From Pseudarthrobacter sulfonivorans (GTDB taxonomy: Bacteria; Actinomycetota; Actinomycetes; Actinomycetales; Micrococcaceae), in NCBI RefSeq assembly GCF_001484605.1, contig NZ_CP013747.1, forward strand, positions 3,286,001 to 3,350,000: 64,000 nucleotides of DNA, read 5' to 3'. Both the position numbers and the translations under genes were made by a program. Shown in pieces: positions 1-64,000 of the stretch (position 1 is the stretch's first letter; every line of letters begins with the position of its first letter). Below the pieces are notes generated by a model. It made no database searches, was not told where the DNA came from, and was given only the letters and a program-made list of their open reading frames with translations.

Positions 1-17
1 TGAAGTTGCCGATCTGA
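1..17 (+). CDS. 3' end of upstream gene (possibly ccdA), partial
   Basis: The frame reading K-L-P-I-stop ends in a TGA at 15-17 that overlaps the resB ATG at 17 (TGATG junction). Only four codons are visible. In actinobacterial system II cytochrome c operons the gene before resB is usually ccdA, so this may be its last codons; the identity rests on context alone. Confidence 0.35.
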
Positions 18-1774
18 TGAGCGAGCGCGTGAAAGCAAACAAAAAGTCCCCGGCACCCGTTGCCGCCGCCAAAACCGAGGCGGCGCTGCCAGTCCTGGGG
101 CCGGTGGAAATGCTGCGTTGGGCCTGGACCCAGCTGACCAGCATGCGCACGGCGCTGTTCCTGCTGCTGCTCCTGGCCGTCGCCGCGGTGCCCGGTTCGC
201 TGTTCCCGCAGCGCCCGGCCAACCCGTCCATCGTGACGCAGTACATCAAGGACAACCCGGACTACGGGAAGCTGCTGGATACCCTGCAGCTCTACGACGT
301 CTACTCGTCGGCCTGGTTCTCGGCCATCTACATCCTGCTGTTCATCTCGCTGATCGGCTGTGTGGTCCCGCGCGCCATCGCCCACTACAGGGCCATGCGC
401 TCCCAGCCGCCGCGGACCCCCAAACGTCTCTCCCGCCTCCCCGAGTACGGCACCCTGGTGGTTCCCGCCGACGCCGGCCTCCCGGCGTCGGACGCCATCC
501 GCAGCGCCGCCGGGGTGCTGAAGAAGCGCGGCTACCGCGTTGACGTGAGGGACGACGACGGCGCGCGGCCGTCTTTGGGTGCCGAGCGCGGCTTTGCCAA
601 GGAGGTAGGGAACCTGGTGTTCCACACGTCGCTGATCGGCGTGCTGGTTTCGGTGGCCGTGGGCGGCCTGTTCGGCTACAGCGGCCAGCGCATCCTGGTG
701 GAGGGCGACACCTTCGTGAACACCCTGGTGGGCTACGACCAGTTCACCCCCGGCACCAACTTCCAGTCCAGCCAGCTGCAGCCGTATTCCATCCAGCTGG
801 ACAAATTCGACGTCTTGTTTGACCGCGAATCACCAGGAAAAATCGGCCAGCCCATCGACTTCAACGCCGAAGTCACCACGCGGGAAACCCCGGACTCGCC
901 CGCCAAGCAGGAAGTACTGAAGGTCAACGACCCCGTGACCCTGGGCGGCACCAGCATCTACCTCACCGGCAACGGCTACGCGCCCGTGGTGACCATCCGT
1001 GACGGCGCCGGCAACGTGGCCATGCAGGGTCCCGTGGTGGCCAAGCTCCAGGGCGACAACTACTACTCGTCCCTGGTGATCAAGGTCCCCGACGCACGGC
1101 CCGAACAGCTGGGCTTCGTGGGGTTCTTCCTGCCCACGGCGTTTATCACCGAGGAGGGGGTGTCCTTCAGCGGCGATCCGGACCTCTTCAACCCGCAGCT
1201 GACCCTGAACTCGTACTTCGGGGACCTAGGCCTGGACGCCGGCTCGCCGCAGAACGTCTTTGAACTCGACGTCAGGGACCTCACGCCGCTGAACGCCCGC
1301 AACCTGGACGCCGGCGGCATTACCCTGGCTCCGGGCAGCACGTACACCCTGCCGGACGGCAAGGGCAGCATCAGCTTTGACAGCGTGAAGCGGTACGTGG
1401 GCGTGGACATCCACCACAACCCGGGCCAGCTCTACGCCCTCATTTTCGCGCTGCTGGCCGTGGGCGGCCTGATCGTCTCGCTCTACGTGAACCGGCGCCG
1501 CGTCTGGGTGCGGACCGGGACCCACGAGGACGGCCGCACCATGGTGGAATATGGCCTGCTTGCCCGCGGTGAGGACCACCGGCTCGCCGCGGAAGCGGTT
1601 GCCGTCAGGAAGCTGCTGTCCGAAGAGTGGCAGCTTGCGGATTCCGATTCCGGCGAATCTGCTGACGGTTCCGACTCCAGCGTCACCCAGCAAACTCCCA
1701 GCCGCCAGGGCGATAATGGCGCAGACTCTGTCACCACCCCAGCGGGCCCCACCGGGCCGAAAAAGGACCAGTAA
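17..1774 (+). CDS. resB: Cytochrome c biogenesis protein ResB
   Basis: ResB (Ccs1) is the membrane partner of CcsB/CcsA in system II cytochrome c maturation. The complex moves haem across the membrane and attaches it to apocytochromes outside. The 585-residue protein has the family layout: hydrophobic segments near residues 44-62, 100-122 and 200-225, a long extracytoplasmic domain from about 225 to 475, and a last membrane segment near 478-498 followed by a basic stretch. The C-terminal tail of about 85 residues is polar, rich in Ser, Gly and Thr, and probably not structured. The ATG at 17 overlaps the stop of the preceding gene and the TAA at 1772-1774 overlaps the start of ccsB, so the genes are translationally coupled. 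Confidence 0.92.
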   Translation: MSERVKANKKSPAPVAAAKTEAALPVLGPVEMLRWAWTQLTSMRTALFLLLLLAVAAVPGSLFPQRPANPSIVTQYIKDNPDYGKLLDTLQLYDVYSSAWFSAIYILLFISLIGCVVPRAIAHYRAMRSQPPRTPKRLSRLPEYGTLVVPADAGLPASDAIRSAAGVLKKRGYRVDVRDDDGARPSLGAERGFAKEVGNLVFHTSLIGVLVSVAVGGLFGYSGQRILVEGDTFVNTLVGYDQFTPGTNFQSSQLQPYSIQLDKFDVLFDRESPGKIGQPIDFNAEVTTRETPDSPAKQEVLKVNDPVTLGGTSIYLTGNGYAPVVTIRDGAGNVAMQGPVVAKLQGDNYYSSLVIKVPDARPEQLGFVGFFLPTAFITEEGVSFSGDPDLFNPQLTLNSYFGDLGLDAGSPQNVFELDVRDLTPLNARNLDAGGITLAPGSTYTLPDGKGSISFDSVKRYVGVDIHHNPGQLYALIFALLAVGGLIVSLYVNRRRVWVRTGTHEDGRTMVEYGLLARGEDHRLAAEAVAVRKLLSEEWQLADSDSGESADGSDSSVTQQTPSRQGDNGADSVTTPAGPTGPKKDQ

Positions 1775-2898
1775 TGCCGTTCGCCATCAACGAAACCATG
1801 GGCCAGTACAGCGAGCTGTTTATGCTGCTCGCCGCCGGCACGTACACCGTGGCCTTCATCGCCTTCGCCTGGGACCTCGCGAAGAGCAGCAGGGCACTGC
1901 GGGCCATTGACCTGAAGGCGGCCGAGGCTGCCGGGACCAAGGTGCCCGCGATGGCCGGCGCCGGTGCGTCCGCCGGTTCTGCCGCGGCAGCCGACAGCGT
2001 TGTAACGGACAGGGTGGACTCGCACCTGGCCGGACCCGTGGGCCGGGCCGAGCGGCCGTCGTCGTCCGTGGCCAAGCGGGGCGGCGACGCTTCCGGGGCA
2101 GGGCAGACGGCCGACGCCGATATGCGCTATGCGGCGGAACGCCGCGTTCCGGCGCGGGTCGCCGTTGCCCTCACCGTTCTCGGCGTGCTGATCCATGCCG
2201 CCGGCGTCATCACGCGTGCCGTGGGTGCAGGCCGGGTGCCGTGGGGCAACATGTACGAGTTCCTGACCACCGGTGCCTTTGTGGCCGTGGCGGTTTTCCT
2301 GCTGGTGCTGATCCGCCGCGACCTGCGGTTCCTGGGCACGTTTGTGGTGGGCCTGGCCATCATCATGCTGGTGGCCGCCTCGGTTGCTTACTGGACCCCC
2401 GTGGGCCACCTGGTCCCTGCGCTGCAGAGCTACTGGCTGATCATCCACGTCTCCATCGCGGTGCTCTCCTCCGCACTCTTCACCCTCACGTTCGCCATGT
2501 CCGCCCTGCAACTGGTGCAGTCCCACCGGCAAAAGACGGTGGCAGCCGGTGGTGCTGACAAGCTTGGTTTTATGCGCCTGGTTCCCTCGGCACTGAGCCT
2601 GGAAAACCTGTCCTACCGCATCAACGCCATCGCCTTCATCGGCTGGACCTTCACCCTCATGTTCGGTGCCATCTGGGCTGAAAAAGCCTGGGGCCGGTTC
2701 TGGGGCTGGGACACCAAGGAAGTCTGGACCTTCGTGATCTGGGTGGTCTACGCGGGCTACCTGCACGCCCGCGCCACGCGCGGCTGGACCGGCACCCGCG
2801 CCGCGTGGCTGTCGATCGTCGGCTACCTCTGCGTGGTCTTCAATTTCACCATCGTCAACCAGTTCTTTAACGGTCTGCACTCCTATTCGGGCCTCTGA
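1774..2898 (+). CDS. ccsB: c-type cytochrome biogenesis protein CcsB (CcsA/ResC family)
   Basis: This is the haem-handling subunit of the system II cytochrome c synthetase, paired with ResB. The 374-residue polytopic protein carries the tryptophan-rich WWD signature WGRFWGWDTKEVWTF near residues 305-320. Conserved histidines flank it, IIHVS near 222 and GLHSYSGL at the extreme C-terminus, and act as axial haem ligands in the family. An Ala/Gly-rich linker of about 90 residues (about 50-130) lies between the first membrane helix and the rest, which is common in actinobacterial members. The ATG sits in a TAATG overlap with resB. The operon appears to end here, because the next gene follows after about 155 bp and is unrelated. 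Confidence 0.92.
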   Translation: MPFAINETMGQYSELFMLLAAGTYTVAFIAFAWDLAKSSRALRAIDLKAAEAAGTKVPAMAGAGASAGSAAAADSVVTDRVDSHLAGPVGRAERPSSSVAKRGGDASGAGQTADADMRYAAERRVPARVAVALTVLGVLIHAAGVITRAVGAGRVPWGNMYEFLTTGAFVAVAVFLLVLIRRDLRFLGTFVVGLAIIMLVAASVAYWTPVGHLVPALQSYWLIIHVSIAVLSSALFTLTFAMSALQLVQSHRQKTVAAGGADKLGFMRLVPSALSLENLSYRINAIAFIGWTFTLMFGAIWAEKAWGRFWGWDTKEVWTFVIWVVYAGYLHARATRGWTGTRAAWLSIVGYLCVVFNFTIVNQFFNGLHSYSGL

Positions 2899-3054
2899 AC
2901 TGGGGTTTCTCCGGCTGTCCTTGGCAACGGTCGACTGATACGCCAATCGATGTATGAATAAGGGTGTTGCCCCGCAGACGGTGATGCTACCTTGGTGGGA
3001 GTTGTCAGTGATGAAGCTCGCAGACAGCTAGCTGCGTTGTTTGCCGAGGTGCCC

Positions 3055-5166
3055 ATGAACTATGTTCTCGCCGTTGACGTCGGGACCAGTTTCACCGCCG
3101 CCGCCATAGTTCGAATTAATCACGACGCTTCACGTGTTCCGGAGAGCCTGCCGCTGGGGCTCCGCGGAACGGCTGTGCCTTCGGTGGTTTACTACCCCGA
3201 GGAAGGCCCCATCCTGGTGGGGGAGGCGGCCGAGCGCCGCGGCCTTGACTCCCCGGAGCGGGTGGTGCGGGAGTTCAAAAGGCGGGTCGGAGACGACGTC
3301 CCCATTGCCGTCGGCACGCTTTCCCTCCCTGCTGAGGACGTCTTCGCCACTATGGCGCGATGGGTCGCAGACCGGGCTGAAGAACGCGAGGGAGCGCCGC
3401 CGTCGGACATTATCCTTTCCCACCCTGCCTCCTGGGGTGCGCACCGAACGCAGCTCATCCTCGCTGCCCTGGCCTCAAAAGACCTGACCAAGGTCACGCT
3501 GATCAGCGAACCAGAAGCGGCGGCGCTGCACTACGCCGCCCAGGTGCGGGTGGAGGATGGCAGTACCATCGCCGTCTACGACCTCGGTGGCGGGACCTTT
3601 GACACCGCCGTCCTGAAGAAAACGGACGCCGGCCACTTTGAACTGCTGGGCCGGCCCGAAGGGATCGAGGGGCTGGGCGGCGCCGACTTCGACGCAGCCG
3701 TCCTGCGGTACGTTGCCGATCACGCCGGGCAGGGCCTGGCCAATCTTGACCCGTCGGCGCCCGGCGCCCTGGCGGCCCTGTCGCGCCTGCGGCGGGAGTG
3801 TGTTGAAGCCAAGGAGGCGCTGTCCGCGGACAGCGAGGCGAGCATTTCGGTGCTGCTGCCGGGAATCCAGCAGCAGGTGCGGCTGGTCCGGTCCGACTTC
3901 GAGGCGATGATCAGCGAGCCCATCCGGGAAACAGTGGACGCCCTGGAGCGTTCCCTGCAGGACCTGGGGCTCACCCCGGACGACCTGTCCGCGGTGCTTC
4001 TCATCGGCGGCTCATCGCGCATTCCCCTGGTGGCACAGCTGATTTCGGAGCAGCTGGACCGGCCGATCGCCGTGGACGCGGATCCGAAGTCATCCATCTG
4101 CCTCGGCGCGGCGGTTGCCGCCCTTCGCGCTCAGCCGGACGGGGCCGCGCAGCCCGCTGCCATGACCGCACAGCTGGCTGACGCCGTCGTACTCGCGCAG
4201 GCTGACGGGCATCATGGAGCTGCCGGCCGACGAGCCAGCTGGTCCCGGCATGCCGACGCCGGTGCTGCAGCACTCGCCGCCGGTGCCCATGCCGCCGGCG
4301 CCCATGCTGCCGGGCGCAAGGGCGGCGCGCACGGGCCCCGTTCGACCGTGCGGCTGACTGCGGTAGCAGCGGTAGCGGCGCTCCTTACCGGGCTGACGGC
4401 GACTGCAGCCCAGAGCCCGGACGGACTCGGCAGCCTCTCGGCAATGTTCGCCGCGCCGGCAGATGCGGCGAAGGACACCCCAAGCGCTGCTCCTCCTGAC
4501 GGAACCGGCGGACCTGGCTCCGGTGGCCCCGCGGCAGGAGCAGGCGCGGCAGGAGCAGGAGCAGTCGCGGCGCAGCTACCCGTGCAGGGGATTGAAGCCA
4601 GCGCCCAGCTGCAGGACAGCAGCGCGCCGGCCAGTTCCACGGGACTGGACATTGCCGCCTCGTCCACCAGCCGGCCACCTACCGAAGCAGGCCAACCAGC
4701 CGCCGGTGGGGCCGCTGCCGGGCCGGGCACTCCTGGTGAGCCTGCAGAGGGTTCCGGAGGCTCCAGCCCGGGTCCGGTGACTAACCCTACGACGGATCCG
4801 CCGCCGAGCCCGGTCCTATTGCCCGTCGATCCTGTACCTGATCCGACCACTGACCCGGTTCCGGATCCGACCACCGACCCTGCGCCCGATCCGACCACCG
4901 ACCCTGCGCCGGATCCGACCACCAATCCGACCACTGACCCGGTTCCGGATCCGACCACCGACCCTGCGCCGGATCCGACCACTGACCCGGCTCCCGATCC
5001 GACCACCGGCCCGGCTCCCGATCCGACCACCGGCCCGGCTCCCGAGCCGTCGTCGGCACCTGCGCCGGAGCCCGATCCGACGACGGACCCTGCGCCGGTG
5101 CCCGACCCGTTCGCGGAACCGTCCCCCACCACGGATCCTGTCCCAACCACCGAACCGGCGGTCTGA
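3055..5166 (+). CDS. Membrane-anchored Hsp70-like ATPase with DPTTDP-repeat tail
   Basis: The N-terminal ~390 residues are an Hsp70/actin-type ATPase domain: phosphate-1 motif VLAVDVGTS at residues 4-12, phosphate-2 VYDLGGGTFD near 173, adenosine motif LLIGGSSRIP near 315. No recognisable Hsp70 substrate-binding domain follows. Instead an Ala/Gly/His-rich linker leads to one hydrophobic segment (about 431-453), then an Ala/Gly/Pro-rich stretch and a tail of degenerate DPTTDPAP/DPTTDPVP repeats from about residue 577 to the end. The expected topology is ATPase inside, repeats outside. An in-frame TTG at 2992 is possible, but the ATG at 3055 has a GAGG Shine-Dalgarno and puts the phosphate-1 loop at the usual place. 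It leads a block with a LuxR regulator, an IniB-like protein and two dynamins. Its partner and role are unknown. Confidence 0.85.
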   Translation: MNYVLAVDVGTSFTAAAIVRINHDASRVPESLPLGLRGTAVPSVVYYPEEGPILVGEAAERRGLDSPERVVREFKRRVGDDVPIAVGTLSLPAEDVFATMARWVADRAEEREGAPPSDIILSHPASWGAHRTQLILAALASKDLTKVTLISEPEAAALHYAAQVRVEDGSTIAVYDLGGGTFDTAVLKKTDAGHFELLGRPEGIEGLGGADFDAAVLRYVADHAGQGLANLDPSAPGALAALSRLRRECVEAKEALSADSEASISVLLPGIQQQVRLVRSDFEAMISEPIRETVDALERSLQDLGLTPDDLSAVLLIGGSSRIPLVAQLISEQLDRPIAVDADPKSSICLGAAVAALRAQPDGAAQPAAMTAQLADAVVLAQADGHHGAAGRRASWSRHADAGAAALAAGAHAAGAHAAGRKGGAHGPRSTVRLTAVAAVAALLTGLTATAAQSPDGLGSLSAMFAAPADAAKDTPSAAPPDGTGGPGSGGPAAGAGAAGAGAVAAQLPVQGIEASAQLQDSSAPASSTGLDIAASSTSRPPTEAGQPAAGGAAAGPGTPGEPAEGSGGSSPGPVTNPTTDPPPSPVLLPVDPVPDPTTDPVPDPTTDPAPDPTTDPAPDPTTNPTTDPVPDPTTDPAPDPTTDPAPDPTTGPAPDPTTGPAPEPSSAPAPEPDPTTDPAPVPDPFAEPSPTTDPVPTTEPAV

Positions 5167-5169
5167 GGC

Positions 5170-7224
5170 ATGGCCGCCGATCATACGCAGCCCGAACGGG
5201 AACTGCGCGAGGCAGGGACGTCGGCTCCCGCCGGAGCCGCTGACATGGCACAGCAGTTGCGGGGCGAGAATGCGGCAGTCCGTGAACTCCTGCTGGCGCT
5301 GTCCGTGGGGTTCACCTTGCCCGGTCCGCTGCCCGGTGAGCTGGCGCACAAGCTGGAAAGCCCTGACAGTCCGGGCCTGGACGGCGTGGTAAACCGCGCC
5401 GAGGCCTCGGGCCTGCTGCTTGCCGATGGGACCGTCGTCGGCCCCGTGCAACACGCGCTCCTGAACGGCACGCCCACAGCCCGTGTGCATGCATTGCAGC
5501 GGGAACTCGTCGGTTTTGTTTCGGCCGAGGGCCGGCCCTTCGGCGACCTTGCCCGCGAGCTGGCGAGGGGCGGACTGGCGGACCCGAGGGTCGCCGCCGA
5601 ACTCGAAGCCGCAGCGGACAAAGCGCTGCAGCACAACCCCGGTCTGGCCGCCCAGCTGTACAGCGAAGCGCTGCTGGCAGGGGCGAACGAACTGCGCATC
5701 GCTGCCCGCCGCGCCCAGGCCGCAGCCGCCACGGGCGACCTCGACGCCGCCGGCCGGATTATTGACGGGCTCCTGGTGAGCTCTGATCCGCCGGATGTCA
5801 GACTTGGCGTGGATGTTGCTGCTTCCGTCTGGGCACAGCGAGGGCTGCTGGTCCGCAGTGCCGACCTCTATGCCTGGCTTGGTCCGGCGAACATGGGCCG
5901 GTCCGCCCCGCTTGCCGCGGTGGCAATGATCGGCAGCGGCGACCGGGCGGGCGCGGAAGAGGCCTTTCCCGCCGGGTCGGCACCGGTGTCGCCCACCTTA
6001 CTGGCGGTAGCGCTTTCGCAAACGGGCAAGGGCGTGATGGAGTCGATGGAGCGGGATCCACACAAGGGCCTTCCCCTGCTGATCCATGCTTCGGACATGC
6101 TCAACGCGTCTGGTTCGGCGCTGCCCCTTCCGGACACCCCTGGAGCGTTGGCCGCGTTACTGGCCCTCCACAGCGGTGAATCCCACGTCGCGGACACCAT
6201 CATCCGCTCCGCCGTCGCCGCGAGGCAGGGCGGTGACGCCGCCAAGCCACGGCTCCACCTCTTGCAGGCGTGGTCGGCCATGCAGCAGGACGATGCTGGC
6301 GAAGCACGGCTGGCCATCAACGAAGCCTCCAAAGCCAACCACTGGCCGCTGGTTCCCAGGGACGAGTTCCTGTGCGCGGCCCTGGAAGTGGGCCTTGCGC
6401 GGCGTAGCGGCGACGTCCATGACTTGGTGATGGCCTGGGAGCGCGCCCGCGAAGCGATGCTGCACTCCGCCGTCGACCTTTACAGCCTTCTGCCGTGGGG
6501 CGAACTGATGATTGCTGCCGCCCGGTTGCGGGAGACACGGCGCGTCGCGGATTATCTGGATGAAGCGTGGGCTCTGCTGACCAAGCTGGGGGAGCCACCC
6601 CTGTGGGCCGTTCCGCTTCACTGGGCGGCGGTCCAGGCTGCCCTGCTGAACAAGAGCCCGGCCGACCTTGCCCCGCACGCGGCAGCGCTGGTGCGGGCCG
6701 CGGACTACAGTCACATGGCCGCTGTGCTCGCCGCCGCAGGCAAGGCCTGGGTCAGCGTCCTGGCCGGCCGGTTCCAGGCGACGGATGTGGAGAACGCTGC
6801 CCGGGGACTGAAAATGGTGGGCATGCCGTGGGAAGGGGCCCGGCTGGCAGGACATGCGGCCGCGCAGGTAGACGAGCGCCGGGACATGATGCGGCTCCTT
6901 GCCTGCGCCAGGGACCTCCACCCGCAGGGCAGAACTACAGGGCCACCCGACGGGCTGTTACCGGAAGTACGCCGCAGCGCCGCCGAGAACAACCATGGCG
7001 CGCATCCTGACGCCTCGGGGCTCAGCGAACGCGAAAAGGAAGTGGCGCGGTTGGTCCTGGAAGGGAAGACCTACCGGGAAATCGGCGAAGCCATCTACAT
7101 TTCCCCCCGGACCGCTGAACATCACATTGCCAGGATGCGGCGGAGGCTTGGGGCCGAAAACCGCTCCGATCTGCTGGTGCGCCTGAGGCTGGCGCTAAGT
7201 GCAGATCATCAGGGCCCGGACTGA
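5170..7224 (+). CDS. LuxR-family transcriptional regulator, large helical type
   Basis: The C-terminal ~60 residues (about 618-678) are a LuxR/GerE helix-turn-helix with the typical LSEREKEVARLVLEGKTY core followed by the recognition helix. The remaining ~610 residues are Ala/Leu-rich helices suggestive of TPR-like repeats. No Walker A motif is visible, unlike classical MalT/LAL regulators. The ATG lies 4 nt after the stop of the Hsp70 gene, so the two are co-transcribed and probably coupled. From memory, a large regulator gene (Rv0339c) also lies near iniBAC in Mycobacterium tuberculosis, so control of the downstream ini-like genes is the likely job. That is inferred from position; no target site was identified. 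Confidence 0.85.
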   Translation: MAADHTQPERELREAGTSAPAGAADMAQQLRGENAAVRELLLALSVGFTLPGPLPGELAHKLESPDSPGLDGVVNRAEASGLLLADGTVVGPVQHALLNGTPTARVHALQRELVGFVSAEGRPFGDLARELARGGLADPRVAAELEAAADKALQHNPGLAAQLYSEALLAGANELRIAARRAQAAAATGDLDAAGRIIDGLLVSSDPPDVRLGVDVAASVWAQRGLLVRSADLYAWLGPANMGRSAPLAAVAMIGSGDRAGAEEAFPAGSAPVSPTLLAVALSQTGKGVMESMERDPHKGLPLLIHASDMLNASGSALPLPDTPGALAALLALHSGESHVADTIIRSAVAARQGGDAAKPRLHLLQAWSAMQQDDAGEARLAINEASKANHWPLVPRDEFLCAALEVGLARRSGDVHDLVMAWERAREAMLHSAVDLYSLLPWGELMIAAARLRETRRVADYLDEAWALLTKLGEPPLWAVPLHWAAVQAALLNKSPADLAPHAAALVRAADYSHMAAVLAAAGKAWVSVLAGRFQATDVENAARGLKMVGMPWEGARLAGHAAAQVDERRDMMRLLACARDLHPQGRTTGPPDGLLPEVRRSAAENNHGAHPDASGLSEREKEVARLVLEGKTYREIGEAIYISPRTAEHHIARMRRRLGAENRSDLLVRLRLALSADHQGPD

Positions 7225-7265
7225 GCCCTGCTGCCCCTAGCCACGAAACAGGCAAACCCCTAATG

Positions 7266-7302
7266 CGGGGCATCCGGGTACGGGGACACAACCCGATGCC
7301 CG
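7266..7302 (+). terminator. Imperfect hairpin upstream of the IniB-like gene
   Basis: GGGCATCCGGGT and ACCCGATGCCC form a stem of about 11 bp with one bulged base around an ~11-nt loop. It lies after the regulator stop (7224) and before the IniB-like start (7389). There is no U-run. It could be a weak terminator that separates the Hsp70/LuxR unit from the ini-like genes, or part of their leader. Confidence 0.4.
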
Positions 7303-7388
7303 GCCCCTACGAAGGACCTTAGGTTTGATTTAAGCCCGGCACCGAGGCCTGGCGATCCACAACTCCGAGAAGATTTGAGGACCATCCA

Positions 7389-8534
7389 ATGCCTACACTC
7401 GCAAACCAGCTCGTTCAGTTCCTGATGGGCCTGTTCAACAACCCCGCCGCTGCACAGGAGTTCCTGAACGATCCGGAGCGTTCACTCGAGGGTGCCGGCC
7501 TGCGCGAAGTCTGCTCCGCCGATGTTGACGCCGCTATGCCGGTTGTCCTGGACTACGCACCCATCACTGTCAACGCTTCTTCCTTCGACCGGGAGTACAA
7601 CACCGGCGGGAACACCTCGTGGACCGGAGGCAACGGCGGCGCCGGCCACACCCCGCCTCCTGCAGGCGGCGGCGCAGGACACACCCCGGGGCACGATCAC
7701 CATGACGATCACGCCCACGCCGTCCAGCAGCTGCACCACGTGGTGAACAACTACTCCTACACCTCAACGGTGGATGACCGGGACACGATCACGGACCAGT
7801 CGGTCAACCAGAACATCTGGGCCGACGGCGACGTGAACCAGTGGTTCGACAACGAGGCTGTCATCGCATCCGGCGATCAGGCCTTGGCTGCCGGCGACGA
7901 CAACAACGTCCGGGACTCCTACAACACCACCGACTCGTACAACACGGACAACACCACTGACAATTCCACGGACAACTCGATCACCGCCGGCGGCGACGTC
8001 AACATCGGCAACCGCGATCTGGATGTTGCCGATTCGTTCAACACCGACGTTGACCTTGATGTCGCTGATTCGTTCAACGACAACTCGGACAACTCCGATA
8101 ACTCCGATAATTCTGACAACTCGGATAACTCCGTGGACAACTCGGTGAAGATTGAGGATTCCTTCCAGGACAACTCCGATAACTCCACCGAGGACAACAC
8201 CGTCGAAGTCAACGACAACTCGGACAACTCCATCGAAGACAACTCCACCAACGACAACTCCATCGAAGACAACTCCACCACCGATGTTGCGATTGAGGAT
8301 TCCTTCCAGGACAACTCGGATAACACCACCAACACCGAGGTTGCGGTTGAGGACTCCTTCAACGACAACTCGCAGGCGGAGACCACCGAAGTGGAGGTGG
8401 TTGATTCCTTCAACCCGGTGGAGGTTGTGGTTGAGGATTCTTTCCAGGACAACTCCACCGAGGACAACTCGACGAACACTGACGTGGCTGTGGACACCGA
8501 CGTCGTGGTCGAAGATTCGGAGATCAGCCTATAA
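7389..8534 (+). CDS. IniB N-terminal domain protein with Asp/Asn/Ser repeat tail
   Basis: Residues 1 to about 60 (MPTLANQLVQFLMGLFNNPA onward) match the N-terminal domain of IniB, the isoniazid-inducible protein of mycobacteria: a short helical segment followed by an AAQEFLNDPERSLEGAGL-type stretch. Then come a Gly/Pro/His-rich segment (about 75-115) and, from about 160 to the end, a very acidic low-complexity tail built from DNS triplets and EDSFQDNS-like units. The tail has almost no Lys or Arg, where mycobacterial IniB has Gly/Ala-rich repeats. The start has a GAGGA Shine-Dalgarno. No signal peptide or membrane segment is evident. It is followed by the dynamins IniA and IniC. Function is unknown; a scaffold or surface fibre is speculation. 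Confidence 0.8.
   Translation: MPTLANQLVQFLMGLFNNPAAAQEFLNDPERSLEGAGLREVCSADVDAAMPVVLDYAPITVNASSFDREYNTGGNTSWTGGNGGAGHTPPPAGGGAGHTPGHDHHDDHAHAVQQLHHVVNNYSYTSTVDDRDTITDQSVNQNIWADGDVNQWFDNEAVIASGDQALAAGDDNNVRDSYNTTDSYNTDNTTDNSTDNSITAGGDVNIGNRDLDVADSFNTDVDLDVADSFNDNSDNSDNSDNSDNSDNSVDNSVKIEDSFQDNSDNSTEDNTVEVNDNSDNSIEDNSTNDNSIEDNSTTDVAIEDSFQDNSDNTTNTEVAVEDSFNDNSQAETTEVEVVDSFNPVEVVVEDSFQDNSTEDNSTNTDVAVDTDVVVEDSEISL
8023..8520 (+). repeat. Degenerate repeats encoding DNS and VEDSFQDNS units
   Basis: Within the IniB-like gene, tandem 9-bp units (variants of GACAACTCG/GATAACTCC) encode consecutive D-N-S triplets around 8080-8140. Longer units encode [VI]EDSFQDNS or VADSFN at about 8025, 8065, 8150, 8295, 8350 and 8430. 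Synonymous codons vary between units, so selection appears to act on the protein repeat. Confidence 0.85.
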
Positions 8535-8559
8535 ACATCAAGTTCCGGGTACCGGGAGC

Positions 8560-8592
8560 GCCCGGCAGGAGGCCATCGACCTCCTGCCGGGC
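8560..8592 (+). terminator. Perfect 13-bp hairpin between iniB-like and iniA
   Basis: GCCCGGCAGGAGG (8560-8572) pairs perfectly with CCTCCTGCCGGGC (8580-8592) around a 7-nt loop, followed by TCTTC. With only a weak U-tract it could be a partial terminator or an mRNA 3'-end stabiliser. Either would make the repeat protein more abundant than the GTPases. Confidence 0.6.
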
Positions 8593-8645
8593 TCTTCGCG
8601 GATTATCCCCCGCCCCACCCGCACCCCTGCTGTAAAGGACAGATC

Positions 8646-10685
8646 ATGGCTGAATCGCAACGACCGGGAGGCCCTGGACGTTCGCCGGTGCCCATGAACG
8701 CCGGCCAGCTGGCGTTGCTGGTGGAGCAGGGCATCGAGCTGGTGGGGACAGGGGACCGCGCGGACCTGCGGAAACGCCTGGACCAGACCCTGCGCCGGCT
8801 GAAGGATCCGAGTATCCGCGTGATCGTGGTGGGGGAATTCAAGCAAGGAAAAAGCAAACTTATCAACGCCCTGGTGAACGCCCCGGTGTGCCCTGTCGAC
8901 GACGACATCGCCACCTCGGTGCCCACCGTGGTCCGCCACGGGGAACCCGCGTCCGCCGCCATCCTGCTGCCCAAAGCCGGCACAGAGCCCGGCGACGACG
9001 CCGCACTGGAGCGGCAGCCCATCAACATAGTGGACCTGGCGGCTTACGTTTCCGAGCGGGGCAACCCCGGAAACGTCAAGAAGCTGGTAGCGGCCGAAGT
9101 TTTCCTGCCCCGCAAGGTCCTGGGCGGCGGGCTGACGGTCATCGATTCGCCCGGTGTGGGGGGACTGGGCTCCTCGCACACATTGACCACCCTCACAGCC
9201 TTGCCCACAGCGGACGCCATGCTGCTGGTTTCAGATGCCTCGCAGGAATACACCGAGCCCGAAATGCGGTTCCTGCGCCAGGCCATGCGGATCACGCCGA
9301 GCGTTGCGGGCATCCTGTCCAAAACGGACCTGTATCCGGACTGGCGGCGTGTGGAGGCCATGGACCGTGCCCAGCTCGCGCAGGTGGCGCCGGACATCCC
9401 GCTGTTCGCGGTTTCCTCGGATCTCCGGCTGGAGGCTGCACGCCTGCAGGACAGCGAACTCAACGCCGAGTCGGGTTTCCCCGTGCTGATCGGCCACCTC
9501 CGGAATGAAATTGCGGGCAAGGCGGAACGGCTGCAACGGCGCTCCGTCAGCCAGGACCTGCTCTCCGTGACTGAGAACCTGCGCCTGTCCCTGCGGTCCG
9601 AGCTGGGAGCGCTTGAGGATCCTGAGGGGACGCCGCGGATGATTGCAGGGCTGGAGGAGGCGAAGTCACAGGCCGATGAGCTGCGCAAACGTTCCGCCCG
9701 GTGGCAGATTACGCTCAACGACGGCATCGGCGACCTGATCGCGGACATGGAGTACGACCTCCGGGACCGCCTGCGGCGGATCCAGCGCGAAGCCGAGGCC
9801 GCTATTGACCAGGGCGATCCCGGCCCCACCTGGACCCAGTTTTCCGCGTGGCTCGAGGAGTGCGCCGCCGCCGCGATCTCGGACACGTTTGTGTGGACCA
9901 GCGAACGCGCGCAGTGGCTGGCCGCACAAGTGGCGGAGCATTTTTCAGAGGACGAAGTGGCCCTGCCGGTGCTCCACATCTCGGACACCGACGACGCGTT
10001 GGACCCGGTGGACAACATGCCAAGGCTCGACGACGGGCACATCAACCCCCTGCAGAAGGTCCTGATCGGCATGCGCGGATCCTACGGCGGCGTGCTGATG
10101 TTCGGGCTCCTGACCGGGATTTTCGGCATGGCCCTGATCAATCCCCTGTCAGTGGGCGCGGGCCTGCTGCTGGGCCGCAAGGCGTACCGCGAGGACAAGG
10201 AAGCACGGCTGAAGCGCCGGCAGGCCGAAGCCAAGGCGCTGGTCCGCCGGCAGCTGGACGATGTCACCTTCCAGGTGGGCAAGCAGCTCAAGGACCGGCT
10301 CCGGCTGGTGCAGCGTTCAACCCGGGACCACTTCACGGAAATCGCGGACGAACACCATCGCTCCCTGGCGGATTCGGTGGCGGCGGCCCAGAAGGCAGCC
10401 ACCACGTACACGCTGGAAAAGGACATCCGCATCCGCGAGATCAAGGCCGAGCTCAAGAAGGTGGACGCCCTGCACCATGCCGCCGGCCTGGTGGCCGCCG
10501 AAGTGGCCCAATCCCCGGGGCCGCAGGCCGCGCAGTCTCCGGCCGGGCGCGGCACGGCGATGGGAAACCCGGCGATGGGAAACCCGGCGTCGGGAAGCCC
10601 GGCGTCGGGAAGTCCGACGTCGGGAAGTCCGACGACGGGCAGCCAGCAGGTGGGCACGGCGCCGGTGGTTGCGGCGGGCAGATGA
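8646..10685 (+). CDS. iniA: Dynamin-like GTPase, IniA-like
   Basis: This 679-residue bacterial dynamin-like protein has a P-loop GEFKQGKS at residues 63-70, a G3 motif DSPG near 170 and a G4 candidate SKTD near 225. After a long helical stalk comes a hydrophobic hairpin at about 481-508 (GVLMFGLLTGIFGMALINPL onward), typical of membrane insertion, then a basic helical region. Mycobacterial IniA is a membrane-remodelling GTPase linked to tolerance of cell-wall drugs; the same role is inferred here. The last ~40 residues are Gly/Ser/Pro repeats (AMGNP, ASGSP) from a 15-bp tandem repeat. The start has an AAGGA site 5 nt upstream. The TGA overlaps the iniC ATG (ATGA), so the two GTPases are translationally coupled. 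Confidence 0.88.
   Translation: MAESQRPGGPGRSPVPMNAGQLALLVEQGIELVGTGDRADLRKRLDQTLRRLKDPSIRVIVVGEFKQGKSKLINALVNAPVCPVDDDIATSVPTVVRHGEPASAAILLPKAGTEPGDDAALERQPINIVDLAAYVSERGNPGNVKKLVAAEVFLPRKVLGGGLTVIDSPGVGGLGSSHTLTTLTALPTADAMLLVSDASQEYTEPEMRFLRQAMRITPSVAGILSKTDLYPDWRRVEAMDRAQLAQVAPDIPLFAVSSDLRLEAARLQDSELNAESGFPVLIGHLRNEIAGKAERLQRRSVSQDLLSVTENLRLSLRSELGALEDPEGTPRMIAGLEEAKSQADELRKRSARWQITLNDGIGDLIADMEYDLRDRLRRIQREAEAAIDQGDPGPTWTQFSAWLEECAAAAISDTFVWTSERAQWLAAQVAEHFSEDEVALPVLHISDTDDALDPVDNMPRLDDGHINPLQKVLIGMRGSYGGVLMFGLLTGIFGMALINPLSVGAGLLLGRKAYREDKEARLKRRQAEAKALVRRQLDDVTFQVGKQLKDRLRLVQRSTRDHFTEIADEHHRSLADSVAAAQKAATTYTLEKDIRIREIKAELKKVDALHHAAGLVAAEVAQSPGPQAAQSPAGRGTAMGNPAMGNPASGSPASGSPTSGSPTTGSQQVGTAPVVAAGR
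10557..10646 (+). repeat. Six 15-bp tandem repeats in the iniA 3' end
   Basis: Six in-frame 15-bp units encode AMGNP, AMGNP, ASGSP, ASGSP, TSGSP and TTGSQ. The first two units are identical and later ones drift, which fits recent slippage. Copy number may vary among strains. Confidence 0.9.
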
Positions 10686-12175
10686 AGGAGTCCATCAGCG
10701 CGGGAGTGGCGGACCTGATCCAGGACGCCCTGCTCGTGTATGCGGACGACCCCGCTGCGGCTGCGGCATTGGAGACTTATGCCCGGCGGCTGTCCGAGCC
10801 CCTCAGGCTCGCTGTGGCAGGCATGGTCAAGGCGGGAAAATCCACGCTGCTGAACGCCATCATCGGGGAGGAGATCGCCCCGACCGACACCGGGGAATGC
10901 ACAAAGATTGTGACCTGGTACCGCTACGGGCACACGCCGCGGATCACGGCCTACCCCATTGCCGGTGAACCGCATATCCTGCCGCTGAAGCGCGTGGACG
11001 GCCGCCTGGTGTTTGTCCTGGGCAACGCCCGCGCCGAGGACATGGAACGGCTGGTGGTGGAGTGGCCCTCGCCGGCCCTGCGCGAGCTCACCCTGATAGA
11101 CACCCCGGGAATTGCCTCGTTGTCCGAAGACGTCTCTGCCCGGTCCACCGATTTCCTCATCCCCGTGGACGCGCCCTCCGAGGCTGATGCCATCATCTAC
11201 CTCATGCGCCACATGCACGCCTCGGACCTGCGGTTCCTCGAATCCTTCAGGGATACCGAGGCGGGTAGGTCGGGAACCGTGAACGCCCTTGCCGTGCTGT
11301 CCCGTGCCGACGAGATCGGTGCGGGCCGCATTGATTCGCTGCTCTCCGCGGGTGACATCGCTGACCGGTACCGCCGGGACCACAGCCTGCGGAAGCTGGC
11401 GTTGGGGGTGGTCCCGGTGGCCGGGCTGCTCGCGCAAAGCGCACGCAGCATGCGCCAGTCGGACTTCGAGTCCATGCAGGTCCTGGCCGGCATGGACCGA
11501 TCGGCCCGGGAGCGGATGCTGCTCTCGGCGGACAGGTTCATCAGGGCCAGTGTCCCGCAAAGCCTGGGCGCCGAAGCCCGGGCTTCCCTTCTTGAGCGGT
11601 TCGGGCTGTTTGGGATACGGCTGGGCGTAGTGCTGATTCGGAGTGGCTTCACGGAACCCACGCCACTGGCGCATGAACTGGCCCGGCGCAGCGGGCTGGA
11701 CCCGTTGCTGCACCTTGTGGCCCGGCAGTTCCAGGCCCGCGGGGATGCCCTCAAAGCCCGTACTGCCTTGGTGGGAGTGGAAAGCTTGCTGCGCAGCGCG
11801 CCCAGGGAGGGGACCGGCCGCCTGGCCGCAGCCTTGGAACGCCTTCAGGCCAACGCCCATGAGTTCCGTGAGCTCCGCCTGCTCGCCACGATCCGTACCA
11901 CGGGGGTATCCCTCAGTGATGAACTGGCGGCGGAGGCTGAAATGCTGGTCGGCGGCTGGGGTGCGGCGCCCGCCCTGAGGATGGGGCTGGCTCCGGATGC
12001 CGGACCGGACGTAGTCCTGGCCGAAGCCCGCCGCTTCCTAAACCGGTGGCGGACGGTATCGGAAAACCCGCTGACGGAGCGCTCAGCCGTGGAGGCCTGC
12101 CGCGTGGTGATGCGCAGCTGTGAGGGCGTTGTGGCTGAATGCTCGGCCCTGCAGCTCCACCCGCAGTCCGCCTGA
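10682..12175 (+). CDS. iniC: Dynamin-like GTPase, IniC-like
   Basis: This is the second dynamin-family GTPase of the pair, 497 residues, close to the size of mycobacterial IniC. The P-loop GMVKAGKS is at residues 47-54, G3 DTPG near 140 within LIDTPGIASLSED, and a G4-like SRAD near 206. The helical C-terminal half lacks an obvious transmembrane hairpin, so it may work through IniA as a heterotypic partner (inference). Long open frame extends upstream inside iniA, but the ATG at 10682 in the ATGA overlap is the natural start because the P-loop then lies at the family's usual distance. It is the last gene of the block; the next genes run on the opposite strand. Confidence 0.88.
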   Translation: MKESISAGVADLIQDALLVYADDPAAAAALETYARRLSEPLRLAVAGMVKAGKSTLLNAIIGEEIAPTDTGECTKIVTWYRYGHTPRITAYPIAGEPHILPLKRVDGRLVFVLGNARAEDMERLVVEWPSPALRELTLIDTPGIASLSEDVSARSTDFLIPVDAPSEADAIIYLMRHMHASDLRFLESFRDTEAGRSGTVNALAVLSRADEIGAGRIDSLLSAGDIADRYRRDHSLRKLALGVVPVAGLLAQSARSMRQSDFESMQVLAGMDRSARERMLLSADRFIRASVPQSLGAEARASLLERFGLFGIRLGVVLIRSGFTEPTPLAHELARRSGLDPLLHLVARQFQARGDALKARTALVGVESLLRSAPREGTGRLAAALERLQANAHEFRELRLLATIRTTGVSLSDELAAEAEMLVGGWGAAPALRMGLAPDAGPDVVLAEARRFLNRWRTVSENPLTERSAVEACRVVMRSCEGVVAECSALQLHPQSA

Positions 12176-12184
12176 GGTCAGCCC

Positions 12185-12811
12185 TTATTGCCGCGTTCGC
12201 GCCGGCCTGACCTGCGCCGACTGGATCCGCGCTGCCTTGAGCCACCCGCCCGCCGACGGCACAAAAACCGCCACCAGGCCGAGGAACGCAAGGAGTAGCT
12301 GGGCTCCCCAGAGCATCACAACGTAACTGCCGGCGTCGCCCTCGGGGACGAGGAAAGCCGCGGCCACCACCATGACCATTACCTGCCCGGCCAGCAGCGG
12401 GATCATCAGCCAGCGGGACCAGCCGCGGCGCGCTGAGAAAATAGCCAGCGCCGCCGCTTCGAGCAGGATCACCAGCAGCAGGGCGCCCAGGCTACCCCAG
12501 AAAACAATGGCCGCGGACGTGGTCACAGCGTCAGGTCCGCCGCCGGGGGACATCTGGTCCACCACAGTGCGGAGCCGCTCCAGGTGTGAGTCGAGGGTGA
12601 GGAAGGAACCGATGAGTACGGCGAGGCCGGCAACGAAGCTGAGCAGCCAAAAGGTCCGCGCCAGGCGGACGCTCCGCGGTGCCGGCGGAATGACAACGAT
12701 GGGCGCCGGCGCGGAGTAGGACAGCCCGGGCCGTGGCGGCGGCAGAGGGGGCGTGGCAGCCCCGGCGGGTGCAACTGGCTGTTGGGATTCTCCGTCGGGG
12801 TGCTGGGCCAT
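12185..12811 (-). CDS. Four-helix membrane protein of unknown function
   Basis: I do not recognise this 208-residue protein. A Pro/Ala-rich cytoplasmic N-terminus of about 50 residues precedes four predicted membrane helices near 53-72, 101-125, 133-153 and 162-185, and a short basic tail. It lies 7 bp downstream of the PLDc_N-domain gene on the same strand, so the two probably form an operon. Its 3' end converges on iniC with only 9 bp between stops. Confidence 0.75.
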   Translation of the reverse strand: MAQHPDGESQQPVAPAGAATPPLPPPRPGLSYSAPAPIVVIPPAPRSVRLARTFWLLSFVAGLAVLIGSFLTLDSHLERLRTVVDQMSPGGGPDAVTTSAAIVFWGSLGALLLVILLEAAALAIFSARRGWSRWLMIPLLAGQVMVMVVAAAFLVPEGDAGSYVVMLWGAQLLLAFLGLVAVFVPSAGGWLKAARIQSAQVRPARTRQ

Positions 12812-12818
12812 GTTTCTG

Positions 12819-13280
12819 CTACTTTACGTCGCCGGTATCGTGGGTGTCCGCGTCTCCCGTGCTGGCATCGCCGGCTTCCTCGTGGCCGATCCCACCCTTG
12901 CCCCGCGTACCGTCGTTGTCCTGTCCGGTGCCAGCGGGACCGCCGTCGGCCTTGGCCTTCGCCTCGAGGTCATCCTGGAGCTTCTTGAGGCGGGCGGCTT
13001 CGGCCTGGTTCCGGCGGCGCCTCTCCAGGTTGCGGAGGAAATCGGGATCATCATCCGGCGCCGTGGGGTGGCTGCGTGGTTGGCGGACCGGGGCTGAGTC
13101 ACGCGGACGGCCGATCAGTAGCCACAGGATGGCGCCGAGCACCGGCAGGACAATCATCACAACGATCCAGGCCGGCTTGGAGATCCCGCGGGTGAGGCGG
13201 CCGTCAGTGCGGATCACGTCCACCAGGCCATACACAAAGATGACGAGAACGGCGACGGCGAGAACCACACGGAAGAGCAT
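12819..13280 (-). CDS. PLDc_N domain membrane protein
   Basis: The 153-residue protein starts with two hydrophobic helices (about 3-22 and 36-58) separated by a short basic loop and followed by WLLIGRPRDS. This is the pattern of the PLDc_N (phospholipase D N-terminal) domain, a two-helix module found alone in many actinobacteria. The rest is charged and Gly/Asp-rich with no enzymatic domain. Upstream on the minus strand a TAGACT box lies 7 nt before the ATG, suggesting a leaderless transcript. It is divergent from the DUF4229 gene, a pairing often seen next to menA in Micrococcales. Confidence 0.8.
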   Translation of the reverse strand: MLFRVVLAVAVLVIFVYGLVDVIRTDGRLTRGISKPAWIVVMIVLPVLGAILWLLIGRPRDSAPVRQPRSHPTAPDDDPDFLRNLERRRRNQAEAARLKKLQDDLEAKAKADGGPAGTGQDNDGTRGKGGIGHEEAGDASTGDADTHDTGDVK

Positions 13281-13340
13281 GCCATTAAGTCTATCGTCCG
13301 CAGGCCGGGGGCGTTCAGGCAGGGCAGCTAAACTTGTACC

Positions 13341-13697
13341 GTGGCTTTTCTGAAATACTCCCTGATCCGGCTGGCGCTGTTTGCGCCGCTCTTTGTGCTC
13401 TTTATGTTCCTGAAGCTGGGGGCGGTGCTGTCAGTCATCTGCGCAGCGCTGATCGCGTTTGCGGTCAGCTACCTTTTCTTCCAGAAACAGCGCGACGCCG
13501 CCGCTGCTGCCATTCACGGACGGCTCTCCGGCAAGGCCAAGCCGCTGCGCAGTGAAAGCGAGGTGGCCGACGCCGAAGCCGAGGACAGCCTCCTGGACGC
13601 CAACCCGGATGTCACCATCCGGAACAGCGGCCCGAAGGCACCCGAAACGAAGGCCCCCGAAACCGGAACACCGGCCCCGAAGACGCCCGAGTCCTAG
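13341..13697 (+). CDS. DUF4229 domain-containing membrane protein
   Basis: The 118-residue protein has two hydrophobic helices in its first ~50 residues (LIRLALFAPLFVLFMFLKLG, then AVLSVICAALIAFAVSYLFF) followed by a basic amphipathic segment and a Pro/Thr-rich tail. This is the DUF4229 pattern, whose function is unknown. The start is the GTG at 13341. TAAACT at 13329-13334 ends 6 nt before it and no Shine-Dalgarno is present, so the mRNA is probably leaderless. The location beside menA is typical for the family and suggests a membrane or quinone-related role, but nothing here proves that. Confidence 0.8.
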   Translation: MAFLKYSLIRLALFAPLFVLFMFLKLGAVLSVICAALIAFAVSYLFFQKQRDAAAAAIHGRLSGKAKPLRSESEVADAEAEDSLLDANPDVTIRNSGPKAPETKAPETGTPAPKTPES

Positions 13698-13729
13698 AGC
13701 CCGAGTCCTGGACCCCGCCCCGATTCGGC

Positions 13730-14611
13730 CTAGAATCCGTGGCTGAGCACCAGTCCCAGTGAGAACAGCAGGCTGTAGCCGAGGTTGATCAGGCCGGTCT
13801 GCTGCAGCACGGGAATGAGGCTTTTGCGCTTGCGGCCGTTGATCATCAGCCAGGCGGGCATCAGGCAGGCCGGGATCAGCAGCAGCACGATCAGCATCCA
13901 CGGCCGCCCGGGAGCCAGGATGACCACCAGCAGGATGGCCACGGCCAGCATCAGCACGTAGCTTTCGCGGGCGTGTTTGTCGCCCAGGCGCACGGCCAGG
14001 GTCTTTTTGCCGGCCTGGATGTCGGTGGGGATGTCGCGGACGTTGTTGGCCATCAGCAGGGCGCAGGCAATGAGACCGGTGCCGATCGCGCCGATAACGG
14101 CCGGCAGGTTGACCTGGCCGGCCTGCGTGTAGGTGGTGCCGAGCGTTGCCACCAGGCCGAAGAAGACAAACACAAAAACGTCGCCCAGGCCCATGTAGCC
14201 GTACGGGTTCTTGCCGCCGGTGTAGCCCCAGGCGGCCATGACGCAGCCGACCCCCACCAGGATCAGCCACCAGCTCTGGGTGATCAACACCAGCGCCAGG
14301 CCGAACAGCATGGCCACGGCAAAGGCCCCGAACGCTGCATATTTGACGTGTTCCGGCTGGGCGGCGCCGGAACCCACCAGCCGCAGCGGTCCCACGCGGT
14401 CCTCGTCGGTGCCGCGGACGCCGTCGGAATAATCGTTGGCGTAGTTCACGCCGATCTGCAGCAGCAGCGCCACCAGGGCGGCCAGCACGGCATTAACGGG
14501 GCGGAACGAATCCAGCTCGTAGGCCGCGGCGGTGCCGATCAGTACCGGGGCGATGGCGGCCGGCAAAGTGCGGAGGCGGGCGCCTTGGATCCATTGTGCG
14601 GCTGTGGCCAC
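13730..14611 (-). CDS. menA: 1,4-dihydroxy-2-naphthoate polyprenyltransferase MenA
   Basis: MenA attaches the polyprenyl tail to 1,4-dihydroxy-2-naphthoate, giving demethylmenaquinone in the membrane. The 293-residue protein is a UbiA-family prenyltransferase with about nine membrane helices and both Asp-rich motifs that bind Mg-diphosphate: NYANDYSDG near residues 55-63 and NNVRDIPTD near 190. The start is a GTG with an AGG-type Shine-Dalgarno about 8 nt upstream. It is the third of three menaquinone genes on the minus strand (menB, menE, menA), separated from menE by about 80 bp. Confidence 0.93.
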   Translation of the reverse strand: MATAAQWIQGARLRTLPAAIAPVLIGTAAAYELDSFRPVNAVLAALVALLLQIGVNYANDYSDGVRGTDEDRVGPLRLVGSGAAQPEHVKYAAFGAFAVAMLFGLALVLITQSWWLILVGVGCVMAAWGYTGGKNPYGYMGLGDVFVFVFFGLVATLGTTYTQAGQVNLPAVIGAIGTGLIACALLMANNVRDIPTDIQAGKKTLAVRLGDKHARESYVLMLAVAILLVVILAPGRPWMLIVLLLIPACLMPAWLMINGRKRKSLIPVLQQTGLINLGYSLLFSLGLVLSHGF

Positions 14612-14690
14612 GGTCAGTACCTCGTGTTGGGTCGGGAGAACGGCGAAACGGTGGTGGCGGCCGCGAACGGGCCGCCGGTGCAGTTCTACT

Positions 14691-15893
14691 CTACTTTCCC
14701 TGATGCAGCGCGTTGAGCCGGTCGATCATCGCCAGGCGGTCCGGCTTGCCGTTCGGAAGCATCAGCAGTTCCGGGGCAGCCAGCACGGTTTTCGGCGCCA
14801 GGAGGCCCAGCCGCCGGTGCCATTCCTCCTTGAGTACGACGGCGTGATCCCCGGCGGGCGTGCCGGCCGCACCTGAGTCCGCGGTGGCGCCAGAGGCAGC
14901 GGCGTCGAGCGCAATAAAAGCGGCCACGGCCTGGCCCCATTCCGTTGACGGGACGCCGGCCACAAAAGCCGCCGCGACGCCGTCGGACTTTTCCAGCACT
15001 TCCTGCACATGCGCGGCGGAGACCTTGACGCCGCCGGTGATGATGACGTCGTCGGCGCGGCCCAGCACGGTGAGCCGGCCGTCCGCGTCCAGCGTGCCGA
15101 GGTCATTGGTGCGGTACCAGCGGACGCCGTCCTCCTCGAAAAACGTGTCCGTCGCTTCGGGCGCATCCACATACCCGGCGGCCACGGTGTCGCCGCCCAG
15201 CAGGATACGGCCGTCGTCGGCCACCCGGACCTGGACACCTTCCAGCGGCACGCCGTCGTACACGCAGCCGCCGCAGGTTTCCGCGGACCCGTACGTGGTG
15301 ACCACCCTGACGCCGGCCTCGCGGGCGGCGTCCAGCAGCCCGGCCGACGCCGGTGCGCCGCCCAGCAGGATGCCGTTGAACCGCCGCAGGACGGCCAGGG
15401 TCTCCGGCGACGGCGCCTCCAGGAGGCGTTGGAGCTGTGTGGGGACCAGCGAGGTGAAGCGGAACTTGTCGGTCAGCTCCAGGGCGGCGGCCGTGAACGC
15501 CTCGGGGGTGAAACCGCCGGACATGTCCATCACCCACGGGCGCGTGCCGGCGAATAGTGACCGCACCAGGACCTGCACGCCTGCCACGTACTGCACGGGA
15601 AGGGCCAGGAGCCACTGGCCCTCGCCCTTGAGCGCCAGGGCGGTGGCCATGGATGAGGCCGCCAGCGCCTCGACGGTCAGGATGGTGGCCTTCGGCGCGC
15701 CCGTGGAGCCGGACGTGCGGACCACCGCCACGGCGTCATCGCAGCCGGGCGTCTCGGTGTGTCCCACCACCAGTTCGCCGTTGGGGCCCGCGGAAAGTTC
15801 GACGGCGGGTCCCTCGCCGTGGAGGGCGGCGGCCAGGGCTTTGAGCACCGGGTCGATGTCCGTGGGACCGATGGTCTGGGTTCCGAGATTCAT
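14691..15893 (-). CDS. menE: o-Succinylbenzoate-CoA ligase MenE
   Basis: MenE activates o-succinylbenzoate with ATP and CoA, the step before naphthoate ring closure by MenB. The 400-residue ANL-superfamily protein shows the phosphate-binding loop VRTSGSTGAPKAT, the adenine-site motif TYGSAETCGG, YRTNDLG and the hinge LGRADDVIITGGVKVS. Its length fits short actinobacterial MenE proteins. It lies between menB and menA, all on the minus strand, which supports the MenE call over a generic acyl-CoA ligase. Confidence 0.9.
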   Translation of the reverse strand: MNLGTQTIGPTDIDPVLKALAAALHGEGPAVELSAGPNGELVVGHTETPGCDDAVAVVRTSGSTGAPKATILTVEALAASSMATALALKGEGQWLLALPVQYVAGVQVLVRSLFAGTRPWVMDMSGGFTPEAFTAAALELTDKFRFTSLVPTQLQRLLEAPSPETLAVLRRFNGILLGGAPASAGLLDAAREAGVRVVTTYGSAETCGGCVYDGVPLEGVQVRVADDGRILLGGDTVAAGYVDAPEATDTFFEEDGVRWYRTNDLGTLDADGRLTVLGRADDVIITGGVKVSAAHVQEVLEKSDGVAAAFVAGVPSTEWGQAVAAFIALDAAASGATADSGAAGTPAGDHAVVLKEEWHRRLGLLAPKTVLAAPELLMLPNGKPDRLAMIDRLNALHQGK

Positions 15894-15966
15894 GTGCCGT
15901 CCTGCCTTTGAAGTCAGCCGGGGCCTGGGGCCGGCCGGCTTGAAAGTTTGTGCCTAGACGTGGCGC

Positions 15967-16920
15967 CTAGAAGTAGTGCGGGAAGCGGGACCAGTCCGGG
16001 TCGCGTTTCTCCAGGAAGGCTTCCTTACCTTCCACCGCCTCGTCCGTCATGTAGGCCAGGCGGGTGGCTTCGCCGGCGAAGACCTGCTGGCCGGCCAGAC
16101 CGTCGTCGGCAAGGTTGAAGGCGAATTTCAGCATCCGGATGGCCTGGGGTGACTGCCGGGCGATGTCCGCGGCGTATTCCAGGGCCACCTCTTCGAGGCG
16201 CTCGTGGTCCACGGCCTCGTTGACGGCGCCCATGCGTACCATGTCGTCCGCGGAGTACTCGCGGGCCAGGAAGAAGATCTCGCGGGCGGACTTCTGGCCG
16301 ATCTGGCGGGCCAGCAGCGCCGAGCCGTACCCGGCGTCGAAACTTCCCACCGTGGCGTCCGTCTGCTTGAACTTGCCGTACTGGCGGGAGGCGATGGTGA
16401 GGTCCGAGACCACGTGCAGGGAGTGCCCGCCGCCGGCAGCCCAGCCGTTCACGACGGCGATGACCACCTTGGGCATGGTCCGCATGAGCCGCTGGACCTC
16501 GAGGATGTGGAGGCGCCCGGCGCGGGCGGGGTCGATGGTTTCCTGGGTCTCGCCGTCGGCATAGCGGTAGCCGTCGCGGCCGCGGATGCGCTGGTCCCCG
16601 CCGGAGCAGAAGCTGTGGCCGCCGTCCTTGGGGGAAGGGCCGTTGCCGGTGAGCAGGACCGTAGCGACGTCCGGGGTCATGCGGGCGTGGTCCATGGCGC
16701 GGTAGAGCTCGTCCACCGTGCCGGGGCGGAAGGCGTTGCGGACTTCCGGGCGGTTGAACGCGATGCGGACGGTGGGCAGGTCCCTGGTTATCGTGCCGTC
16801 GGCGTCCCGCTCCACCTGCCGGTGGTACGTCATGTCCTGGAAGTCGTCGAAACCGGACACGGTGCGCCAGCGGGTGGGGTCAAAGACGTCGGACACCTTG
16901 GCGGGAATTTGGTTGCTCAC
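15967..16920 (-). CDS. menB: 1,4-dihydroxy-2-naphthoyl-CoA synthase MenB
   Basis: MenB is the crotonase-fold enzyme that cyclises o-succinylbenzoyl-CoA to 1,4-dihydroxy-2-naphthoyl-CoA. Diagnostic motifs are present: HSFCSGGDQRIRGRDGY in the active-site loop, VNGWAAGGGHSLHVVSDLTI for the oxyanion region, and the C-terminal DWSRFPHYF. At 317 residues it is somewhat longer than the E. coli enzyme because of an N-terminal extension, as is usual in actinobacteria. Translation starts at a GTG. Upstream on the minus strand TAGACT lies 6 nt before the GTG without a Shine-Dalgarno, so the men transcript probably starts here leaderless. Confidence 0.93.
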   Translation of the reverse strand: MSNQIPAKVSDVFDPTRWRTVSGFDDFQDMTYHRQVERDADGTITRDLPTVRIAFNRPEVRNAFRPGTVDELYRAMDHARMTPDVATVLLTGNGPSPKDGGHSFCSGGDQRIRGRDGYRYADGETQETIDPARAGRLHILEVQRLMRTMPKVVIAVVNGWAAGGGHSLHVVSDLTIASRQYGKFKQTDATVGSFDAGYGSALLARQIGQKSAREIFFLAREYSADDMVRMGAVNEAVDHERLEEVALEYAADIARQSPQAIRMLKFAFNLADDGLAGQQVFAGEATRLAYMTDEAVEGKEAFLEKRDPDWSRFPHYF

Positions 16921-16941
16921 CGGACAAGTCTAGTAATCGGG

Positions 16942-16986
16942 TCAGCTGATGCAGAACTCGTTGCCCTCGGGGTAGGGTACGCGGCC
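16942..16986 (-). pseudogene. C-terminal remnant of a glyoxalase/VOC-family gene
   Basis: On the minus strand the frame ending in the TGA at 16942-16944 reads G-R-V-P-Y-P-E-G-N-E-F-C-I-S-stop. PEGNEFC is the typical end of VOC/glyoxalase-like proteins (the ligand Glu plus EFC). Homology seems to stop a few codons upstream, where palindrome A1 begins at 16995, and no start or upstream part of the gene is present. The remnant is in a 144-bp gap between the CPBP protease and menB. Confidence 0.6.
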
Positions 16987-16994
16987 CCTCACCG

Positions 16995-17057
16995 CAACGC
17001 GGGGTCACTTCGCGCCCAATATACGGGCCCGGATGGGCGTTAAGTGACCCCGCGTTG
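16995..17057. repeat. Palindromic repeat family A, copy 1 (63 bp)
   Basis: The outer arms CAACGCGGGGTCACTT and AAGTGACCCCGCGTTG are perfect 16-bp inverted repeats. An inner pair GCGCCCA/TGGGCGT extends the hairpin. Copies of exactly the same length lie at 20651-20713 and 49089-49151. It sits between the CPBP gene's stop and the VOC remnant. Confidence 0.92.
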
Positions 17058-17063
17058 GTTGGG

Positions 17064-17825
17064 TCAGGGCTGGACCTGCTGCAACTGCTCGAATAGCTCG
17101 GGCGGGATGGCGTAGATGAAGATGACCGCCAGCAGGTTCTTCGCCGCGTGCACAAAGTAGGAGAACATCAGGTTCTTCCCGGTCCACACGTAGACAAACA
17201 CCAGCGTGCCGCCCATGGCCAGATAGGGGAGCAACGCACTGAGCGTTATGGCTTCCTGGCCTGCGATATGGATGCCGGCAAAGAGGACCACAGAGAGGGC
17301 ACAGCACAGCCAGATGTTGAGCCGGCGGCTGAGCTTACCGATCAGCAGGTGCCGGAAGATGTACTCCTCCACAAACGGGCCCACCACCACCAGGACCGGC
17401 ACCATCAGCCAGGCAGGGACCTGTTGCATGAGCGCCTGCAGTCCGGCTTGGTTTGCCGACGTCTCCACTCCGCCGCCGGCCGACACCACCACGGCCGTGA
17501 GGATCATCATGGCCACCACCGCCGCGGGCACCATCAGCAGCGTGAACCACGGACGGGTGGCCAGCACGCGCAGGTCCCGGGCCACCACCCGGCGGGCGGC
17601 GGCCAGCGCCAGGATCCCGATCGAGCCGTAGAAGATGAGGTTCACGGCGTACGACGCCGCGGCCGGGCTGGGGGCAAGCTGGCTTATAAACGGGACCAGC
17701 AGTTCCCCGGCCACGGCGAAGAGCCCGGCCGCGGCCACATAGAGGCCGACGGCGGTGAAATCAAGGGCGGAAAACCGGTAAAGCTCGGGCTGCGGCGCGG
17801 GTGGTTTCCGGTGTGTGATGGCCAT
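17064..17825 (-). CDS. CPBP-family intramembrane glutamic endopeptidase
   Basis: The 253-residue polytopic protein has the CPBP (CAAX protease/ABI) signatures. Motif 1 is FVEEYIFRHLL with the paired glutamates and arginine. Motif 2 is the FAGIH segment with a conserved His in the following helix. A third His occurs in YFVHAAKN near the end. Seven or eight membrane helices are predicted. In bacteria these proteins often have protease or immunity-like roles; the substrate here is unknown. On the minus strand TAGGCT lies 6 nt upstream of the ATG, suggesting a leaderless mRNA. It is isolated, with dispersed palindromes on both sides. Confidence 0.85.
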   Translation of the reverse strand: MAITHRKPPAPQPELYRFSALDFTAVGLYVAAAGLFAVAGELLVPFISQLAPSPAAASYAVNLIFYGSIGILALAAARRVVARDLRVLATRPWFTLLMVPAAVVAMMILTAVVVSAGGGVETSANQAGLQALMQQVPAWLMVPVLVVVGPFVEEYIFRHLLIGKLSRRLNIWLCCALSVVLFAGIHIAGQEAITLSALLPYLAMGGTLVFVYVWTGKNLMFSYFVHAAKNLLAVIFIYAIPPELFEQLQQVQP

Positions 17826-17855
17826 GTCTTCAGCCTAGCTCCCCCTTTCCCACCC

Positions 17856-17916
17856 GTTGAGCTATCACTTTTGGTCCCCAAGCCGGGGGCAAAGCGACCA
17901 AAAGTGATAGAGCAAC
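17856..17916. repeat. Palindromic repeat family B, copy 1 (61 bp)
   Basis: GTTGAGCTATCACTTTTGGT pairs with ACCAAAAGTGATAGAGCAAC; flanking CCC/GGG extends the stem to 17853-17919. Copies of the same length lie at 39313-39373 and 56639-56699. Here it is in the divergent gap between the CPBP gene and the metal importer. Confidence 0.9.
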
Positions 17917-17977
17917 GGGCTGGTGCGGGTGGGCGTCACATTGCGGGGCCAGATCGGCGTCGCGTAGAATGTTCGGT

Positions 17978-18976
17978 ATGCCTAAATTTTTGTTTCGGCG
18001 CGCCAAAGTCGCCGCCCGAACCCTCGCCCGGGGAACGGCGGCGTTCCGCGCTGCCGGCGCCGCCGCCGTCGTCCTTCTGTCCCTCTCCCTTACCGCGTGC
18101 GGGGGTGCGGCGTCAGGCAACAGTGACAGTGACAAGCCCGTGGTCCTGACCACCTTCACGGTGCTGGCCGACGTCGCCCGGAACGTTGCGGGGGACAAGC
18201 TCACGGTGGAGTCCATCACCAAGGCAGGCGCCGAAATCCACGGCTACGAACCCACCCCCGGCGACATCCGCAAGGCAGCCAAGGCGGACCTCATCTTGGA
18301 CAACGGACTGAACCTCGAGGCCTGGTTTGGGCAGTTCGTGGAGGGCCTGGACGTGCCGCACGCCGTGGTCAGTGACGGTGTGGAGGTCATGTCCATCAGC
18401 GAGGACTCCTACCAGGGCAAACCGAACCCGCATGCGTGGATGTCACCCGTGAACGTGCAGATCTATGTGGACAACATGGTGACGGCGTTCAGCAAGCTTG
18501 ACCCGGAGAACGCCGCGGTATTCCAAGCCAACGGTGACGCGTATAAGGCCGAACTGCAGGGTGTGCAGGACGAGATGAAGGCAAGCCTCGCCGGCCTCCC
18601 GGAGAACCAGCGCGCCCTGGTGACCTGCGAAGGCGCCTTCTCCTACCTTGCCCGCGATGCAGGGCTCAAAGAGGTCTACATCTGGGCGGTCAACGCCGAA
18701 CAGCAGGCCACGCCGCAGCAGATCACCCGGGCCATCGAGTACGTCAAGGCCAACCAGGTTCCCGCGGTGTTCTGTGAATCCACGGTGTCCGATGCCCCCA
18801 TGCAGCAGGTGGTGGGCGCCACCGGAGCGAAGTTCGGCGGCACCCTTTACGTGGATTCGCTGTCCGAAGCCGACGGTCCCGTACCCACTTACCTGGACCT
18901 GATCAGGCACGACGCCGATGTCATCACCAAGGCCCTGGCCGGCACTTCCACCGGGGCCCCAGCAGGGGCGAAGTAA
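17978..18976 (+). CDS. Zinc/manganese ABC transporter substrate-binding lipoprotein
   Basis: This is a cluster A-I (TroA/ZnuA-type) metal receptor anchored outside the membrane. A signal peptide ends in the lipobox LTAC-G. Candidate metal ligands are the His in EIHGYEP, the His in NPHAWMSP, the Glu in CEGAFSYL and the Asp in YVDSLSE, a His-His-Glu-Asp set seen in Mn/Zn receptors. No His-rich loop is present, so Zn and Mn cannot be told apart. An ATG at 17969 exists, but a TAGAAT -10 box (17965-17970) with TTGCGG 18 nt upstream overlaps it. The ATG at 17978 is therefore the likely leaderless start. The TAA overlaps the ATPase ATG. Confidence 0.88.
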   Translation: MPKFLFRRAKVAARTLARGTAAFRAAGAAAVVLLSLSLTACGGAASGNSDSDKPVVLTTFTVLADVARNVAGDKLTVESITKAGAEIHGYEPTPGDIRKAAKADLILDNGLNLEAWFGQFVEGLDVPHAVVSDGVEVMSISEDSYQGKPNPHAWMSPVNVQIYVDNMVTAFSKLDPENAAVFQANGDAYKAELQGVQDEMKASLAGLPENQRALVTCEGAFSYLARDAGLKEVYIWAVNAEQQATPQQITRAIEYVKANQVPAVFCESTVSDAPMQQVVGATGAKFGGTLYVDSLSEADGPVPTYLDLIRHDADVITKALAGTSTGAPAGAK

Positions 18977-19752
18977 TGAGTTCCCCGGCCATCCTCGTTG
19001 AAAACGTCACCGTCCACTACGGCGAGGTCCTGGCGCTCGATTCCGCCTCGCTCACCGTGGACGCCGCCCGGATCTGCGGCCTGATCGGCATGAACGGTTC
19101 CGGGAAATCCACACTGTTCAAGGTGATCATGGGAATGATCAAGCCCGACGCCGGCCGCGTGCTGATCGGCGGACAGCCACCCACCAGGGCGCGCAAGGAG
19201 GGTGGGATCGGCTACGTGCCGCAAAGCGAGGATGTGGACTGGCAGTTCCCGCTGTCCGTCCGCGATGTGGTGATGATGGGCCGCTATGGGCACCAGGGCT
19301 TCACCCGGCGCCCCTCCAAGGCGGACCGCGCCGCCGTCGATCTGGCGCTGGACCGTGTGGAACTGGGCGAGTACGCTGAGCGGCAGATCGGGCAGCTGTC
19401 CGGCGGGCAGAAGAAGCGTGCCTTTGTGGCCCGCGGCATCGCCCAGGGTGCCACCATGATGCTCCTGGACGAACCGTTCGCCGGCGTGGACAAGCGCTCC
19501 GAGGCCACCATCACCCGGCTGCTGCGCGAGCTCGCCTCCGACGGCTGCACCATCCTGATCTCCACCCACGACCTGCACGCGCTGCCCAACCTGTGCGACG
19601 AAGCCGTGCTGCTCATGCGCCGGGTCCTGATGCACGGCGCCCCGGAACTCGTGCTCCAGCCGGAGAACCTCGCCATGGCGTTCGGCCTGGATGTGCTGAA
19701 CCGCGATGTCCCGGAACCTGCCCACCCCGCCACCACCGAGAGCAGGGGCTGA
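18976..19752 (+). CDS. Metal ABC transporter ATP-binding protein
   Basis: The 258-residue nucleotide-binding subunit of the Zn/Mn importer shows Walker A GMNGSGKST, Q-loop YVPQSE, signature LSGGQKKRAF, Walker B MMLLDEPFAG and the switch His in ISTHDLHAL. The DVDW segment after the Q-loop is typical of the manganese/zinc transporter group. The ATG overlaps the stop of the receptor gene (TAATG), and the permease follows 3 bp later, so all three subunits come from one transcript. Confidence 0.93.
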   Translation: MSSPAILVENVTVHYGEVLALDSASLTVDAARICGLIGMNGSGKSTLFKVIMGMIKPDAGRVLIGGQPPTRARKEGGIGYVPQSEDVDWQFPLSVRDVVMMGRYGHQGFTRRPSKADRAAVDLALDRVELGEYAERQIGQLSGGQKKRAFVARGIAQGATMMLLDEPFAGVDKRSEATITRLLRELASDGCTILISTHDLHALPNLCDEAVLLMRRVLMHGAPELVLQPENLAMAFGLDVLNRDVPEPAHPATTESRG

Positions 19753-19755
19753 CCC

Positions 19756-20634
19756 ATGGACCTCCTCGACATCCTGCTCGAACCGCTGAGCTACGACTTT
19801 ATGGTCCGCGCCATCGTCACCACCGCGCTCGCCGCCGTTGTCTGTGCTGTCCTCAGCTGCTGGCTGGTGCTGATCGGCTGGTCCCTGATGGGCGACGCCG
19901 TCTCCCACGCCGTGCTGCCCGGCGTTGTGTTGGCCTACATTGTTGGCGCCCCGTTTGCGCTCGGTGCGCTGGTGTTCGCGCTGATCGCGGTGACCCTGAT
20001 CGGCGTCGTCCGCAACACCAGCCGCGTGAAGGAGGACGCCGCCATCGGCATTGTGTTCACCTCGCTGTTTGCCCTTGGCCTGGTGCTGATCTCGGTCACG
20101 CCCAGCCAGACGGACCTGAACCACATCATCTTCGGCAACCTCCTGGGCGTCAGCATCCCGGACCTGATCCAGGTGCTGGTGCTCGGCGTCGTCGCCTTCG
20201 TCATCCTGATCCTGAAGCGCCGCGACCTGACCCTCTACGCGTTCGACCCCACCCACGCCCACGCGATCGGGCTCTCCCCGAAACGGCTGGGGGCGCTGCT
20301 GATGGGGTTGCTGGCGCTGACGTCGGTGGTGGCGCTGCAGACCGTGGGTGTGGTGCTGGTGGTGGCCATGCTCATCATCCCCGGCGCCACGGCCTACCTG
20401 CTCACGGACCGCTTCAACCGGATGCTGGTCATCGCCCCGGTGATTTCAGCGGTGTGCTCCATCGCCGGCATCTACTTCAGCTACTACCTGGACACGGCTT
20501 CGGGCGCCATGGTGGTGCTCACGCAGGGTGTGGTGTTCGCCGCCGTCTACCTGTTCAGCCCCCGGCAGGGACTGATCGGCACCCGGCTGGCGAAGGCCCG
20601 CCGCAGGAAGGCCGCCGCGCTTCTGGTTGGCTAG
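19756..20634 (+). CDS. Metal ABC transporter permease
   Basis: The 292-residue permease belongs to the ABC-3 (ZnuB/MntB) family: eight or nine membrane helices, the GWSLMGDAVSHAVLPGVVLA motif near the start, and an LKRRDLTLYAFDP cytoplasmic segment that contacts the ATPase. It completes the importer begun at 17978. It ends just before palindrome A2, which lies between it and the convergent DUF4097 gene. Confidence 0.92.
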   Translation: MDLLDILLEPLSYDFMVRAIVTTALAAVVCAVLSCWLVLIGWSLMGDAVSHAVLPGVVLAYIVGAPFALGALVFALIAVTLIGVVRNTSRVKEDAAIGIVFTSLFALGLVLISVTPSQTDLNHIIFGNLLGVSIPDLIQVLVLGVVAFVILILKRRDLTLYAFDPTHAHAIGLSPKRLGALLMGLLALTSVVALQTVGVVLVVAMLIIPGATAYLLTDRFNRMLVIAPVISAVCSIAGIYFSYYLDTASGAMVVLTQGVVFAAVYLFSPRQGLIGTRLAKARRRKAAALLVG

Positions 20635-20650
20635 GCCCGGGAGTCCACAG

Positions 20651-20713
20651 CAACGCGGGGTCACTTACTGCCCGATTCGAGGGGCAACATGGGCGTTAAG
20701 TGACCCCGCGTTG
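20651..20713. repeat. Palindromic repeat family A, copy 2 (63 bp)
   Basis: The 16-bp arms are the same as in copy 1 (CAACGCGGGGTCACTT/AAGTGACCCCGCGTTG), with a different central ~30 bp that keeps GCCC and GGGCGT. It lies between the convergent permease and DUF4097 genes and could act as a bidirectional terminator. Confidence 0.92.
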
Positions 20714-20773
20714 TTCCTTTGCTGAGGTCTTGCCTATGTGGGTCCGACCTGGTGTGGTCTGACCTGGTGTGGT

Positions 20774-21649
20774 TTACCGGGTGGGAACGGGGGAGCGCCG
20801 CACGGTGATGTCGCCGTAGGCGCTGCGGGCGCGGATCTCCACTTTGGCGTCCGTCTCGCTTGGCCCGGTGGTGGCATCGAGTCCGTTGCGGACGCGACCG
20901 TACTTGGTGCTGAGGTCCAGCCATGCGGCGCTGCCTTCGCGGACGCCGATGGCCAACGAACCCGCGGCGGTCTGGAGGGTGAGGGTTCCGCGGGCCACCT
21001 CGCCAACGGTGATGTCGCCGTTGGAGGCCTTGATGGTGGTGGAGTCGCCGGCGCGTTCCAGGGAGACGTCCCCGTTAGCGGCACTGACCTTGAGTTCACC
21101 GGCGGCATCCACGATGTACGTGCTGCCGTTGCCGTTCTTGACGCTGGCGGTCCCGTTGATTTCCCGGATCCGAATCTTGCCCGAGCCGGTCTTGATTTCC
21201 GCCCGCCCCGCGACGCGTTCCACGGTCACGTCGCCCATGCCCGTGTGGACCCGGAGTTCCGTGGAGTGGTCGAGGTGGACGTGGCCCATGTCCGTCTTCA
21301 GTTCCGCGGAGCTGAATTCGCCCTCGCAGCGGAGATCGCCCATTCCGGACTTCAACTCCAGGCTGCAGCCGATGGGCACTTCAACTGCGATGTCCACGGC
21401 GCCGCCGTCGCTGAACCAGGTGTGGCGGCGCTGCGGACGCAGCCTTACCTGCAGGCGTCCATCCGTATAGTCCACGGTGGTCTGCTCCGCCGCCTTGATG
21501 TCCAGGGCCCGGGTTGCTTCGCGGGGCCGGACGTTGACCACGGTGTCGGTGCGGTTGCCGGCGACAACAAGAATGTCGGCACGGACGGACACGTCCACCA
21601 CGACGGCGATTGGTTGGGGGGTCTCGAAGGTTGTCATCAGCGTGCCCAT
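20774..21649 (-). CDS. DUF4097 beta-strand repeat protein
   Basis: The 291-residue protein is made of short repeated beta strands with regular Gly/Asp turns (GDLRCEG, GDVTVERV, GDVSLERA, GDITVGEV, GDITVRR). This is the DUF4097 right-handed beta-solenoid pattern, sometimes described as adhesin-like. There is no signal peptide or membrane segment, so it is probably cytoplasmic. Its start overlaps the end of the ribbon-helix-helix gene by 13 bp, so the two are a coupled pair. Function is unknown. Just downstream (about 20735-20773) a GACCTGGTGTGGT unit occurs twice in tandem. Confidence 0.8.
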   Translation of the reverse strand: MGTLMTTFETPQPIAVVVDVSVRADILVVAGNRTDTVVNVRPREATRALDIKAAEQTTVDYTDGRLQVRLRPQRRHTWFSDGGAVDIAVEVPIGCSLELKSGMGDLRCEGEFSSAELKTDMGHVHLDHSTELRVHTGMGDVTVERVAGRAEIKTGSGKIRIREINGTASVKNGNGSTYIVDAAGELKVSAANGDVSLERAGDSTTIKASNGDITVGEVARGTLTLQTAAGSLAIGVREGSAAWLDLSTKYGRVRNGLDATTGPSETDAKVEIRARSAYGDITVRRSPVPTR

Positions 21650-22152
21650 CCTGTGAAGTTCTGCTCGCCGGGATCGCGGCGAATGGTGCGGTGCGTGGAT
21701 TGGCTGCCGTTGAGGGCGTCCGCGACGGCCCGGATCAGCCAGGAGTTCACGGACAGGCCTTCAAGGCCGGCGGCCTCTTCAACCTGCTGCTTGAGGTGGT
21801 CCGGAAGGCGGAGCGTCGTGCGCGAGGTGCTGGCGCCGTCGAAGTCTTCCGGGGCCTGCCGGGCCGGCTGGCTGGACCGTTCCGTCACGGCTTCGAAGTC
21901 GCTGGCGGCGGGCGGGCTGGTGACCACAAACTCCGGATCGCGGCCCCGGAGCCGTACCTCCACCGACGCCGGGGCCAGCTCGAGGGTGATCTCGCTGGCG
22001 GCGTCGGAGAGGGCTTCGAGGAGGACGAGCCGGACGGTGGACTCAAGCGCGGCAGTGAGGCGTTCGCTGAGTTCCCGGGCCTCAGGGCCACCGGCTTCGG
22101 CGGCAACGCCCAGCTGATGCTGGACGGCGGATACGTATGGGTTGAGTTGCAT
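21637..22152 (-). CDS. Ribbon-helix-helix (HicB-antitoxin-like) DNA-binding protein
   Basis: The C-terminal ~45 residues (TTLRLPDHLKQQVEEAAG through SVNSWLIRAVADAL) form a ribbon-helix-helix DNA-binding domain like those of HicB-type antitoxins. The first ~110 residues are helical plus a small beta segment of unknown role. Total length is 171. No toxin gene is adjacent; the partner is the DUF4097 gene, so a repressor of a two-gene operon is more likely than a toxin-antitoxin system. A 30-bp palindromic operator overlaps its start codon, and a promoter is placed to give a leaderless mRNA, both consistent with autoregulation. Confidence 0.75.
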   Translation of the reverse strand: MQLNPYVSAVQHQLGVAAEAGGPEARELSERLTAALESTVRLVLLEALSDAASEITLELAPASVEVRLRGRDPEFVVTSPPAASDFEAVTERSSQPARQAPEDFDGASTSRTTLRLPDHLKQQVEEAAGLEGLSVNSWLIRAVADALNGSQSTHRTIRRDPGEQNFTGWAR

Positions 22153-22187
22153 GACACCATTCTGACGTCATATTGGTGTCACGTCAA
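22152..22187 (-). promoter_or_regulatory. Promoter and palindromic operator of the RHH/DUF4097 operon
   Basis: From 22152 to 22181 outer arms TGACACCA and TGGTGTCA flank a central TGACGTCA palindrome, with exact dyad symmetry at 22166/22167. On the minus strand TTGACG (22187-22182) and CAGAAT are 17 nt apart, and CAGAAT ends 6 nt before the ATG. The operator therefore covers the -10 and the start of the message. Further half sites (AATGGTGTCA at 22203, TGGTGTCC at 22217) lie upstream. Confidence 0.7.
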
Positions 22188-22373
22188 GACCTTCTGGCGA
22201 ATAATGGTGTCATCAGTGGTGTCCCGGCTTGACGCTGCGGCTTCCGGCGGGGAAGCTGGAGCGATGAAGTCCTGAGCAACAGCCCGGCAATGCCGGACTG
22301 TTCCCCCGAATCCAGGGCCGCCGTCGAGCAGCAGTTCCGGCGGCCACACTGCGGAATCTTGCGAGGACTTGTC

Positions 22374-24086
22374 TTGACTGAACACCTGAACCTTTCCGGC
22401 GTCTCCCACGGCTACGGCGACCGGCAATTGCTCGACGGAATCGGCCTGGTCATCACGGCCGGCGAGCATGTTGCCATCGTCGGTGAAAACGGTGCCGGCA
22501 AATCCACGCTGCTCCGGATCCTGGCCGGGCTGGAAGCGCCCGACGAAGGAACCGCGGTCAGTCACGGCCGCGCGGGCTACCTTGCCCAGACGCACGGTCT
22601 GCCCGAATCCTTCACCGTGGGAGCCGCCGTCGACGCTTCCCTGTCCTCGCTGCGCGCCCTCGAAGCCGAACTTGACCGGCTGGAGGCCGGCCTCGCCGAT
22701 GCCGAGGACGACGAGCTGGAAACCTACGGCCGGCTGCAGACCGAGTACCAGCTGCGCGAGGGCTACGCTGCGGAATCCCGTGTGGAGGCGGCGCTCGACC
22801 GGCTGGGCCTGGGCGGCCTGGACCGGAAGCGGACACTGGGATCGCTCTCCGGCGGCGAGCAGGAACGTGTGGCGCTGGCCTGCGTCCTGGCCGATCCGGC
22901 GGACATCCTGCTCCTGGACGAACCCACCAACCATCTCGATGCCCGCGGAACCGCCTGGCTGGAGGACCGGCTGGCCGCCCATCGCGGGACAGTGGTGGTG
23001 GTGTCCCACGACCGCGTGCTGCTCCGCAAGGTGGCCAGCACCGTGATTGAGGTTGATGCCGAGCGCCGTACCGTGACCCGCTACGGCAACGGCTACGACG
23101 GCTACCTCCGCGAGAAGGCCGCCGAACGCCAGCGCTGGGTCCAGCAGTACCACGAGTGGATCGACGCGATGGAGGCGGAGCAGCGGCAGGCGGACACCGT
23201 GACCGACAAGATGGGCTATGCCCGCAAGCGCGACAACGACAAGATGGGCTTCGACTTCAAGGCCGGCACCTGGCAGAAAGCGGCCACCAGCAAGGTCCGC
23301 AACGCGCAGGAACGGCTCCGCCGGCTGGAAGCCAGCCCCATTGACCGCCCGCCGGTGCCGCTGCGGCTTGCGGCGGAGCTGGCCGTGGAACCGGAGGCTC
23401 CTTCGGGTGCCTCCGTGGCCACCACCGCATCCGGGGACGACTCCCTCCTGGCGGCGTCGGCGGTCCTCGTGGCCCGCGGCGTCGCAGTTCCCGGCCGCCT
23501 GGGCGTCACTGATTTCGCGGCCGGCACGGGCGAGAAGATCCTCATCACCGGCCCGAACGGCGCCGGAAAATCCACCCTGCTCTCCGTGCTGGCGGGAACC
23601 CTGGAGCCCGCCGAAGGACTCGTTCACCGGCCTGCGCGGATCGGCTACCTGCAGCAGGAACTCGAACTGCCGCAACGGCCCACGCTCCGCCTGCTGCCGG
23701 CCTTCGCGGCGGGCCTCGGCGGCAACATTGACGAGCACGCCGAGGCACTCCTGCGCCTGGGGCTGTTCCGCACCAGCGAGTTCCACGTCCCGGTGGGTAG
23801 CCTGTCCGCGGGCCAGCAGCGCAGGCTTGCCTTGGCGCGGCTGCTGCTGGGCGGCTACGGCACACTGATTGTGGATGAACCCACTAACCACCTGGCGCCG
23901 GTCCTGGTGGAGCAGCTCGAAGAGGCGCTCGCCGGCTTCGCCGGGACCCTGGTCATGGTCAGCCACGACCGCGCCCTCCGGGACTGGTTTGCCCGTTGCG
24001 CGAAGAAGGGCGACACCTCGCGGACGGACGACGCCGGGCGCTGGATCCGGTACTCGATGGACAAGGGCGTGCTGGCTCCGGCCTGA
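22374..24086 (+). CDS. ABC-F family ATPase
   Basis: ABC-F proteins are soluble tandem ATPases that act on the ribosome, either in translation control or in protection from ribosome-targeting antibiotics. Both nucleotide-binding domains are intact: GENGAGKSTLL with LSGGEQERVALA and LLLDEPTNHLD in the first, GPNGAGKSTLL with LSAGQQRRLALA and LIVDEPTNHLA in the second. The linker between them (about 225-320) is charged and helical. The open frame could start at 22290, but the TTG at 22374 follows a GAGGA site by about 6 nt and begins right before the first domain, giving 570 residues. Which drug, if any, is unknown. It is divergent from the RHH gene. Confidence 0.88.
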   Translation: MTEHLNLSGVSHGYGDRQLLDGIGLVITAGEHVAIVGENGAGKSTLLRILAGLEAPDEGTAVSHGRAGYLAQTHGLPESFTVGAAVDASLSSLRALEAELDRLEAGLADAEDDELETYGRLQTEYQLREGYAAESRVEAALDRLGLGGLDRKRTLGSLSGGEQERVALACVLADPADILLLDEPTNHLDARGTAWLEDRLAAHRGTVVVVSHDRVLLRKVASTVIEVDAERRTVTRYGNGYDGYLREKAAERQRWVQQYHEWIDAMEAEQRQADTVTDKMGYARKRDNDKMGFDFKAGTWQKAATSKVRNAQERLRRLEASPIDRPPVPLRLAAELAVEPEAPSGASVATTASGDDSLLAASAVLVARGVAVPGRLGVTDFAAGTGEKILITGPNGAGKSTLLSVLAGTLEPAEGLVHRPARIGYLQQELELPQRPTLRLLPAFAAGLGGNIDEHAEALLRLGLFRTSEFHVPVGSLSAGQQRRLALARLLLGGYGTLIVDEPTNHLAPVLVEQLEEALAGFAGTLVMVSHDRALRDWFARCAKKGDTSRTDDAGRWIRYSMDKGVLAPA

Positions 24087-24338
24087 TGTAGTCGCAGGGC
24101 CCCCGGGCCGACGGAAATGCGTAACTATTAGCCTTCCCGCCGGCACGGACCCCTGGATTCCCGGCCTTCTTTGCTGTCGCAGCCGGCATAAGCCACGCAA
24201 TTGCGTTGGCGGAGCCAGCGCGGCCCGCAAACGGTGAGATTTGCGCAAAGGAAAAGTTACGCACCGACCGGCCGGCGGAAACATCGGCGGCCGAAGATAG
24301 GCCTATGCCAGTTTCCCGCCGGCCGAAAGGATCTGTCC

Positions 24339-24686
24339 GTGATCACCAAGAACCTTTTCCTGCAGGGCATCTTCCCTTTTGTGGGCACGGGGCTGGAAAA
24401 ACCCGTCCCCATCCACAGCGAGCTCTCGCACTACGTTCCGGACGGCGTCATCAACCAAACGCTCTACTTCCGGGGCGGCAATTCCAGCAGTGAACTCATC
24501 ACCGTGGTGCTGATGCGGAACGGCGTGCCCATGCGCTATTTCCCCATCGGCGCCAAGAGCGACGTCCATGTGCCGCTGCGGGTGGTGGAGGACATCGACG
24601 GCGGCTCGGTGGTGGAGCTCTATCTCGCCGCACCGGATGGTGTTGGGGGATCCGTGGTGGTGGACCTGGGCATGGTGGAACACTGA
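24339..24686 (+). CDS. Unknown small protein translationally coupled to nirB
   Basis: I do not recognise this 115-residue protein. It is predicted to be mostly beta, with no signal peptide, membrane segment or cysteines. Visible features are IPIGAK, a VHVPLRVVEDIDGGSVVELY segment and a Val/Gly-rich C-terminus. The start is the GTG at 24339, preceded by GAAAGGA; open frame upstream has no better start. Its TGA overlaps the nirB ATG (TGATG), so it is translated with nitrite reductase and may help its assembly or regulation. The 250 bp upstream contains no other gene and probably holds the nir promoter. Confidence 0.65.
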   Translation: MITKNLFLQGIFPFVGTGLEKPVPIHSELSHYVPDGVINQTLYFRGGNSSSELITVVLMRNGVPMRYFPIGAKSDVHVPLRVVEDIDGGSVVELYLAAPDGVGGSVVVDLGMVEH

Positions 24687-27202
24687 TGACCAGCGTGCTG
24701 GACCGGCCGCAGGGCAGGCACGCAGGCGCCGCGCCGCGCCGCCGGCTGGTGGTGGTGGGCAACGGGATGGCGGGCGCCCGGGCCGTGGAGGAGATCCTGG
24801 CCCGCGGCGGCGCCGAGCAGTTCACCATCACCATGTTCGGCGACGAGCCGTACGGCAACTACAACCGGATCATGCTCAGCCACGTCCTCTCCGGCGAGGA
24901 AAGCGACGCCGACATCTTCCTGAACGCCCTGCCCTGGTACCGCGAGAACAGCATCACGCTGCACGCCGGGGTCCGTGTTGACCGGATCGACAAGTTCACG
25001 AAGCACGTCTTTTCCAATGACGGCCGCGTGACACCGTACGACACCCTCATCATCGCCACCGGGAGCCGCTCCCACATGCCGCCGATGGACGGACTGTACA
25101 CACCTGGCGGGTCCGTGAAGCACGGTGTCTTCGGGTTCCGCACCATCGATGACACCCGACGGATGGTCCAGCATGCGCAGCAGGAGCACCACCGGCGGGC
25201 GGTGGTGATCGGCGGCGGCCTGCTGGGCCTCGAGGCGGCCTACGGCCTGAAAAGCCACGGCATCGACGTGGAGGTGGTGCACTCCGGCGGGCACCTCATG
25301 AATGCGCAGATGGGGCCCGACGGCGGCGCGGTGCTGCGCAGGAGCGTGGAGGCCCTGGGTATCCGGGTGCACACGTCCAGCCGTACCACTGCTGTCCTCG
25401 GGAGCGACATGGTCAGCGGCGTCAGCCTCCGGGACCGGGAGGACATCGCCTGCGACATGGTGGTGGTGGCCGCGGGCATCCGGCCGAACGTGGACGTGGC
25501 TGTGCTGAGCGGGCTGCCGGTGGAGCGGGCCATTGTGGTGGATGACCGGCTGCGGGTCCAGGACGAAGACGATATCTATGCGGTGGGGGAGTGCGTCCAG
25601 CACCGCGGCGAGGTCTACGGGCTGGTGGCGCCGCTGTGGGAACAGGCTGTGGTGCTTGCCAACCACGTGACCGGCGTCGACACATCCGCGGCCTACCTCG
25701 GCTCGCGGACCGCCACCAAGCTGAAGGTTGCCGGCGTCGACGTCGCATCCATGGGACTGCACGGTCCCGAGTTCGACACCGACGAGCACATCGTCTTCTC
25801 GGAGCCCAGCCGCGGCATTTTCAAGTCCATCGTGGTCCGCGACAACAAGATGGTGGGTGCCACGCTCCTGGGCGACAGCCGGAAGGTGGCCTACCTGACG
25901 CAGGCCTACGACCGCGGGCTGCCACTGCCCGACGAACGGATCGCGCTGATGTTCGACGTCGGCGGGCCGGGTGAGGCGGTGGGCGTGGCCGAGCTCGACG
26001 ACGGCGCCCAGGTCTGCAACTGCAACGGCGTCAGCAAGAAGGCCCTGGTGGACGCCGTGAAGGGCGGCTGCTCCACGGTGTCCGGCGCTATGGACGCCAC
26101 CCGGGCCGGCAAGGGCTGCGGTTCCTGCAAACTCCTGGTCCGGCAGGTGGTGGAATGGGCCGCGGACGGCGCGGTGGAGGAGGACCCGGCCGCCAGCTAC
26201 TACGTGCCCGGGATCCCGCTGGACAAGCCGGCCCTGATGGCCGCCATCCGGAAACAGGGCCTGCGCTCCGTGTCCCAGGTGTTCACGGCCCTGGCTCCGG
26301 GGAGCGCCGAGGATGCGAAGTCCAAGATGGGCCTGGCCTCGCTGCTGAAGATGATGCTCGCGGACCGGTACATCGACGAACGCGACGCCCGATTCATCAA
26401 TGACCGCGTGCACGCCAATATCCAGCGCGACGGCACCTTCTCGGTGGTCCCGCAGATGAAGGGCGGCGTGACGTCCGTCCAGCAGCTGCGCCGCATTGCC
26501 GACGTCGCCGAAAAGCACAACGTGCCCCTGATCAAGCTGACCGGCGGGCAGCGGATCGACCTGCTGGGGATCCCCAAGGAGGACCTGCCGCAGGTGTGGG
26601 CGGACCTGGACATGCCGTCCGGCTACGCCTACGGCAAGAGCTTCCGCACGGTGAAGACCTGCGTGGGCAAGGATTTTTGCCGGTACGGCACCGGCGATTC
26701 CACGAAGCTGGGCATCGAGATCGAGTCCCGGTTCCAGGGCATCGAGTCACCGGCCAAGCTGAAGCTGGCTGTGTCCGGTTGCCCACGGAACTGCGCGGAA
26801 TCGCTGGTCAAGGACGTGGGTGTGGTGGCTGTGGAGGGCGGACGGTGGGAGCTTTACGTCGGGGGAGCGGCGGGCGCCCACATCCGCAAGGGCGACCTGC
26901 TGGCCACCGTGGACCACCCCGAGGAGGTCAAGGTCCTGACAGGCCGCTTTATGCAGTACTACCGCGAGCAGGCCAACTGGCTGGAACGGACCTACTCCTT
27001 TGTGCCGCGGGTGGGCATCGAGCATCTCCGCGCGGTCATCGTGGAGGATTCCGAAGGTGTCGCCGCGCAACTGGACGCCGCCATGCAGGCATCCGTGGAC
27101 AGCTACGTGGACCCGTGGAGTGAACGCGACGATCCACTCACGCCGGGCCAGTTCCGCACGTCCCTGCCGCTCACGGTCCTGCCCCAGGTGCCGGTCCGAT
27201 GA
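24686..27202 (+). CDS. nirB: Assimilatory nitrite reductase [NAD(P)H] large subunit
   Basis: NirB reduces nitrite to ammonium in the cytoplasm with NAD(P)H as donor. The 838 residues run in the usual order. An FAD/NAD(P) reductase domain (about 12-320) carries the FAD motif VVVGNGMAGARAVEEIL and a second dinucleotide motif VVIGGGLLGLEAAYG. A BFD-type [2Fe-2S] domain near 445-495 has CNCNG and CGSC cysteines. The sulfite/nitrite reductase half carries the siroheme-[4Fe-4S] ligands in TCVGKDFCRYG (about 658-666) and SGCPRNCAES (about 697-704). Overlaps at both ends (TGATG with the small upstream gene, ATGA with nirD) make one coupled operon. Confidence 0.94.
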   Translation: MTSVLDRPQGRHAGAAPRRRLVVVGNGMAGARAVEEILARGGAEQFTITMFGDEPYGNYNRIMLSHVLSGEESDADIFLNALPWYRENSITLHAGVRVDRIDKFTKHVFSNDGRVTPYDTLIIATGSRSHMPPMDGLYTPGGSVKHGVFGFRTIDDTRRMVQHAQQEHHRRAVVIGGGLLGLEAAYGLKSHGIDVEVVHSGGHLMNAQMGPDGGAVLRRSVEALGIRVHTSSRTTAVLGSDMVSGVSLRDREDIACDMVVVAAGIRPNVDVAVLSGLPVERAIVVDDRLRVQDEDDIYAVGECVQHRGEVYGLVAPLWEQAVVLANHVTGVDTSAAYLGSRTATKLKVAGVDVASMGLHGPEFDTDEHIVFSEPSRGIFKSIVVRDNKMVGATLLGDSRKVAYLTQAYDRGLPLPDERIALMFDVGGPGEAVGVAELDDGAQVCNCNGVSKKALVDAVKGGCSTVSGAMDATRAGKGCGSCKLLVRQVVEWAADGAVEEDPAASYYVPGIPLDKPALMAAIRKQGLRSVSQVFTALAPGSAEDAKSKMGLASLLKMMLADRYIDERDARFINDRVHANIQRDGTFSVVPQMKGGVTSVQQLRRIADVAEKHNVPLIKLTGGQRIDLLGIPKEDLPQVWADLDMPSGYAYGKSFRTVKTCVGKDFCRYGTGDSTKLGIEIESRFQGIESPAKLKLAVSGCPRNCAESLVKDVGVVAVEGGRWELYVGGAAGAHIRKGDLLATVDHPEEVKVLTGRFMQYYREQANWLERTYSFVPRVGIEHLRAVIVEDSEGVAAQLDAAMQASVDSYVDPWSERDDPLTPGQFRTSLPLTVLPQVPVR

Positions 27203-27567
27203 GCGCCGATCCGATCAGCACCGAACCCGTCAGCACCAGCAGCCACATCCTGGGCCCGGTGGACCAGATCCCGTTCGGTGAGGGGAGGGCCTTCGGGGTG
27301 GACGGCGAGCAAGTGGCGGTCTTCCGGCTGCGGGACGGGACCCTGCGCGCCCTGTCCGCGGTCTGCCCCCACCGCGGCGGCCCCATTGCGGACGGCACCA
27401 TAGACCGGGAGGTGGTGATGTGCCCGCTGCACCAGCACGCGTTCAGCCTGGAAACGGGCTGCTCCAGCACCGGCGCCGAACCTTTGCGCACGTACAGCGT
27501 TCAGGAGGATGCCGAACAGAACATTGTTCTGAAGTATCCCCATATTCGTGGCAATAGTTTGGCTTAA
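27199..27567 (+). CDS. nirD: Nitrite reductase [NAD(P)H] small subunit NirD
   Basis: NirD is the small Rieske-like partner of NirB. The 122-residue protein keeps full Rieske [2Fe-2S] ligands, CPHRGG and CPLHQHAFSL, so the cluster may be present; many enterobacterial NirD proteins have lost these residues. It overlaps the nirB stop by 4 nt (ATGA). The amino acid permease starts about 190 bp downstream. Confidence 0.92.
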   Translation: MSADPISTEPVSTSSHILGPVDQIPFGEGRAFGVDGEQVAVFRLRDGTLRALSAVCPHRGGPIADGTIDREVVMCPLHQHAFSLETGCSSTGAEPLRTYSVQEDAEQNIVLKYPHIRGNSLA

Positions 27568-27755
27568 CCGGGCCCGGGTGTAGCCCGCGTCACTTGCTGC
27601 GGTTTGAGTCTTGTAGGATAGACAGGCCGCGCGAACTTCGACGCACTGTGACTTTCCATACAGAAAATTCCTTGAAACATCAAGAAACCGAATTTTCGGG
27701 ATGGAGAAGTCCCTGCCAAGGGTGCCGGCCAATCCCCTACCCACAAGGAATTGTT

Positions 27756-29216
27756 GTGCCTCAAAGTACCCCCACAGAACTCGTGAGCCCGACGGCGCAA
27801 TCCGCCGTCGTCGACTCCACCCTCAGCGCCGAGGGCTACAAAAAATCCCTGAGCGGACGCCAGGTCACCATGATTGCCATGGGCGGCGCCATCGGCGTCG
27901 GCCTCTTTATGGGTGCAGGCGGACGCCTGGCCTCCACTGGCCCTGCGCTCATTTTCTCCTACGCCATTGCCGGCGTTATCGCCTATCTGCTGATGCGGGC
28001 CCTGGGCGAGCTGATCATGTACCGCCAGACGTCGGGTTCCTTCGTCAGCTACGCCGGTGAGATGTTCGGCAAGAAGGGCGCGTACCTGTCCGGCTGGATG
28101 TACTTCATCAACTGGGCCATGACCGGCATCGCCGAACTCATCGCGATCGGACTGTACTTCCAGTTCTTCTTCCCCAACGTGCCGGTCGAACTCAGCGCCG
28201 TCGCAGCGCTGCTGCTGCTCGTGGGCGTCAACCTCATGAGCGTCAAGGCGTTCGGCGAATTTGAATTCTGGGCCTCCTGCCTCAAGGTCGGCGCCATCGT
28301 GATCTTCCTGGCCGTGGGCACTTTCATGGTGGTCACCAACGCCCAGGTGGGCGACGGCAACGCCTCGGTGAACAACCTCTTCGCAGCCGAAGGCGGAATG
28401 TTCCCCAAGGGTGCGCTGGTGATGATCCTGGTCCTGAACGCCGTGATTTTCGCCTACAACGGCATTGAACTCGTCGGCATCACGGCCGGCGAAATGCAGG
28501 ACCCCGCCAAGGAAGTTCCCAAAGCGATCCGCGCCGTCGTTTTCCGCATCGTGGTGTTCTACGTCGGTTCCGTGACGCTCCTGGCGATGCTGCTTCCCTC
28601 GGACCAGTACGTTGCCGGCACCTCGCCGTTCGTCACCGTGTTCGGCCAGATGGGCCTCGGCTGGATGGGCGATGTTATGAACATGATCGTCATCACCGCC
28701 GCGCTGTCCTCCTGCAACTCGGGCCTGTACTCGATCGGCCGGATCTTCCGGACCATGGCCAACAACGGGCACGCCCCGGAGTGGCTGACCAGGATGTCCA
28801 AGAGCCACGTGCCGTACGCCGCCATCCTGGCCATTGGGGCCGTCTACCTCGTTGGCATTCTGCTGAACATCTGGCTGGGCGGCTCCCACGCCTTCGACCT
28901 CGCGCTCAACTCCGCATCGATCGGCGTGATCTTCACCTGGGGCGCCATCTTCGCCAGCCAGATCGCGCTGCGCCACAAGAAGGGCAAGGTCTCCTCCCTG
29001 CCCGCGCCCGGCGGAACCTGGAGCAGCTGGGCCGGACTCATTGCGCTGCTGGCCATCACCGTGCTCATCGGCTTCGACACCATGACCAGCAAGACCGGCG
29101 AGGTATTCCACCTCGGTCTCTGGACCCTGGCAACCATCCCGTTCTTCGCCCTGGTCCTGTGGCTGGGCTGGCAGAAGGTCAAGCACAACGAGCCCAAGAG
29201 CGAGCTCTTCTGCTAG
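27756..29216 (+). CDS. Amino acid permease, APC superfamily (AnsP/CycA-like)
   Basis: This 486-residue protein belongs to the amino acid transporter family of the APC superfamily, with twelve predicted membrane helices. The conserved helix 1 motif GGAIGVGLFMGAGGRL and the helix 2/3 region MRALGELIMYRQTSGSF are intact. Overall it looks most like the L-asparagine/D-serine/GABA permease group, but substrate cannot be read from sequence. The start is the GTG at 27756, preceded by AAGGA at a good distance; frame upstream to 27594 has no Shine-Dalgarno. It stands alone after nirBD. The 215 bp downstream holds one dispersed motif (29313) and no gene. Confidence 0.88.
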   Translation: MPQSTPTELVSPTAQSAVVDSTLSAEGYKKSLSGRQVTMIAMGGAIGVGLFMGAGGRLASTGPALIFSYAIAGVIAYLLMRALGELIMYRQTSGSFVSYAGEMFGKKGAYLSGWMYFINWAMTGIAELIAIGLYFQFFFPNVPVELSAVAALLLLVGVNLMSVKAFGEFEFWASCLKVGAIVIFLAVGTFMVVTNAQVGDGNASVNNLFAAEGGMFPKGALVMILVLNAVIFAYNGIELVGITAGEMQDPAKEVPKAIRAVVFRIVVFYVGSVTLLAMLLPSDQYVAGTSPFVTVFGQMGLGWMGDVMNMIVITAALSSCNSGLYSIGRIFRTMANNGHAPEWLTRMSKSHVPYAAILAIGAVYLVGILLNIWLGGSHAFDLALNSASIGVIFTWGAIFASQIALRHKKGKVSSLPAPGGTWSSWAGLIALLAITVLIGFDTMTSKTGEVFHLGLWTLATIPFFALVLWLGWQKVKHNEPKSELFC

Positions 29217-29431
29217 GTCTTTTCGCCTCAGCAGCCGGACGCTACGCGGACGGACGCTAAGAAGTCCGACGTCGGCGGGTCACCCTTTCGGGGGCGGCCC
29301 GCCGTCGTCGTCGGTGGAGCCTGTCAAAACCCGTGTGTGTTCCTGCCCAGGTGCTTTGCCCGGCGCGCCCAAGAGTCCGGCGCGTCGCGCACGGCCGACG
29401 GGAACCCGGGGGACTAGCTGGGCTGGAGCGT

Positions 29432-30175
29432 TCAGGTCCGGTTGGCGTCCACGCTCTTGAGGTGCCGGGCAAAGTGGTCTTCGATCCGCTGCCAGGCTTC
29501 GGGGGAGGACTCCGGGTCGGGGCCGATGCCCATGACCCGCATCAGCGGCCGGAAAACCGCCGGGCCCAGGTCGGATTCGTTGAGGAACGCGTGGCCTGCG
29601 GTGGGAAATTCCTTGACGCTGTTTTCGATGCCGAGGTTGTCCAGGGCGGTCTCAAGCTTGCCGGCCGCGCCCTTAAGGGTGAGGTCCCGGCCGCCGAAGT
29701 TGGCCACGATGGGGCAGGCTCCGCGGAGGCTTTCCTCGAGATTGCCGGGCAGGCGGCCGTAGTTGACCGAGGCCGCGTCGAAGCCGTCGCGGGCCACCAG
29801 CAGCGCGAATCCTCCGCCCATGCAGAACCCGATCACCCCGGTCTTGCCGGTGGACAGCGGCGACGTGGCCAGCCAGGACCGGGCGGTGGCGAGGTCGGTG
29901 AACGCGCGGCCGCTTCCCCGGAGCATGCTCCGCATGGTGCTGACCAGGCAGCGGCGCGGGCCGCCGTCGCTGAACAGGTCCACGGCCAGCGTCAGGTACC
30001 CGGCGCGGGCCATCCGGTCTGCATGCCCGCGCACCAGGTCGTTCAGGCCGAAGGCTTCGTGGATCACCAGGACCGCGGGAAACGGACCTGGCCCGGAAGG
30101 CGTGGCGAGATATCCGCCGAGCGAAGGCGAACCGCCGGCAGCGGCACTCTGGGCACCCAGGTCCACATAAGTCAT
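29432..30175 (-). CDS. Dienelactone hydrolase family protein
   Basis: The 247-residue alpha/beta hydrolase has the dienelactone hydrolase triad: nucleophilic Cys in GVIGFCMGGGFAL, an acidic residue in the following strand region (NFGGRDLTLK) and His in TAGHAFLNESD. VIHEAFGLNDLVRGHADRMA is the family's conserved Glu-containing segment. An upstream in-frame start at 30253 exists. On the minus strand, however, TACCCT lies 6 nt before the ATG at 30175, as in other leaderless genes here, and the protein then starts at the normal place. It is a single gene; the natural substrate is unknown. Confidence 0.85.
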   Translation of the reverse strand: MTYVDLGAQSAAAGGSPSLGGYLATPSGPGPFPAVLVIHEAFGLNDLVRGHADRMARAGYLTLAVDLFSDGGPRRCLVSTMRSMLRGSGRAFTDLATARSWLATSPLSTGKTGVIGFCMGGGFALLVARDGFDAASVNYGRLPGNLEESLRGACPIVANFGGRDLTLKGAAGKLETALDNLGIENSVKEFPTAGHAFLNESDLGPAVFRPLMRVMGIGPDPESSPEAWQRIEDHFARHLKSVDANRT

Positions 30176-30233
30176 GGGCCAAGGGTAGCCGCCGCCGTCG
30201 ATCCCCTCCATCGACGCGGTCGGCGGACACGGG

Positions 30234-30270
30234 AACGGCGGCGGATCCCCCATGGGAATCCGCCGCCGTT
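30234..30270. terminator. Long GC hairpin between CsbD and hydrolase genes
   Basis: AACGGCGGCGGAT (30234-30246) pairs with ATCCGCCGCCGTT (30258-30270), and the tip TCCC/GGGA extends it. It lies 15 bp beyond the CsbD stop on the minus strand. There is no U-run, so factor-independent termination is only probable. Confidence 0.5.
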
Positions 30271-30284
30271 CGAATATGGGAGGA

Positions 30285-30458
30285 CTAGTCCTTGAAGGTG
30301 TCCTTGACGTTTTCGCCGACCTTCTTGGCGTCAGCCTTGACCTGGTCCGCCTGGCCTTCGGCCTTAAGTTTGTCGTTGTCCGTGGCGTTGCCGGCCGCTT
30401 CCTTGGCCTTGCCGCCCAGGTGCTCTGCTTCGTTACTGATCTTGTCTCCGAGGCCCAT
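30285..30458 (-). CDS. CsbD-like stress protein
   Basis: The 57-residue hydrophilic protein is Lys/Asp/Ala-rich: MGLGDKISNEAEHLGGKAKE, then EAAGNATDNDKLKAEGQADQ. This is the CsbD (sigma-B-controlled, YjbJ-like) pattern of an intrinsically helical small stress protein. The longer reading to 30530 adds 24 basic residues outside the family. The ATG at 30458 has a GAAAGGCGG-type site upstream, although its spacing is long. Function is unknown; expression under general stress is known for relatives only. Confidence 0.85.
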   Translation of the reverse strand: MGLGDKISNEAEHLGGKAKEAAGNATDNDKLKAEGQADQVKADAKKVGENVKDTFKD

Positions 30459-30591
30459 GAGTCTGGCCGCCTTTCGTTCCCGTTGATCTGACAATCGCTT
30501 TTTCAGCCTAACACAAAGCATGCTTACCATTTAAGGGAACCCGATTTCCGGCGGCCTGTCGAATGTCAGCGCCCCCGACTAGGCTCGATGC

Positions 30592-31050
30592 ATGGAACAC
30601 AGCACAAGCCTGACCCAGCACATTCATGCCACGCCGGAAAAGGTCTGGGCGGTCATCTCGGACATCCCGGGTTCCGCCTCCACCCTGTCCGGCATCGACG
30701 CCGTGCAGATGCTCAGCGACGGGCCCTACGGCGAGGGAACGCGCTGGAAGGAAACGCGGACCATGATGGGCCGCTCGGAAACTGTGGAGATGTGGGTGAC
30801 GCAGGCCGATCCTCCCCGCAGCACCACGGTCAAGGCCCTCCAGGGCGGCGCCGATTACACGTCGCGCTTCAGCCTGGCCGAGCGCGACGGCGGGACGGAC
30901 CTGACGCTGACCTTCGGCGCCGACGTCGTCAAGCCCACCCTGCTCAGCAAGGTCAGCATGACCCTCTTCGGCAAGCTGGGCATGAGCATGACACGCAAGG
31001 CGCTCTCGAAGGACCTGGCGGAAATCGCCGCCAAAGCGGAATCGCTCTAG
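30592..31050 (+). CDS. SRPBCC family protein
   Basis: The 152-residue protein has the START/Bet v1-like (SRPBCC) pattern. It begins with HIHATPEKVWAVISDIPGSA, continues with repeated beta strands around a pocket (DGPYGEGTRWKET, GGADYTSRFSLAE) and ends in a long helix. Such proteins bind hydrophobic ligands or act as cyclase/dehydratase-like enzymes; no specific role can be given. TAGGCT (30580-30585) lies 6 nt before the ATG, implying a leaderless mRNA. The TAG stop overlaps the GTG start of the pentapeptide-repeat gene. Confidence 0.8.
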   Translation: MEHSTSLTQHIHATPEKVWAVISDIPGSASTLSGIDAVQMLSDGPYGEGTRWKETRTMMGRSETVEMWVTQADPPRSTTVKALQGGADYTSRFSLAERDGGTDLTLTFGADVVKPTLLSKVSMTLFGKLGMSMTRKALSKDLAEIAAKAESL

Positions 31051-31712
31051 TGGCGGCAAAGGCCCCCAAGGTAACGGCTCCCCGGCTCTCGCCGGTCAGC
31101 CTGGAGGATGTCACGGATGATCCGGCCCCGGACTTCCAGCGTGGTGAAAGGTACGACGGCGTCCGGTACAGCCGGGCGGCCGCCGACGGTCTGGAGCTGA
31201 GCGGCACGGATTTTGCCGAGTGTGAGTTCCAGGGCGTCTCCTTCAATGACACCCAGCTCCGCGGGGCCACGTTCCGGGACTGCATCCTGTCCGAGCTGTA
31301 CGCGCCGGTGTTCCGGGCCGCCCGCTCCACGTGGCGGGACGTGCAGCTGAACAATCCCCGGCTGGGCTCCGCTGAGCTGTATGAAACCGGCTGGCAGTCG
31401 GTCCGGATCGACGGCGGCAAGCTGGACTTCCTGAATCTGCGCGGGTCCAAGCTGACGGACGTTGTCATCAGCGACTGCATCATCAACGAACTGGACCTCG
31501 GTTCCGCCTCCGGGACGCGCGTGGCGCTCAAGAACTGCACCATCGGCACCCTGGATCTCACAGGCTCGCGGCTGAAGGATTTTGATCTTCGCGGCACGGA
31601 TTTCCGGACCATCAGCGGCCTCGGCAGCCTGGCCGGCGTGGTGATCGACGACTATCAGCTGAGCCTGCTGGCGCCGCTCCTTGCCGGGCACCTCGGCGTC
31701 CTTGTCCTGTGA
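31050..31712 (+). CDS. Pentapeptide repeat protein
   Basis: From about residue 50 to 190 the 220-residue protein reads as A(D/N)LXX-type pentapeptide repeats (LSGTDFAECEF, LRGATFRDCIL, LRGSKLTDVVI, LTGSRLKDFDLRGTDF), which fold as a right-handed quadrilateral beta-helix. Some family members mimic DNA and protect gyrase, but most have no known role. The start is the GTG at 31050 in a TAGTG overlap with the SRPBCC gene, so the two are co-expressed. A PaaR-type operator and the paa operon follow 15 bp downstream. Confidence 0.85.
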   Translation: MAAKAPKVTAPRLSPVSLEDVTDDPAPDFQRGERYDGVRYSRAAADGLELSGTDFAECEFQGVSFNDTQLRGATFRDCILSELYAPVFRAARSTWRDVQLNNPRLGSAELYETGWQSVRIDGGKLDFLNLRGSKLTDVVISDCIINELDLGSASGTRVALKNCTIGTLDLTGSRLKDFDLRGTDFRTISGLGSLAGVVIDDYQLSLLAPLLAGHLGVLVL

Positions 31713-31727
31713 GTGTAGTCTTTATAG

Positions 31728-31744
31728 AACGAACGGTCGGTAAA
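31728..31744 (+). promoter_or_regulatory. PaaR-type operator upstream of paaJ-paaF-paaH
   Basis: AACGAACGGTCGGTAAA is an imperfect dyad with core GAACGGTC, placed about 65 bp before the paaJ start and just after an AT-rich TTTATAGA that could be the -10 element. Similar sites occur upstream of paaZ, the TetR gene and the paaI-paaK operon. Confidence 0.65.
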
Positions 31745-31805
31745 TAGGGCGGTCACTGGACGGCCCCGAAGATTTCCGGCTCCCTGGCGTAAAGGATTTG
31801 TTCTT

Positions 31806-33017
31806 ATGGTCGAGGCTTTTCTTGTTGGCGGCGTCCGCACTCCCGTGGGCAGGTATGGCGGTGCGTTGTCGGCGGTCCGTCCTGATGATCTGGCTGCACT
31901 GGTGATCCGGGAGGCCGTGTCCCGTGCGGGCCTCGACCCGGACAGTATCGAGGAAGTCATCCTGGGCAACGCAAACGGCGCGGGCGAGGAGAACCGTAAC
32001 GTGGCCCGGATGGCAGTCCTGCTGGCCGGGCTTCCCCTCCACATCCCGGGCATCACGGTCAACCGGCTGTGCGCGTCCGGGTTGAGCGCCATCATCCAGG
32101 CCAGCCACATGATCAAGTCCGGCGCCGCGGACGTGGTGATCGCCGGCGGCGTCGAGTCCATGAGCCGGGCACCGTGGGCCCAGGAGAAGCCCGCCACGGC
32201 GTTCGCGAAACCGGGACAGATCTTCGATACGTCCATCGGCTGGCGCTTCGTCAACCCCCTCTTCCAGAAGGGCGGGCTCGCCCGCGACGGCAAGATGACC
32301 TACTCCATGCCGGAAACCGCGGAGGAAGTGGCACGCGTGGACGGCATCACCCGCGAGGACGCCGACGCCTTCGCGGTCCGCTCCCACGAGCGTTCCCTCG
32401 CCGCCATTGCCGCAGGGCGCTTCAGGGACGAGATCGTCCCGGTGACGGTGAAGTCCCGCAAGGCCGAAACTGTGGTGGACACTGACGAAGGCCCGCGCGC
32501 CGGCACCACCCTGGAAGTCCTCGCCGGGCTGCGCCCCGTGGTTCCGGGCGGGTCCGTGGTCACGGCCGGGAACTCGTCCACGCTGAACGACGGCGCTTCG
32601 GCCATCATCGTCGCGTCCGAGGCCGCCATCGCCCGGCTGGGCCTGACGCCGAGGGCTCGGATCATCGACGGCGCCTCAGCCGGCTGCGAACCCGAAATCA
32701 TGGGCATCGGCCCGGTCCCGGCGACGCAGAAAGTGCTCGCACGGAGCGGCCTCAGCGCTAGTGACCTGGGCGCCGTCGAGCTTAACGAAGCGTTCGCCAC
32801 GCAGTCACTCGCGAGCATGCGCCGGCTCGGGCTGGACCCGGACACCGTGAATAACGACGGCGGTGCCATCAGCCTGGGGCATCCGCTCGGTTCCAGCGGT
32901 TCACGGATCGCCATCACCCTGCTGGGCCGGATGGAACGCGAGGATGCCAGGATCGGCCTGGCTACGATGTGCGTCGGTGTGGGCCAGGGCACCGCGATGC
33001 TGCTGGAGCGTGTCTGA
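31806..33017 (+). CDS. paaJ: 3-oxoadipyl-CoA/acetyl-CoA thiolase PaaJ
   Basis: PaaJ carries out the thiolytic steps of phenylacetate beta-oxidation: cleavage of 3-oxo-5,6-dehydrosuberyl-CoA and 3-oxoadipyl-CoA. The 403-residue protein has the acyl-binding Cys in NRLCASGLSAI (about 90), NEAFATQ, GHPLGSSGSR and the second catalytic Cys in TMCVGVGQG. The segment IFDTSIGWRFVNPLF and the N-terminal VRTPVGRYGGALS closely match PaaJ/PcaF enzymes rather than biosynthetic thiolases. An AAAGGA site precedes the ATG. The TGA overlaps the ATG of paaF (TGATG). A PaaR-type site lies upstream. Confidence 0.88.
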   Translation: MVEAFLVGGVRTPVGRYGGALSAVRPDDLAALVIREAVSRAGLDPDSIEEVILGNANGAGEENRNVARMAVLLAGLPLHIPGITVNRLCASGLSAIIQASHMIKSGAADVVIAGGVESMSRAPWAQEKPATAFAKPGQIFDTSIGWRFVNPLFQKGGLARDGKMTYSMPETAEEVARVDGITREDADAFAVRSHERSLAAIAAGRFRDEIVPVTVKSRKAETVVDTDEGPRAGTTLEVLAGLRPVVPGGSVVTAGNSSTLNDGASAIIVASEAAIARLGLTPRARIIDGASAGCEPEIMGIGPVPATQKVLARSGLSASDLGAVELNEAFATQSLASMRRLGLDPDTVNNDGGAISLGHPLGSSGSRIAITLLGRMEREDARIGLATMCVGVGQGTAMLLERV

Positions 33018-33841
33018 TGCCCGCCCCAGAAAGCGCGAACGGACACTTGAGCCCCTCCCCAGATAGCGCGAACGGACACTTAAGCACCGTTGAATTCGGC
33101 ACCCTCCTGGTCGAGGAGCGGGATGACCGTGTGGTGGTCCTCCTCAACCGACCGGAAGTCCGGAATGCCATCGACCAGCAGATGGTGGACGAACTGCACG
33201 TGGTCTGCGCTGCGCTGGAGCAGAATCCCAAAGTCCTGATCATTGCAGGGGTCGACGGCGTCTTTGCCTCGGGTGCGGACATCGCCCAGCTGCGCGGGCG
33301 GCGCCGCGATGATGCGCTGCAGGGCATCAATTCCACTATTTTCGTGCGGATCGCGAAGCTGCCCATGCCGGTCATTGCCGCCCTGGACGGGTACTGCCTG
33401 GGCGGCGGCGCCGAGCTCGCCTACGCCGCCGACTTCCGGATCGGCACGCCCAGTGTCCGGATCGGCAACCCCGAAACAGGGCTGGGGATCCTCGCTGCGG
33501 CCGGGGCCAGCTGGCGCCTCAAGGAGTTGGTGGGGGAGCCGTTGGCCAAGCAGATCCTGCTCGCGGGCCTGGTCCTCCGCGCCGAGGAGGCTCTGGCCGC
33601 CAGCCTCATCACCGAAATCCACGAGGCGCCGGAACTGATGGATGCCGCGCACAACCTGGCGGACCGGATCGGCCGCCAGGACCCGCTGGCCGTGCGGATT
33701 ACAAAGTCCGTGTTCCACGCCCCGGCCGAAGCCCACCCGCTGATTGACCAGCTGGCACAGGGGATCCTTTTTGAATCCCAGGCCAAGTTTGACCGCATGC
33801 AGGCTTTCCTCGACAAGAAATCAGAGAAGACGAAACCATGA
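33017..33841 (+). CDS. paaF: Enoyl-CoA hydratase/isomerase PaaF with repeat-derived N-terminus
   Basis: A crotonase-fold enzyme, probably hydrating 2,3-dehydroadipyl-CoA in the phenylacetate pathway. Oxyanion-hole segments are FASGADIAQLRGR and GYCLGGGAELAYAADFRI, and the catalytic-region motif is GNPETGLGI. The crotonase fold begins near residue 28 (LLVEERDDRVVVLLNRPEVR). The preceding ~24 residues read PAPESANGHLS then PSPDSANGHLS and come from a 33-bp tandem nucleotide repeat, so they are an accretion rather than part of the fold. The ATG at 33017 overlaps the paaJ stop; a start inside the repeat or just after it cannot be excluded. The TGA overlaps paaH (ATGA). PaaF versus PaaG-like function cannot be settled by reading. 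Confidence 0.82.
   Translation: MPAPESANGHLSPSPDSANGHLSTVEFGTLLVEERDDRVVVLLNRPEVRNAIDQQMVDELHVVCAALEQNPKVLIIAGVDGVFASGADIAQLRGRRRDDALQGINSTIFVRIAKLPMPVIAALDGYCLGGGAELAYAADFRIGTPSVRIGNPETGLGILAAAGASWRLKELVGEPLAKQILLAGLVLRAEEALAASLITEIHEAPELMDAAHNLADRIGRQDPLAVRITKSVFHAPAEAHPLIDQLAQGILFESQAKFDRMQAFLDKKSEKTKP
33026..33083 (+). repeat. 33-bp tandem pair with GCGCGAACGGACACTT core
   Basis: AAGCGCGAACGGACACTTGA (from 33031) and TAGCGCGAACGGACACTTAA (from 33064) are 33 bp apart, with similar CCCCAGA stretches before each. The pair sits at the paaJ/paaF junction and is translated as ESANGHLS/DSANGHLS. No third copy was found in the window. Confidence 0.85.
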
Positions 33842-34698
33842 CGAACCCAAACCTTCCCTCCACCGTCGGCGTCCTCGGTGGCGGCCGCATGGGCGCGGGG
33901 ATCGCCCACGCCTTCCTGATCAACGGTGCCAACGTCTTGGTTGTGGAGCGCGACGAAGCGTCCGCCGAAGCCGCCCGGGAACGCGTGGAATCCGCCGCCG
34001 CCAAGAGCATCGAACGCGGAGCCACCGACGGCAATCTTGATGAGATGGTGTCGCGGCTCGCCGTCACGGTCGATTACGACGACTTCAAGGACCGCCAGCT
34101 GGTGGTGGAGGCCGTTCCCGAAGACTGGGACCTGAAAGTCACCTCGCTCCGCGGCATCGAGGAGCGCCTGGCCGACGACGCCTACCTGGCCTCCAACACG
34201 TCGTCCCTGTCGGTCAACGGCCTGGCCCGCGAACTCAAGCGGCCGCAGAACTTCCTCGGACTGCACTTCTTCAACCCCGTTCCTGCCTCCACGCTCATCG
34301 AAGTGGTGCTCGGCGAGCAGACGTCCCCGGGCCTGGCTGAGGCGGCGAAACGGTGGGTCGAGGCACTCGGCAAGACCGCCGTCGTCGTCAATGACGCACC
34401 GGGCTTTGCCTCGTCACGGCTGGGCGTGGCCATCGCGCTGGAGGCGATGCGCATGGTGGAGGAGGGGGTGGCGTCCGCGGCGGACATCGACGCCGCCATG
34501 GTCCTGGGCTACAAGCACCCCACGGGCCCGCTGCGAACCACAGACATTGTGGGCCTGGACGTGCGGCTGGGCATCGCCGAGTACCTGCACTCCACACTGG
34601 GGGAACGGTTCGCGCCGCCGCAGATCCTCAAGGATAAGGTGGCCCGCGGAGAGCTTGGACGGAAGACCGGCAAGGGATTCTTCGACTGGGCTGAGTAG
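33838..34698 (+). CDS. paaH: 3-hydroxyacyl-CoA dehydrogenase PaaH
   Basis: PaaH oxidises 3-hydroxyadipyl-CoA with NAD. The 286-residue protein has the N-terminal Rossmann motif GVLGGGRMGAGIAHAF, the catalytic-region HFFNPVP and the C-terminal domain signature TDIVGLDVRLGIAEYL, ending RKTGKGFFDW as in 3-hydroxybutyryl-CoA dehydrogenase-type enzymes. It overlaps paaF by ATGA and is the last gene of the paaJ-paaF-paaH operon; the next gene is an acetyltransferase with its own -10 element. The paa assignment comes from the operon and the upstream operator. Confidence 0.87.
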   Translation: MTNPNLPSTVGVLGGGRMGAGIAHAFLINGANVLVVERDEASAEAARERVESAAAKSIERGATDGNLDEMVSRLAVTVDYDDFKDRQLVVEAVPEDWDLKVTSLRGIEERLADDAYLASNTSSLSVNGLARELKRPQNFLGLHFFNPVPASTLIEVVLGEQTSPGLAEAAKRWVEALGKTAVVVNDAPGFASSRLGVAIALEAMRMVEEGVASAADIDAAMVLGYKHPTGPLRTTDIVGLDVRLGIAEYLHSTLGERFAPPQILKDKVARGELGRKTGKGFFDWAE

Positions 34699-34707
34699 GA
34701 TTTCCGG

Positions 34708-35316
34708 GTGACCCTCTTTGAACCCATCACCCTGACCGGCCGGCACGTGATTCTTGAGCCGCTGAAGCACGATCACCATGACGGCCTGGTGGCGGCCGCA
34801 CAGGATGGCGAGCTGTGGAAGCTCTGGTACACGTCCGTCCCGTCGCCGGACGGGATGGCGGCGGAAATCGACCGCAGGCTGGCCATGCAGGAGCAGGGGT
34901 CCATGCTGCCGTTCACCACCCGGCTGATCGATCCTGCCACCGGCGGCCCGGGCCGGATCATCGGCATGACCACTTACTGCAATATCGACGCCGGCACGCC
35001 CCGTGTGGAGGTCGGTTACACGTGGAACGCCGCGTCCGTCCACGGCACCGGCACCAACCCCGACTCCAAACTGCTGCTGTTGCGGCACGCGTTCGAAACA
35101 CTGGGCTGCGTCGCCGTGGAGTTCTGTACGCACTGGCTGAACCACCAGTCGCGGGAAGCGATCGCCCGGCTGGGTGCGAAGCAGGACGGCGTGCTGCGCA
35201 GCCACCGCCGGACCAGCGACGGCGTCGTGCGCGACACCGTGGTGTTTTCAATCCTGGAGCACGAGTGGCCCATGGTCCGGAACGGGCTGGAGCACAGGCT
35301 CGCCAAGCACCGCTAG
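34708..35316 (+). CDS. GNAT family N-acetyltransferase
   Basis: The 202-residue protein is a RimJ/RimL-type GNAT: it opens with LTGRHVILEPLKHDHHDGLV, has a beta-bulge strand near RIIGMTTYCNIDAGTPRVEV, then GYTWNAASVHGTGTNPDSKL and the late FCTHWLNHQSREAIARLGAK helix that packs on acetyl-CoA. The start is the GTG at 34708. TAGGAT (34696-34701) lies 6 nt upstream with no Shine-Dalgarno, so a leaderless message separate from paaH is likely. The substrate is unknown. An 11-bp hairpin spans the stop codon. Confidence 0.82.
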   Translation: MTLFEPITLTGRHVILEPLKHDHHDGLVAAAQDGELWKLWYTSVPSPDGMAAEIDRRLAMQEQGSMLPFTTRLIDPATGGPGRIIGMTTYCNIDAGTPRVEVGYTWNAASVHGTGTNPDSKLLLLRHAFETLGCVAVEFCTHWLNHQSREAIARLGAKQDGVLRSHRRTSDGVVRDTVVFSILEHEWPMVRNGLEHRLAKHR

Positions 35317-35330
35317 CGATGCTTGGCGAG
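35299..35330. terminator. Perfect 11-bp hairpin spanning the acetyltransferase stop codon
   Basis: CTCGCCAAGCA (35299-35309) pairs with TGCTTGGCGAG (35320-35330); the TAG stop is in the 10-nt loop. It lies between the convergent acetyltransferase and SGNH hydrolase genes. No U-run is present on either strand. Confidence 0.5.
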
Positions 35331-35349
35331 CAGATCGTACGGGGTGGAG

Positions 35350-36168
35350 CTAAGGCGCCGTCACAACGAAGGCATCCTGGCTGGCCAAGGATGCAAAGTA
35401 TCCGTGTCGATAGCCTTCACCGTTGGGGTGGAAGTTGGCACTATCGAGCGGATTTGCCGGGTTGTAGTTGATCCAGGGATCCGCCGAGCCAATGCCGTGG
35501 CCGGTGAAAGCGGGCGCGACGTTGACGTATGTGGACCCGGTCCCTCCTGCCACGCCTGCGATGACCTGATTCAGTACTCCGGCCAAGGGGTTTGCCACCC
35601 CGGCGAACGGGTGGGCAGGGTCGAACAGCAAGGGGTATCCGGTGAAGACCACCTTGGCAGTAGGCGACTTGGACTTGATGGCCGCCACGATTTCTCCCAG
35701 GCCCGTGGCGAGGCTGCCGTCAGTCAGTTTTGCTATCGCGACCCCTTGAGCGGTGGCGCACTCCACCGATTCCGGTGCAGGCACGCAGGCCATCAGGATG
35801 GCGATGGACTCGAGATCGTTCCCGCCGGCCGTCACCGTCACAATGTCGGTGTCACCAGTGACCTTCAGGAGCGCAGCATCCCTGACCTGGAAAGTTTTCC
35901 AACCCGAACAAGCTGCGTTTGCCGTAAGTTCCACGTTGCGGAGATTGTCAGCTATCACAGGGTACCCCTTACGGCTTAGATCGCAGGTGGGGTCCGTATA
36001 AGGGGCCGCGCCTACTCCCGCGGCGTAGGAATCGCCCAGCGCCACATAGTCCGTCCTCGCCTGCGGCGCAGCTTCGGCTGGGATGGCCGCGAACCCCAGA
36101 GCCATTGCTATGGTGGCGAGGCCTGCTGCAAAAGCCGAGCGTCGTCGTCGTACTGCTGAAGCCGTCAT
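35350..36168 (-). CDS. Secreted SGNH/GDSL hydrolase
   Basis: A 272-residue secreted esterase/lipase. The N-terminus has RRRR followed by a hydrophobic signal peptide ending near AEAAPQA. Block I is YVALGDSYAAGVGA with the catalytic Ser, block III is VTAGGNDLES with Gly and Asn of the oxyanion hole, and block V is SANFHPNGEGY with the catalytic His. Several Cys residues suggest disulfides. The ATG has an AAGGGGAAAA Shine-Dalgarno. The ~70 bp upstream is unusually AT-rich for this genome and probably contains the promoter. Substrate is unknown; related secreted enzymes are lipases or acetylesterases. Confidence 0.87.
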   Translation of the reverse strand: MTASAVRRRRSAFAAGLATIAMALGFAAIPAEAAPQARTDYVALGDSYAAGVGAAPYTDPTCDLSRKGYPVIADNLRNVELTANAACSGWKTFQVRDAALLKVTGDTDIVTVTAGGNDLESIAILMACVPAPESVECATAQGVAIAKLTDGSLATGLGEIVAAIKSKSPTAKVVFTGYPLLFDPAHPFAGVANPLAGVLNQVIAGVAGGTGSTYVNVAPAFTGHGIGSADPWINYNPANPLDSANFHPNGEGYRHGYFASLASQDAFVVTAP

Positions 36169-36365
36169 CGATTTTCCCCTTTTTGACTATCTAATTGAAT
36201 AAATAACACAGCATGTAACAGCCACCGTACGCCTTGCTCAAAGGCAGGTCACGGACCCGGAGTACTCGATTTTCTGCGCCGATACCTGCCCGGATACCTG
36301 TCCCGTGCGTGCAGCTGGCGGCGGCTGTGTGGTTAGCTGTCCGGGTGGAGACGACAGGGGGAGCC

Positions 36366-37061
36366 GTGAGCTGGGACGGAGCCGTGAATGCCTGGCAAGT
36401 TGCCGGCCGCGTTTACCGGATGGGGCGCCGCGAATGGCTCACCGAGGCAGGTTGGCGGCATGCGTACGACGACGGCGTCCGCACGGTGATTGATCTCCGT
36501 AACTCCCGTGAAGCGCAGCGCCGGGACACCGACCCTGCGGTGACCGAAGCGGCCTGGTCCGGCGTCACGATCGTCGCCGCACCCACTGAAGAACCCGATG
36601 ATCCGCGGTTCACTGCCGTCTGCGGACCGTACCTCAATGATCCCGCCCATTATCTGCACAACGTCCGGCTCTACCCGGAGAAGTTCGTGGCGGTGTTCCG
36701 CGCTGTCGCGGCAGCCGAAGCCGGTGCCGTCGTCATTCACTGCGCGGCGGGACGGGACCGGAGCGGCATGGTGGCGGCCATGCTGCAGGACCTCGCCGGC
36801 GATCCGGACCAGCTCATTGCGGACGGCTACGCCAAAGCCGCCCGAGGCATCAACGAACGTTTCCGGACGCACGGCCCGCCCCATGCTGGCGAACGCTACA
36901 TCGACGACGCCGAACTGACACGCCTGCTGGAGCGGCGCGGCCGGGCCGTGGTGGAGTTTGTCCGGGAGCTGGACACCGGCACCTTCCTGCTGCGGAACGG
37001 CCTGTCCGAGGCCGGACTGGGCGCCGTCCTGAGCCTGCTCGGCAGCCGGGTGGCGCCATGA
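36366..37061 (+). CDS. Tyrosine-protein phosphatase (PtpB-like)
   Basis: The protein has the Cys-based phosphatase loop VIHCAAGRDRSGMVAAML (HCxAGRDRSG), which marks the tyrosine/dual-specificity phosphatase group that includes mycobacterial PtpB. NLRNS- and DLRNSREAQRRD-type N-terminal features precede it. The GTG at 36366 has a GGGGGAG site just upstream and begins right before the conserved fold, giving 231 residues; a longer frame reaches 36234. The substrate may be phosphotyrosine protein or phosphoinositide. The TGA overlaps the next ATG (ATGA). Confidence 0.82.
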   Translation: MSWDGAVNAWQVAGRVYRMGRREWLTEAGWRHAYDDGVRTVIDLRNSREAQRRDTDPAVTEAAWSGVTIVAAPTEEPDDPRFTAVCGPYLNDPAHYLHNVRLYPEKFVAVFRAVAAAEAGAVVIHCAAGRDRSGMVAAMLQDLAGDPDQLIADGYAKAARGINERFRTHGPPHAGERYIDDAELTRLLERRGRAVVEFVRELDTGTFLLRNGLSEAGLGAVLSLLGSRVAP

Positions 37062-37297
37062 AGTACGTGGCGGCGCCGCTCGCGGTGGCGGGAGTGGTGA
37101 TGCTTGTCGCCGGGCCGTTCTGGGCCGTCCTCGCTTCAGATTTCGGGACCATGGAGGAGAACTTCGGGCTCGGCGACGGGACCGTCGACGGCGAGTGGCT
37201 CCCGGGCCAGATCTTCCTCATGGTGGGCGGGGCAGTTTTGTGCCTGGCCGCGGTGGTGGCCGCGTACATGGCACGGCGGAGCGGTGCAGATGAATAG
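37058..37297 (+). CDS. Small two-helix membrane protein
   Basis: A 79-residue protein of unknown function with two hydrophobic helices (about 2-24 and 47-69) separated by an acidic extracytoplasmic loop, and a basic C-terminal end. It overlaps the phosphatase stop by 4 nt and its own 3' end overlaps the protease ATG at 37290 by 8 nt, so it links the two in one translationally coupled unit. Confidence 0.7.
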   Translation: MKYVAAPLAVAGVVMLVAGPFWAVLASDFGTMEENFGLGDGTVDGEWLPGQIFLMVGGAVLCLAAVVAAYMARRSGADE

Positions 37298-39317
37298 AAC
37301 GAAAGCGACGGCACATAGTTTGAAACGCGTATTTGCGGCAGCAGCGGCTGCCGGAGTGGCATTTTCCGTGGGGCTCGGGGCCGTGCCGGCCTGGGCGGTT
37401 GAGCAGCCGGCCGTTGAGCCGCCGCCGGTCGTCGCGCAGCCCGGCGACGCCCACCCCGGCGACGCCCGCCTTCGGGAAGCTGCCCTCCGCGATCTTGGCC
37501 TCACCCCAGACGAGTTCGCGGCTGCGGGCCAGCTGGGCAAGCAGGCCGCGGACGTTGCGGCGGCCCTGCAGGATATCTCCGGCTACCTCGGAACACGGAT
37601 CCACGACGGCCGCATTTTGGTTGCCGGCACCGGCGCCGAGCTGGAAGCGGAGGTGGCACGGCTCAGCGCGACGATCCCGGCCGTCGACCTTGAAACCGCA
37701 CCCGACGCGCCGCCGTCGGACGCTCCCAGTGAGGACACTGACGCGCCGGCCGCGACGGGCACTCCGGTGACCGGTTCTCCGGCGACCGGCACCGAACTGG
37801 CCCGGAGCACCCATGAGCTGTACCAGGCATACCTCCGCGACGTGGGCGCGGCTGGGTTGCAGGCCGTGGCGTACACCGGGGCCAGGTTCGTAGTTCGTAC
37901 CGGCGGAATCAACGGGTCCGAGGCCACAGTGCCTGATTCGGCCGACGACGCCGGAAATTCGAGCCTCACCAGCCCAAACTCGGACGGCAAGATCTCGCCC
38001 GCCGAGTTTGTGGCCCGCTACGCCAACGTGCAGCTCGACGCCGGGGCGCCGCTCGCGCCGCAGGCCGACCTTTCCGGCGGCCAGGGCTACTTCACCGACA
38101 TCGGAGAAATCTGCTCCGCTGGCTTTTCAGTTTTTGACCCGGCAGGCCTGCCGGGCGTCCTCACCGCAGGACATTGCACTGATGACGGGGCCGCGGCAAC
38201 GGCCACCGTGGAATTTCCGCAATGGAACCGTAGCGACCTGTTGGGGACCTTCGGGTTCAGCCAGTTCGGCGGACCCGGAAACACCACGGTCCTGCGCCCC
38301 GGCAACGATGATGACCCCGGCAACGTCGGCACGGACATCGCCGTTATTGGTCAGCTTCGCGCCGACCTGGACCCGCTGCCCGCCGCCAGCACGTGGAACG
38401 ATCCCTCGCAGGCCGGCGGGGACGTCAAGATCATCGGAACGGCCGCCCCGGTCATCGGCATGCCGGTCTGTCGCTCCGGCCGAACCTCGGCGTGGTCCTG
38501 CGGAACCATCGACGAGGTGGGGATCTATGTGGCAGGCGGACTCAACTATGCGACGGCGCCAACAGACCTGCGGGCCTTCAACGGTTTCCTGTCCTTCGAT
38601 GTCCAGTCCAGCGGCGGCGATTCCGGCGGGCCCTGGGTCAGCGGCAACTACGCCGTAGGCACCCACTCGGGAGGAGAAGACGCACCCAAACCAAACGAAG
38701 CGCTGCCGGTAAACTTCGCCGTGGCCGCCACGCTGCAGGACTCATTGGCGGTGTTGCCCGGCTACCAGCTGGAACTCTTCCTCAACAAGCCGACGGTGAC
38801 GTCGCCCGCGCCGGGGGCGACGTTCGACGCCGGCCAGACCGTCACCGGCATGGTGGCCGCGGCTCCGGCGTCGGCTGTCGCGGCGGGTTCGAAGGTCAGG
38901 ATCACAGTGAGTGGGCAGGGGCCTCTTGAGGTTCCCGTGGATGCTGGCGGTGCGTGGTCCTTTACTGCCCCCGCGGTGGCCGGCCCGCTGCGTTTCACGG
39001 CCGCAACGGTCAACGGATTCAGCACATCCGGTGCCGTGGCCTTCGGCTTCACCCCGGTCAGCCAGCCCTCCCAGCCGGCCCCGCAATCTCAGCCCCCGGC
39101 TGCGGTGCCAGCCGCGAACGGTGCGCTGCCCCCAAAACGTGACAGCGCCGCCGTCGTACGTCCGCTGGGTGACAGCCGGGCCGCTCACCTGGCCAACACC
39201 GGCGCCTCCGGGCTGATTCTGTTTGCCGGCCTGGCGGCTGGTGCGCTCGCCGTCGGCGGTGTGCTCCTGTTGTTGGCGAAGCGGCGGCGGAAGCGGCAGC
39301 GCCCCACCCCAAGTTGA
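37290..39317 (+). CDS. Secreted S1-type serine protease with LAxTG sorting signal
   Basis: The 675-residue protein has a signal peptide (basic N-terminus, hydrophobic stretch, cleavage near AWA-VEQ) and a Pro/Thr-rich pro-region. A chymotrypsin/streptogrisin-like domain follows with His in LTAGHCTDDG (about 293), Asp in VGTDIAVIG (about 348) and Ser in GGDSGGPW (about 445), then an Ig-like domain (about 500-590). The C-terminus is a wall-sorting signal: LANTG near 635, a hydrophobic helix and KRRRKRQR. LAxTG is the motif of class E sortases in actinobacteria, so the protease is probably fixed to the cell wall. The ATG at 37290 overlaps the small membrane gene. The TGA lies inside palindrome B2. 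Confidence 0.85.
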   Translation: MNRTKATAHSLKRVFAAAAAAGVAFSVGLGAVPAWAVEQPAVEPPPVVAQPGDAHPGDARLREAALRDLGLTPDEFAAAGQLGKQAADVAAALQDISGYLGTRIHDGRILVAGTGAELEAEVARLSATIPAVDLETAPDAPPSDAPSEDTDAPAATGTPVTGSPATGTELARSTHELYQAYLRDVGAAGLQAVAYTGARFVVRTGGINGSEATVPDSADDAGNSSLTSPNSDGKISPAEFVARYANVQLDAGAPLAPQADLSGGQGYFTDIGEICSAGFSVFDPAGLPGVLTAGHCTDDGAAATATVEFPQWNRSDLLGTFGFSQFGGPGNTTVLRPGNDDDPGNVGTDIAVIGQLRADLDPLPAASTWNDPSQAGGDVKIIGTAAPVIGMPVCRSGRTSAWSCGTIDEVGIYVAGGLNYATAPTDLRAFNGFLSFDVQSSGGDSGGPWVSGNYAVGTHSGGEDAPKPNEALPVNFAVAATLQDSLAVLPGYQLELFLNKPTVTSPAPGATFDAGQTVTGMVAAAPASAVAAGSKVRITVSGQGPLEVPVDAGGAWSFTAPAVAGPLRFTAATVNGFSTSGAVAFGFTPVSQPSQPAPQSQPPAAVPAANGALPPKRDSAAVVRPLGDSRAAHLANTGASGLILFAGLAAGALAVGGVLLLLAKRRRKRQRPTPS

Positions 39318-39373
39318 TCTATCACTAAACGTCGTCATCAGCCTGGAATGGCGACGCTAAGTGATAGAGCAAC
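39313..39373. repeat. Palindromic repeat family B, copy 2 (61 bp)
   Basis: GTTGATCTATCACT and GTGATAGAGCAAC are the arms; the central ~30 bp differs from copies 1 and 3. The protease stop codon TGA (39315-39317) is part of the left arm. It lies between convergent genes. Confidence 0.9.
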
Positions 39374-39388
39374 CGGAGGAAGCGGCGG

Positions 39389-39844
39389 CTACTTCTTCGG
39401 CTTCATCAGCAGGTTGGTGATGCGCAGCGTGCAGAGGCGCTGGCCGGCGTCGTTGGTGATGAGGACCTCGTGCGTGGTCAGTGTGCCGCCGAGGTAGATA
39501 GGAGTGGCGGTGATGGTGATTTGACCCTCGCGCGCGGAGCGGTGGTGCGTCGCGGAGACGTCCACCCCCACGGCAGTTTTCCCCAACGTGCTGGCATGGA
39601 TGACCGCCGCCCAGGAGCCCACAGCCTCGCCCACCGCCAGGGACGCGCCGCCGTGCAGCAACCCGAACGACTGCCTGTTGCCCTCCACAGGCATCGTCGC
39701 CACCACGCGCTCGACCGACTCCTCCAGGATTTTCACGCCCATCTTCTCGTCGAGCTCGCCGAGGACGATCTTCCACGGTGTGGCGACCGGCGTGGCGCCC
39801 GGTGTGGTGTCCGGCGCAGCGGCGTCGGGGGATAGGGCGGTCAT
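39389..39844 (-). CDS. Hotdog-fold acyl-CoA thioesterase (YdiI/MenI- or PaaI-like)
   Basis: The 151-residue hotdog protein has the 4HBT-II motif QSFGLLHGGASLAVGEAVGS with the catalytic Glu, and THHRSAREGQITITATPIYL, which strongly recalls E. coli YdiI/YbdB (DHNA-CoA thioesterase and relatives). That would fit the missing thioesterase step of menaquinone synthesis, since menA, menB and menE are in this window. However, it is divergent from paaZ with a shared PaaR-type operator, which argues for a phenylacetate-pathway housekeeping thioesterase. The ATG at 39844 has an AGGAG site; the longer frame to 39895 lacks one. The two roles cannot be separated by reading. Confidence 0.78.
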   Translation of the reverse strand: MTALSPDAAAPDTTPGATPVATPWKIVLGELDEKMGVKILEESVERVVATMPVEGNRQSFGLLHGGASLAVGEAVGSWAAVIHASTLGKTAVGVDVSATHHRSAREGQITITATPIYLGGTLTTHEVLITNDAGQRLCTLRITNLLMKPKK

Positions 39845-39911
39845 GGGTCTCCTTTGGCGAGGCTGAACTTCCAGTGTGCGGCACGGCACAGTCATGTACT
39901 GTAGACATATT

Positions 39912-39932
39912 ACCGAACGGACGGTCAGTAAA
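39912..39932. promoter_or_regulatory. PaaR-type operator between thioesterase and paaZ
   Basis: ACCGAACGGACGGTCAGTAAA contains GAACGGACGGTCAGTAAA, matching the site upstream of paaJ at 15 of 18 or more positions. It lies 45 bp before the paaZ start and 68 bp before the divergent thioesterase start, right after a TAGACATAT stretch that may be a -10 element. Confidence 0.65.
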
Positions 39933-39976
39933 GCCCTGGCCGCGTTTTGTCCCCGCCTTGGAAGGACCCGTCAACG

Positions 39977-42079
39977 ATGACCACCACTGCAGAAACCACA
40001 GTCGACACCGTCCAGACCGTTCCCAGTTTTGTGCAGGATTCCTGGTGGACTCCCGACGCCGGTTCGGCAGCTTCCGCTGTCCCCGTGCGGGACGCGAGCA
40101 CCGGAGAAGTCCTGGCCAAGGTGAGCACCGACGGCCTGGACCTTGCCGCCGTCGTGGATTACGGCCGCACCACGGGACAGACGGAACTGGGCAAGCTGAC
40201 CTTCCACCAGCGCGCGCTCAAGCTCAAGGAGCTGGCGCAGTACCTGAACGCCCGGCGCGAGCACTTCTATACTTTTTCGGCCCAGACCGGTGCCACCAAG
40301 ATCGACTCGATGATCGACATCGACGGCGGCATCGGTGTCCTCTTCACGTTCGGCTCCAAGGGCCGGCGCGAGCTGCCCAATTCGCAGGTAGTGGTGGACG
40401 GTCCCATGGAGGTGCTGTCCAAGGACGGCTCGTTCGTGGCCGAGCATATCTACACACGCATCCCCGGCGTCGCCGTGCAGATCAACGCGTTCAACTTCCC
40501 GGTCTGGGGCATGCTGGAGAAACTCGCGCCAGCATTCATCGCCGGGGTCCCCATCATCGTCAAGCCGGCCACCCCCACCGGGTATGTGGCCGCGGCCGTG
40601 GTGAAGGCGATCATCGAATCCAACATCCTGCCGAAGGGCTCGCTGCAGCTGATTTCCGGCTCCGTCCGCGGCCTCCTGGACGTGCTGGACTACCGCGACC
40701 TGGTGGCCTTCACCGGCTCCGCGTCCACCGCGCTGTCCCTGAAATCGCATCCCAACGTGGTGCAGGGCGGCGTCCGGTTCACGTCCGAAACGGACTCCCT
40801 CAACGCCGCCATCCTTGGTCCGGACGCGGTGGAGGGCACGCCGGAATTCGACGCGTTCATCAAGTCAGTGGTCACCGAAATGACGGTCAAGGCGGGCCAG
40901 AAGTGCACGTCCATCCGCCGCGCCATCGTCCCGGATGAGCTGGTGCCGGCGGTGATCGCCGCTGTCGGCAGGCGCGTGGATGAGCGTGTGGTGCTGGGGG
41001 ATCCCCGCGCCGACGGCGTCACGATGGGCGCTTTGGCGTCGCTCGAGCAGCTCACCGACGTCCGCGCCGCGGTGCAGTCAATGCTCGACGCCGGCGGTGA
41101 GCTCGCGTACGGAACGCTGGATTCGCCGTCGGTCACCTCTGCCGGCGGCGCCACGGGCGTAGTGGATGCTGGCGCCTTTATGTCGCCGGTGGTGCTGAGC
41201 TGGGCTGACGCGGAGACTGACGCGATCCACTCGCTGGAGGCGTTCGGCCCGGTGGCCTCCGTGATCGGATACAAGGACCTGCCCGACGCCGTCCGCCTCG
41301 CCGCCCGTGGCGGCGGCTCCCTCGTGGCCTCGGTGTGCACCAACGATCCGGCCGTGGCCCGCGAACTCGTCACCGGGATCGCCGCCCACCACGGCCGTGT
41401 CCTGATGCTCAACCGCGAGGACGCCCGCAGCTCCACCGGGCACGGCTCACCCGTGCCGCACCTGGTCCACGGCGGTCCCGGCCGCGCCGGCGGCGGCGAG
41501 GAGCTCGGCGGCATCCGCTCGGTCATGCACCACATGCAGCGCACCGCCATCCAGGGCTCGCCCAACATGCTCACCGCCGTCACCGGCCTCTGGCACGCCG
41601 GGGCGGACCGGAACTTTACCGTGGAGACCGAGGGAACGCACCCGTTCCGGAAGTCGCTGGCTTCGTTGCGGATCGGCGACGCCGTCCGGTCCGACCTGCG
41701 TCAAGTGTCACTGGCGGACATTTCGGCGTTCGCTAACTCCACGGGCGACACCTTCTATGCCCACACCAACCAGGAAGCGGCCGAAGCCAACCCGTTCTTC
41801 CCGGGCATCGTGGCACACGGGTACCTGCTGCTGAGCTGGGCCGCCGGGCTGTTTGTGGAACCGGCACCGGGCCCGGTCCTGGCCAACTACGGCCTGGAGA
41901 ACCTCCGCTTCATCACGCCTGTGGCTGCCGGGGATTCCATCCGGGTCACCCTGACGGCCAAGAAGATCACGCCGCGCGAAACCGACGAGTACGGCGAGGT
42001 AGCCTGGGACGCGCTCCTGACCAACCAGAACGACGACATCGTGGCCACCTACGACGTCCTCACCCTCGTCGAAAAGTAG
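39977..42079 (+). CDS. paaZ: Bifunctional oxepin-CoA hydrolase/aldehyde dehydrogenase PaaZ
   Basis: PaaZ opens the oxepin-CoA ring with its C-terminal hydratase domain and oxidises the resulting semialdehyde with its N-terminal aldehyde dehydrogenase domain. The 700-residue protein has the ALDH fold to about 530, with INAFNFPVWGMLEKLAPA, the Glu region and the catalytic Cys in KAGQKCTSIRRA (about 309). A MaoC-like hotdog domain follows with AEANPFFPGIVAHGYLLLSW. The length matches E. coli PaaZ. The ATG at 39977 has a GGAAGGA site; the earlier start at 39947 does not. A PaaR-type operator lies upstream. The gene ends 11 bp before a GTGAGAGAGCGT-family repeat and the IS110 region. Confidence 0.93.
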   Translation: MTTTAETTVDTVQTVPSFVQDSWWTPDAGSAASAVPVRDASTGEVLAKVSTDGLDLAAVVDYGRTTGQTELGKLTFHQRALKLKELAQYLNARREHFYTFSAQTGATKIDSMIDIDGGIGVLFTFGSKGRRELPNSQVVVDGPMEVLSKDGSFVAEHIYTRIPGVAVQINAFNFPVWGMLEKLAPAFIAGVPIIVKPATPTGYVAAAVVKAIIESNILPKGSLQLISGSVRGLLDVLDYRDLVAFTGSASTALSLKSHPNVVQGGVRFTSETDSLNAAILGPDAVEGTPEFDAFIKSVVTEMTVKAGQKCTSIRRAIVPDELVPAVIAAVGRRVDERVVLGDPRADGVTMGALASLEQLTDVRAAVQSMLDAGGELAYGTLDSPSVTSAGGATGVVDAGAFMSPVVLSWADAETDAIHSLEAFGPVASVIGYKDLPDAVRLAARGGGSLVASVCTNDPAVARELVTGIAAHHGRVLMLNREDARSSTGHGSPVPHLVHGGPGRAGGGEELGGIRSVMHHMQRTAIQGSPNMLTAVTGLWHAGADRNFTVETEGTHPFRKSLASLRIGDAVRSDLRQVSLADISAFANSTGDTFYAHTNQEAAEANPFFPGIVAHGYLLLSWAAGLFVEPAPGPVLANYGLENLRFITPVAAGDSIRVTLTAKKITPRETDEYGEVAWDALLTNQNDDIVATYDVLTLVEK

Positions 42080-42090
42080 CCCCACCCCGG

Positions 42091-42102
42091 ACGCTCTCTC
42101 AC
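42091..42102 (-). repeat. GTGAGAGAGCGT-family repeat, single inverted copy
   Basis: ACGCTCTCTCAC on the plus strand is the reverse complement of the unit found as tandem pairs at 43753 and 58928. It lies just after paaZ, at the left edge of the IS110-type element, in inverse orientation to the pair at the right edge. Confidence 0.8.
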
Positions 42103-43752
42103 TAGTCCGAAAATGGAGGGGACGTGACCGCGGTCGGTGCGCACTGTGGTGCACTCCGTCGTGGTCTGGCGGGTGTTGGTGTTGGTATGAAGACGGGGTA
42201 GGGTCAGGCTGCGGGTGCGAGGGTGACGGTGTAGCCGAGGGCTTCGAGCTGGCGGATGTGGCCTCGTTTTCTGCTCTCGGGGTCGGTGCGGCGGCTGAAG
42301 TAGTCGGGGCCGAGGTCGTTGAACCGGGCGTCCGGGTCTTGGAGCAGGTGCCAGATGATCACGAGGATGGAACGTCCGGTGGCGACGATAGCGCGTTTCT
42401 TGCCCCGCCGCCGCGCGATCCTCTGGTGGCGTTCGCCCAGAAAGGTGTGAGTTTTGCTGGCCCCGACGGCGGCCTCGCCCAGGACCCGGGCGAGATAGCG
42501 GTTGCCGTGTCCGGTCGAGCCGTTTCCCTTGGTCTTCCCCGCGGAGGAGTTGATGCCCGGGGAGAACTTCGCCCAGGAACACAGGTGCCCCGCGGTCGGG
42601 AACCGGGTCATGTCTACCCCGATTTCGGCGATAATAGCGGCAGCAGCGACGGGGCCGATGCCCGGGATCTCATCCAGGCGTTCCGCTGCCGCCGCGAAAG
42701 GGGCCAACTGCCCCTCGATCTGTTCATCGACCGCGGCGATATCGGCATCGATGCCGTCGATCCTTGCCAGCATCCGGGCCAGCAGGAAGGCGTGGTGGTC
42801 ATCAAATTGGCCGGTGAAGGCCTCCTCAAGTTCGCTGATCTTCCCCCGCATCCGGGTCCGGGCCAGCTGCGCGAGCCTACTCGGGTTCCGTTCGCCGGCG
42901 ATGAGCGCCGCCATCATTTCCCGCCCGGACACCCCGAAAATATCCGAAGCGACGACGGAGAGCTTGATGCACGCGTCCTCGAGGAGTTTTTCGACCCGGT
43001 TCTTCTCCGCGGTCCGGGTTCCGACCAGATCAGCGCGGTACCGGGTCAGGTCCCGCAGCCGGCGGATCGGGGCAGGCGGGACGAAACTGGGCCGCAGCAT
43101 CTGCCGCTCGGCGACCTTGCACAGCCACACGGAATCGAGCACGTCCGTCTTCGGCCGGCCCGGCAGATGCTTCACGTCGCGGGCGTTGACCAGCCACGGC
43201 TCGAGCCCGTGCGCCTCCAGGAGGTAAAACACCGGCTTCCAATAGTCCGAAGTCGCCTCCATCACGACCCGCTCGATCCGGAGGTCCACGAGATGGTTGG
43301 CCAGCTCCATCAACGACCGCGTCATCGTGGAGTGCGTGGACACCTCCTGCAACCGTTTCCTCCGGTCCCCTTCCGCGGGGACCCGGACACAACACACGAG
43401 TTCGGCCTTGCCAATGTCGATCGCGGCGACTCTGGCAATGATCTGATCCTCATCCTGGGTTTCAGCCAGCATGGCTACTGCTCATCTCCTCACAGAGCGG
43501 AACTTCTGATTATCGAAGCGGCCGCCCGCGGGGATCACCGGGAAAAATCGGAATCTAGTCCTCGTTCTCGGTAAAAGGAAACAGTGAAGGGCCCACGGCG
43601 TGATCCCCGGCGCCCGGCTTAATGACGGACTGAAAGAACCATAGTGACTACGGCGTCGGCAGGCGACCACAGGCACATTTTCAGCCCGGAACGGGCGCCC
43701 CGCAAGGGGCATACAGGCTTAATGTACGGTTTCCTGCGACGTTCTCGCACAG
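42103..43752 (-). mobile_element. IS110-family insertion sequence (approximate borders)
   Basis: The IS110-type transposase is flanked by about 100 bp downstream and about 280 bp of non-coding DNA upstream. A long non-coding region upstream of the transposase is where IS110-group elements encode the bridge RNA. In it GGGGATCAC (43531 region) and GTGATCCCC (43601 region) form an inverted repeat that could fold. IS110 elements lack terminal inverted repeats, so the ends are uncertain. I set them at the flanking GTGAGAGAGCGT repeats, which may have been the target. Confidence 0.6.
42204..43472 (-). CDS. IS110-family transposase (DEDD)
   Basis: The 422-residue recombinase begins with the RuvC-like DEDD domain: first Asp in VAAIDIGKAELVC, Glu in VVMEATSDYWKPVF, and the Asp pair in RPKTDVLDSVWLCK. 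The C-terminal Tnp_IS116/110/902 domain has DEIPGIGPVAAAAIIAEIG and the Ser-containing SWAKFSPGINSSAGKTKG segment that supplies the catalytic serine. The gene appears full length and intact, so the element may be active. It interrupts the space between paaZ and paaR. Confidence 0.93.
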   Translation of the reverse strand: MLAETQDEDQIIARVAAIDIGKAELVCCVRVPAEGDRRKRLQEVSTHSTMTRSLMELANHLVDLRIERVVMEATSDYWKPVFYLLEAHGLEPWLVNARDVKHLPGRPKTDVLDSVWLCKVAERQMLRPSFVPPAPIRRLRDLTRYRADLVGTRTAEKNRVEKLLEDACIKLSVVASDIFGVSGREMMAALIAGERNPSRLAQLARTRMRGKISELEEAFTGQFDDHHAFLLARMLARIDGIDADIAAVDEQIEGQLAPFAAAAERLDEIPGIGPVAAAAIIAEIGVDMTRFPTAGHLCSWAKFSPGINSSAGKTKGNGSTGHGNRYLARVLGEAAVGASKTHTFLGERHQRIARRRGKKRAIVATGRSILVIIWHLLQDPDARFNDLGPDYFSRRTDPESRKRGHIRQLEALGYTVTLAPAA

Positions 43753-43796
43753 GTGAGAGAGCGTCGGGGTTTTTCCCGCATTATGTGAGAGAGCGT
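43753..43796 (+). repeat. GTGAGAGAGCGT tandem pair (32-bp period)
   Basis: GTGAGAGAGCGT occurs at 43753-43764 and 43785-43796, exactly 32 bp apart, each followed by related sequence (CGGGGTTTTTCCCG, TTGGATCTTTCCGG). It lies between the IS110 element and the VOC gene and may include the VOC promoter region. Confidence 0.85.
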
Positions 43797-43850
43797 TTGG
43801 ATCTTTCCGGGTTGCTGCGGCGTAAAATTTCCACCGTAGGAGGTGGCCAA

Positions 43851-44258
43851 ATGAACCTAGCCCTGAACACAGCCACAACCATCCTGCCCGTCGATGACGC
43901 AGCGCGCGCCCACAGTTTCTACACCGAAAAACTGGGCCTCCCGCACCGCGGAATGACAGACAATGGAAGCGAATTACTCGGTAGCGACGGCGGCCCGATG
44001 CTGCAGTTGTTGCCGGTCTCGGACGGGAAGCACTCCGAGCACACCGCCCTTAGTTTTGAGGTGCGCAACATTGAGCGGATCGTGCAGGACATGGAGGCCA
44101 GGGGCGTCCGTTTCCAGGATTACGACCTGCCCAACCTCAAGACCGAGAACCACATCTGCACCACGGACTCCGAGAAATGCGCCTGGTTCATGGACACGGA
44201 GCACAACATCCTCTGCGTTCACGAGACGTTGGGAATGCAGGCCGAATACCAGCTCTGA
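43851..44258 (+). CDS. VOC (glyoxalase/bleomycin resistance) family protein
   Basis: The 135-residue protein has the vicinal oxygen chelate layout of paired beta-alpha-beta-beta-beta units: TTILPVDDAARAHSFYTEKL at the start, ALSFEVRNIERIVQDMEARG in the second half, and a final MDTEHNILCVHE with the terminal Glu region. Only some of the usual metal ligands are visible, so catalytic activity is uncertain. An AGGAGG Shine-Dalgarno just before the ATG at 43851 fixes the start; frame upstream to 43644 runs through the repeat pair. It is a single gene between the IS110 element and the convergent TetR gene. Confidence 0.82.
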   Translation: MNLALNTATTILPVDDAARAHSFYTEKLGLPHRGMTDNGSELLGSDGGPMLQLLPVSDGKHSEHTALSFEVRNIERIVQDMEARGVRFQDYDLPNLKTENHICTTDSEKCAWFMDTEHNILCVHETLGMQAEYQL

Positions 44259-44297
44259 CCGCCTCAGCAGGTCGCACTCAGCAGGCCGCAGCATTCC

Positions 44298-44903
44298 CTA
44301 GTGCTGCGCGTGGAGCCCGTCGAACGCGATGGTGATGACGTCGTCGGCCAGTTTTTCCGGCGTGAGGGAGCCGCCCGGTTTGTACCATTCCACGATTGAG
44401 TTGATGGTGCCGAACAGCAGGCGCGTGACGGTGCGCGGATCGATGTCCTGGCGCAGCGAGCCTTCGTCGCGGGCTGCGGAAATCAGGGCGGCCACCTCGT
44501 GATCAAACGCGCGACGGCGCTCCAGGGCGTCGCGCTCAATGTCAGTGTTGCCCCGCAACCGCAGGAGCAGCGTGACAAACGGCAGCCGCTCCACCAGGAC
44601 GGCCACGGTCTGACGCAGGACAAATTCCAGCCGTGCGTCCGCCGCGCCGCTTTGCGCCCCGGGCTGTTCGAGGATTGATTCCAGGCCACCAAGCGCATGG
44701 TCCAGGGCGAGCTTCAAGAGGTCGCCCTTGGACGGCACGTGGTGGTAGATGGCCGATTTCGAGATGCCCAGGTTCTCGGCCAGAATGCCCATGGAGGTGG
44801 CGTCGTAGCCGTGCCGGTTGAAGACGTCGACGGCGATGAGCAGCACCGACTGCTGGTCGTAACCGGGACGGCCGCGCTTGCTGGGGACTGCTGTAGTTGG
44901 CAT
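44298..44903 (-). CDS. paaR: TetR-family regulator of phenylacetate genes (PaaR-like)
   Basis: The 201-residue repressor has a TetR N-terminal helix-turn-helix (MGILAENLGISKSAIYHHVP) and a C-terminal ligand domain. It lies 80 bp from paaK on the same strand, and an operator with perfect GAACGTTC core sits 16-30 bp upstream of its start. The same site type precedes paaJ, paaZ and paaI-paaK, so it most likely represses the paa genes and itself, released by phenylacetyl-CoA as in known PaaR proteins. The ATG at 44903 is chosen because the longer frame to 44960 would run through the operator. Confidence 0.8.
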   Translation of the reverse strand: MPTTAVPSKRGRPGYDQQSVLLIAVDVFNRHGYDATSMGILAENLGISKSAIYHHVPSKGDLLKLALDHALGGLESILEQPGAQSGAADARLEFVLRQTVAVLVERLPFVTLLLRLRGNTDIERDALERRRAFDHEVAALISAARDEGSLRQDIDPRTVTRLLFGTINSIVEWYKPGGSLTPEKLADDVITIAFDGLHAQH

Positions 44904-44918
44904 ACCGGCTATTTTCCC

Positions 44919-44933
44919 ACGAACGTTCGGTAA
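44919..44933. promoter_or_regulatory. PaaR-type operator upstream of the TetR gene
   Basis: ACGAACGTTCGGTAA has the most symmetrical core of the four sites (GAACGTTC). It begins 16 bp upstream of the TetR start on the minus strand, consistent with autorepression. Confidence 0.68.
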
Positions 44934-44982
44934 TCCCTGCAGCGGCGCAGCCCAACACATTCGCCCACGACGCTACTAGGCC

Positions 44983-46347
44983 CTACGCCTTGGGACGGAG
45001 GTCGTAGATCCGGCGCAGCTTGCCGTTTGACCGCTCCAGTGAACCCGGCTCCACCACGTCAACGGCGCACGAAGAACCCACGTGGATCTTGATCTGCTCC
45101 TGCAAGGTGCGCGCCGCCGTCGTACTCTGCTCAAGTGTCACCGCGTCCCGGCGCTCGATCTTGACGGTCAGCTGGTCCATCCGCTGGCCCTCGGGGCGGG
45201 TGAGTTCGAGCTGGAAGTGGGGGCTGAGTTCGGGGATGCGCAGCGCGATTTCCTCGATCTGGGACGGGAACAGGTTCACGCCGCGGAGGATGATCATGTC
45301 GTCGCTGCGGCCGGTGATGCGGCCCATCCTGCGGTGTGCGGGGCGGGCGGTGCCGGGCAGGAGGCGGGTGAGGTCCTTGGTGCGGTAGCGGATGATCGGC
45401 AGGGCTTCCTTGGTGAGTGCGGTGAACACGAGTTCGCCGTGTTCGCCGTCGCGCAGCACGTTCTCTTTGCCCACTGCGGGGTTGAAAGCGTCGATGATTT
45501 CCGGGCGGAAGTGGTCCTCCCAGATGTGGCTGCCGTCCTGGGTTTCCACGGCCTCGCCGGCGACGCCCGGGCCCATCACTTCGGACAGGCCGTAGATGTC
45601 GCAGGCCTTGATGTTCATGGTGACTTCGAGTTCGTGCCGCATCTCCTGCGTCCACGGTTCGGCGCCCAGGACTGCGTACTTGAGCGAGGTTGACGTCGGG
45701 TCGATGCCCATGTGGGCCATGGCGTCGGCGATGGTGAGCAAGTACGTGGGCGTGGCCAGGATGGCGTCCGGCTGGAAGTCCTGGATGAGCTGGATCTGGC
45801 GTTCGGTCTGCCCGCCGGACATCGGGATGACGGTGCAGCCCAGTGCCTCAGCGCCGGCGTGCGCGCCCAAACCGCCGGTGAACAGGCCGTAACCGTAGGC
45901 GTTGTGGACCTTCATGCCGGGCCGGACGCCGGACGCGCGGAGGCAGCGCGCCACCAGTTTGGCCCAGTCGGCCAGGTCCTGCTTGGTGTATCCGACGACG
46001 GTGGGCCGGCCTGTGGTGCCCGAACTTGCGTGCACGCGGGCTACTTCGCTCTGCGGCACAGCGAACATGCCGAACGGGTACTCGGCGCGCAGGTCTTCCT
46101 TGGTGGTGAAGGGGAAGTTGCCGAGGTCGCTGAGTTCGCGGAGGTCCGTGGGGTGGATGCCGGCGTCGTCGAATTTGCGCTTGTAGAGCGGCACACGGTC
46201 GTAGGCGTAGGCCACCGTGTGCTGCAGGCGGGTGAGCTGGAGGGCCTCGAGTTCGTCGCGGGAGATCGTTTCCTCGCGGTCCAGGATGGGATCTGTGCCC
46301 TGGGAGGTGGGCTGGGGCATTGGCGTTTCGGGGGCGTGGAGGGTCAT
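44983..46347 (-). CDS. paaK: Phenylacetate-CoA ligase PaaK
   Basis: PaaK activates phenylacetate to phenylacetyl-CoA with ATP, the first step of the pathway and the source of the inducer. The 454-residue ANL enzyme shows VHASSGTTGRPTVVGYT, GLSEVMGPGVAGE, YRTKDLTRLLPG and the hinge RITGRSDDMIILRGVNLFPS, followed by the PaaK-type C-terminal domain. It lies 6 bp downstream of paaI on the minus strand and shares its operator upstream of 46839. Confidence 0.93.
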   Translation of the reverse strand: MTLHAPETPMPQPTSQGTDPILDREETISRDELEALQLTRLQHTVAYAYDRVPLYKRKFDDAGIHPTDLRELSDLGNFPFTTKEDLRAEYPFGMFAVPQSEVARVHASSGTTGRPTVVGYTKQDLADWAKLVARCLRASGVRPGMKVHNAYGYGLFTGGLGAHAGAEALGCTVIPMSGGQTERQIQLIQDFQPDAILATPTYLLTIADAMAHMGIDPTSTSLKYAVLGAEPWTQEMRHELEVTMNIKACDIYGLSEVMGPGVAGEAVETQDGSHIWEDHFRPEIIDAFNPAVGKENVLRDGEHGELVFTALTKEALPIIRYRTKDLTRLLPGTARPAHRRMGRITGRSDDMIILRGVNLFPSQIEEIALRIPELSPHFQLELTRPEGQRMDQLTVKIERRDAVTLEQSTTAARTLQEQIKIHVGSSCAVDVVEPGSLERSNGKLRRIYDLRPKA

Positions 46348-46353
46348 GGTTTC

Positions 46354-46839
46354 CTACTTCTTGGGAATGGTGCGGCTGCGTCCGCGGAACTCGGCGATGA
46401 GTTCCCCCGGGTTGCCGGAGCTGGGTAGCGAATCGGCCTGCGCACGGAGGTGCGCGTCGGCGTCGGCGGCGAAAATCTGGATGTCGTAGAGCCCGCTGCG
46501 CCCAGAGCTGGAACGGCGGTCCGCGACGGCGGTGATCACCTGGCCGCGGTAGGCGGGCTTGAGGAAGTTGATGTCGACGCCGGCGGCAACGGTGATGCTG
46601 TCGGCCTCTTCCGGGGTGGGATTGACCGGGTTGCAGGCCAGGGCGAAGGCGGAGTCGGCGAAGGCGAAGATCATTCCGCCGTGCGCCATGCCGAACCCGT
46701 TGAGCATTTCCTGCCGGAGTGTCATGCGGATGGTGGCGTGCCCGTCGCTGACGGCGAGGACCTCGATGCCCATCCATTCGGAGGCGTAGTCGTTTTCCAG
46801 GATGGGGTGGGTGGCCCCGGAGAGTGCTGCTTCAGCCAT
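46354..46839 (-). CDS. paaI: Hydroxyphenylacetyl-CoA thioesterase PaaI
   Basis: PaaI is a hotdog thioesterase that rescues CoA from dead-end intermediates of the phenylacetate pathway. The 161-residue protein has the PaaI signature MLNGFGMAHGGMIFAFADSAFA, with the catalytic Asp in the helix, and DINFLKPAYRGQVITAVADR. It is the first gene of the paaI-paaK operon, with a GGAGG site about 10 nt before the ATG and a PaaR-type operator 22 bp further upstream. This is the clearer of the two PaaI candidates in the window. Confidence 0.9.
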   Translation of the reverse strand: MAEAALSGATHPILENDYASEWMGIEVLAVSDGHATIRMTLRQEMLNGFGMAHGGMIFAFADSAFALACNPVNPTPEEADSITVAAGVDINFLKPAYRGQVITAVADRRSSSGRSGLYDIQIFAADADAHLRAQADSLPSSGNPGELIAEFRGRSRTIPKK

Positions 46840-46860
46840 GCGTCATTGCCTCCAGCTTTA

Positions 46861-46877
46861 TTTACCGAATGTTCATT
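46861..46877 (-). promoter_or_regulatory. PaaR-type operator upstream of paaI-paaK
   Basis: On the minus strand the site reads AATGAACATTCGGTAAA, aligning with AACGAACGGTCGGTAAA upstream of paaJ. Its GAACATTC core starts 22 bp upstream of the paaI start codon. Confidence 0.62.
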
Positions 46878-47004
46878 AGGTAATCCCAGATGCGGGTCCG
46901 GTGTCAAGGGCAGACCGGTCTTTGGGTACCCCTGATCGGTGGGACCCCCGGCACGGAAGTGCAAGGATGGAGGGACCGGCACCACGCACAGCAAAGGGCG
47001 GACC

Positions 47005-49083
47005 ATGGCCAAAGGCATCTACGTCAGCGCGACCACCCCGGGGTCGGGCAAGTCGCTCGTGGCCCTGGGCCTCGCGGACACGCTCCACCGGCACGCGGAC
47101 CGGATCGGCTTCTTCAAACCGGTGGTCCACGGCCCGGACGCCGCCAGCGACCCCATGGTGGCGCTGATGAAATCACGCTTCGCGCTCGACGACGACCGTT
47201 GCCGTGGCGGCCTGACGTCCACCGAAGTGCGTGCCCTCCTGGCAGACGGAAAACGCGCCGACATCGATGCGCGCTGCGTGGAGATCTTCGCCGAGATTGC
47301 CAAGCATTGCGACGTGGTGATCGTGGAGGGGACGGACCTCACCGGCCAGGACGCCGCCGTCGAGTTTGACCTCAACGCCCGGCTGGCCAATAACCTGGCC
47401 GCGCCGGTGGTTGCCGTGGTGGGCGCCAAGGGGCTCAGCGTCGCGGAGGCCGCGGCCGCCGTCGAGGTTGCCCGCAAGGAATTGGTGGCGGAAAAGTGCA
47501 CGCTGCTGGCCATCATGGTGAACCGCGCGGACCCGGACCTGATGGAGGAAATCGCGGCCGCTATCAAGCCTGGTGCATCCAACCGGCCCGTGTACGTCCT
47601 GCCGGAGCTGGAGGAGATCGCCCGGCCCACCACCGGCGAGGTTGCCACGGCCCTGGGCGTGCGGCAGATCGCCGGCCTCGCGGACATGGAACGCGACGTG
47701 CGGGACATCAAGGTGGCCGCCATGAATGTGGGCAACTTCCTGAACGTGCTGGACGAGGGGGCCCTGGTGATCGTTCCCGGCGACCGCGCGGACGTGATGG
47801 TGGCCTGCCTGGCGTCGTCGTTCTCGCCGGAATTCCCGGTGCCGTCCGCGCTGATCCTGACCGGCGGCCTGTCCCCGGACGCCAACATCTACCCGCTCCT
47901 GGCGCAGGCACCGTTCCCCGTGTTCGCCGCCAGCCAGGACACCTACACCACCGCCAAGCGGGTCTCCGAGGTCCGCAGCGAGATCTGGTCCGGGCACCGC
48001 CGCAAGGTGGCCTCCGCCCTGGGCCTGTGGTCCAAACGGGTGGACGAGGCCGAACTTGTGGAACGCCTCCACCTGCCGCGCCTGGAGCGGATGACCCCGC
48101 TGCGGTTCCTGCACGACCTCATCGAACGGGCCAGGGGCCAGCGCCGGCACGTGGTGCTGCCGGAGGGAACGGACGTCCGGATCCTGCAGGCCGCCGAAAT
48201 CCTGCACCGCCGCGACGTCTGCGATCTCACCCTGCTGGGACCGGATTCGCAGGTCCGCGAGCTGGCGGCGGCCAACGGCGTCGACCTCGCGGGGATCAAC
48301 ATCGTGGACCCGGCCACCTCGGAACTGCGGCAGGGTTTCGCGGAGAAGTACGCCGAGCTGCGCGCGCACAAGGGCGTGGACCTGCCCAAGGCCCTGGAAA
48401 TCATGCAGGACGGCAGCTATTTCGGCACCATGATGGTCCAGCTGGGAGTGGTGGACGGCATGGTGTCCGGCGCCGCCCACACCACCGCGCACACCATCCG
48501 CCCGGCGCTGGAGTTCGTCAAAACGCGCGACGGCGTGAAGATCGTGTCCTCGGTGTTCCTGATGCTCATGCCGGACCGGGTGCTGGTCTATGGCGACTGC
48601 GCCGTGAACCCCGATCCCAATGTGGAGCAGCTCGCGGACATCGCACTCGCCTCGGCCGAAACGGCGGTGCAGTTCGGGGTGGAGCCGCGGGTGGCCATGC
48701 TGTCCTACTCCACCGGCGGCTCGGGTTCCGGCGAGGCCGTGGACGAAGTCCGGCAGGCCACCGAACTGGTGCGTGAACGCCGCCCGGATCTCGCCGTCGA
48801 AGGCCCCATCCAGTACGACGCCGCCGTGGACGCCTCCATCGCGGAGTCCAAAATGCCCGGCTCGTCGGTGGCAGGACAGGCGACCGTCTTCATCTTCCCG
48901 GACCTGAACACCGGCAACAACACGTACAAGGCGGTGCAGCAGAGCTCGGGGGCGGTCGCCGTCGGGCCCGTCCTGCAGGGTCTGCGCAAGCCGGTCAACG
49001 ACCTCTCGCGCGGCTGCACCGTGGAGGACATCGTGAACACGGTGGCCATCACCGCCATCCAGGCGCAGGTGCCGGCCTCGTGA
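47005..49083 (+). CDS. pta: Phosphate acetyltransferase Pta
   Basis: Pta interconverts acetyl-CoA and acetyl phosphate and works with acetate kinase. The 692-residue long-form enzyme has an N-terminal P-loop domain (YVSATTPGSGKSLVALGLAD), a middle DRTGG domain (about 215-320) and a C-terminal catalytic PTA domain from about 370 (GQRRHVVLPEGTDVRILQAA, DGMVSGAAHTTAHTIRPALE, SYSTGGSGSG). The ATG at 47005 puts the P-loop near the N-terminus; the frame upstream to 46939 has no Shine-Dalgarno. Its partner ackA lies 2.8 kb downstream, after an intervening zinc module, although these genes are normally adjacent in relatives. Confidence 0.92.
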   Translation: MAKGIYVSATTPGSGKSLVALGLADTLHRHADRIGFFKPVVHGPDAASDPMVALMKSRFALDDDRCRGGLTSTEVRALLADGKRADIDARCVEIFAEIAKHCDVVIVEGTDLTGQDAAVEFDLNARLANNLAAPVVAVVGAKGLSVAEAAAAVEVARKELVAEKCTLLAIMVNRADPDLMEEIAAAIKPGASNRPVYVLPELEEIARPTTGEVATALGVRQIAGLADMERDVRDIKVAAMNVGNFLNVLDEGALVIVPGDRADVMVACLASSFSPEFPVPSALILTGGLSPDANIYPLLAQAPFPVFAASQDTYTTAKRVSEVRSEIWSGHRRKVASALGLWSKRVDEAELVERLHLPRLERMTPLRFLHDLIERARGQRRHVVLPEGTDVRILQAAEILHRRDVCDLTLLGPDSQVRELAAANGVDLAGINIVDPATSELRQGFAEKYAELRAHKGVDLPKALEIMQDGSYFGTMMVQLGVVDGMVSGAAHTTAHTIRPALEFVKTRDGVKIVSSVFLMLMPDRVLVYGDCAVNPDPNVEQLADIALASAETAVQFGVEPRVAMLSYSTGGSGSGEAVDEVRQATELVRERRPDLAVEGPIQYDAAVDASIAESKMPGSSVAGQATVFIFPDLNTGNNTYKAVQQSSGAVAVGPVLQGLRKPVNDLSRGCTVEDIVNTVAITAIQAQVPAS

Positions 49084-49088
49084 GAGCG

Positions 49089-49151
49089 CAACGCGGGGTC
49101 ACTAAATGCCCCTTCTGAAGGGAATATTGGGCGTTAAGTGACCCCGCGTTG
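49089..49151. repeat. Palindromic repeat family A, copy 3 (63 bp)
   Basis: CAACGCGGGGTCACT and AAGTGACCCCGCGTTG are the arms, with one base less pairing than copies 1 and 2. The centre keeps GCCCC and GGGCGTT. It starts 5 bp after the pta stop and lies between convergent genes. Confidence 0.92.
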
Positions 49152-49211
49152 GTGTCAGGTGTTATCCGGCGGTTGAGGACCGGCGGGCCATCTCGGGAAA
49201 GTTGAAGGACC

Positions 49212-49472
49212 CTAGCTGTTTTCCGGCTTGGCCAGGCTGTCTGGGTCTTCCTCCTTGGCCGGCTCATCGGAGAGTCCTAGGGGCGTGAGGTCCAGGTTTT
49301 GCAGATCTTCGGGCGGCTCAGCGGCCTCGCCCACCTCTTCGGCTTTGGGGCTTCCGGTATCGTCCAGGGCCGGGTTGGCACCCTCGACGCCGGTGGGATC
49401 CTTGGTGCCTGGCGTGTCAGATTCCGCGGTATCGGGTTCGGTGTTGTTGGGCTGAGTGGTGTCGTTCGGCAT
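49212..49472 (-). CDS. Small acidic Pro/Asp/Glu-rich hypothetical protein
   Basis: An 86-residue, highly acidic and probably disordered protein (TQPNNTEPDTAESDTPGTKD at the start, PAKEEDPDSLAKPENS at the end) with no domain that I recognise. The ATG at 49472 has a GAGAGGG site upstream. It follows the L36 gene on the same strand after about 110 bp. Such small acidic proteins are common in Arthrobacter, but their function is unknown. Confidence 0.6.
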   Translation of the reverse strand: MPNDTTQPNNTEPDTAESDTPGTKDPTGVEGANPALDDTGSPKAEEVGEAAEPPEDLQNLDLTPLGLSDEPAKEEDPDSLAKPENS

Positions 49473-49584
49473 GGAAGTCCCTCTCTGCATAGTGCAACGT
49501 GTCCGCCGACTCTAAGCGCCTGCCGCGGCCGACGCAACGGGCGGCTGACGCAACGGCAGGCGCGGCGTGAGCCGGTCCGCAGCC

Positions 49585-49707
49585 TCAGCCCTGACGGGCC
49601 TTCATCCGCGGGTTCTTTTTGTTGATCACAAAGGTGCGGCCCCGGCGTCGGACGATCTGGGCGCCGGGAACCTTCTTCAGGGCGCGGAGGGAGTTTCTGA
49701 CTTTCAT
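49585..49707 (-). CDS. rpmJ: Ribosomal protein L36, zinc-free type B
   Basis: The 40-residue protein reads [20 protein letters not shown] and ends RMKARQG. This is bacterial L36 of the C-minus (YkgO) type: the Cys/His zinc ligands of normal L36 are absent and it has a longer basic N-terminus. Such paralogues replace the zinc-binding protein in ribosomes under zinc starvation, freeing zinc. An AAGGAG site precedes the ATG. It lies 71 bp downstream of the COG0523/Mrf-like gene, which has a Zur-like box, so both are probably induced together when zinc is scarce. Confidence 0.93.
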
Positions 49708-49778
49708 GGGCTTGCTCCTTGTTGTTGGTGGTGGGTGGGTGGCGATTGACGGATGGCGCAGGGTGCGGCCGGGGCCGT

Positions 49779-50894
49779 TCAGTTCGGGGCGGGATCGAGC
49801 TGGAACGGATCGGTCAGCCCGGCGTACCCGGCCTCCATTTCCGCGTCGGTGAGCTCACAGGCGGAGAGCAGCTGCGCAATTTCCGCCGGGTCCATGCCTT
49901 CTCCAGTCGCGGCCAGCACGCTTCCGCGGTCCCCGTGTTCCGGATGCCAGTCCAGGTGGGCGTCCACATGGGTGAGGGGATCGGGCGCCGCACCGGCGTC
50001 CTGGTCTGCCAGCCACGGCCCGGTATTTTCGAGCCAGACACGCGGCCCGATGCCCTGGATGGCAATCCGGCACTGCGGCGCGGCGGCGATCCACAGGCGG
50101 CCCCGCAACCAGCAGCAGCCCTCCGCGAGGGACGCCAGGGCGTGCCGGAACCGCTCAGGGTGCAGCGGACGCTGGGCCCGGTGCGTGACAGTGGTGAACG
50201 GTGAGATGGAGGACGACGCCGGGATCCGCACCGAACCGGGGACCGTCCGGCTCAGGGCGTCCTGGTAGTCGTGACGGCCGGGGCGGATGAGGCCGGCGTT
50301 TTCCACCACGTCAGCGTGCGGTGCCAGTTCCCGCACCAGCTGCATGCCTCGAACCCGCAGGGCGGGGTCCGCCGGAAACAGGTCCACCTCCGCCAGCAGG
50401 ACGGTGTCATTGAACGACAGCTCGCCGATAAGGAATTCGCCCGCAGTGCGCTGGTCCTCCGGGACCGGCGTGAACCCGGATTCAAACAGGGTGTGATGAT
50501 CCCAAATGTGGTCCTCCAGTGTGTCAGGGGCGCAGGCAAGGACGGCGGAATCAATCGTCACCGGGCGGGAGAGACCACGCCGCAGCGCCCCGATCGCAGC
50601 CTCCGCGGACACGGCCGGAGGGAGCCCGATGATGGCCTGCGTCTCCCCGCGTTCCAGCAGCCGCTCGATGGTGGGCACCAGGTCCAGCCGCACGGTGCAG
50701 CTCAGGCAGCCGTGTTCCAGCTGCGTCTCGGCACTCTCCAGGAGCCCGGACTGGCTGAAGATCCTGCGGATGACGACGCCGTTCTCCAGCAGGTCGTGCA
50801 GGACCACCACGGCGCCGGGATTGGCCGCGGCCGCGTCTTGGCAGGCTTGCTGGCGGCACAGGGCGTCCAGGGAGCTGATCACAGTGAGTTGCAT
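49779..50894 (-). CDS. COG0523-like protein lacking a P-loop, Mrf/Rv0106-like
   Basis: The 371-residue protein keeps the metal motif [13 protein letters not shown] (CxxC as in GCxCC of COG0523) and the C-terminal CobW domain [41 protein letters not shown]. The N-terminus reads [16 protein letters not shown] with no GxxxxGKT Walker A, so it is not a classical GTPase. The same departure is seen in mycobacterial Rv0106/Mrf, the zinc-responsive factor that recruits the hibernation factor MPY to C-minus ribosomes. Context agrees: a Zur-like box upstream and C-minus L36 downstream. The ATG at 50894 is preceded by TAGAGT at 7 nt, a leaderless layout; an earlier frame start at 50930 is inside the promoter. 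Confidence 0.78.
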
Positions 50895-50901
50895 GCCGAT
50901 C

Positions 50902-50923
50902 ACTCTAATGAGAATGATTCGCA
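50902..50923 (-). promoter_or_regulatory. Zur-like box and -10 element of the zinc module
   Basis: TGAGAATGATTCGCA (50909-50923) matches the Zur consensus TGAAAATGATTTTCA at 12 of 15 positions. On the minus strand it sits directly upstream of TAGAGT (50907-50902), the likely -10 element, overlapping the latter by a few bases at most, so Zur binding would block transcription. Confidence 0.65.
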
Positions 50924-50956
50924 AAAACAAGTCACTGAAATCTGGCGCTACTAGTT

Positions 50957-50995
50957 GGAAAGTACTTGACGCAATGGAAAGTACTTTCCTAAGAT
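50957..50995 (+). promoter_or_regulatory. Promoter with GGAAAGTACTTTCC operator
   Basis: A perfect 14-bp palindrome GGAAAGTACTTTCC (50976-50989) lies between TTGACG (50966-50971) and TAAGAT (50990-50995), which are 18 nt apart. A near copy GGAAAGTACTT (50957-50967) overlaps the -35. This is the classic place for a repressor, probably the winged-helix protein two genes down. Confidence 0.65.
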
Positions 50996-51029
50996 GAGTT
51001 CAATACCAGCACCGGCGAAAGGCAACACC

Positions 51030-51473
51030 ATGGACGAAACAACGGAAAGTCCCACTCCCGCCCAGGCACAGGAGCTCCTGGCGAAGGCCCAGTGGATCGG
51101 CGCCACCTCCATCAACGCAGCGTCGTGGCCGGTTGCCATGGTCTTCACCAGCCTGGCCATCCTGGGATCGATGCTGATGATCGGCATGCAGATCGTGTCC
51201 CACACAGGGTACGGCGCCCCGCTGCTGGCGACCGCCGTCGGCATCTGGGGAGCGGCAACGGCCTGCATCTGGCCGATGTTCCAGACGTCCACCAAAGCCG
51301 GGTATACCAGGCGGTTCCTGACGTCACTGATTGCCTACTTCTTTCTGTACAGCGTCGCGCTGGTGGTGGGAGCCAGCCTCTTCCGCGACGGGAACATCTG
51401 GTTCTACGTGAGCGCCGCCGTCGTACTTGCCGGAGTTGGCCTGGCCGCCGCCTTCCGTGAGCTGCGCGCGTGA
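51030..51473 (+). CDS. Four-helix membrane protein of unknown function
   Basis: The 147-residue protein has four predicted membrane helices (about 30-50, 60-80, 92-112 and 116-138) after a polar N-terminus rich in Thr, Glu and Pro. I do not recognise a family. An ATG at 50994 is in frame, but it overlaps the -10 element TAAGAT, so the ATG at 51030 (preceded by AAAGG) is preferred. Its TGA overlaps the GTG of the winged-helix gene (GTGA), so regulator and membrane protein form a two-gene operon that is probably autoregulated. Confidence 0.72.
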   Translation: MDETTESPTPAQAQELLAKAQWIGATSINAASWPVAMVFTSLAILGSMLMIGMQIVSHTGYGAPLLATAVGIWGAATACIWPMFQTSTKAGYTRRFLTSLIAYFFLYSVALVVGASLFRDGNIWFYVSAAVVLAGVGLAAAFRELRA

Positions 51474-51775
51474 GCGCCGCTGCGGAACATCCCCGCCACC
51501 GGCTCGATGACCTCATCCACCAGCCGGTCCGCTTCTCCATCATGGCGGCGCTGGCAGGAGCGGAGTCGATGGACTTCAAGGACCTGCGGGACGCCATCCA
51601 GGTCAGCGATTCTGTGCTCAGCAAGCAGCTCACCGTCCTGGAGAAGGCCGGGTACGTGAAGATCAAGAAGGGATTCGCGGGGAAGATGCCGCGGACCTCG
51701 GCGAGCGTGACTGCTGAAGGGCGGAAGGCCTGGGACGGGCACCTGCAGACCCTGCGGGACATCGCCGGCGGCTGA
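51470..51775 (+). CDS. Winged-helix transcriptional regulator (HTH_34/MarR-like)
   Basis: The 101-residue protein is almost entirely one winged-helix domain: LDDLIHQPVRFSIMAALAGA, then FKDLRDAIQVSDSVLSKQLT (recognition helix), LEKAGYVKIKKGF for the wing, and a C-terminal dimer helix. This matches the winged-helix DNA-binding family PF13601 (HTH_34). Translation starts at a GTG overlapping the membrane gene. Similar regulator-membrane protein pairs are common in actinobacteria. The likely operator is GGAAAGTACTTTCC at 50976. The ligand is unknown. Confidence 0.85.
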   Translation: MSAAAEHPRHRLDDLIHQPVRFSIMAALAGAESMDFKDLRDAIQVSDSVLSKQLTVLEKAGYVKIKKGFAGKMPRTSASVTAEGRKAWDGHLQTLRDIAGG

Positions 51776-51875
51776 CGCGGCAACTTATAGAGTGGATCCC
51801 AGGGAGCGCTGCGCCAGGCTCCGGCACCACTCCTCGTCAGCTGTGCCCGCGGTACCAAGGCTTCAGGAGGCCCCC

Positions 51876-53030
51876 ATGCTTGTGCTCGTCATCAACTCCG
51901 GTTCGTCCTCGCTCAAGTACCAGGTCCGTGACGTGGCCGCCGGCATTGTGCTGACCGAGGGGCTGATCGAGAAGATCGGCATGGGCAACGGCGGTGATGG
52001 CGACGGCGAAATCGAGGGCCCCCGGGACCATGCGGAGGCGCTGGAACTGGTAGATGCCGCGATCCATGCCGAGCTCGGCGACCTTGAGCTGGCTGCGGTG
52101 GGCCACCGCGTGGTGCACGGCGGCGAACGTTTCGCCGAGCCGGTGCTGATCGACAACGAGATCACCCGCGCCATCGAGCGCCTCAATCCGCTGGCGCCGC
52201 TGCACAACCCCGCCAATGTCCTGGGCATCCGCGCCATCAGCAAGAAGTGGCCGGACCTGCCGCAGGTGGCCGTGTTCGACACCGCTTTCCACCGCACCCT
52301 GCCGGAGCACGCCTGGCGCTACGCCGTCCCGGACGAGCTCTACACGAACCACGGCATCCGCCGCTATGGCTTCCACGGCACCTCGCACGAGTACGTCACG
52401 CACCGCGCCGCATCGCTGCTGGATCTGCCCGTGGACGAGTTCGACGGCGTGATCGCCCACCTGGGGAACGGCGCCTCCGTCACGGCCATCCGCCGCGGTC
52501 ATTCGGTGGACACGTCCATGGGCTTCACCCCGCTGGAGGGCCTGGTGATGGGCACCCGCTCGGGTGACCTCGATCCCTCCATCCTGGTATTCCTCGGCCG
52601 GAACGGGTGGACGCCGGAGGACATCGACAGCATGCTCAACCGCGAGTCGGGTCTCAAGGGGCTCGCCGGGAACAACGACATGCGCTCGGTGGTGGAGGCG
52701 TCAGAGGCTGGCGACGCCAAGGCTTCAATGGCGCTCGCGGTCACGTCCTACCGGCTGGCAAAGTACATCGGCGGCTACCACGTGGCCGTCGGGGGTGCCA
52801 AGGCCCTCGTGTTCACGGCGGGGATCGGCGAAAACTCGCACCAGTTCCGCGCCCTGGTGACTGACAGGCTGCGTGCGCTGGGGATAGAGCTCGACGTCGG
52901 CCTGAACAGTCAGCGCTCCAAGGAACCGCGGGTGATTTCCTCGGCTGAGTCCGTCATCCCGGTGTTGGTGGTGCCCACCGACGAGGAGCGCGCCATCGCA
53001 GAGGCAACTGCCGCCGTCGTTGGTGGTTGA
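51876..53030 (+). CDS. ackA: Acetate kinase AckA
   Basis: AckA transfers phosphate between acetyl phosphate and ADP. The 384-residue ASKHA-fold protein has VINSGSSSLKYQ, VFDTAFHRTLP, YGFHGTSHEYV, AHLGNGASVTAI and FTAGIGENS, all family signatures. The ATG at 51876 follows AGGAGG; the longer frame to 51792 is non-coding leader. It is separated from pta by 2.8 kb that includes the zinc module. The stop codon TGA (53028-53030) lies inside the dispersed motif GGTTGAGCCTGTCGAAACC. Confidence 0.94.
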   Translation: MLVLVINSGSSSLKYQVRDVAAGIVLTEGLIEKIGMGNGGDGDGEIEGPRDHAEALELVDAAIHAELGDLELAAVGHRVVHGGERFAEPVLIDNEITRAIERLNPLAPLHNPANVLGIRAISKKWPDLPQVAVFDTAFHRTLPEHAWRYAVPDELYTNHGIRRYGFHGTSHEYVTHRAASLLDLPVDEFDGVIAHLGNGASVTAIRRGHSVDTSMGFTPLEGLVMGTRSGDLDPSILVFLGRNGWTPEDIDSMLNRESGLKGLAGNNDMRSVVEASEAGDAKASMALAVTSYRLAKYIGGYHVAVGGAKALVFTAGIGENSHQFRALVTDRLRALGIELDVGLNSQRSKEPRVISSAESVIPVLVVPTDEERAIAEATAAVVGG

Positions 53031-53043
53031 GCCTGTCGAAACC
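53025..53043. repeat. Dispersed motif GGTTGAGCCTGTCGAAACC at the ackA stop
   Basis: GGTTGAGCCTGTCGAAACC includes the ackA stop codon. A diverged copy, GGTGGAGCCTGTCAAAACC, is at 29313-29331 downstream of the amino acid permease. Similar motifs (TTGAGCTTGTCGAAACC-like) are, to my recollection, scattered through Micrococcales genomes. Confidence 0.55.
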
Positions 53044-53066
53044 GGGCTGCGGGGTAGCCTCAGTCC

Positions 53067-53624
53067 ATGCCTGAGATCACTTTGCCCCTCCGCACCGAGC
53101 GGCTCATCCTGCGCCGGTTCGAAAGTACGGACCTGGACGCCTTCCACGCTTACCATTCGCTGCCCGAAACGGCCCGCTTCCTGCCGGGGGAAGCCAAGAG
53201 CTACACAAAGTGCATGGAATCCGTGGGCAAGTACGCCAACTTCGTCTACGAGAAGGAGAACGACTGGGTATGCCTGGCCATCGAGGCGAAGGGATCGCCG
53301 GGGCTGCTGGGCGAAGTGGTGCTGAAGTGGCTTCCGGGGCGCGGCCAGGGCGAAGTCGGATGGACCCTGGCGCCGGCCTCGCGGGGCAAGGGCTACGGGG
53401 CAGAGGCCGCGGATGCGGTGCTGAAGCTGGGGTTCGAGGAGCTGGGGATGCACCGGATCGAGGCAAAGCTCGACGCCTTGAACACCGCCTCCGCCGCCTT
53501 GTGCGAACGGCTGGGCATGCGGTTGGAAGCCCGGCTGGTGGACAAGTGGCACTACAAAGGCCAGTGGGCCACTGAGCTGGTCTACGCGATCCTTGAGGGC
53601 GAATGGCGGGCCCGGCGCCAGTGA
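53067..53624 (+). CDS. GNAT family N-acetyltransferase (RimJ/RimL type)
   Basis: The 185-residue protein has the RimJ/RimL layout: LRTERLILRRFESTDLDAFH at the start, VGWTLAPASRGKGYGAEAAD as the acetyl-CoA-binding segment (R/QxxGxG/A), then ELGMHRIEAKLDALNTASAA. The substrate is unknown. The ATG is preceded by TAGCCT ending 6 nt upstream and no Shine-Dalgarno, so it is likely leaderless. Confidence 0.87.
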   Translation: MPEITLPLRTERLILRRFESTDLDAFHAYHSLPETARFLPGEAKSYTKCMESVGKYANFVYEKENDWVCLAIEAKGSPGLLGEVVLKWLPGRGQGEVGWTLAPASRGKGYGAEAADAVLKLGFEELGMHRIEAKLDALNTASAALCERLGMRLEARLVDKWHYKGQWATELVYAILEGEWRARRQ

Positions 53625-53730
53625 GGGAAACGAATGGCCATTGACGGCCTCAAGCGCCGGGGACAGACTTTTCCTGTGCCTAGCTGCCGGCCGTGCCGCG
53701 CTGGCAACAGGCGTGTCCAAGGAGAATCCG

Positions 53731-54198
53731 ATGCCCACCGTGGAAGAAAACGTCTACATTGCCCGCCCGCCACAGGAAGTCTTCAATTTCCTGTCAAAGG
53801 GCGAAAACATTCCAGTCTGGGACTCCTCGGCGGTCCATGCCGAAACGGTCGGGACCGAGCCTGTTGCAGTCGGCACCCGGGTCAAGGGCGCCAGCAAGGT
53901 GGTGGGCAGGAAATTCGACTGGACAACGGAGGTTATCGAATTCCAGCCTCCGACCCGCTTTGTATCCAGCTCGGTGGAAGGAAAGCTGGAATTCACTGTC
54001 ACGAATGTCCTGGAACCTGAAGGTGACGGGACCCGCCTGAATTTCCGGATCGATGCGGCATCTGGCCTGGGCGGCGTGTTCGGGAAACTGGCCGACCGGT
54101 TCGTGGAACAAGCCCAGGCCCGGACCGTCCGTGCCAACCTCGAGACACTGGCCGAACTGCTGGCCGAGCACCCCGAATACGGCAGGGATGACGGCTGA
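53731..54198 (+). CDS. SRPBCC family protein
   Basis: The 155-residue protein has the polyketide cyclase/START-like pattern: VYIARPPQEVFNFLSKGENI, then KFDWTTEVIEFQPPTRFVSS and a C-terminal helix LADRFVEQAQARTVRANLET. No specific role can be given. The ATG at 53731 has an AAGGAGA site; the frame upstream to 53593 overlaps the acetyltransferase gene. The 130 bp downstream holds no gene. Confidence 0.8.
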   Translation: MPTVEENVYIARPPQEVFNFLSKGENIPVWDSSAVHAETVGTEPVAVGTRVKGASKVVGRKFDWTTEVIEFQPPTRFVSSSVEGKLEFTVTNVLEPEGDGTRLNFRIDAASGLGGVFGKLADRFVEQAQARTVRANLETLAELLAEHPEYGRDDG

Positions 54199-54327
54199 GC
54201 CGCGAGATCCGATCGATTGCTCCGTAACGGCCCTTCAGGGCGCTGAAAACGGCGGTTGGGCCCACGCCGGCAGGGTACCCTGGCCGAGCTGGCGAGGCGA
54301 GGGGGCCGGTGGGGAGCAACCGATGGG

Positions 54328-56568
54328 TTATTTGAGGCCGGCCCCCGGCAGCAGGTCCTTGGCGCCGAGGGAATCGGCGATGAACGCGTAGTCCCACGCC
54401 CGCTCGCGCCACTGGACATAGCGCCCGGACGCGCCGCCGTGGCCGCCGTCCATTTCGATCTTCATCACCACAGGCTCCGTGCCGGTGGTCTTGTTCCGCA
54501 GCTCCTGGACCCACTTGGCAGGCTCCACGTACAGGACGCGGGTGTCGTTGAAGGACGTCACCGCGGCCACCTTGGGGTACGCAACGGAATGCACGTTCTC
54601 GTACGGCGAATAGGACTTCATGTAGGCGTACACGTCGGGATCCGTGATGGGGTTGCCCCACTCCTCCCATTCCAGGGCGGACAGCGGAAGCTCCGGGTCC
54701 AGGATGGTGGTGAGGGCGTCCACAAACGGCACCTGCGCCACCACCGCGGCGTACTTTTCCGGTGCCAGGTTGGCCACGGCACCCATCAGCAGACCGCCCG
54801 CAGAGCCGCCCAGCGCCGCAATCCGGGACGGATCCACCCAGCCGGAGTTGGCGAGCCAGTCGGTGGCGTCCACAAAGTCGGTGAAGGTGTTCTTCTTGGT
54901 GAGCTTCTTGCCGTCCTCATACCAGTGCCGGCCCAGCTCGCCGCCGCCGCGGATGTGCGCGATCACAAACACCACACCGCGGTCCAACAGTGACAGCCGC
55001 GCGATGCCGAAACCCGGGTCCATGCTCAGCTCGTAGGAGCCGTACCCGTAGACCAGGCCCGCCGCCGTCGAATCCTGTTTCACGTCCTTGTGCCGCAGCA
55101 CAGACAGTGGGACCCGCGTGCCGTCCGAGGCGTCGGCCCATTCGCGGGTGGCCACGTAGTCGCTGCCGTCGTAGCCGCCCAGCACCGGGCTTTCCTTGCG
55201 GAGCAGCAGTTCGCCGGCGGGCTGCGCCGGGGTGGGCAGCACAAAGTCGTAGACGCGCGACGGCGTGAAGTAGGACGTGTAGCCCAGCCGGATGACCGGG
55301 GCCTCGTAGTCCGAACCGCCGACGCCGGCTGTGTACAGCTCCTCGTCGAACGCGGGCTCCACCGGAGCTTCCTGCGCGGGCGTACCGAGGGCGGCCAGCC
55401 CCATCACCTGGACGCGCTCGATGGTGTCCTTGCGGACGGACACAATCAGGTGCGTGGAGGTGACGCCGGCACCATTGACGCGGACGTCGTCGGAATGCTC
55501 GACGACGGTACTCCAGTGCTGCTCGGCCAACGGCTTGGCGAGCTCGGCGGGGTCCGCCAGGGAGACCATGGAGTTGATGGCACCGCGGTTGTGGGTGAGC
55601 AGAATGCGTTCTGATTTTTCGCCGTCAGGACCGGTGAGCAGGAACGGCTCGGCCTCGTAGAGGACGCGTTCGTCCCGCGAAATCACCGTGGTGAGGGCCG
55701 CCGTCGGGTCATCGAAACGCAGCAGGCGGGTCTCGCTGTACTCGGAGCAGCCGATGCCCAGCACGAGGTGCCGCCTGTCAGAGGAGAGCTCAAAGCCCAG
55801 CCACATGGCGACATCGTCCTCCTGGTAAATCACCTCATCGTCAGAGACCGGAGTGCCCAGGACGTGGGACTTGACCTGGTACGGGCGCCACGAATCGTCC
55901 ACCACGGTGTAGAAAATGCGCGTGCCGTCGGGGGAGAAGCTGACGCCGTAGAAGATGTTCTCAATGACGTCCGGCAGGAGTTCACCCGTGCGGAGGTCCT
56001 TGATGCGGAGGGTAAAACGTTCGTCGCCGGAGTTGTCCACGGCGTAGGCGTAAAGGGTTCCGTCCACCGTGACGGCCGAGCCGCCCACCGAGAAGAACGG
56101 CTTGCCTTCGGCTTCAATGTTGCCGTCCAGCAGCACTTCCTCGCCGGGAATTTCGACGCCGGCCTCCACTGCGGGGGGAGTCCAGTCGGCCACGGGGTTG
56201 CCGGAGTCCTGGGCACGGACGCGGCACTGGATGCCGTACTCCTTGCCCTCTACCGAGCGGCTGAAGTACCACCAGCCGTCCTTGCGGTTTGGGACAGACA
56301 GGTCTGTCTCCTGCGTGCGGCCTTTGATTTCCTGGAAGATGGCCTCGCGCAGCGGCTCCTGGTGGGCGGTGACCTCCTCCTGGTAGGCGTTCTCGGCCCT
56401 TAGGTGCTCGACCACCTCGGCGGATTCCTTCTCGCGCAGCCACTCGTAGTTGTCCACGAAAGTGTCGCCATGGTGCGTCCGCTCGTGCGGGACCTTCTTG
56501 GCCACTGGGGGCGTGGGGGAGGAAGCGGCGGACGAAGTGGCGGAATCCTGCAGCGGAGTCTGGGTCAT
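54328..56568 (-). CDS. ptrB: S9A peptidase, oligopeptidase B type
   Basis: A 746-residue prolyl oligopeptidase-family enzyme: an N-terminal segment, a seven-bladed propeller (about 85-440), and a C-terminal alpha/beta hydrolase domain. Catalytic Ser is in ALGGSAGGLLMG (about 600), Asp in SFNDTRVLYVEPAKW (about 680), and His in DGGHGGASGR (about 720). The sequence EPAKWVQELR and the GGSAGG context are those of oligopeptidase B, which cleaves short peptides after Arg or Lys in the cytoplasm. On the minus strand TATATT lies 6 nt before the ATG, suggesting a leaderless mRNA. Confidence 0.9.
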   Translation of the reverse strand: MTQTPLQDSATSSAASSPTPPVAKKVPHERTHHGDTFVDNYEWLREKESAEVVEHLRAENAYQEEVTAHQEPLREAIFQEIKGRTQETDLSVPNRKDGWWYFSRSVEGKEYGIQCRVRAQDSGNPVADWTPPAVEAGVEIPGEEVLLDGNIEAEGKPFFSVGGSAVTVDGTLYAYAVDNSGDERFTLRIKDLRTGELLPDVIENIFYGVSFSPDGTRIFYTVVDDSWRPYQVKSHVLGTPVSDDEVIYQEDDVAMWLGFELSSDRRHLVLGIGCSEYSETRLLRFDDPTAALTTVISRDERVLYEAEPFLLTGPDGEKSERILLTHNRGAINSMVSLADPAELAKPLAEQHWSTVVEHSDDVRVNGAGVTSTHLIVSVRKDTIERVQVMGLAALGTPAQEAPVEPAFDEELYTAGVGGSDYEAPVIRLGYTSYFTPSRVYDFVLPTPAQPAGELLLRKESPVLGGYDGSDYVATREWADASDGTRVPLSVLRHKDVKQDSTAAGLVYGYGSYELSMDPGFGIARLSLLDRGVVFVIAHIRGGGELGRHWYEDGKKLTKKNTFTDFVDATDWLANSGWVDPSRIAALGGSAGGLLMGAVANLAPEKYAAVVAQVPFVDALTTILDPELPLSALEWEEWGNPITDPDVYAYMKSYSPYENVHSVAYPKVAAVTSFNDTRVLYVEPAKWVQELRNKTTGTEPVVMKIEMDGGHGGASGRYVQWRERAWDYAFIADSLGAKDLLPGAGLK

Positions 56569-56638
56569 GCCTTCAATATATAGAGCCGGGCGGACAAAAT
56601 GGCCGCCGTTCGCTACCGGGGTAGCGCCCTCCTGCCCT

Positions 56639-56699
56639 GTTGATCTATCACTTATGGGCCCTAAACCGGGGGCAAAGCGACTGTAAGTGATAGATCAAC
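56639..56699. repeat. Palindromic repeat family B, copy 3 (61 bp)
   Basis: GTTGATCTATCACTTA and TAAGTGATAGATCAAC are the arms. The centre shares CCGGGGGCAAAGCGAC with copy 1. It lies upstream of the peptidase gene. Confidence 0.92.
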
Positions 56700-56745
56700 G
56701 GAGCAGCCGGGCCGGACGGGCCGCTAAGTTACCGGCCGGAACCCC

Positions 56746-56774
56746 TTGAACCGTCCTCCGCCGGGTGCTAGAAC
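56746..56774 (+). promoter_or_regulatory. Predicted promoter of a small RNA gene
   Basis: TTGAAC (56746-56751) and TAGAAC (56769-56774) are separated by exactly 17 nt, with a TGC extended -10 element. The expected transcription start is near 56781. No convincing coding gene follows. Confidence 0.6.
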
Positions 56775-56780
56775 GGCATT

Positions 56781-56927
56781 ACCGGGAGGATCCGGACGCG
56801 TTCTTTTTCATCTGCCTCATAGGGCGGTTAGCCGTTTCGGCACGCCACAGCGCCAGCCAGCGCATCGGCAGTCTGCGGGCGACCCTTCCGATACGGTGGT
56901 CCCCGGCCTCGCCGGGGACCACTTTTT
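56781..56927 (+). ncRNA. Predicted small non-coding RNA (about 147 nt)
   Basis: The stretch from the predicted start to a strong intrinsic terminator holds no ATG and no plausible coding frame with a Shine-Dalgarno. Near the 5' end CGGGAGG (about 56788) can pair with CCTTCCG (about 56884) just before the terminator, closing a ~100-nt domain with a 7-bp helix. I do not recognise it as tRNA, 6C RNA or another known family. It lies between palindrome B3 and a hypothetical gene. Confidence 0.5.
56896..56927 (+). terminator. Strong intrinsic terminator
   Basis: GTGGTCCCCGGC pairs perfectly with GCCGGGGACCAC (12 bp) around a CTC loop and is followed by TTTTT at 56923-56927. It is the only textbook factor-independent terminator in the window. 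No coding gene on the plus strand precedes it, which is the main reason to propose a small RNA. Confidence 0.9.
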
Positions 56928-57036
56928 GCGCCCCTGGCAATGCTGTTGTGGCTTGCCACAGAAGGCTGAGCGGGACCTTGACAGGGCGTCATTATCGCGG
57001 GGTAATTGAAAGCACTCTTAGTAATTTTTGGGGGCG

Positions 57037-57453
57037 ATGATGCGAAACCTAATTCCGAAAGGCATCCTCCGGAAGGTGCTCCTGCCACCCACGTACGGCT
57101 TGCACCTGACACGGGGCGCTGAGTTCACGGTGCTCTCCGTCGAAGTCTGGAGCACGTGCCTGGTGGTCAACATCCACGTGGAATCCGCTGCCGGGAGGGC
57201 CATCCCGGAAATTGCCATCGAAGACCATTGGGGCACGCTCTACACACTGCGAGATTCGGCCAGTGTGGGCTCGCGGAACCTACAGGTATTCACCCCGTCC
57301 GTGCCGCCCGGCACCAGAAGCCTGACCATCAGGTCCACGGACGACGCCAACGCGCGCCTGGTGGTGACCTTCGCCGTCCCGCTGATGCGGGAAGCCGGCG
57401 AAGCAGCCAAGGCGCCGCTTTCCCGCCCGGTCCGACTGCGCCGTCCGGCCTAG
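57037..57453 (+). CDS. Hypothetical beta-rich protein
   Basis: I do not recognise this 138-residue protein. It is beta-rich with a basic start (MMRNLIPKGILRKVLLPPTY), a central VLSVEVWSTCLVVNIHVESA segment, and FTPSVPPGTRSLTIRSTDDA, reminiscent of an immunoglobulin-like or C2-like sandwich. It has no signal peptide. The start is the ATG at 57037 or 57040 behind a GGGGG run. The IS3 element is inserted 37 bp after its stop, so its downstream context has been cut. Confidence 0.65.
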   Translation: MMRNLIPKGILRKVLLPPTYGLHLTRGAEFTVLSVEVWSTCLVVNIHVESAAGRAIPEIAIEDHWGTLYTLRDSASVGSRNLQVFTPSVPPGTRSLTIRSTDDANARLVVTFAVPLMREAGEAAKAPLSRPVRLRRPA

Positions 57454-57549
57454 AAGCAGGCCAATCAAGAACGCACTCACTGCAGGGATTGAACTGCTCC
57501 CCGGAAGTTGGACTGAGAAATTCAGTTCCGACTTCCGGGGAGCAGTTTT

Positions 57550-58035
57550 ATGCATGCACGTAGTTCATTGTCTGAGGCGCAGCGCGAGGCGGCTGTAGCG
57601 TTGTTTGAGAAGGGTGTGGGGTATGGGTCGGCGGCTCGGTCGCTCGATGCGGCTCGTGTGCCGGTTAGGGCCCTGTATGGGCGGTGGAGGATTCATGGGC
57701 AAGGAGTGCTGGTGAGCAGGCCGGCGAAGTCGTACTCGTTTGAGTTTAAGCGCGCTCTGGTCGAGCGGTTCCTCGCGGGTGAGTCCGGCCCGGCTCTGGC
57801 AGTCGAGGCGGGTTTGGCCTCGCGTGAGCTGCTGCAGAAGTGGGTCCGGGCGTATCGGCTGGACGGTGAGGACGGGTTGCGGCCAAAGCCCAAAGGCAGA
57901 CCGCGGAAACCCGATTCCCCGCCACCCGCGGAGCTGCCCGAGCTTGAGCGGTTGCGGCGGGAGAACGAGCGGCTGCGCGCTGAGGTGGCGTACCTGGGAA
58001 AACTGCGGGCCTTGAGGGAACAGGGACGTCGGTAA
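57550..58035 (+). CDS. IS3-family OrfA (helix-turn-helix protein)
   Basis: The 161-residue OrfA has a helix-turn-helix region (AQREAAVALFEKGVGYGSAA), a second one near 85-110, and a leucine-zipper-like C-terminus (LPELERLRRENERLRAEVAY) used for multimerisation and end binding. Its codons near the end contain the slippery heptamer GGGAAAA at 57996-58002, where a -1 frameshift would fuse it to OrfB. The start ATG follows GGGGAG, which lies in a hairpin arm. Confidence 0.9.
   Translation: MHARSSLSEAQREAAVALFEKGVGYGSAARSLDAARVPVRALYGRWRIHGQGVLVSRPAKSYSFEFKRALVERFLAGESGPALAVEAGLASRELLQKWVRAYRLDGEDGLRPKPKGRPRKPDSPPPAELPELERLRRENERLRAEVAYLGKLRALREQGRR
57996..58002 (+). other. Programmed -1 frameshift site GGGAAAA
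   Basis: In the OrfA frame the sequence reads G GGA AAA, an X XXY YYZ slippery heptamer. After a -1 slip the frame stays open from 57999 to the conserved OrfB start region and through to 58886, giving an OrfAB transposase as in other IS3 elements. Confidence 0.75.
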
Positions 58036-58085
58036 AGGTTCAAGCCGTCGTTTCCCTCAAGGCTGACTATCCGCTTGGTGTCCTG

Positions 58086-58886
58086 TTGGACGTCGCCGGG
58101 CTGGCCAGATCCACGTTCTTCTATCACCAGGCCCGGCTCCAGGCGCCCGACCCGCAAGAGAAGCTCAAAGCGGCGGTCACGGAGATCTTCGAGACGAACC
58201 ATGGCCGGTACGGGCACCGGCGCATCCACACGGAGCTGGTCAAGCAAGGATGGACGGTCGCGAAGAAGACCGTGCTGAAGCTGATGCAGGCACTCGGACT
58301 GGCCTGCAAGGTCCGGCGCAGGAAGCGCTACAACTCCTACCAGGGCGAACAGGGCGCGGTAGCGCCCAACGTGCTGAACCGAGAGTTCGAGGCTGACGGA
58401 CCGAACCAGAAGTGGGTTACCGATGTCACGGAGTTCAGCGTCGGCGACCGGAAGCTCTACCTCTCACCGGTCATGGACCTCTTCGACCGGCAGATCATTT
58501 CTTACTCGCTGGGCTTGTCGCCGAACCTGGCGCTCACCAACGATTCCCTGCGTGAGGCCCTGACCTGCCTGCAGCCCGGTCAGCAGCCGCTGGTGCACTC
58601 GGACCAAGGTTTCCAATACCGCCACACCTCCTGGCGCACCCTCATCGAGGACGCCGGCGCGGTCCAATCAATGTCCCGCAAGGGCAATTGCTACGACAAC
58701 GCCGTCATGGAGAACTTCTTCGGCCACCTCAAGGAAGAACTCTTCCACCGCGTCCGATTCCTCAACACCGACGCACTGGCAGCTGCAATCGAGGAATACA
58801 TCCACTGGTACAACACCAAAAGAATCTCAACAAAGCTCAAGGGCCTAAGCCCGGTGCAATACCGTGCCCAGGCCCTCGCAGCTTAG
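58086..58886 (+). CDS. IS3-family OrfB, DDE transposase
   Basis: The 266-residue reading covers the HTH_21 region (TNHGRYGHRRIHTELVKQG) and an intact rve integrase core: first Asp in WVTDVTEFSV, second Asp in LVHSDQGFQYRH, Glu in ENFFGHLKEELFH. The frame is open upstream to the slippery site at 57996, so the true product is probably the OrfAB fusion rather than a protein started at the TTG at 58086. All catalytic residues are present, so the element could be active. Confidence 0.92.
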   Translation: MDVAGLARSTFFYHQARLQAPDPQEKLKAAVTEIFETNHGRYGHRRIHTELVKQGWTVAKKTVLKLMQALGLACKVRRRKRYNSYQGEQGAVAPNVLNREFEADGPNQKWVTDVTEFSVGDRKLYLSPVMDLFDRQIISYSLGLSPNLALTNDSLREALTCLQPGQQPLVHSDQGFQYRHTSWRTLIEDAGAVQSMSRKGNCYDNAVMENFFGHLKEELFHRVRFLNTDALAAAIEEYIHWYNTKRISTKLKGLSPVQYRAQALAA

Positions 58887-58927
58887 GATCCTATTTGGCC
58901 AGTCCAACTTCCGGGGACCAGTTCAGA

Positions 58928-58972
58928 TTGAGAGAGCGTTCGGGAAATTTCTGCAGGAAGTGAGAGAGCGTT
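58928..58972 (+). repeat. GTGAGAGAGCGT-family tandem pair next to IS3
   Basis: TTGAGAGAGCGTT at 58928 and GTGAGAGAGCGTT at 58960 are 32 bp apart, the same period as the pair at 43753. The first copy starts at the last base of the IS3 target duplication, so the insertion seems to have cut into the edge of this repeat (G changed to T at the first base). Confidence 0.85.
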
Positions 58973-59037
58973 GGTGGCGCGCGGGCGTATCCTGATCACG
59001 CAAAGGCGCACCCGCCAAGCGTGAGAGGGGAAGTTTC

Positions 59038-59235
59038 ATGACCATCCCGCCAGTGCACGAACCAGAGCCGTTCCCGCCGGAACCAGGGCCGGACCCCTTC
59101 AATCCGGAGCCCACCCATCCCGGCCACCCGGGACCGGACAGGCCCAGCCCCATCCCGACGCCGGAACCGCCAGGCCCGCTGCCCGTCCCGGATCCGGGGC
59201 CGGCACCGTTGCGCCCGGACCCCACCCGGAGTTAA
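59038..59235 (+). CDS. Small proline-rich protein
   Basis: A 65-residue protein made almost only of Pro with Glu, Asp, Gly and Arg (TIPPVHEPEPFPPEPGPDPF at the start). A GAGAGGGG site precedes the ATG and a good hairpin follows the stop, which supports a real gene. It has no signal peptide or hydrophobic segment. Function is unknown. A TATCCT -10-like box at about 58988 would give a leader of about 40 nt. Confidence 0.6.
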   Translation: MTIPPVHEPEPFPPEPGPDPFNPEPTHPGHPGPDRPSPIPTPEPPGPLPVPDPGPAPLRPDPTRS

Positions 59236-59244
59236 GTCACCGAT

Positions 59245-59277
59245 GAAACGGCCCCTGGCACAGCCGGGGGCCGTTTC
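59245..59277. terminator. Bidirectional hairpin between convergent genes
   Basis: GAAACGGCCCCTGGC and GCCGGGGGCCGTTTC form a 15-bp stem with one mismatch around ACA. It lies between the proline-rich gene and the convergent LCP gene and could end both transcripts. The A/T-rich base of the stem gives short U-runs. Confidence 0.7.
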
Positions 59278-59318
59278 ACTTGGTGCCCGCTAGTACCCGG
59301 ACCGTGTTGCCCGGCGTA

Positions 59319-60419
59319 CTACCCGCCCGCGTACTCGGGCAGCCGGCCTTCGCGCATGGCCGCGGCCACCTGGGCGATCCCACCGTAGTCCGGGAACACC
59401 ACCGACGCCCCTCCTGGTGCCGTGCCCACCCCGGCTGTCGGCAGCGTGAGCGAAACAACGGCGTTGGGGTCGATGCCGCGCATGCCGTAGGCCAGGATCG
59501 CGACGCCCACAGGATCAAAGCCCTGGTCCACCGTGAGGTAGCCGGATGCGAAATTCACCAGGGCCCGCACCGCAGTCACGTCGTGCAGGGCGCCGTCGCT
59601 GGTGAGCCGGGCGAGGATGGCGCGGAGGAACGTCTGCTGGTTCCTGACCCGCTGGAAGTCGCCGTCGACGAAGGCGTAGCGCTCGCGGACGAATTCCAGT
59701 GCCGCCTGACCGTCGAGGTGGTTCACCCCCGGTGTGAAGACGTGCTGCGTTTCGTGAGTGGACTGGAACGGCAGGGTGACGTTCACGTCAATTCCGCCCA
59801 GCCCGTCGGTGAGCGTCTTGAAACCGTGGAAGTCCATCATGAGGGTGTGGTCGATGTGGGTCCCCATCAGGGACTCCACCGTCCGCGTGGCCAGCGGGAT
59901 GCCGCCCACCTGCAAGCTGTCGTTGATCTTGGAGAAGCCGTAGTCGGGGATGCTTACGTACAGGTCCCGCATGAGGGAGACCACGTGCACACTGCGGCGG
60001 TCGGCCGGGATGTGGACCAGCATGAGCGTGTCGGCGCGGTGGTCCTGCGATTCGCCCGTGGCGGCGGTGTGGGCTGCTTGCTCCCGGGCGTTCGCGCGGC
60101 TGTCACTGCCGATCACCAGGATGTTCATGGGCGCCGCGGGGAGTTCCGCGATGGGTTCGGGCGGCGGGGGAGGGGCCGGTGCCGGGGGCGGTGGCGGTGT
60201 CGTCTCCGACGGAGTGGGGGTGGCGGTGTCAGTGATGGTGGGCACCGGGGCCGCAACTTCCGCGGCAGGCCGGGTGAACAGCAGGGCTGAAACCGCGACG
60301 ACGGCCACCAGCACCAGCGACAGCACCACCGCGATCAAGCGGCGCCGTTTCAGCGCAGCAGGCTCGGGGCCGGAAGGGGCCGGGCCGATCGGATCAGGAC
60401 CGCTTGGGGTGCTCGCCAT
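59319..60419 (-). CDS. LytR-CpsA-Psr (LCP) family cell wall glycopolymer ligase
   Basis: LCP enzymes attach wall teichoic acid-like or other glycopolymers from lipid carriers to peptidoglycan. The 366-residue protein has a short cytoplasmic N-terminus, one membrane helix (about 28-50), a Pro/Thr spacer, and the LCP domain with MNILVIGSDSRA, DHRADTLMLVHI, the Arg-containing SLMRDLYVSIPDYG, KINDSLQVGG, and DFHGFKTLTDGLGGIDVNV. The conserved Asp and Arg residues that bind pyrophosphate are present. It stands alone, between a convergent small gene and the divergent gene at 60568. Confidence 0.9.
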   Translation of the reverse strand: MASTPSGPDPIGPAPSGPEPAALKRRRLIAVVLSLVLVAVVAVSALLFTRPAAEVAAPVPTITDTATPTPSETTPPPPPAPAPPPPPEPIAELPAAPMNILVIGSDSRANAREQAAHTAATGESQDHRADTLMLVHIPADRRSVHVVSLMRDLYVSIPDYGFSKINDSLQVGGIPLATRTVESLMGTHIDHTLMMDFHGFKTLTDGLGGIDVNVTLPFQSTHETQHVFTPGVNHLDGQAALEFVRERYAFVDGDFQRVRNQQTFLRAILARLTSDGALHDVTAVRALVNFASGYLTVDQGFDPVGVAILAYGMRGIDPNAVVSLTLPTAGVGTAPGGASVVFPDYGGIAQVAAAMREGRLPEYAGG

Positions 60420-60567
60420 GACTTAGTGTCCGCCCTCGGACCCGGTTCCGGCTACAACGCGGAGCGTGTCGTTTCCGAGCCGTAACGTACGACGGCGGCT
60501 CGCCGGGTTCAGTGGAAAGCCCCGCAGTGCGGGGCGGACTAGGCTCTTGGTCAGGAAAGGGACATCT

Positions 60568-60969
60568 GTGGGGGATCTGATGGAAAATACGAAGCCGATT
60601 CTGCTTGTCACCAGCCGGGCGGCCTGGGAGAAGCAGTACGAGCGTTACAGGCGAATGGGCAAGCGGCTGAATACGGTCCAGGGGCTGCTCTTCATCCCAT
60701 TCCTGGCCAGCCTGCTGTTTCTGGCAGGTGTGCTCTTCCCCCTGGTTGCAGGGGACATTGCGTTTGGCCACCCGGGCTACTACTGGTACCGCGCGGCAAG
60801 CGACACGGCATTGCTGATCGGCGCCATATCCTTCGTGCTCTACGCCGGGAACGGCTTTCTTCACCGGCATTTGGTGCGCCGGGCTCATCTTGCCTTGGGG
60901 CTGAAGGCAGACGGCACGTTCGTGGAAGTGCGTGAAGTTACTCCCGAGGCCGCGCCTGCCCCTCGCTAA
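60568..60969 (+). CDS. Two-helix membrane protein of unknown function
   Basis: A 133-residue protein of unknown function with two predicted membrane helices (about 40-62 and 80-102) between a basic cytoplasmic N-terminus and a polar C-terminal domain. The GTG at 60568 has an AAAGGGA site 6-7 nt upstream; the ATG at 60580 is an alternative, and the open frame to 60466 is not supported. It is convergent with the phosphatase gene. Confidence 0.65.
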   Translation: MGDLMENTKPILLVTSRAAWEKQYERYRRMGKRLNTVQGLLFIPFLASLLFLAGVLFPLVAGDIAFGHPGYYWYRAASDTALLIGAISFVLYAGNGFLHRHLVRRAHLALGLKADGTFVEVREVTPEAAPAPR

Positions 60970-60990
60970 CGCCGGCTTGCCCGGGAGCGT

Positions 60991-61635
60991 TTAGGCGGGA
61001 GTGTTCAGGCGCGCATGCCGCAGAATGGAAACGATGGCCGGGGCCAGTTCGTCCTCCATCTGGTGGTAGATCTCGGGGCTGCGCCGGTAGGGGTCGATGA
61101 TGTCGTTTTCGGAAGAATCCGCGGGCAGTGACAGGTGCCGGACGGACGCGGCGCGCGCGGGCAGCCCCCGCCAGAAGGCGGTGTTGGCACTGAGGGGACT
61201 GCCGCCGTCGTCCGCTACCGGAACGTTTGCGGCACTGTCCGCACGCTCGTCCAGGACGTCGAGCATGCGGGCAAACTCGCGGATGGTGAAGGTGCGCTTG
61301 AGCAGGGAGGCGTCCAGCTGGAGCACTTCGCCGCGGTGGCCCGAGGTCATGGTGAGGACCAGGTCCACGCCGCGCAGGATCTTGCCGGTCAGCTGCCGCG
61401 AGACGAAACCGTCCGGGTTCCCGCCGAAGGTGCGCACGATGTCGCCGGACAGCGGCTGCATGGGGTCGCCCACCATGGCCCGCGTTCCGGCGCTGGTGAC
61501 CTCGAATCCGCCCGGCATCACCTGGTCCAGCCCGGCCTGCAACAGCCTTTCGGCCACGGGAGAACGGCAGATGTTGCCGGTGCAGACCGTCAGGATCCTC
61601 ACGGGTGCGGGGGCAGATGCGGGGGATTCCACGGA
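60991..61635 (-). CDS. Low-molecular-weight protein-tyrosine phosphatase
   Basis: The phosphate-binding loop VCTGNICRSP (CX5R) sits at the N-terminus of the fold, with the general-acid region DIIDPYRRSPEIY near the C-terminus, both typical of LMW-PTPs. Bacterial members act on tyrosine kinases that control polysaccharide synthesis and wall assembly; nearby LCP suggests a similar setting, but no kinase is in the window. A GTG at 61635 with a GAGAAG site gives 214 residues. A longer reading from a TTG at 61689 adds 18 polar residues. Confidence 0.87.
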   Translation of the reverse strand, partial: SVESPASAPAPVRILTVCTGNICRSPVAERLLQAGLDQVMPGGFEVTSAGTRAMVGDPMQPLSGDIVRTFGGNPDGFVSRQLTGKILRGVDLVLTMTSGHRGEVLQLDASLLKRTFTIREFARMLDVLDERADSAANVPVADDGGSPLSANTAFWRGLPARAASVRHLSLPADSSENDIIDPYRRSPEIYHQMEDELAPAIVSILRHARLNTPA

Positions 61636-61727
61636 ACTTCTCTTTCCAGCCGATGCGCCGGACCCGGTGCGGCCCGTCGTACGTTTCAACTTAACACGTG
61701 CTGGTGCCGCCGCCTCAGGGGCTGCTG

Positions 61728-62348
61728 CTAGAGGGTGGCCAGAAGGTCCTTCATTTCCTGGATTTCGGTTTCCTGGGCGGTCACGATGTCTTTGGCCAGC
61801 TGGACCGCTTCGGGGTACTTGCCGTCGGTGCTTTCGGTCTTGGCCATCGTGACGGCGCCTTCGTGGTGGGCGATCATCTGGGTCAGGAACAGCTTGGCCG
61901 CTTCAGTGCCCTGGCCTGCACGGAGGGCGGTCATGTCCTCCTGCCCCATCATGCCGGACATGCTGTGCCCGCCAGCCATGCCGGAGGGCATTTCGGTGGG
62001 CTGGTTCCAGCTCTTGAGCCAGGCGGTCATTTTCTCGATTTCGGGTCCTTGGGCGGCTTTGATTCTGGTGGCCAGGTCGGTCACCGTCGCTGGGATGCCT
62101 TCCTTCTCCAGCATCAGGTCCGACATTTCCACGGCCTGGGCGTGGTGCCGGATCATCAGCTGTGCGAACACGGCGTCGGCTTCATTGAACTCGGCAGCTG
62201 CCGGCGCGGAGCTGGAGTGCATTCCGGAGCCGCCGTGGGTCATGTTCGGCATGCTGCTTCCGTCAGAACCGGTGGAACCGGTGGAGCAGCCGGCCAGGGC
62301 AATCGCTGCGGCGATGGTGAGTGCGGACAAGGTCAGGGTTTTTTTCAT
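61728..62348 (-). CDS. DUF305 family lipoprotein (copper-associated)
   Basis: The 206-residue secreted lipoprotein has signal peptide lipobox IALAGC-S and two DUF305 ferritin-like four-helix halves, marked by QLMIRHHAQAVEMSDLML and MIAHHEGAVTMAKTE with paired His, plus many Met residues (MPSGMAGGHSMSGMMGQEDM). His and Met richness suggests copper binding. The family is often linked to copper and heavy-metal resistance, and the gene lies beside a DUF6153 gene and a CopB-type ATPase on the same strand, so it is probably part of a copper export module. Confidence 0.87.
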   Translation of the reverse strand: MKKTLTLSALTIAAAIALAGCSTGSTGSDGSSMPNMTHGGSGMHSSSAPAAAEFNEADAVFAQLMIRHHAQAVEMSDLMLEKEGIPATVTDLATRIKAAQGPEIEKMTAWLKSWNQPTEMPSGMAGGHSMSGMMGQEDMTALRAGQGTEAAKLFLTQMIAHHEGAVTMAKTESTDGKYPEAVQLAKDIVTAQETEIQEMKDLLATL

Positions 62349-62452
62349 GAGAATCAGGGTCCTTCGAAGGATCAGCAGGCGTCTGGCGCCGTTGCGGATG
62401 TGTGCGGTGTGGGTGTGTGGGGGCGCCGGGCAGGACGCGGCGCAGGGCAGAT

Positions 62453-62911
62453 CTACGTCCGGCTGATGCAGAGGTCGCCGGGGGAAGGACTGCCCGGCAG
62501 ATAGGAATAGCTGTCGGTGGCCAGGGCTGTGGCGATGACGTCAAGGGCAGGGAACGGCGTGGTGCCGGGCAGCGGCGCCGATAGGGAGGTGTTGGCCGGG
62601 GATAGGACGCAGGCCGCGTCCATGCCCGCCATCGCCGGGCAGCTGCCGGGAGTGGTGCAGGGAGACACCGTCCCGGACACCGGTGCCGCTGGATCCAGCG
62701 GTGCCGCCGGCGTATCGGCGTTGGAGGACTGGGCGGCCGTATGCCCTCCGTGGCCGGTGTGGGGCCCCTGGATCTGCGTCAGGGTCATGTCCGTGCCGAC
62801 CAAGAAAGCCGTGGGCATGGTGTGGGCGCCTGACATGATGTGCATCCCGAAAATCCCGGCGATGACAGCCAGCAGCCCGGTCAGCAGCACTGCACGGTGG
62901 AGGATCGCCAT
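62453..62911 (-). CDS. DUF6153 family protein
   Basis: The 152-residue protein starts with a hydrophobic segment (HRAVLLTGLLAVIAGIFGMH) followed by HIMSGAHTMP and the His-rich GPHTGHGGHTAA, then CTTPGSCPAM with paired Cys. This fits DUF6153, a short secreted or anchored His-rich family in actinobacterial copper loci. It lies between the P-type ATPase (4 bp upstream) and DUF305. On the minus strand TACGTT lies 6 nt before the ATG, inside the ATPase gene's 3' end. Confidence 0.75.
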   Translation of the reverse strand: MAILHRAVLLTGLLAVIAGIFGMHIMSGAHTMPTAFLVGTDMTLTQIQGPHTGHGGHTAAQSSNADTPAAPLDPAAPVSGTVSPCTTPGSCPAMAGMDAACVLSPANTSLSAPLPGTTPFPALDVIATALATDSYSYLPGSPSPGDLCISRT

Positions 62912-62915
62912 GGTT

Positions 62916-64000
62916 CTAACGTACCTGTGCGGGATTGAGTTTCACGCGGCGCAGCAGCTGGGCGTTCAACGCCACCACGATGGTGGACACTGACATCAGC
63001 ACGGCGCCGGCCGCGGGGGACAACACCACCCCGGCGAAGGCCACCACGCCCGCGGCCAACGGGACGGACAGGACGTTGTAGCCGGTGGCCCAGATCAGGT
63101 TCTGCCACATCTTCCGGTAGCTGGCCCGCGACAGGTCCACCATGGACAGCACCGCGCGGGGGTCATTGCCGGCCAGGACCACACCTGCTGATTCCATCGC
63201 CACGTCCGTGCCGGCGCCGATCGCGATGCCGACTTCAGCCCTGGCCAGCGCCGGGGAGTCGTTGACGCCGTCGCCCACCATCGCCACTTTCAGCCCGCGG
63301 CCCTGGAGCTCGGCGACCTTCTTGTCCTTGTCCGCCGGAAGGACTTCGGCGAAAACCTCGTCAATGTTCAGCTCTTCGGCGACGGCCTGGGCCACCTGGC
63401 GGGCGTCACCGGTGATCATGGCCACCTTGATGCCCCGGTTCTGCAGGGCCGCCACGGCCTGGCGGGATTCCGGTCGGATGGCGTCTTCGAGGCTGACGGC
63501 TCCGAGGATAGTGTTCCCGTCGATCACGTGCAGGACGGCCGCGCCGCGGTCCATCCAGGTTCGGGTGGAGCGGGCCAGCGGTTCAGGCTCGACGGCGCCG
63601 AGCTCGCGCAGGAGCGCGGGCCCGCCGACGTGAACTGTCCGTCCGTCGATGGTGGCCCGGACGCCGCGGCCGGTGAGGGACGAGAAGCCGGTGGCATCGG
63701 GGATGGTCAGGTTCCGCTGGCGTGCGGCACGGACGATGGCCCGTGCGACGGGATGTTCACTGTCGGATTCCACCGCAGCGGCTAGGGCCAGCAGGCGGTC
63801 AGTATCCCCGTCCGCAACGGCTGCGATGTCCTTCAGATCCGGTTCGCCCGTGGTCAGGGTACCGGTTTTGTCGAAGAGGACGACGTCGATGGTCCGCATG
63901 CGTTCCAGGGCCATCCGGTTCTTGATCAGCACTCCGGCGCGCGCTGCCTGTTCGGTGGAGATGGCGATGACCAGTGGGATGGCCAGGCCCAGGGCGTGCG
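62916..64000 (-). CDS. Copper-translocating P-type ATPase (CopB-like), partial at window edge
   Basis: The last ~360 residues of a P1B-type ATPase. From the window edge the frame reads HALGLAIPLVIAISTEQAAR, and the two bases before it fit a Pro codon, so the transmembrane metal motif is probably CPH, as in CopB-type (P1B-3) copper exporters, rather than CPC. DKTGTLTTGEP carries the phosphorylated Asp; GDGVNDSPALARAEVGIAIG is the hinge; two C-terminal membrane helices end the protein. The N-terminal part lies beyond 64000. It is upstream of DUF6153 and DUF305 on the minus strand. Confidence 0.9.
   Translation of the reverse strand, partial: HALGLAIPLVIAISTEQAARAGVLIKNRMALERMRTIDVVLFDKTGTLTTGEPDLKDIAAVADGDTDRLLALAAAVESDSEHPVARAIVRAARQRNLTIPDATGFSSLTGRGVRATIDGRTVHVGGPALLRELGAVEPEPLARSTRTWMDRGAAVLHVIDGNTILGAVSLEDAIRPESRQAVAALQNRGIKVAMITGDARQVAQAVAEELNIDEVFAEVLPADKDKKVAELQGRGLKVAMVGDGVNDSPALARAEVGIAIGAGTDVAMESAGVVLAGNDPRAVLSMVDLSRASYRKMWQNLIWATGYNVLSVPLAAGVVAFAGVVLSPAAGAVLMSVSTIVVALNAQLLRRVKLNPAQVR

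Follow-up and report, generated by a model that had tools for sequence, protein, structure and literature searches.

An iniBAC-type gene block of Pseudarthrobacter sulfonivorans and the Hsp70-like protein and predicted switch sequence that accompany Ini genes in many actinobacteria

Judged by its gene content, a block of Pseudarthrobacter sulfonivorans genes is the Arthrobacter version of the isoniazid-induced iniBAC stress operon of tuberculosis bacteria, and the Ini system in many actinobacteria is accompanied by a membrane-anchored Hsp70-like protein and by a shared DNA sequence, a predicted switch. Among the cell-wall stress reporter operons of mycobacteria, iniBAC is the best known. The window, that is, the whole stretch of DNA analysed, comprises 64,000 nt (assembly GCF_001484605.1, contig NZ_CP013747.1, positions 3,286,001-3,350,000 of the forward strand), and all feature coordinates are window positions.

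Gene content of the block

An earlier note had read five genes, Hsp70-LuxR-IniB-IniA-IniC, from one strand of the window; the five-gene block is confirmed, with all genes on the plus strand and with the order and positions holding, apart from the starts of the Hsp70 and IniC genes. The features are:

3055..5166, +, Hsp70-like protein (PF00012), 703 aa from ATG 3055, with nucleotide-binding domain (NBD), transmembrane (TM) helix and tail, without substrate-binding domain
4354..4410, +, the one TM helix in the Hsp70 (residues 434-452; hydropathy), orientation predicted as N-in/C-out
4411..5163, +, 251-residue P/T/D-rich tail of the Hsp70, predicted outside the membrane (translation, hydropathy)
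5170..7224, +, IniR homologue without AAA+ ATPase domain (NF038181, no P-loop)
5779..6930, +, IniR residues 204-587, an alpha-solenoid resembling MalT domain III
7018..7179, +, IniR residues 617-670, DNA-binding domain of LuxR/GerE type (PF00196, E 1e-12)
7234..7239, +, CCCCTA, predicted IniR box 1 (recurrence upstream of iniB)
7257..7262, +, CCCCTA, predicted IniR box 2 (recurrence upstream of iniB)
7304..7309, +, third CCCCTA, close to the promoter and with a less conserved position than boxes 1 and 2
7389..8534, +, IniB; N-domain helical (roughly residues 1-55), followed by a long D/N/S-rich acidic tail with a net charge of -76
8560..8592, +, strong RNA hairpin in the iniB-iniA gap, stem of 13 bp (fold z-score -3.9)
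8646..10685, +, IniA, a GTPase of dynamin type that has a membrane loop (6j72, PF00350)
10682..12175, +, IniC, dynamin-like GTPase in translational overlap with iniA (PF00350, E 1.1e-13)
12185..12811, -, DUF6264, a membrane protein encoded convergently to iniC and travelling with the block (locus comparison)

The Hsp70 gene had been begun at TTG 2992; the gene itself stands, and ATG 3055 is the more likely start, as alignments to 21 genus loci suggest: 17 begin at residues 16-22 of the TTG form (M22 is ATG 3055), three at residues 4-12, and one, to a near-identical relative, at residue 1. PF00012 matches residues 28-377 of the TTG form (E 1.2e-43) and stops at profile position 372 of 599, leaving no substrate-binding domain. 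The residues aligned to D8, K70, E171, D194 and T199 of DnaK, which we take to be the catalytic positions in DnaK numbering, are intact here, and many Hsp70s of other Ini loci are without them. The predicted N-in/C-out topology agrees with an excess of K/R before the TM helix over K/R after it in 122 of the 124 TM-bearing Hsp70s compared. Since the genome holds two Hsp70 loci, DnaK and that of the Ini block, the chance of meeting one in a random 20-kb stretch of it is about 1% by our own arithmetic.

Three bases separate the Hsp70 stop from the start of the next gene, in one frame. The earlier note's large LuxR regulator is indeed of LuxR type; its identity is that of an IniR homologue, a regulator already known, with NF038181 matched over profile positions 182-825 of 827 (E 5.3e-115, 385.6 bits). 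The curated equivalog cut-off of that profile is 750 bits, so the protein is to be called a homologue of IniR and not an NCBI equivalog. Neither a P-loop nor a match to the IniR ATPase HMM was found in the IniR of the window, and by this comparison its ATPase domain has been lost; the MalT domain III-like solenoid and the C-terminal HTH are both present. MalT of E. coli, a STAND regulator (domain III, 1hz4), differs in that the window's IniR has no NTPase domain. A Foldseek search with the IniR model returned generic TPR proteins at low TM-score, with Tom71 carrying an Hsp70 tail peptide first, and was discounted.

The IniB N-terminal domain proposed earlier is borne out by NF038175 (E 1.6e-18, 66 bits against a cut-off of 40); in the AF2 model residues 1-50 have pLDDT of at least 90 and the remainder is low, and the IniB model gave no significant PDB match. 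The claim of two coupled dynamin-like GTPases also holds, PF00350 being found in both IniA and the adjoining IniC, whose ATG at 10682 overlaps the iniA stop (ATGA). IniA aligns with the M. smegmatis IniA structure 6j72 (PMC6715688) at E 1.4e-139, over 596 residues that include the GTPase domain and the lipid-loop stretch with Gly-Arg-Lys; its tail is longer and of low complexity by comparison. The iniB-iniA hairpin recurs in the genus: 19 of 23 loci have an exact stem of at least 9 bp, and 17 of the 19 share the sequence type found in the window. DUF6264 was matched in 22 of the 23 ccsB-linked block loci (the exception being L048) and in none of 15 pieces from block-less genomes, and it adjoins iniC in other Micrococcales also; it is a sixth gene that belongs with the block.

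With IniA, the IniB N-domain, IniC and the IniR homologue all matched, the earlier assignment to an iniBAC-type system is sustained. The match of IniA to 6j72, the IniB N-domain and recurrence in distant lineages argue that the gene grouping is not chance. Mycobacterial iniBAC with IniR (Rv0339c-Rv0343), as described in the available excerpts of PMC5760070, is similar in that IniR, IniB, IniA and IniC occur together, with the IniB N-domain and the dynamin pair; CCCCTA iterons 5' of iniB are likewise common to the window and mycobacteria-like genomes. Unlike the mycobacterial operon, the window has an IniR without the AAA+ ATPase, an adjoining membrane-anchored Hsp70 with intact catalytic residues, an acidic D/N/S-rich IniB tail, the added DUF6264 and, preceding the effector operon on the same strand, what looks like a sensor operon of two genes.

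Recurrence across actinobacteria and the CCCCTA iterons

A set of 80 named loci selected through their IniC includes 47 of at least 18 kb, and in these IniC is adjoined by Hsp70 in 47, IniA in 47, IniR in 44 and IniB in 35. The co-occurrence of the five families thus extends far beyond the window's genome, and the check on which the earlier note had staked its claim did not go against it; its word "expanded" does not survive, the block being close to the usual actinobacterial form, not peculiar to this genome, with DUF6264 belonging to it too. By these loci the association of the block families holds across the phylum, in several gene orders. Hsp70 and IniR are adjacent on one strand in Micrococcales and most mycobacteria-like loci, and Pseudonocardia-type loci have Hsp70 and iniB in divergent orientation, with IniR at the far end. 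Three loci have IniR without a neighbouring Hsp70 (L136, L063, L137), two of them (L063 and L137) with a second-type Hsp70 near iniC.

The excerpts of Boot 2017 (PMC5760070) contain a one-sentence remark, for M. smegmatis only, on a dnaK-like gene beside iniR, which is the same kind of pairing; here the link is traced across the phylum. No paper with iniR and Hsp70 together was found in the open-access literature, a search that wording such as "dnaK" would escape, and iniB, iniA and Arthrobacter were likewise not found together there. Actinobacterial GTPase-centred neighbourhoods with Hsp70, some of it without the peptide-binding domain, are described in PMC7159879; they resemble the present block in having such an Hsp70 adjoining GTPase genes and differ in their other partners, with dynamins, IniR and IniA occurring 0 times in the excerpts available. 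The steady presence of Hsp70 suggests that work confined to iniBAC has looked at part of a larger machine.

CCCCTA iterons 5' of iniB recur in Micrococcaceae, mycobacteria-like genomes, Pseudonocardia and others. At least two copies are present in 68 of 80 iniB-upstream windows of 260 bp, against 0.19% of control windows from the same loci; outside the genus of first discovery the figure is 45 of 57, and in the named, IniC-chosen set only 20 of 61. When 6-mers are counted separately for each lineage, CCCTAA or CCCCTA ranks first in Micrococcaceae of the genus (23 of 23), in mycobacteria-like genomes (36 of 36) and in Pseudonocardiales (14 and 16 of 32), and CCCCTA ranks first upstream of hsp70 in deep lineages (9 of 11). 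The boxes are absent or altered in L038, L139, L140, L151 and L152. The recognition stretch of IniR is much alike in all lineages shown, and we infer that IniR binds these iterons, a new, predicted IniR box and a concrete phylum-wide prediction for IniR binding. CCCCTAA, promoter and Mycobacterium were not found together in the open-access literature, and a sigma-70 scan found no promoter-like site. A genome-wide IniR regulon defined by CCCCTAN{2,30}CCCCTA was abandoned: with 6 occurrences in the window's genome, where the reversed control has 22, the pattern is by itself no useful predictor. One match lies upstream of otsA (trehalose synthesis), trehalose being a reported IniR signal. As an IniR target otsA was rejected, since TAGGGG stands there not only in genomes with IniR (17 of 21) but also in those without it (5 of 9; 30 of 36 listed relatives compared).

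A two-tier proposal and its alternatives

The reading that we find likeliest, and to which we give an even chance, is a full Ini envelope-stress system in which Hsp70 and IniR form a sensing tier and IniB, IniA and IniC are inducible membrane effectors. Hsp70 and IniR, encoded 3 bases apart, would sense, with Hsp70 placed across the membrane, its P/T-rich tail in the wall space and its ATP-binding actin-fold domain inside, and the nucleotide state of Hsp70 would hold or free IniR. Freed IniR would bind the CCCCTA iterons 5' of iniB, comparable to MalT with its box arrays, and turn on the second tier, IniB and then, past the hairpin, IniA and IniC; the hairpin may tune the ratio of IniB to the dynamins, which would reshape or seal the plasma membrane. 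To this scheme the sequences contribute the gene identities, domain make-up, loss of the IniR ATPase, phylum-wide association and iterons, and the mycobacterial literature contributes that IniR activates iniBAC and that IniA cuts membranes.

A role of Hsp70 as the sensor that acts on or gates IniR is our inference. In Streptomyces, in work of Bucca in 2000, DnaK reportedly is a corepressor with HspR; there too an Hsp70 controls a transcription regulator, differing in that DnaK is soluble and full-length and the regulator unrelated. According to the excerpts of PMC5760070, iniBAC has in M. marinum and M. tuberculosis a dedicated activator, IniR, which binds just upstream of the operon, and those of PMC6715688 describe fission activity of M. 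smegmatis IniA on membranes. A nucleotide switch is plausible because iniBAC induction follows an ATP surge, as excerpted from PMC6104191, where it is proposed that the IniR ATPase senses the surge; a harmless soil genus with an ATPase-less IniR beside a membrane-spanning Hsp70 ATPase makes that proposal testable. We counted for the two-tier scheme IniR homology, the MalT domain III-like fold, the iterons, the alike recognition stretch, the Hsp70-IniC linkage (47/47), Hsp70-IniR adjacency, N-in/C-out topology, IniA fission and the ATP surge, and against it the three long loci with Hsp70, IniA and IniC but no IniR within the piece, the Pseudonocardia order, the IniR loci without Hsp70, degenerate Hsp70s, L067/L142/L144, the missing or altered boxes and the count of 20 of 61 in the named set. 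A stronger form, which we hold only tentatively and think rather doubtful, would make the Hsp70 NBD a transmembrane envelope sensor and ATP-dependent switch of the MalT-like factor, replacing the IniR ATPase fully in Micrococcaceae and being part of the ancestral Ini core, secondarily missing beside iniR in some mycobacteria.

Hsp70 might instead act on the effectors: as an actin-like ATPase anchored in the membrane it would place, load or dismantle assemblies of IniA/IniC/IniB where membrane is damaged, with IniR as the only stress sensor. Within the IniC-chosen set Hsp70 is tied to IniA/IniC (47/47) more tightly than IniR (44) or IniB (35) is; three of the 47 long loci (L203, L227, L231) have Hsp70, IniA and IniC without IniR within the piece, which points to the effectors as partners of Hsp70. 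Deep lineages and Pseudonocardia have a divergent region common to Hsp70 and iniB/iniA, and the NBD also matches MreB/Mbl (E 3e-10). In the genus, however, Hsp70 apparently shares its transcript with iniR, separate from the effector operon, and the absence of a substrate-binding domain speaks against uncoating of the clathrin type; we regard the effector reading as possible, if on the improbable side. Still more weakly held is the idea that the dynamin pair is an anti-phage or other conflict system and not an envelope-stress response. The weak PADLOC LeoA/LeoBC dynamin matches of IniA and IniC (best E 5e-12 and 8e-11) are explained by a dynamin fold in common and are far exceeded by the 6j72 match of IniA, homologues of IniB and IniR belong specifically to the Ini system, and no other PADLOC model matched except for a short HTH match, all of which makes a conflict system highly improbable.

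ATP sensing could also have moved in Micrococcaceae from the AAA+ domain of IniR to the Hsp70 NBD. IniR is without the ATPase domain in 23 of 23 ccsB-linked loci, and of the 22 in which Hsp70 is seen, 21 have it intact, the exception (L051) being a frameshifted assembly; all 18 mycobacteria-like loci have IniR with the domain, and such Hsp70s as they contain are degenerate at the D8, K70, E171 and T199 positions. Genome G033 has one copy of each kind (L038, L039), and in Asanoa the P-loop Lys is replaced by Arg beside an intact Hsp70. Such a swap nevertheless seems to us unlikely: both ATPases are kept in 38 of 114 classed loci (where the "no ATPase" rows L152, L222, L250, L145 and L276 are contig-cut or doubtful, and L153 and the Asanoa loci have the domain with Arg for the P-loop Lys), and L067, L142 and L144 seemingly have neither an IniR P-loop nor a canonical Hsp70. 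As a general law it was rejected, for on the IniA+IniC tree (64 hand-chosen loci with hand-set states, 60 kept; L067 and L144, in which full IniA/IniC are missing, among the four dropped) there are only 6 changes of one trait and 4 of the other, and no association between them (sign test, median p 1).

The site between ccsB and PLDc_N

The block is missing between ccsB and PLDc_N in 15 of 37 genus genomes. A single gain was rejected, as the flank-gene tree requires at least two changes in block presence (36 rows; L051 and L059 left out), and one insertion with later losses is therefore not told apart from two arrivals. The earlier suggestion of a cassette fares well when relatives are compared: the block behaves as a cassette because ccsB and PLDc_N are gene neighbours in 13 of the 15 block-less genomes, the other two running off contigs. 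The gap between the two genes in those 13 is 89-305 bp in six and holds 1.3-3.6 kb of other DNA in seven.

Gene content of the block and its chromosomal site

The five-gene Hsp70-LuxR-IniB-IniA-IniC set that the earlier note placed on one strand is borne out by the coordinates, each gene being backed by both Pfam and NCBIfam. In the window it is flanked by ccsB on one side and a PLDc_N gene on the other, and a DUF6264 gene goes with it.

Genes of the block (window coordinates)
3055-5166, plus strand: hsp70-like gene
5170-7224, plus strand: iniR, LuxR-type regulator gene
7389-8534, plus strand: iniB
8646-10685, plus strand: iniA, dynamin-like GTPase gene
10682-12175, plus strand: iniC, dynamin-like GTPase gene
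12185-12811, convergent with the block: DUF6264 gene

DUF6264 was matched at 22 of the 23 ccsB-linked block loci versus 0 of 15 pieces from block-less genomes; it adjoins iniC in other Micrococcales as well. The nearest named IniR homologues come from Arthrobacter and Pseudarthrobacter, and the window is Arthrobacter-type. IniR was found at E about 1e-100 or better in 22 of 37 genus genomes (the window's genome counted); a search of 22 relatives from other genera gave none. All 15 genus genomes without IniR have ccsB, and IniC was not found in them at E <= 1e-20. The proposal that the block is a cassette inserted beside ccsB agrees with these relatives, in which PLDc_N adjoins ccsB in 13 of 15, the other two running off contigs; in a tree of ResB, CcsB and a neighbour the block state changes at least two times. 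In seven block-less loci (L112-L114, L117, L118, L122 and L126) ccsB and PLDc_N are separated by 1.3-3.6 kb of other sequence, and the site may take other inserts too.

Association of the five families through changes of gene order

At E <= 1e-40, IniR occurs in 15 of 396 phylum-wide and 38 of 394 class-wide genomes, the two samples overlapping. Named genomes were scanned with an IniC alignment, to avoid selecting by Hsp70 or IniR, and the best 80 of at least 534 relatives were retained, a selection biased towards relatives of the first sequence (Nitriliruptoria, Pseudonocardia, Acidimicrobiia, Micrococcaceae and others). These 80 loci, many on short contigs, include IniA in 78, Hsp70 in 63, IniR in 59 and IniB in 46; among their pieces of at least 18 kb the counts are 47/47, 47/47, 44/47 and 35/47, respectively. 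All five families are present in 92 of 146 mapped loci, confirming the expectation that they co-occur beyond this genome. Across the 146 loci gene order varies by lineage: 37 read Hsp70>IniR>IniC, 35 have a divergent Hsp70 and place IniR at the far end, 21 keep IniR and Hsp70 together and divergent from IniC, and other arrangements are less frequent. Since the association survives this rearrangement, it argues for a working link between the block genes. One sentence in Boot 2017 (PMC5760070) mentions that M. smegmatis has a dnaK-like gene next to iniR; three mycobacteria-like loci (L063, L136, L137) have no Hsp70 gene beside iniR. Two Ini loci (L201, L204) lie on MAG contigs titled Acidobacteria and Thermoanaerobacterales, which may be mislabelled or transferred.

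The Hsp70-like protein and the ATPase of IniR

The window Hsp70 is a nucleotide-binding domain (NBD) alone, its PF00012 match stopping at profile position 372 of 599, and the alignment shows the residues that correspond to DnaK D8, K70, E171, D194 and T199 kept. After the NBD come a TM helix at residues 434-452 and then a P/T-rich tail of 251 residues. Such a downstream TM occurs in 118 of 139 ini-type Hsp70s from all mapped loci, several of the TM-less ones being cut by contig ends and that of L068 truly ending early. When the threshold was lowered slightly, 124 proteins had a TM, and in 122 of them K/R residues are more numerous before it than after it, so the tail should face outside, on the wall side. 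In the L073 lineage (L073:7625-8738 and following) the outside part carries CAL..DG...CWG repeats, RCC1/BNR-like by eye, suggesting a folded wall-side domain where others have the P/T tail. In mycobacteria-like loci the region often includes another Hsp70-like gene of more divergent sequence, either downstream of IniR (L060, L061, L128, L129, L134) or near IniC (L065, L130-L133).

IniR lacks its ATPase at 23/23 ccsB-linked loci, where Hsp70 is intact at 21/22; in mycobacteria-like loci the IniR ATPase is present at 18/18 and Hsp70 is degenerate wherever found. Genome G033 has both kinds (L038 on contig C1 and L039 on C22), one block at ccsB with an ATPase-less IniR and one elsewhere with a full-length IniR and a degenerate Hsp70; upstream of iniB, the block away from ccsB has CCCGTAA-like repeats, exact CCCCTA being absent. 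Among 114 loci with both genes, 38 have both ATPases, 42 an intact Hsp70 and no IniR ATPase, 29 the opposite combination and 5 neither of the two, by a raw rule under which several no-ATPase rows are contig-cut or doubtful. A tree-based test found no association between the IniR ATPase state and the Hsp70 state. Because of this result and the 38 loci keeping both, a swap in which the Hsp70 NBD would replace the lost IniR ATPase as the switch is offered as a lead only.

We propose a sensor tier made up of IniR and of an Hsp70 whose tail faces the wall and whose ATPase is cytoplasmic; this tier would act with an effector tier of IniB, IniA and IniC. For M. smegmatis IniA, PMC6715688 describes GTP-dependent membrane cutting for which IniC may be needed. 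An ATP surge comes before iniBAC induction, and the authors suspect the IniR ATPase (PMC6104191); the ATPase-less IniR of the window cannot work in that way by itself. Hsp70 may instead act on the dynamins, as three long loci having Hsp70 without IniR in reach would suggest, but the hsp70-iniR operon favours action on IniR.

CCCCTA iterons and the iniB-iniA hairpin

The iniR-iniB gap measures 158-184 bp in the 23 genus loci and conserves CCCCTA repeats, the predicted IniR box, with an inverted TAGGGG, followed downstream by CCCGAT and a candidate TANNNT-like -10 read by eye. At least two CCCCTA copies lie in the 260 bp upstream of iniB in 23/23 genus loci and 45/57 loci outside the genus (jointly 68/80), versus 0.19% of control windows; the named set is weaker, with at least two copies in 20/61 and at least one in 37/61. 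The 64-kb window holds seven copies, three of them in the iniR-iniB gap, a total below the shuffled expectation. Recounted lineage by lineage, with p-values that are too small because the rows are related, the motif (as CCCTAA or CCCCTA) heads the list of enriched 6-mers in three groups: the genus, mycobacteria-like genomes and Pseudonocardiales. In deep lineages CCCCTA does so upstream of hsp70 (9/11). The motif is not the top 6-mer of this per-lineage count in family f101, whose spacer has CCCCCAA instead (by eye); the IniR recognition stretch is closely similar across all lineages, f101 included. Upstream of otsA (L163:2440-2720, on C1 of the window's genome near 1471022) lies a conserved TTTTAGGGG element that was rejected as IniR-linked, since it occurs in genomes with and without IniR; it is probably a promoter element without relation to IniR.

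IniB has a helical N-domain and a disordered acidic tail, net charge -76. Between iniB and iniA lies a strong hairpin (window 8560-8592; fold z -3.9), its exact stem present in 19 of the 23 genus loci and a common sequence type in 17. The hairpin could reduce iniAC levels compared with iniB, which would fit the high proportion of IniB reported by Boot (PMC5760070).
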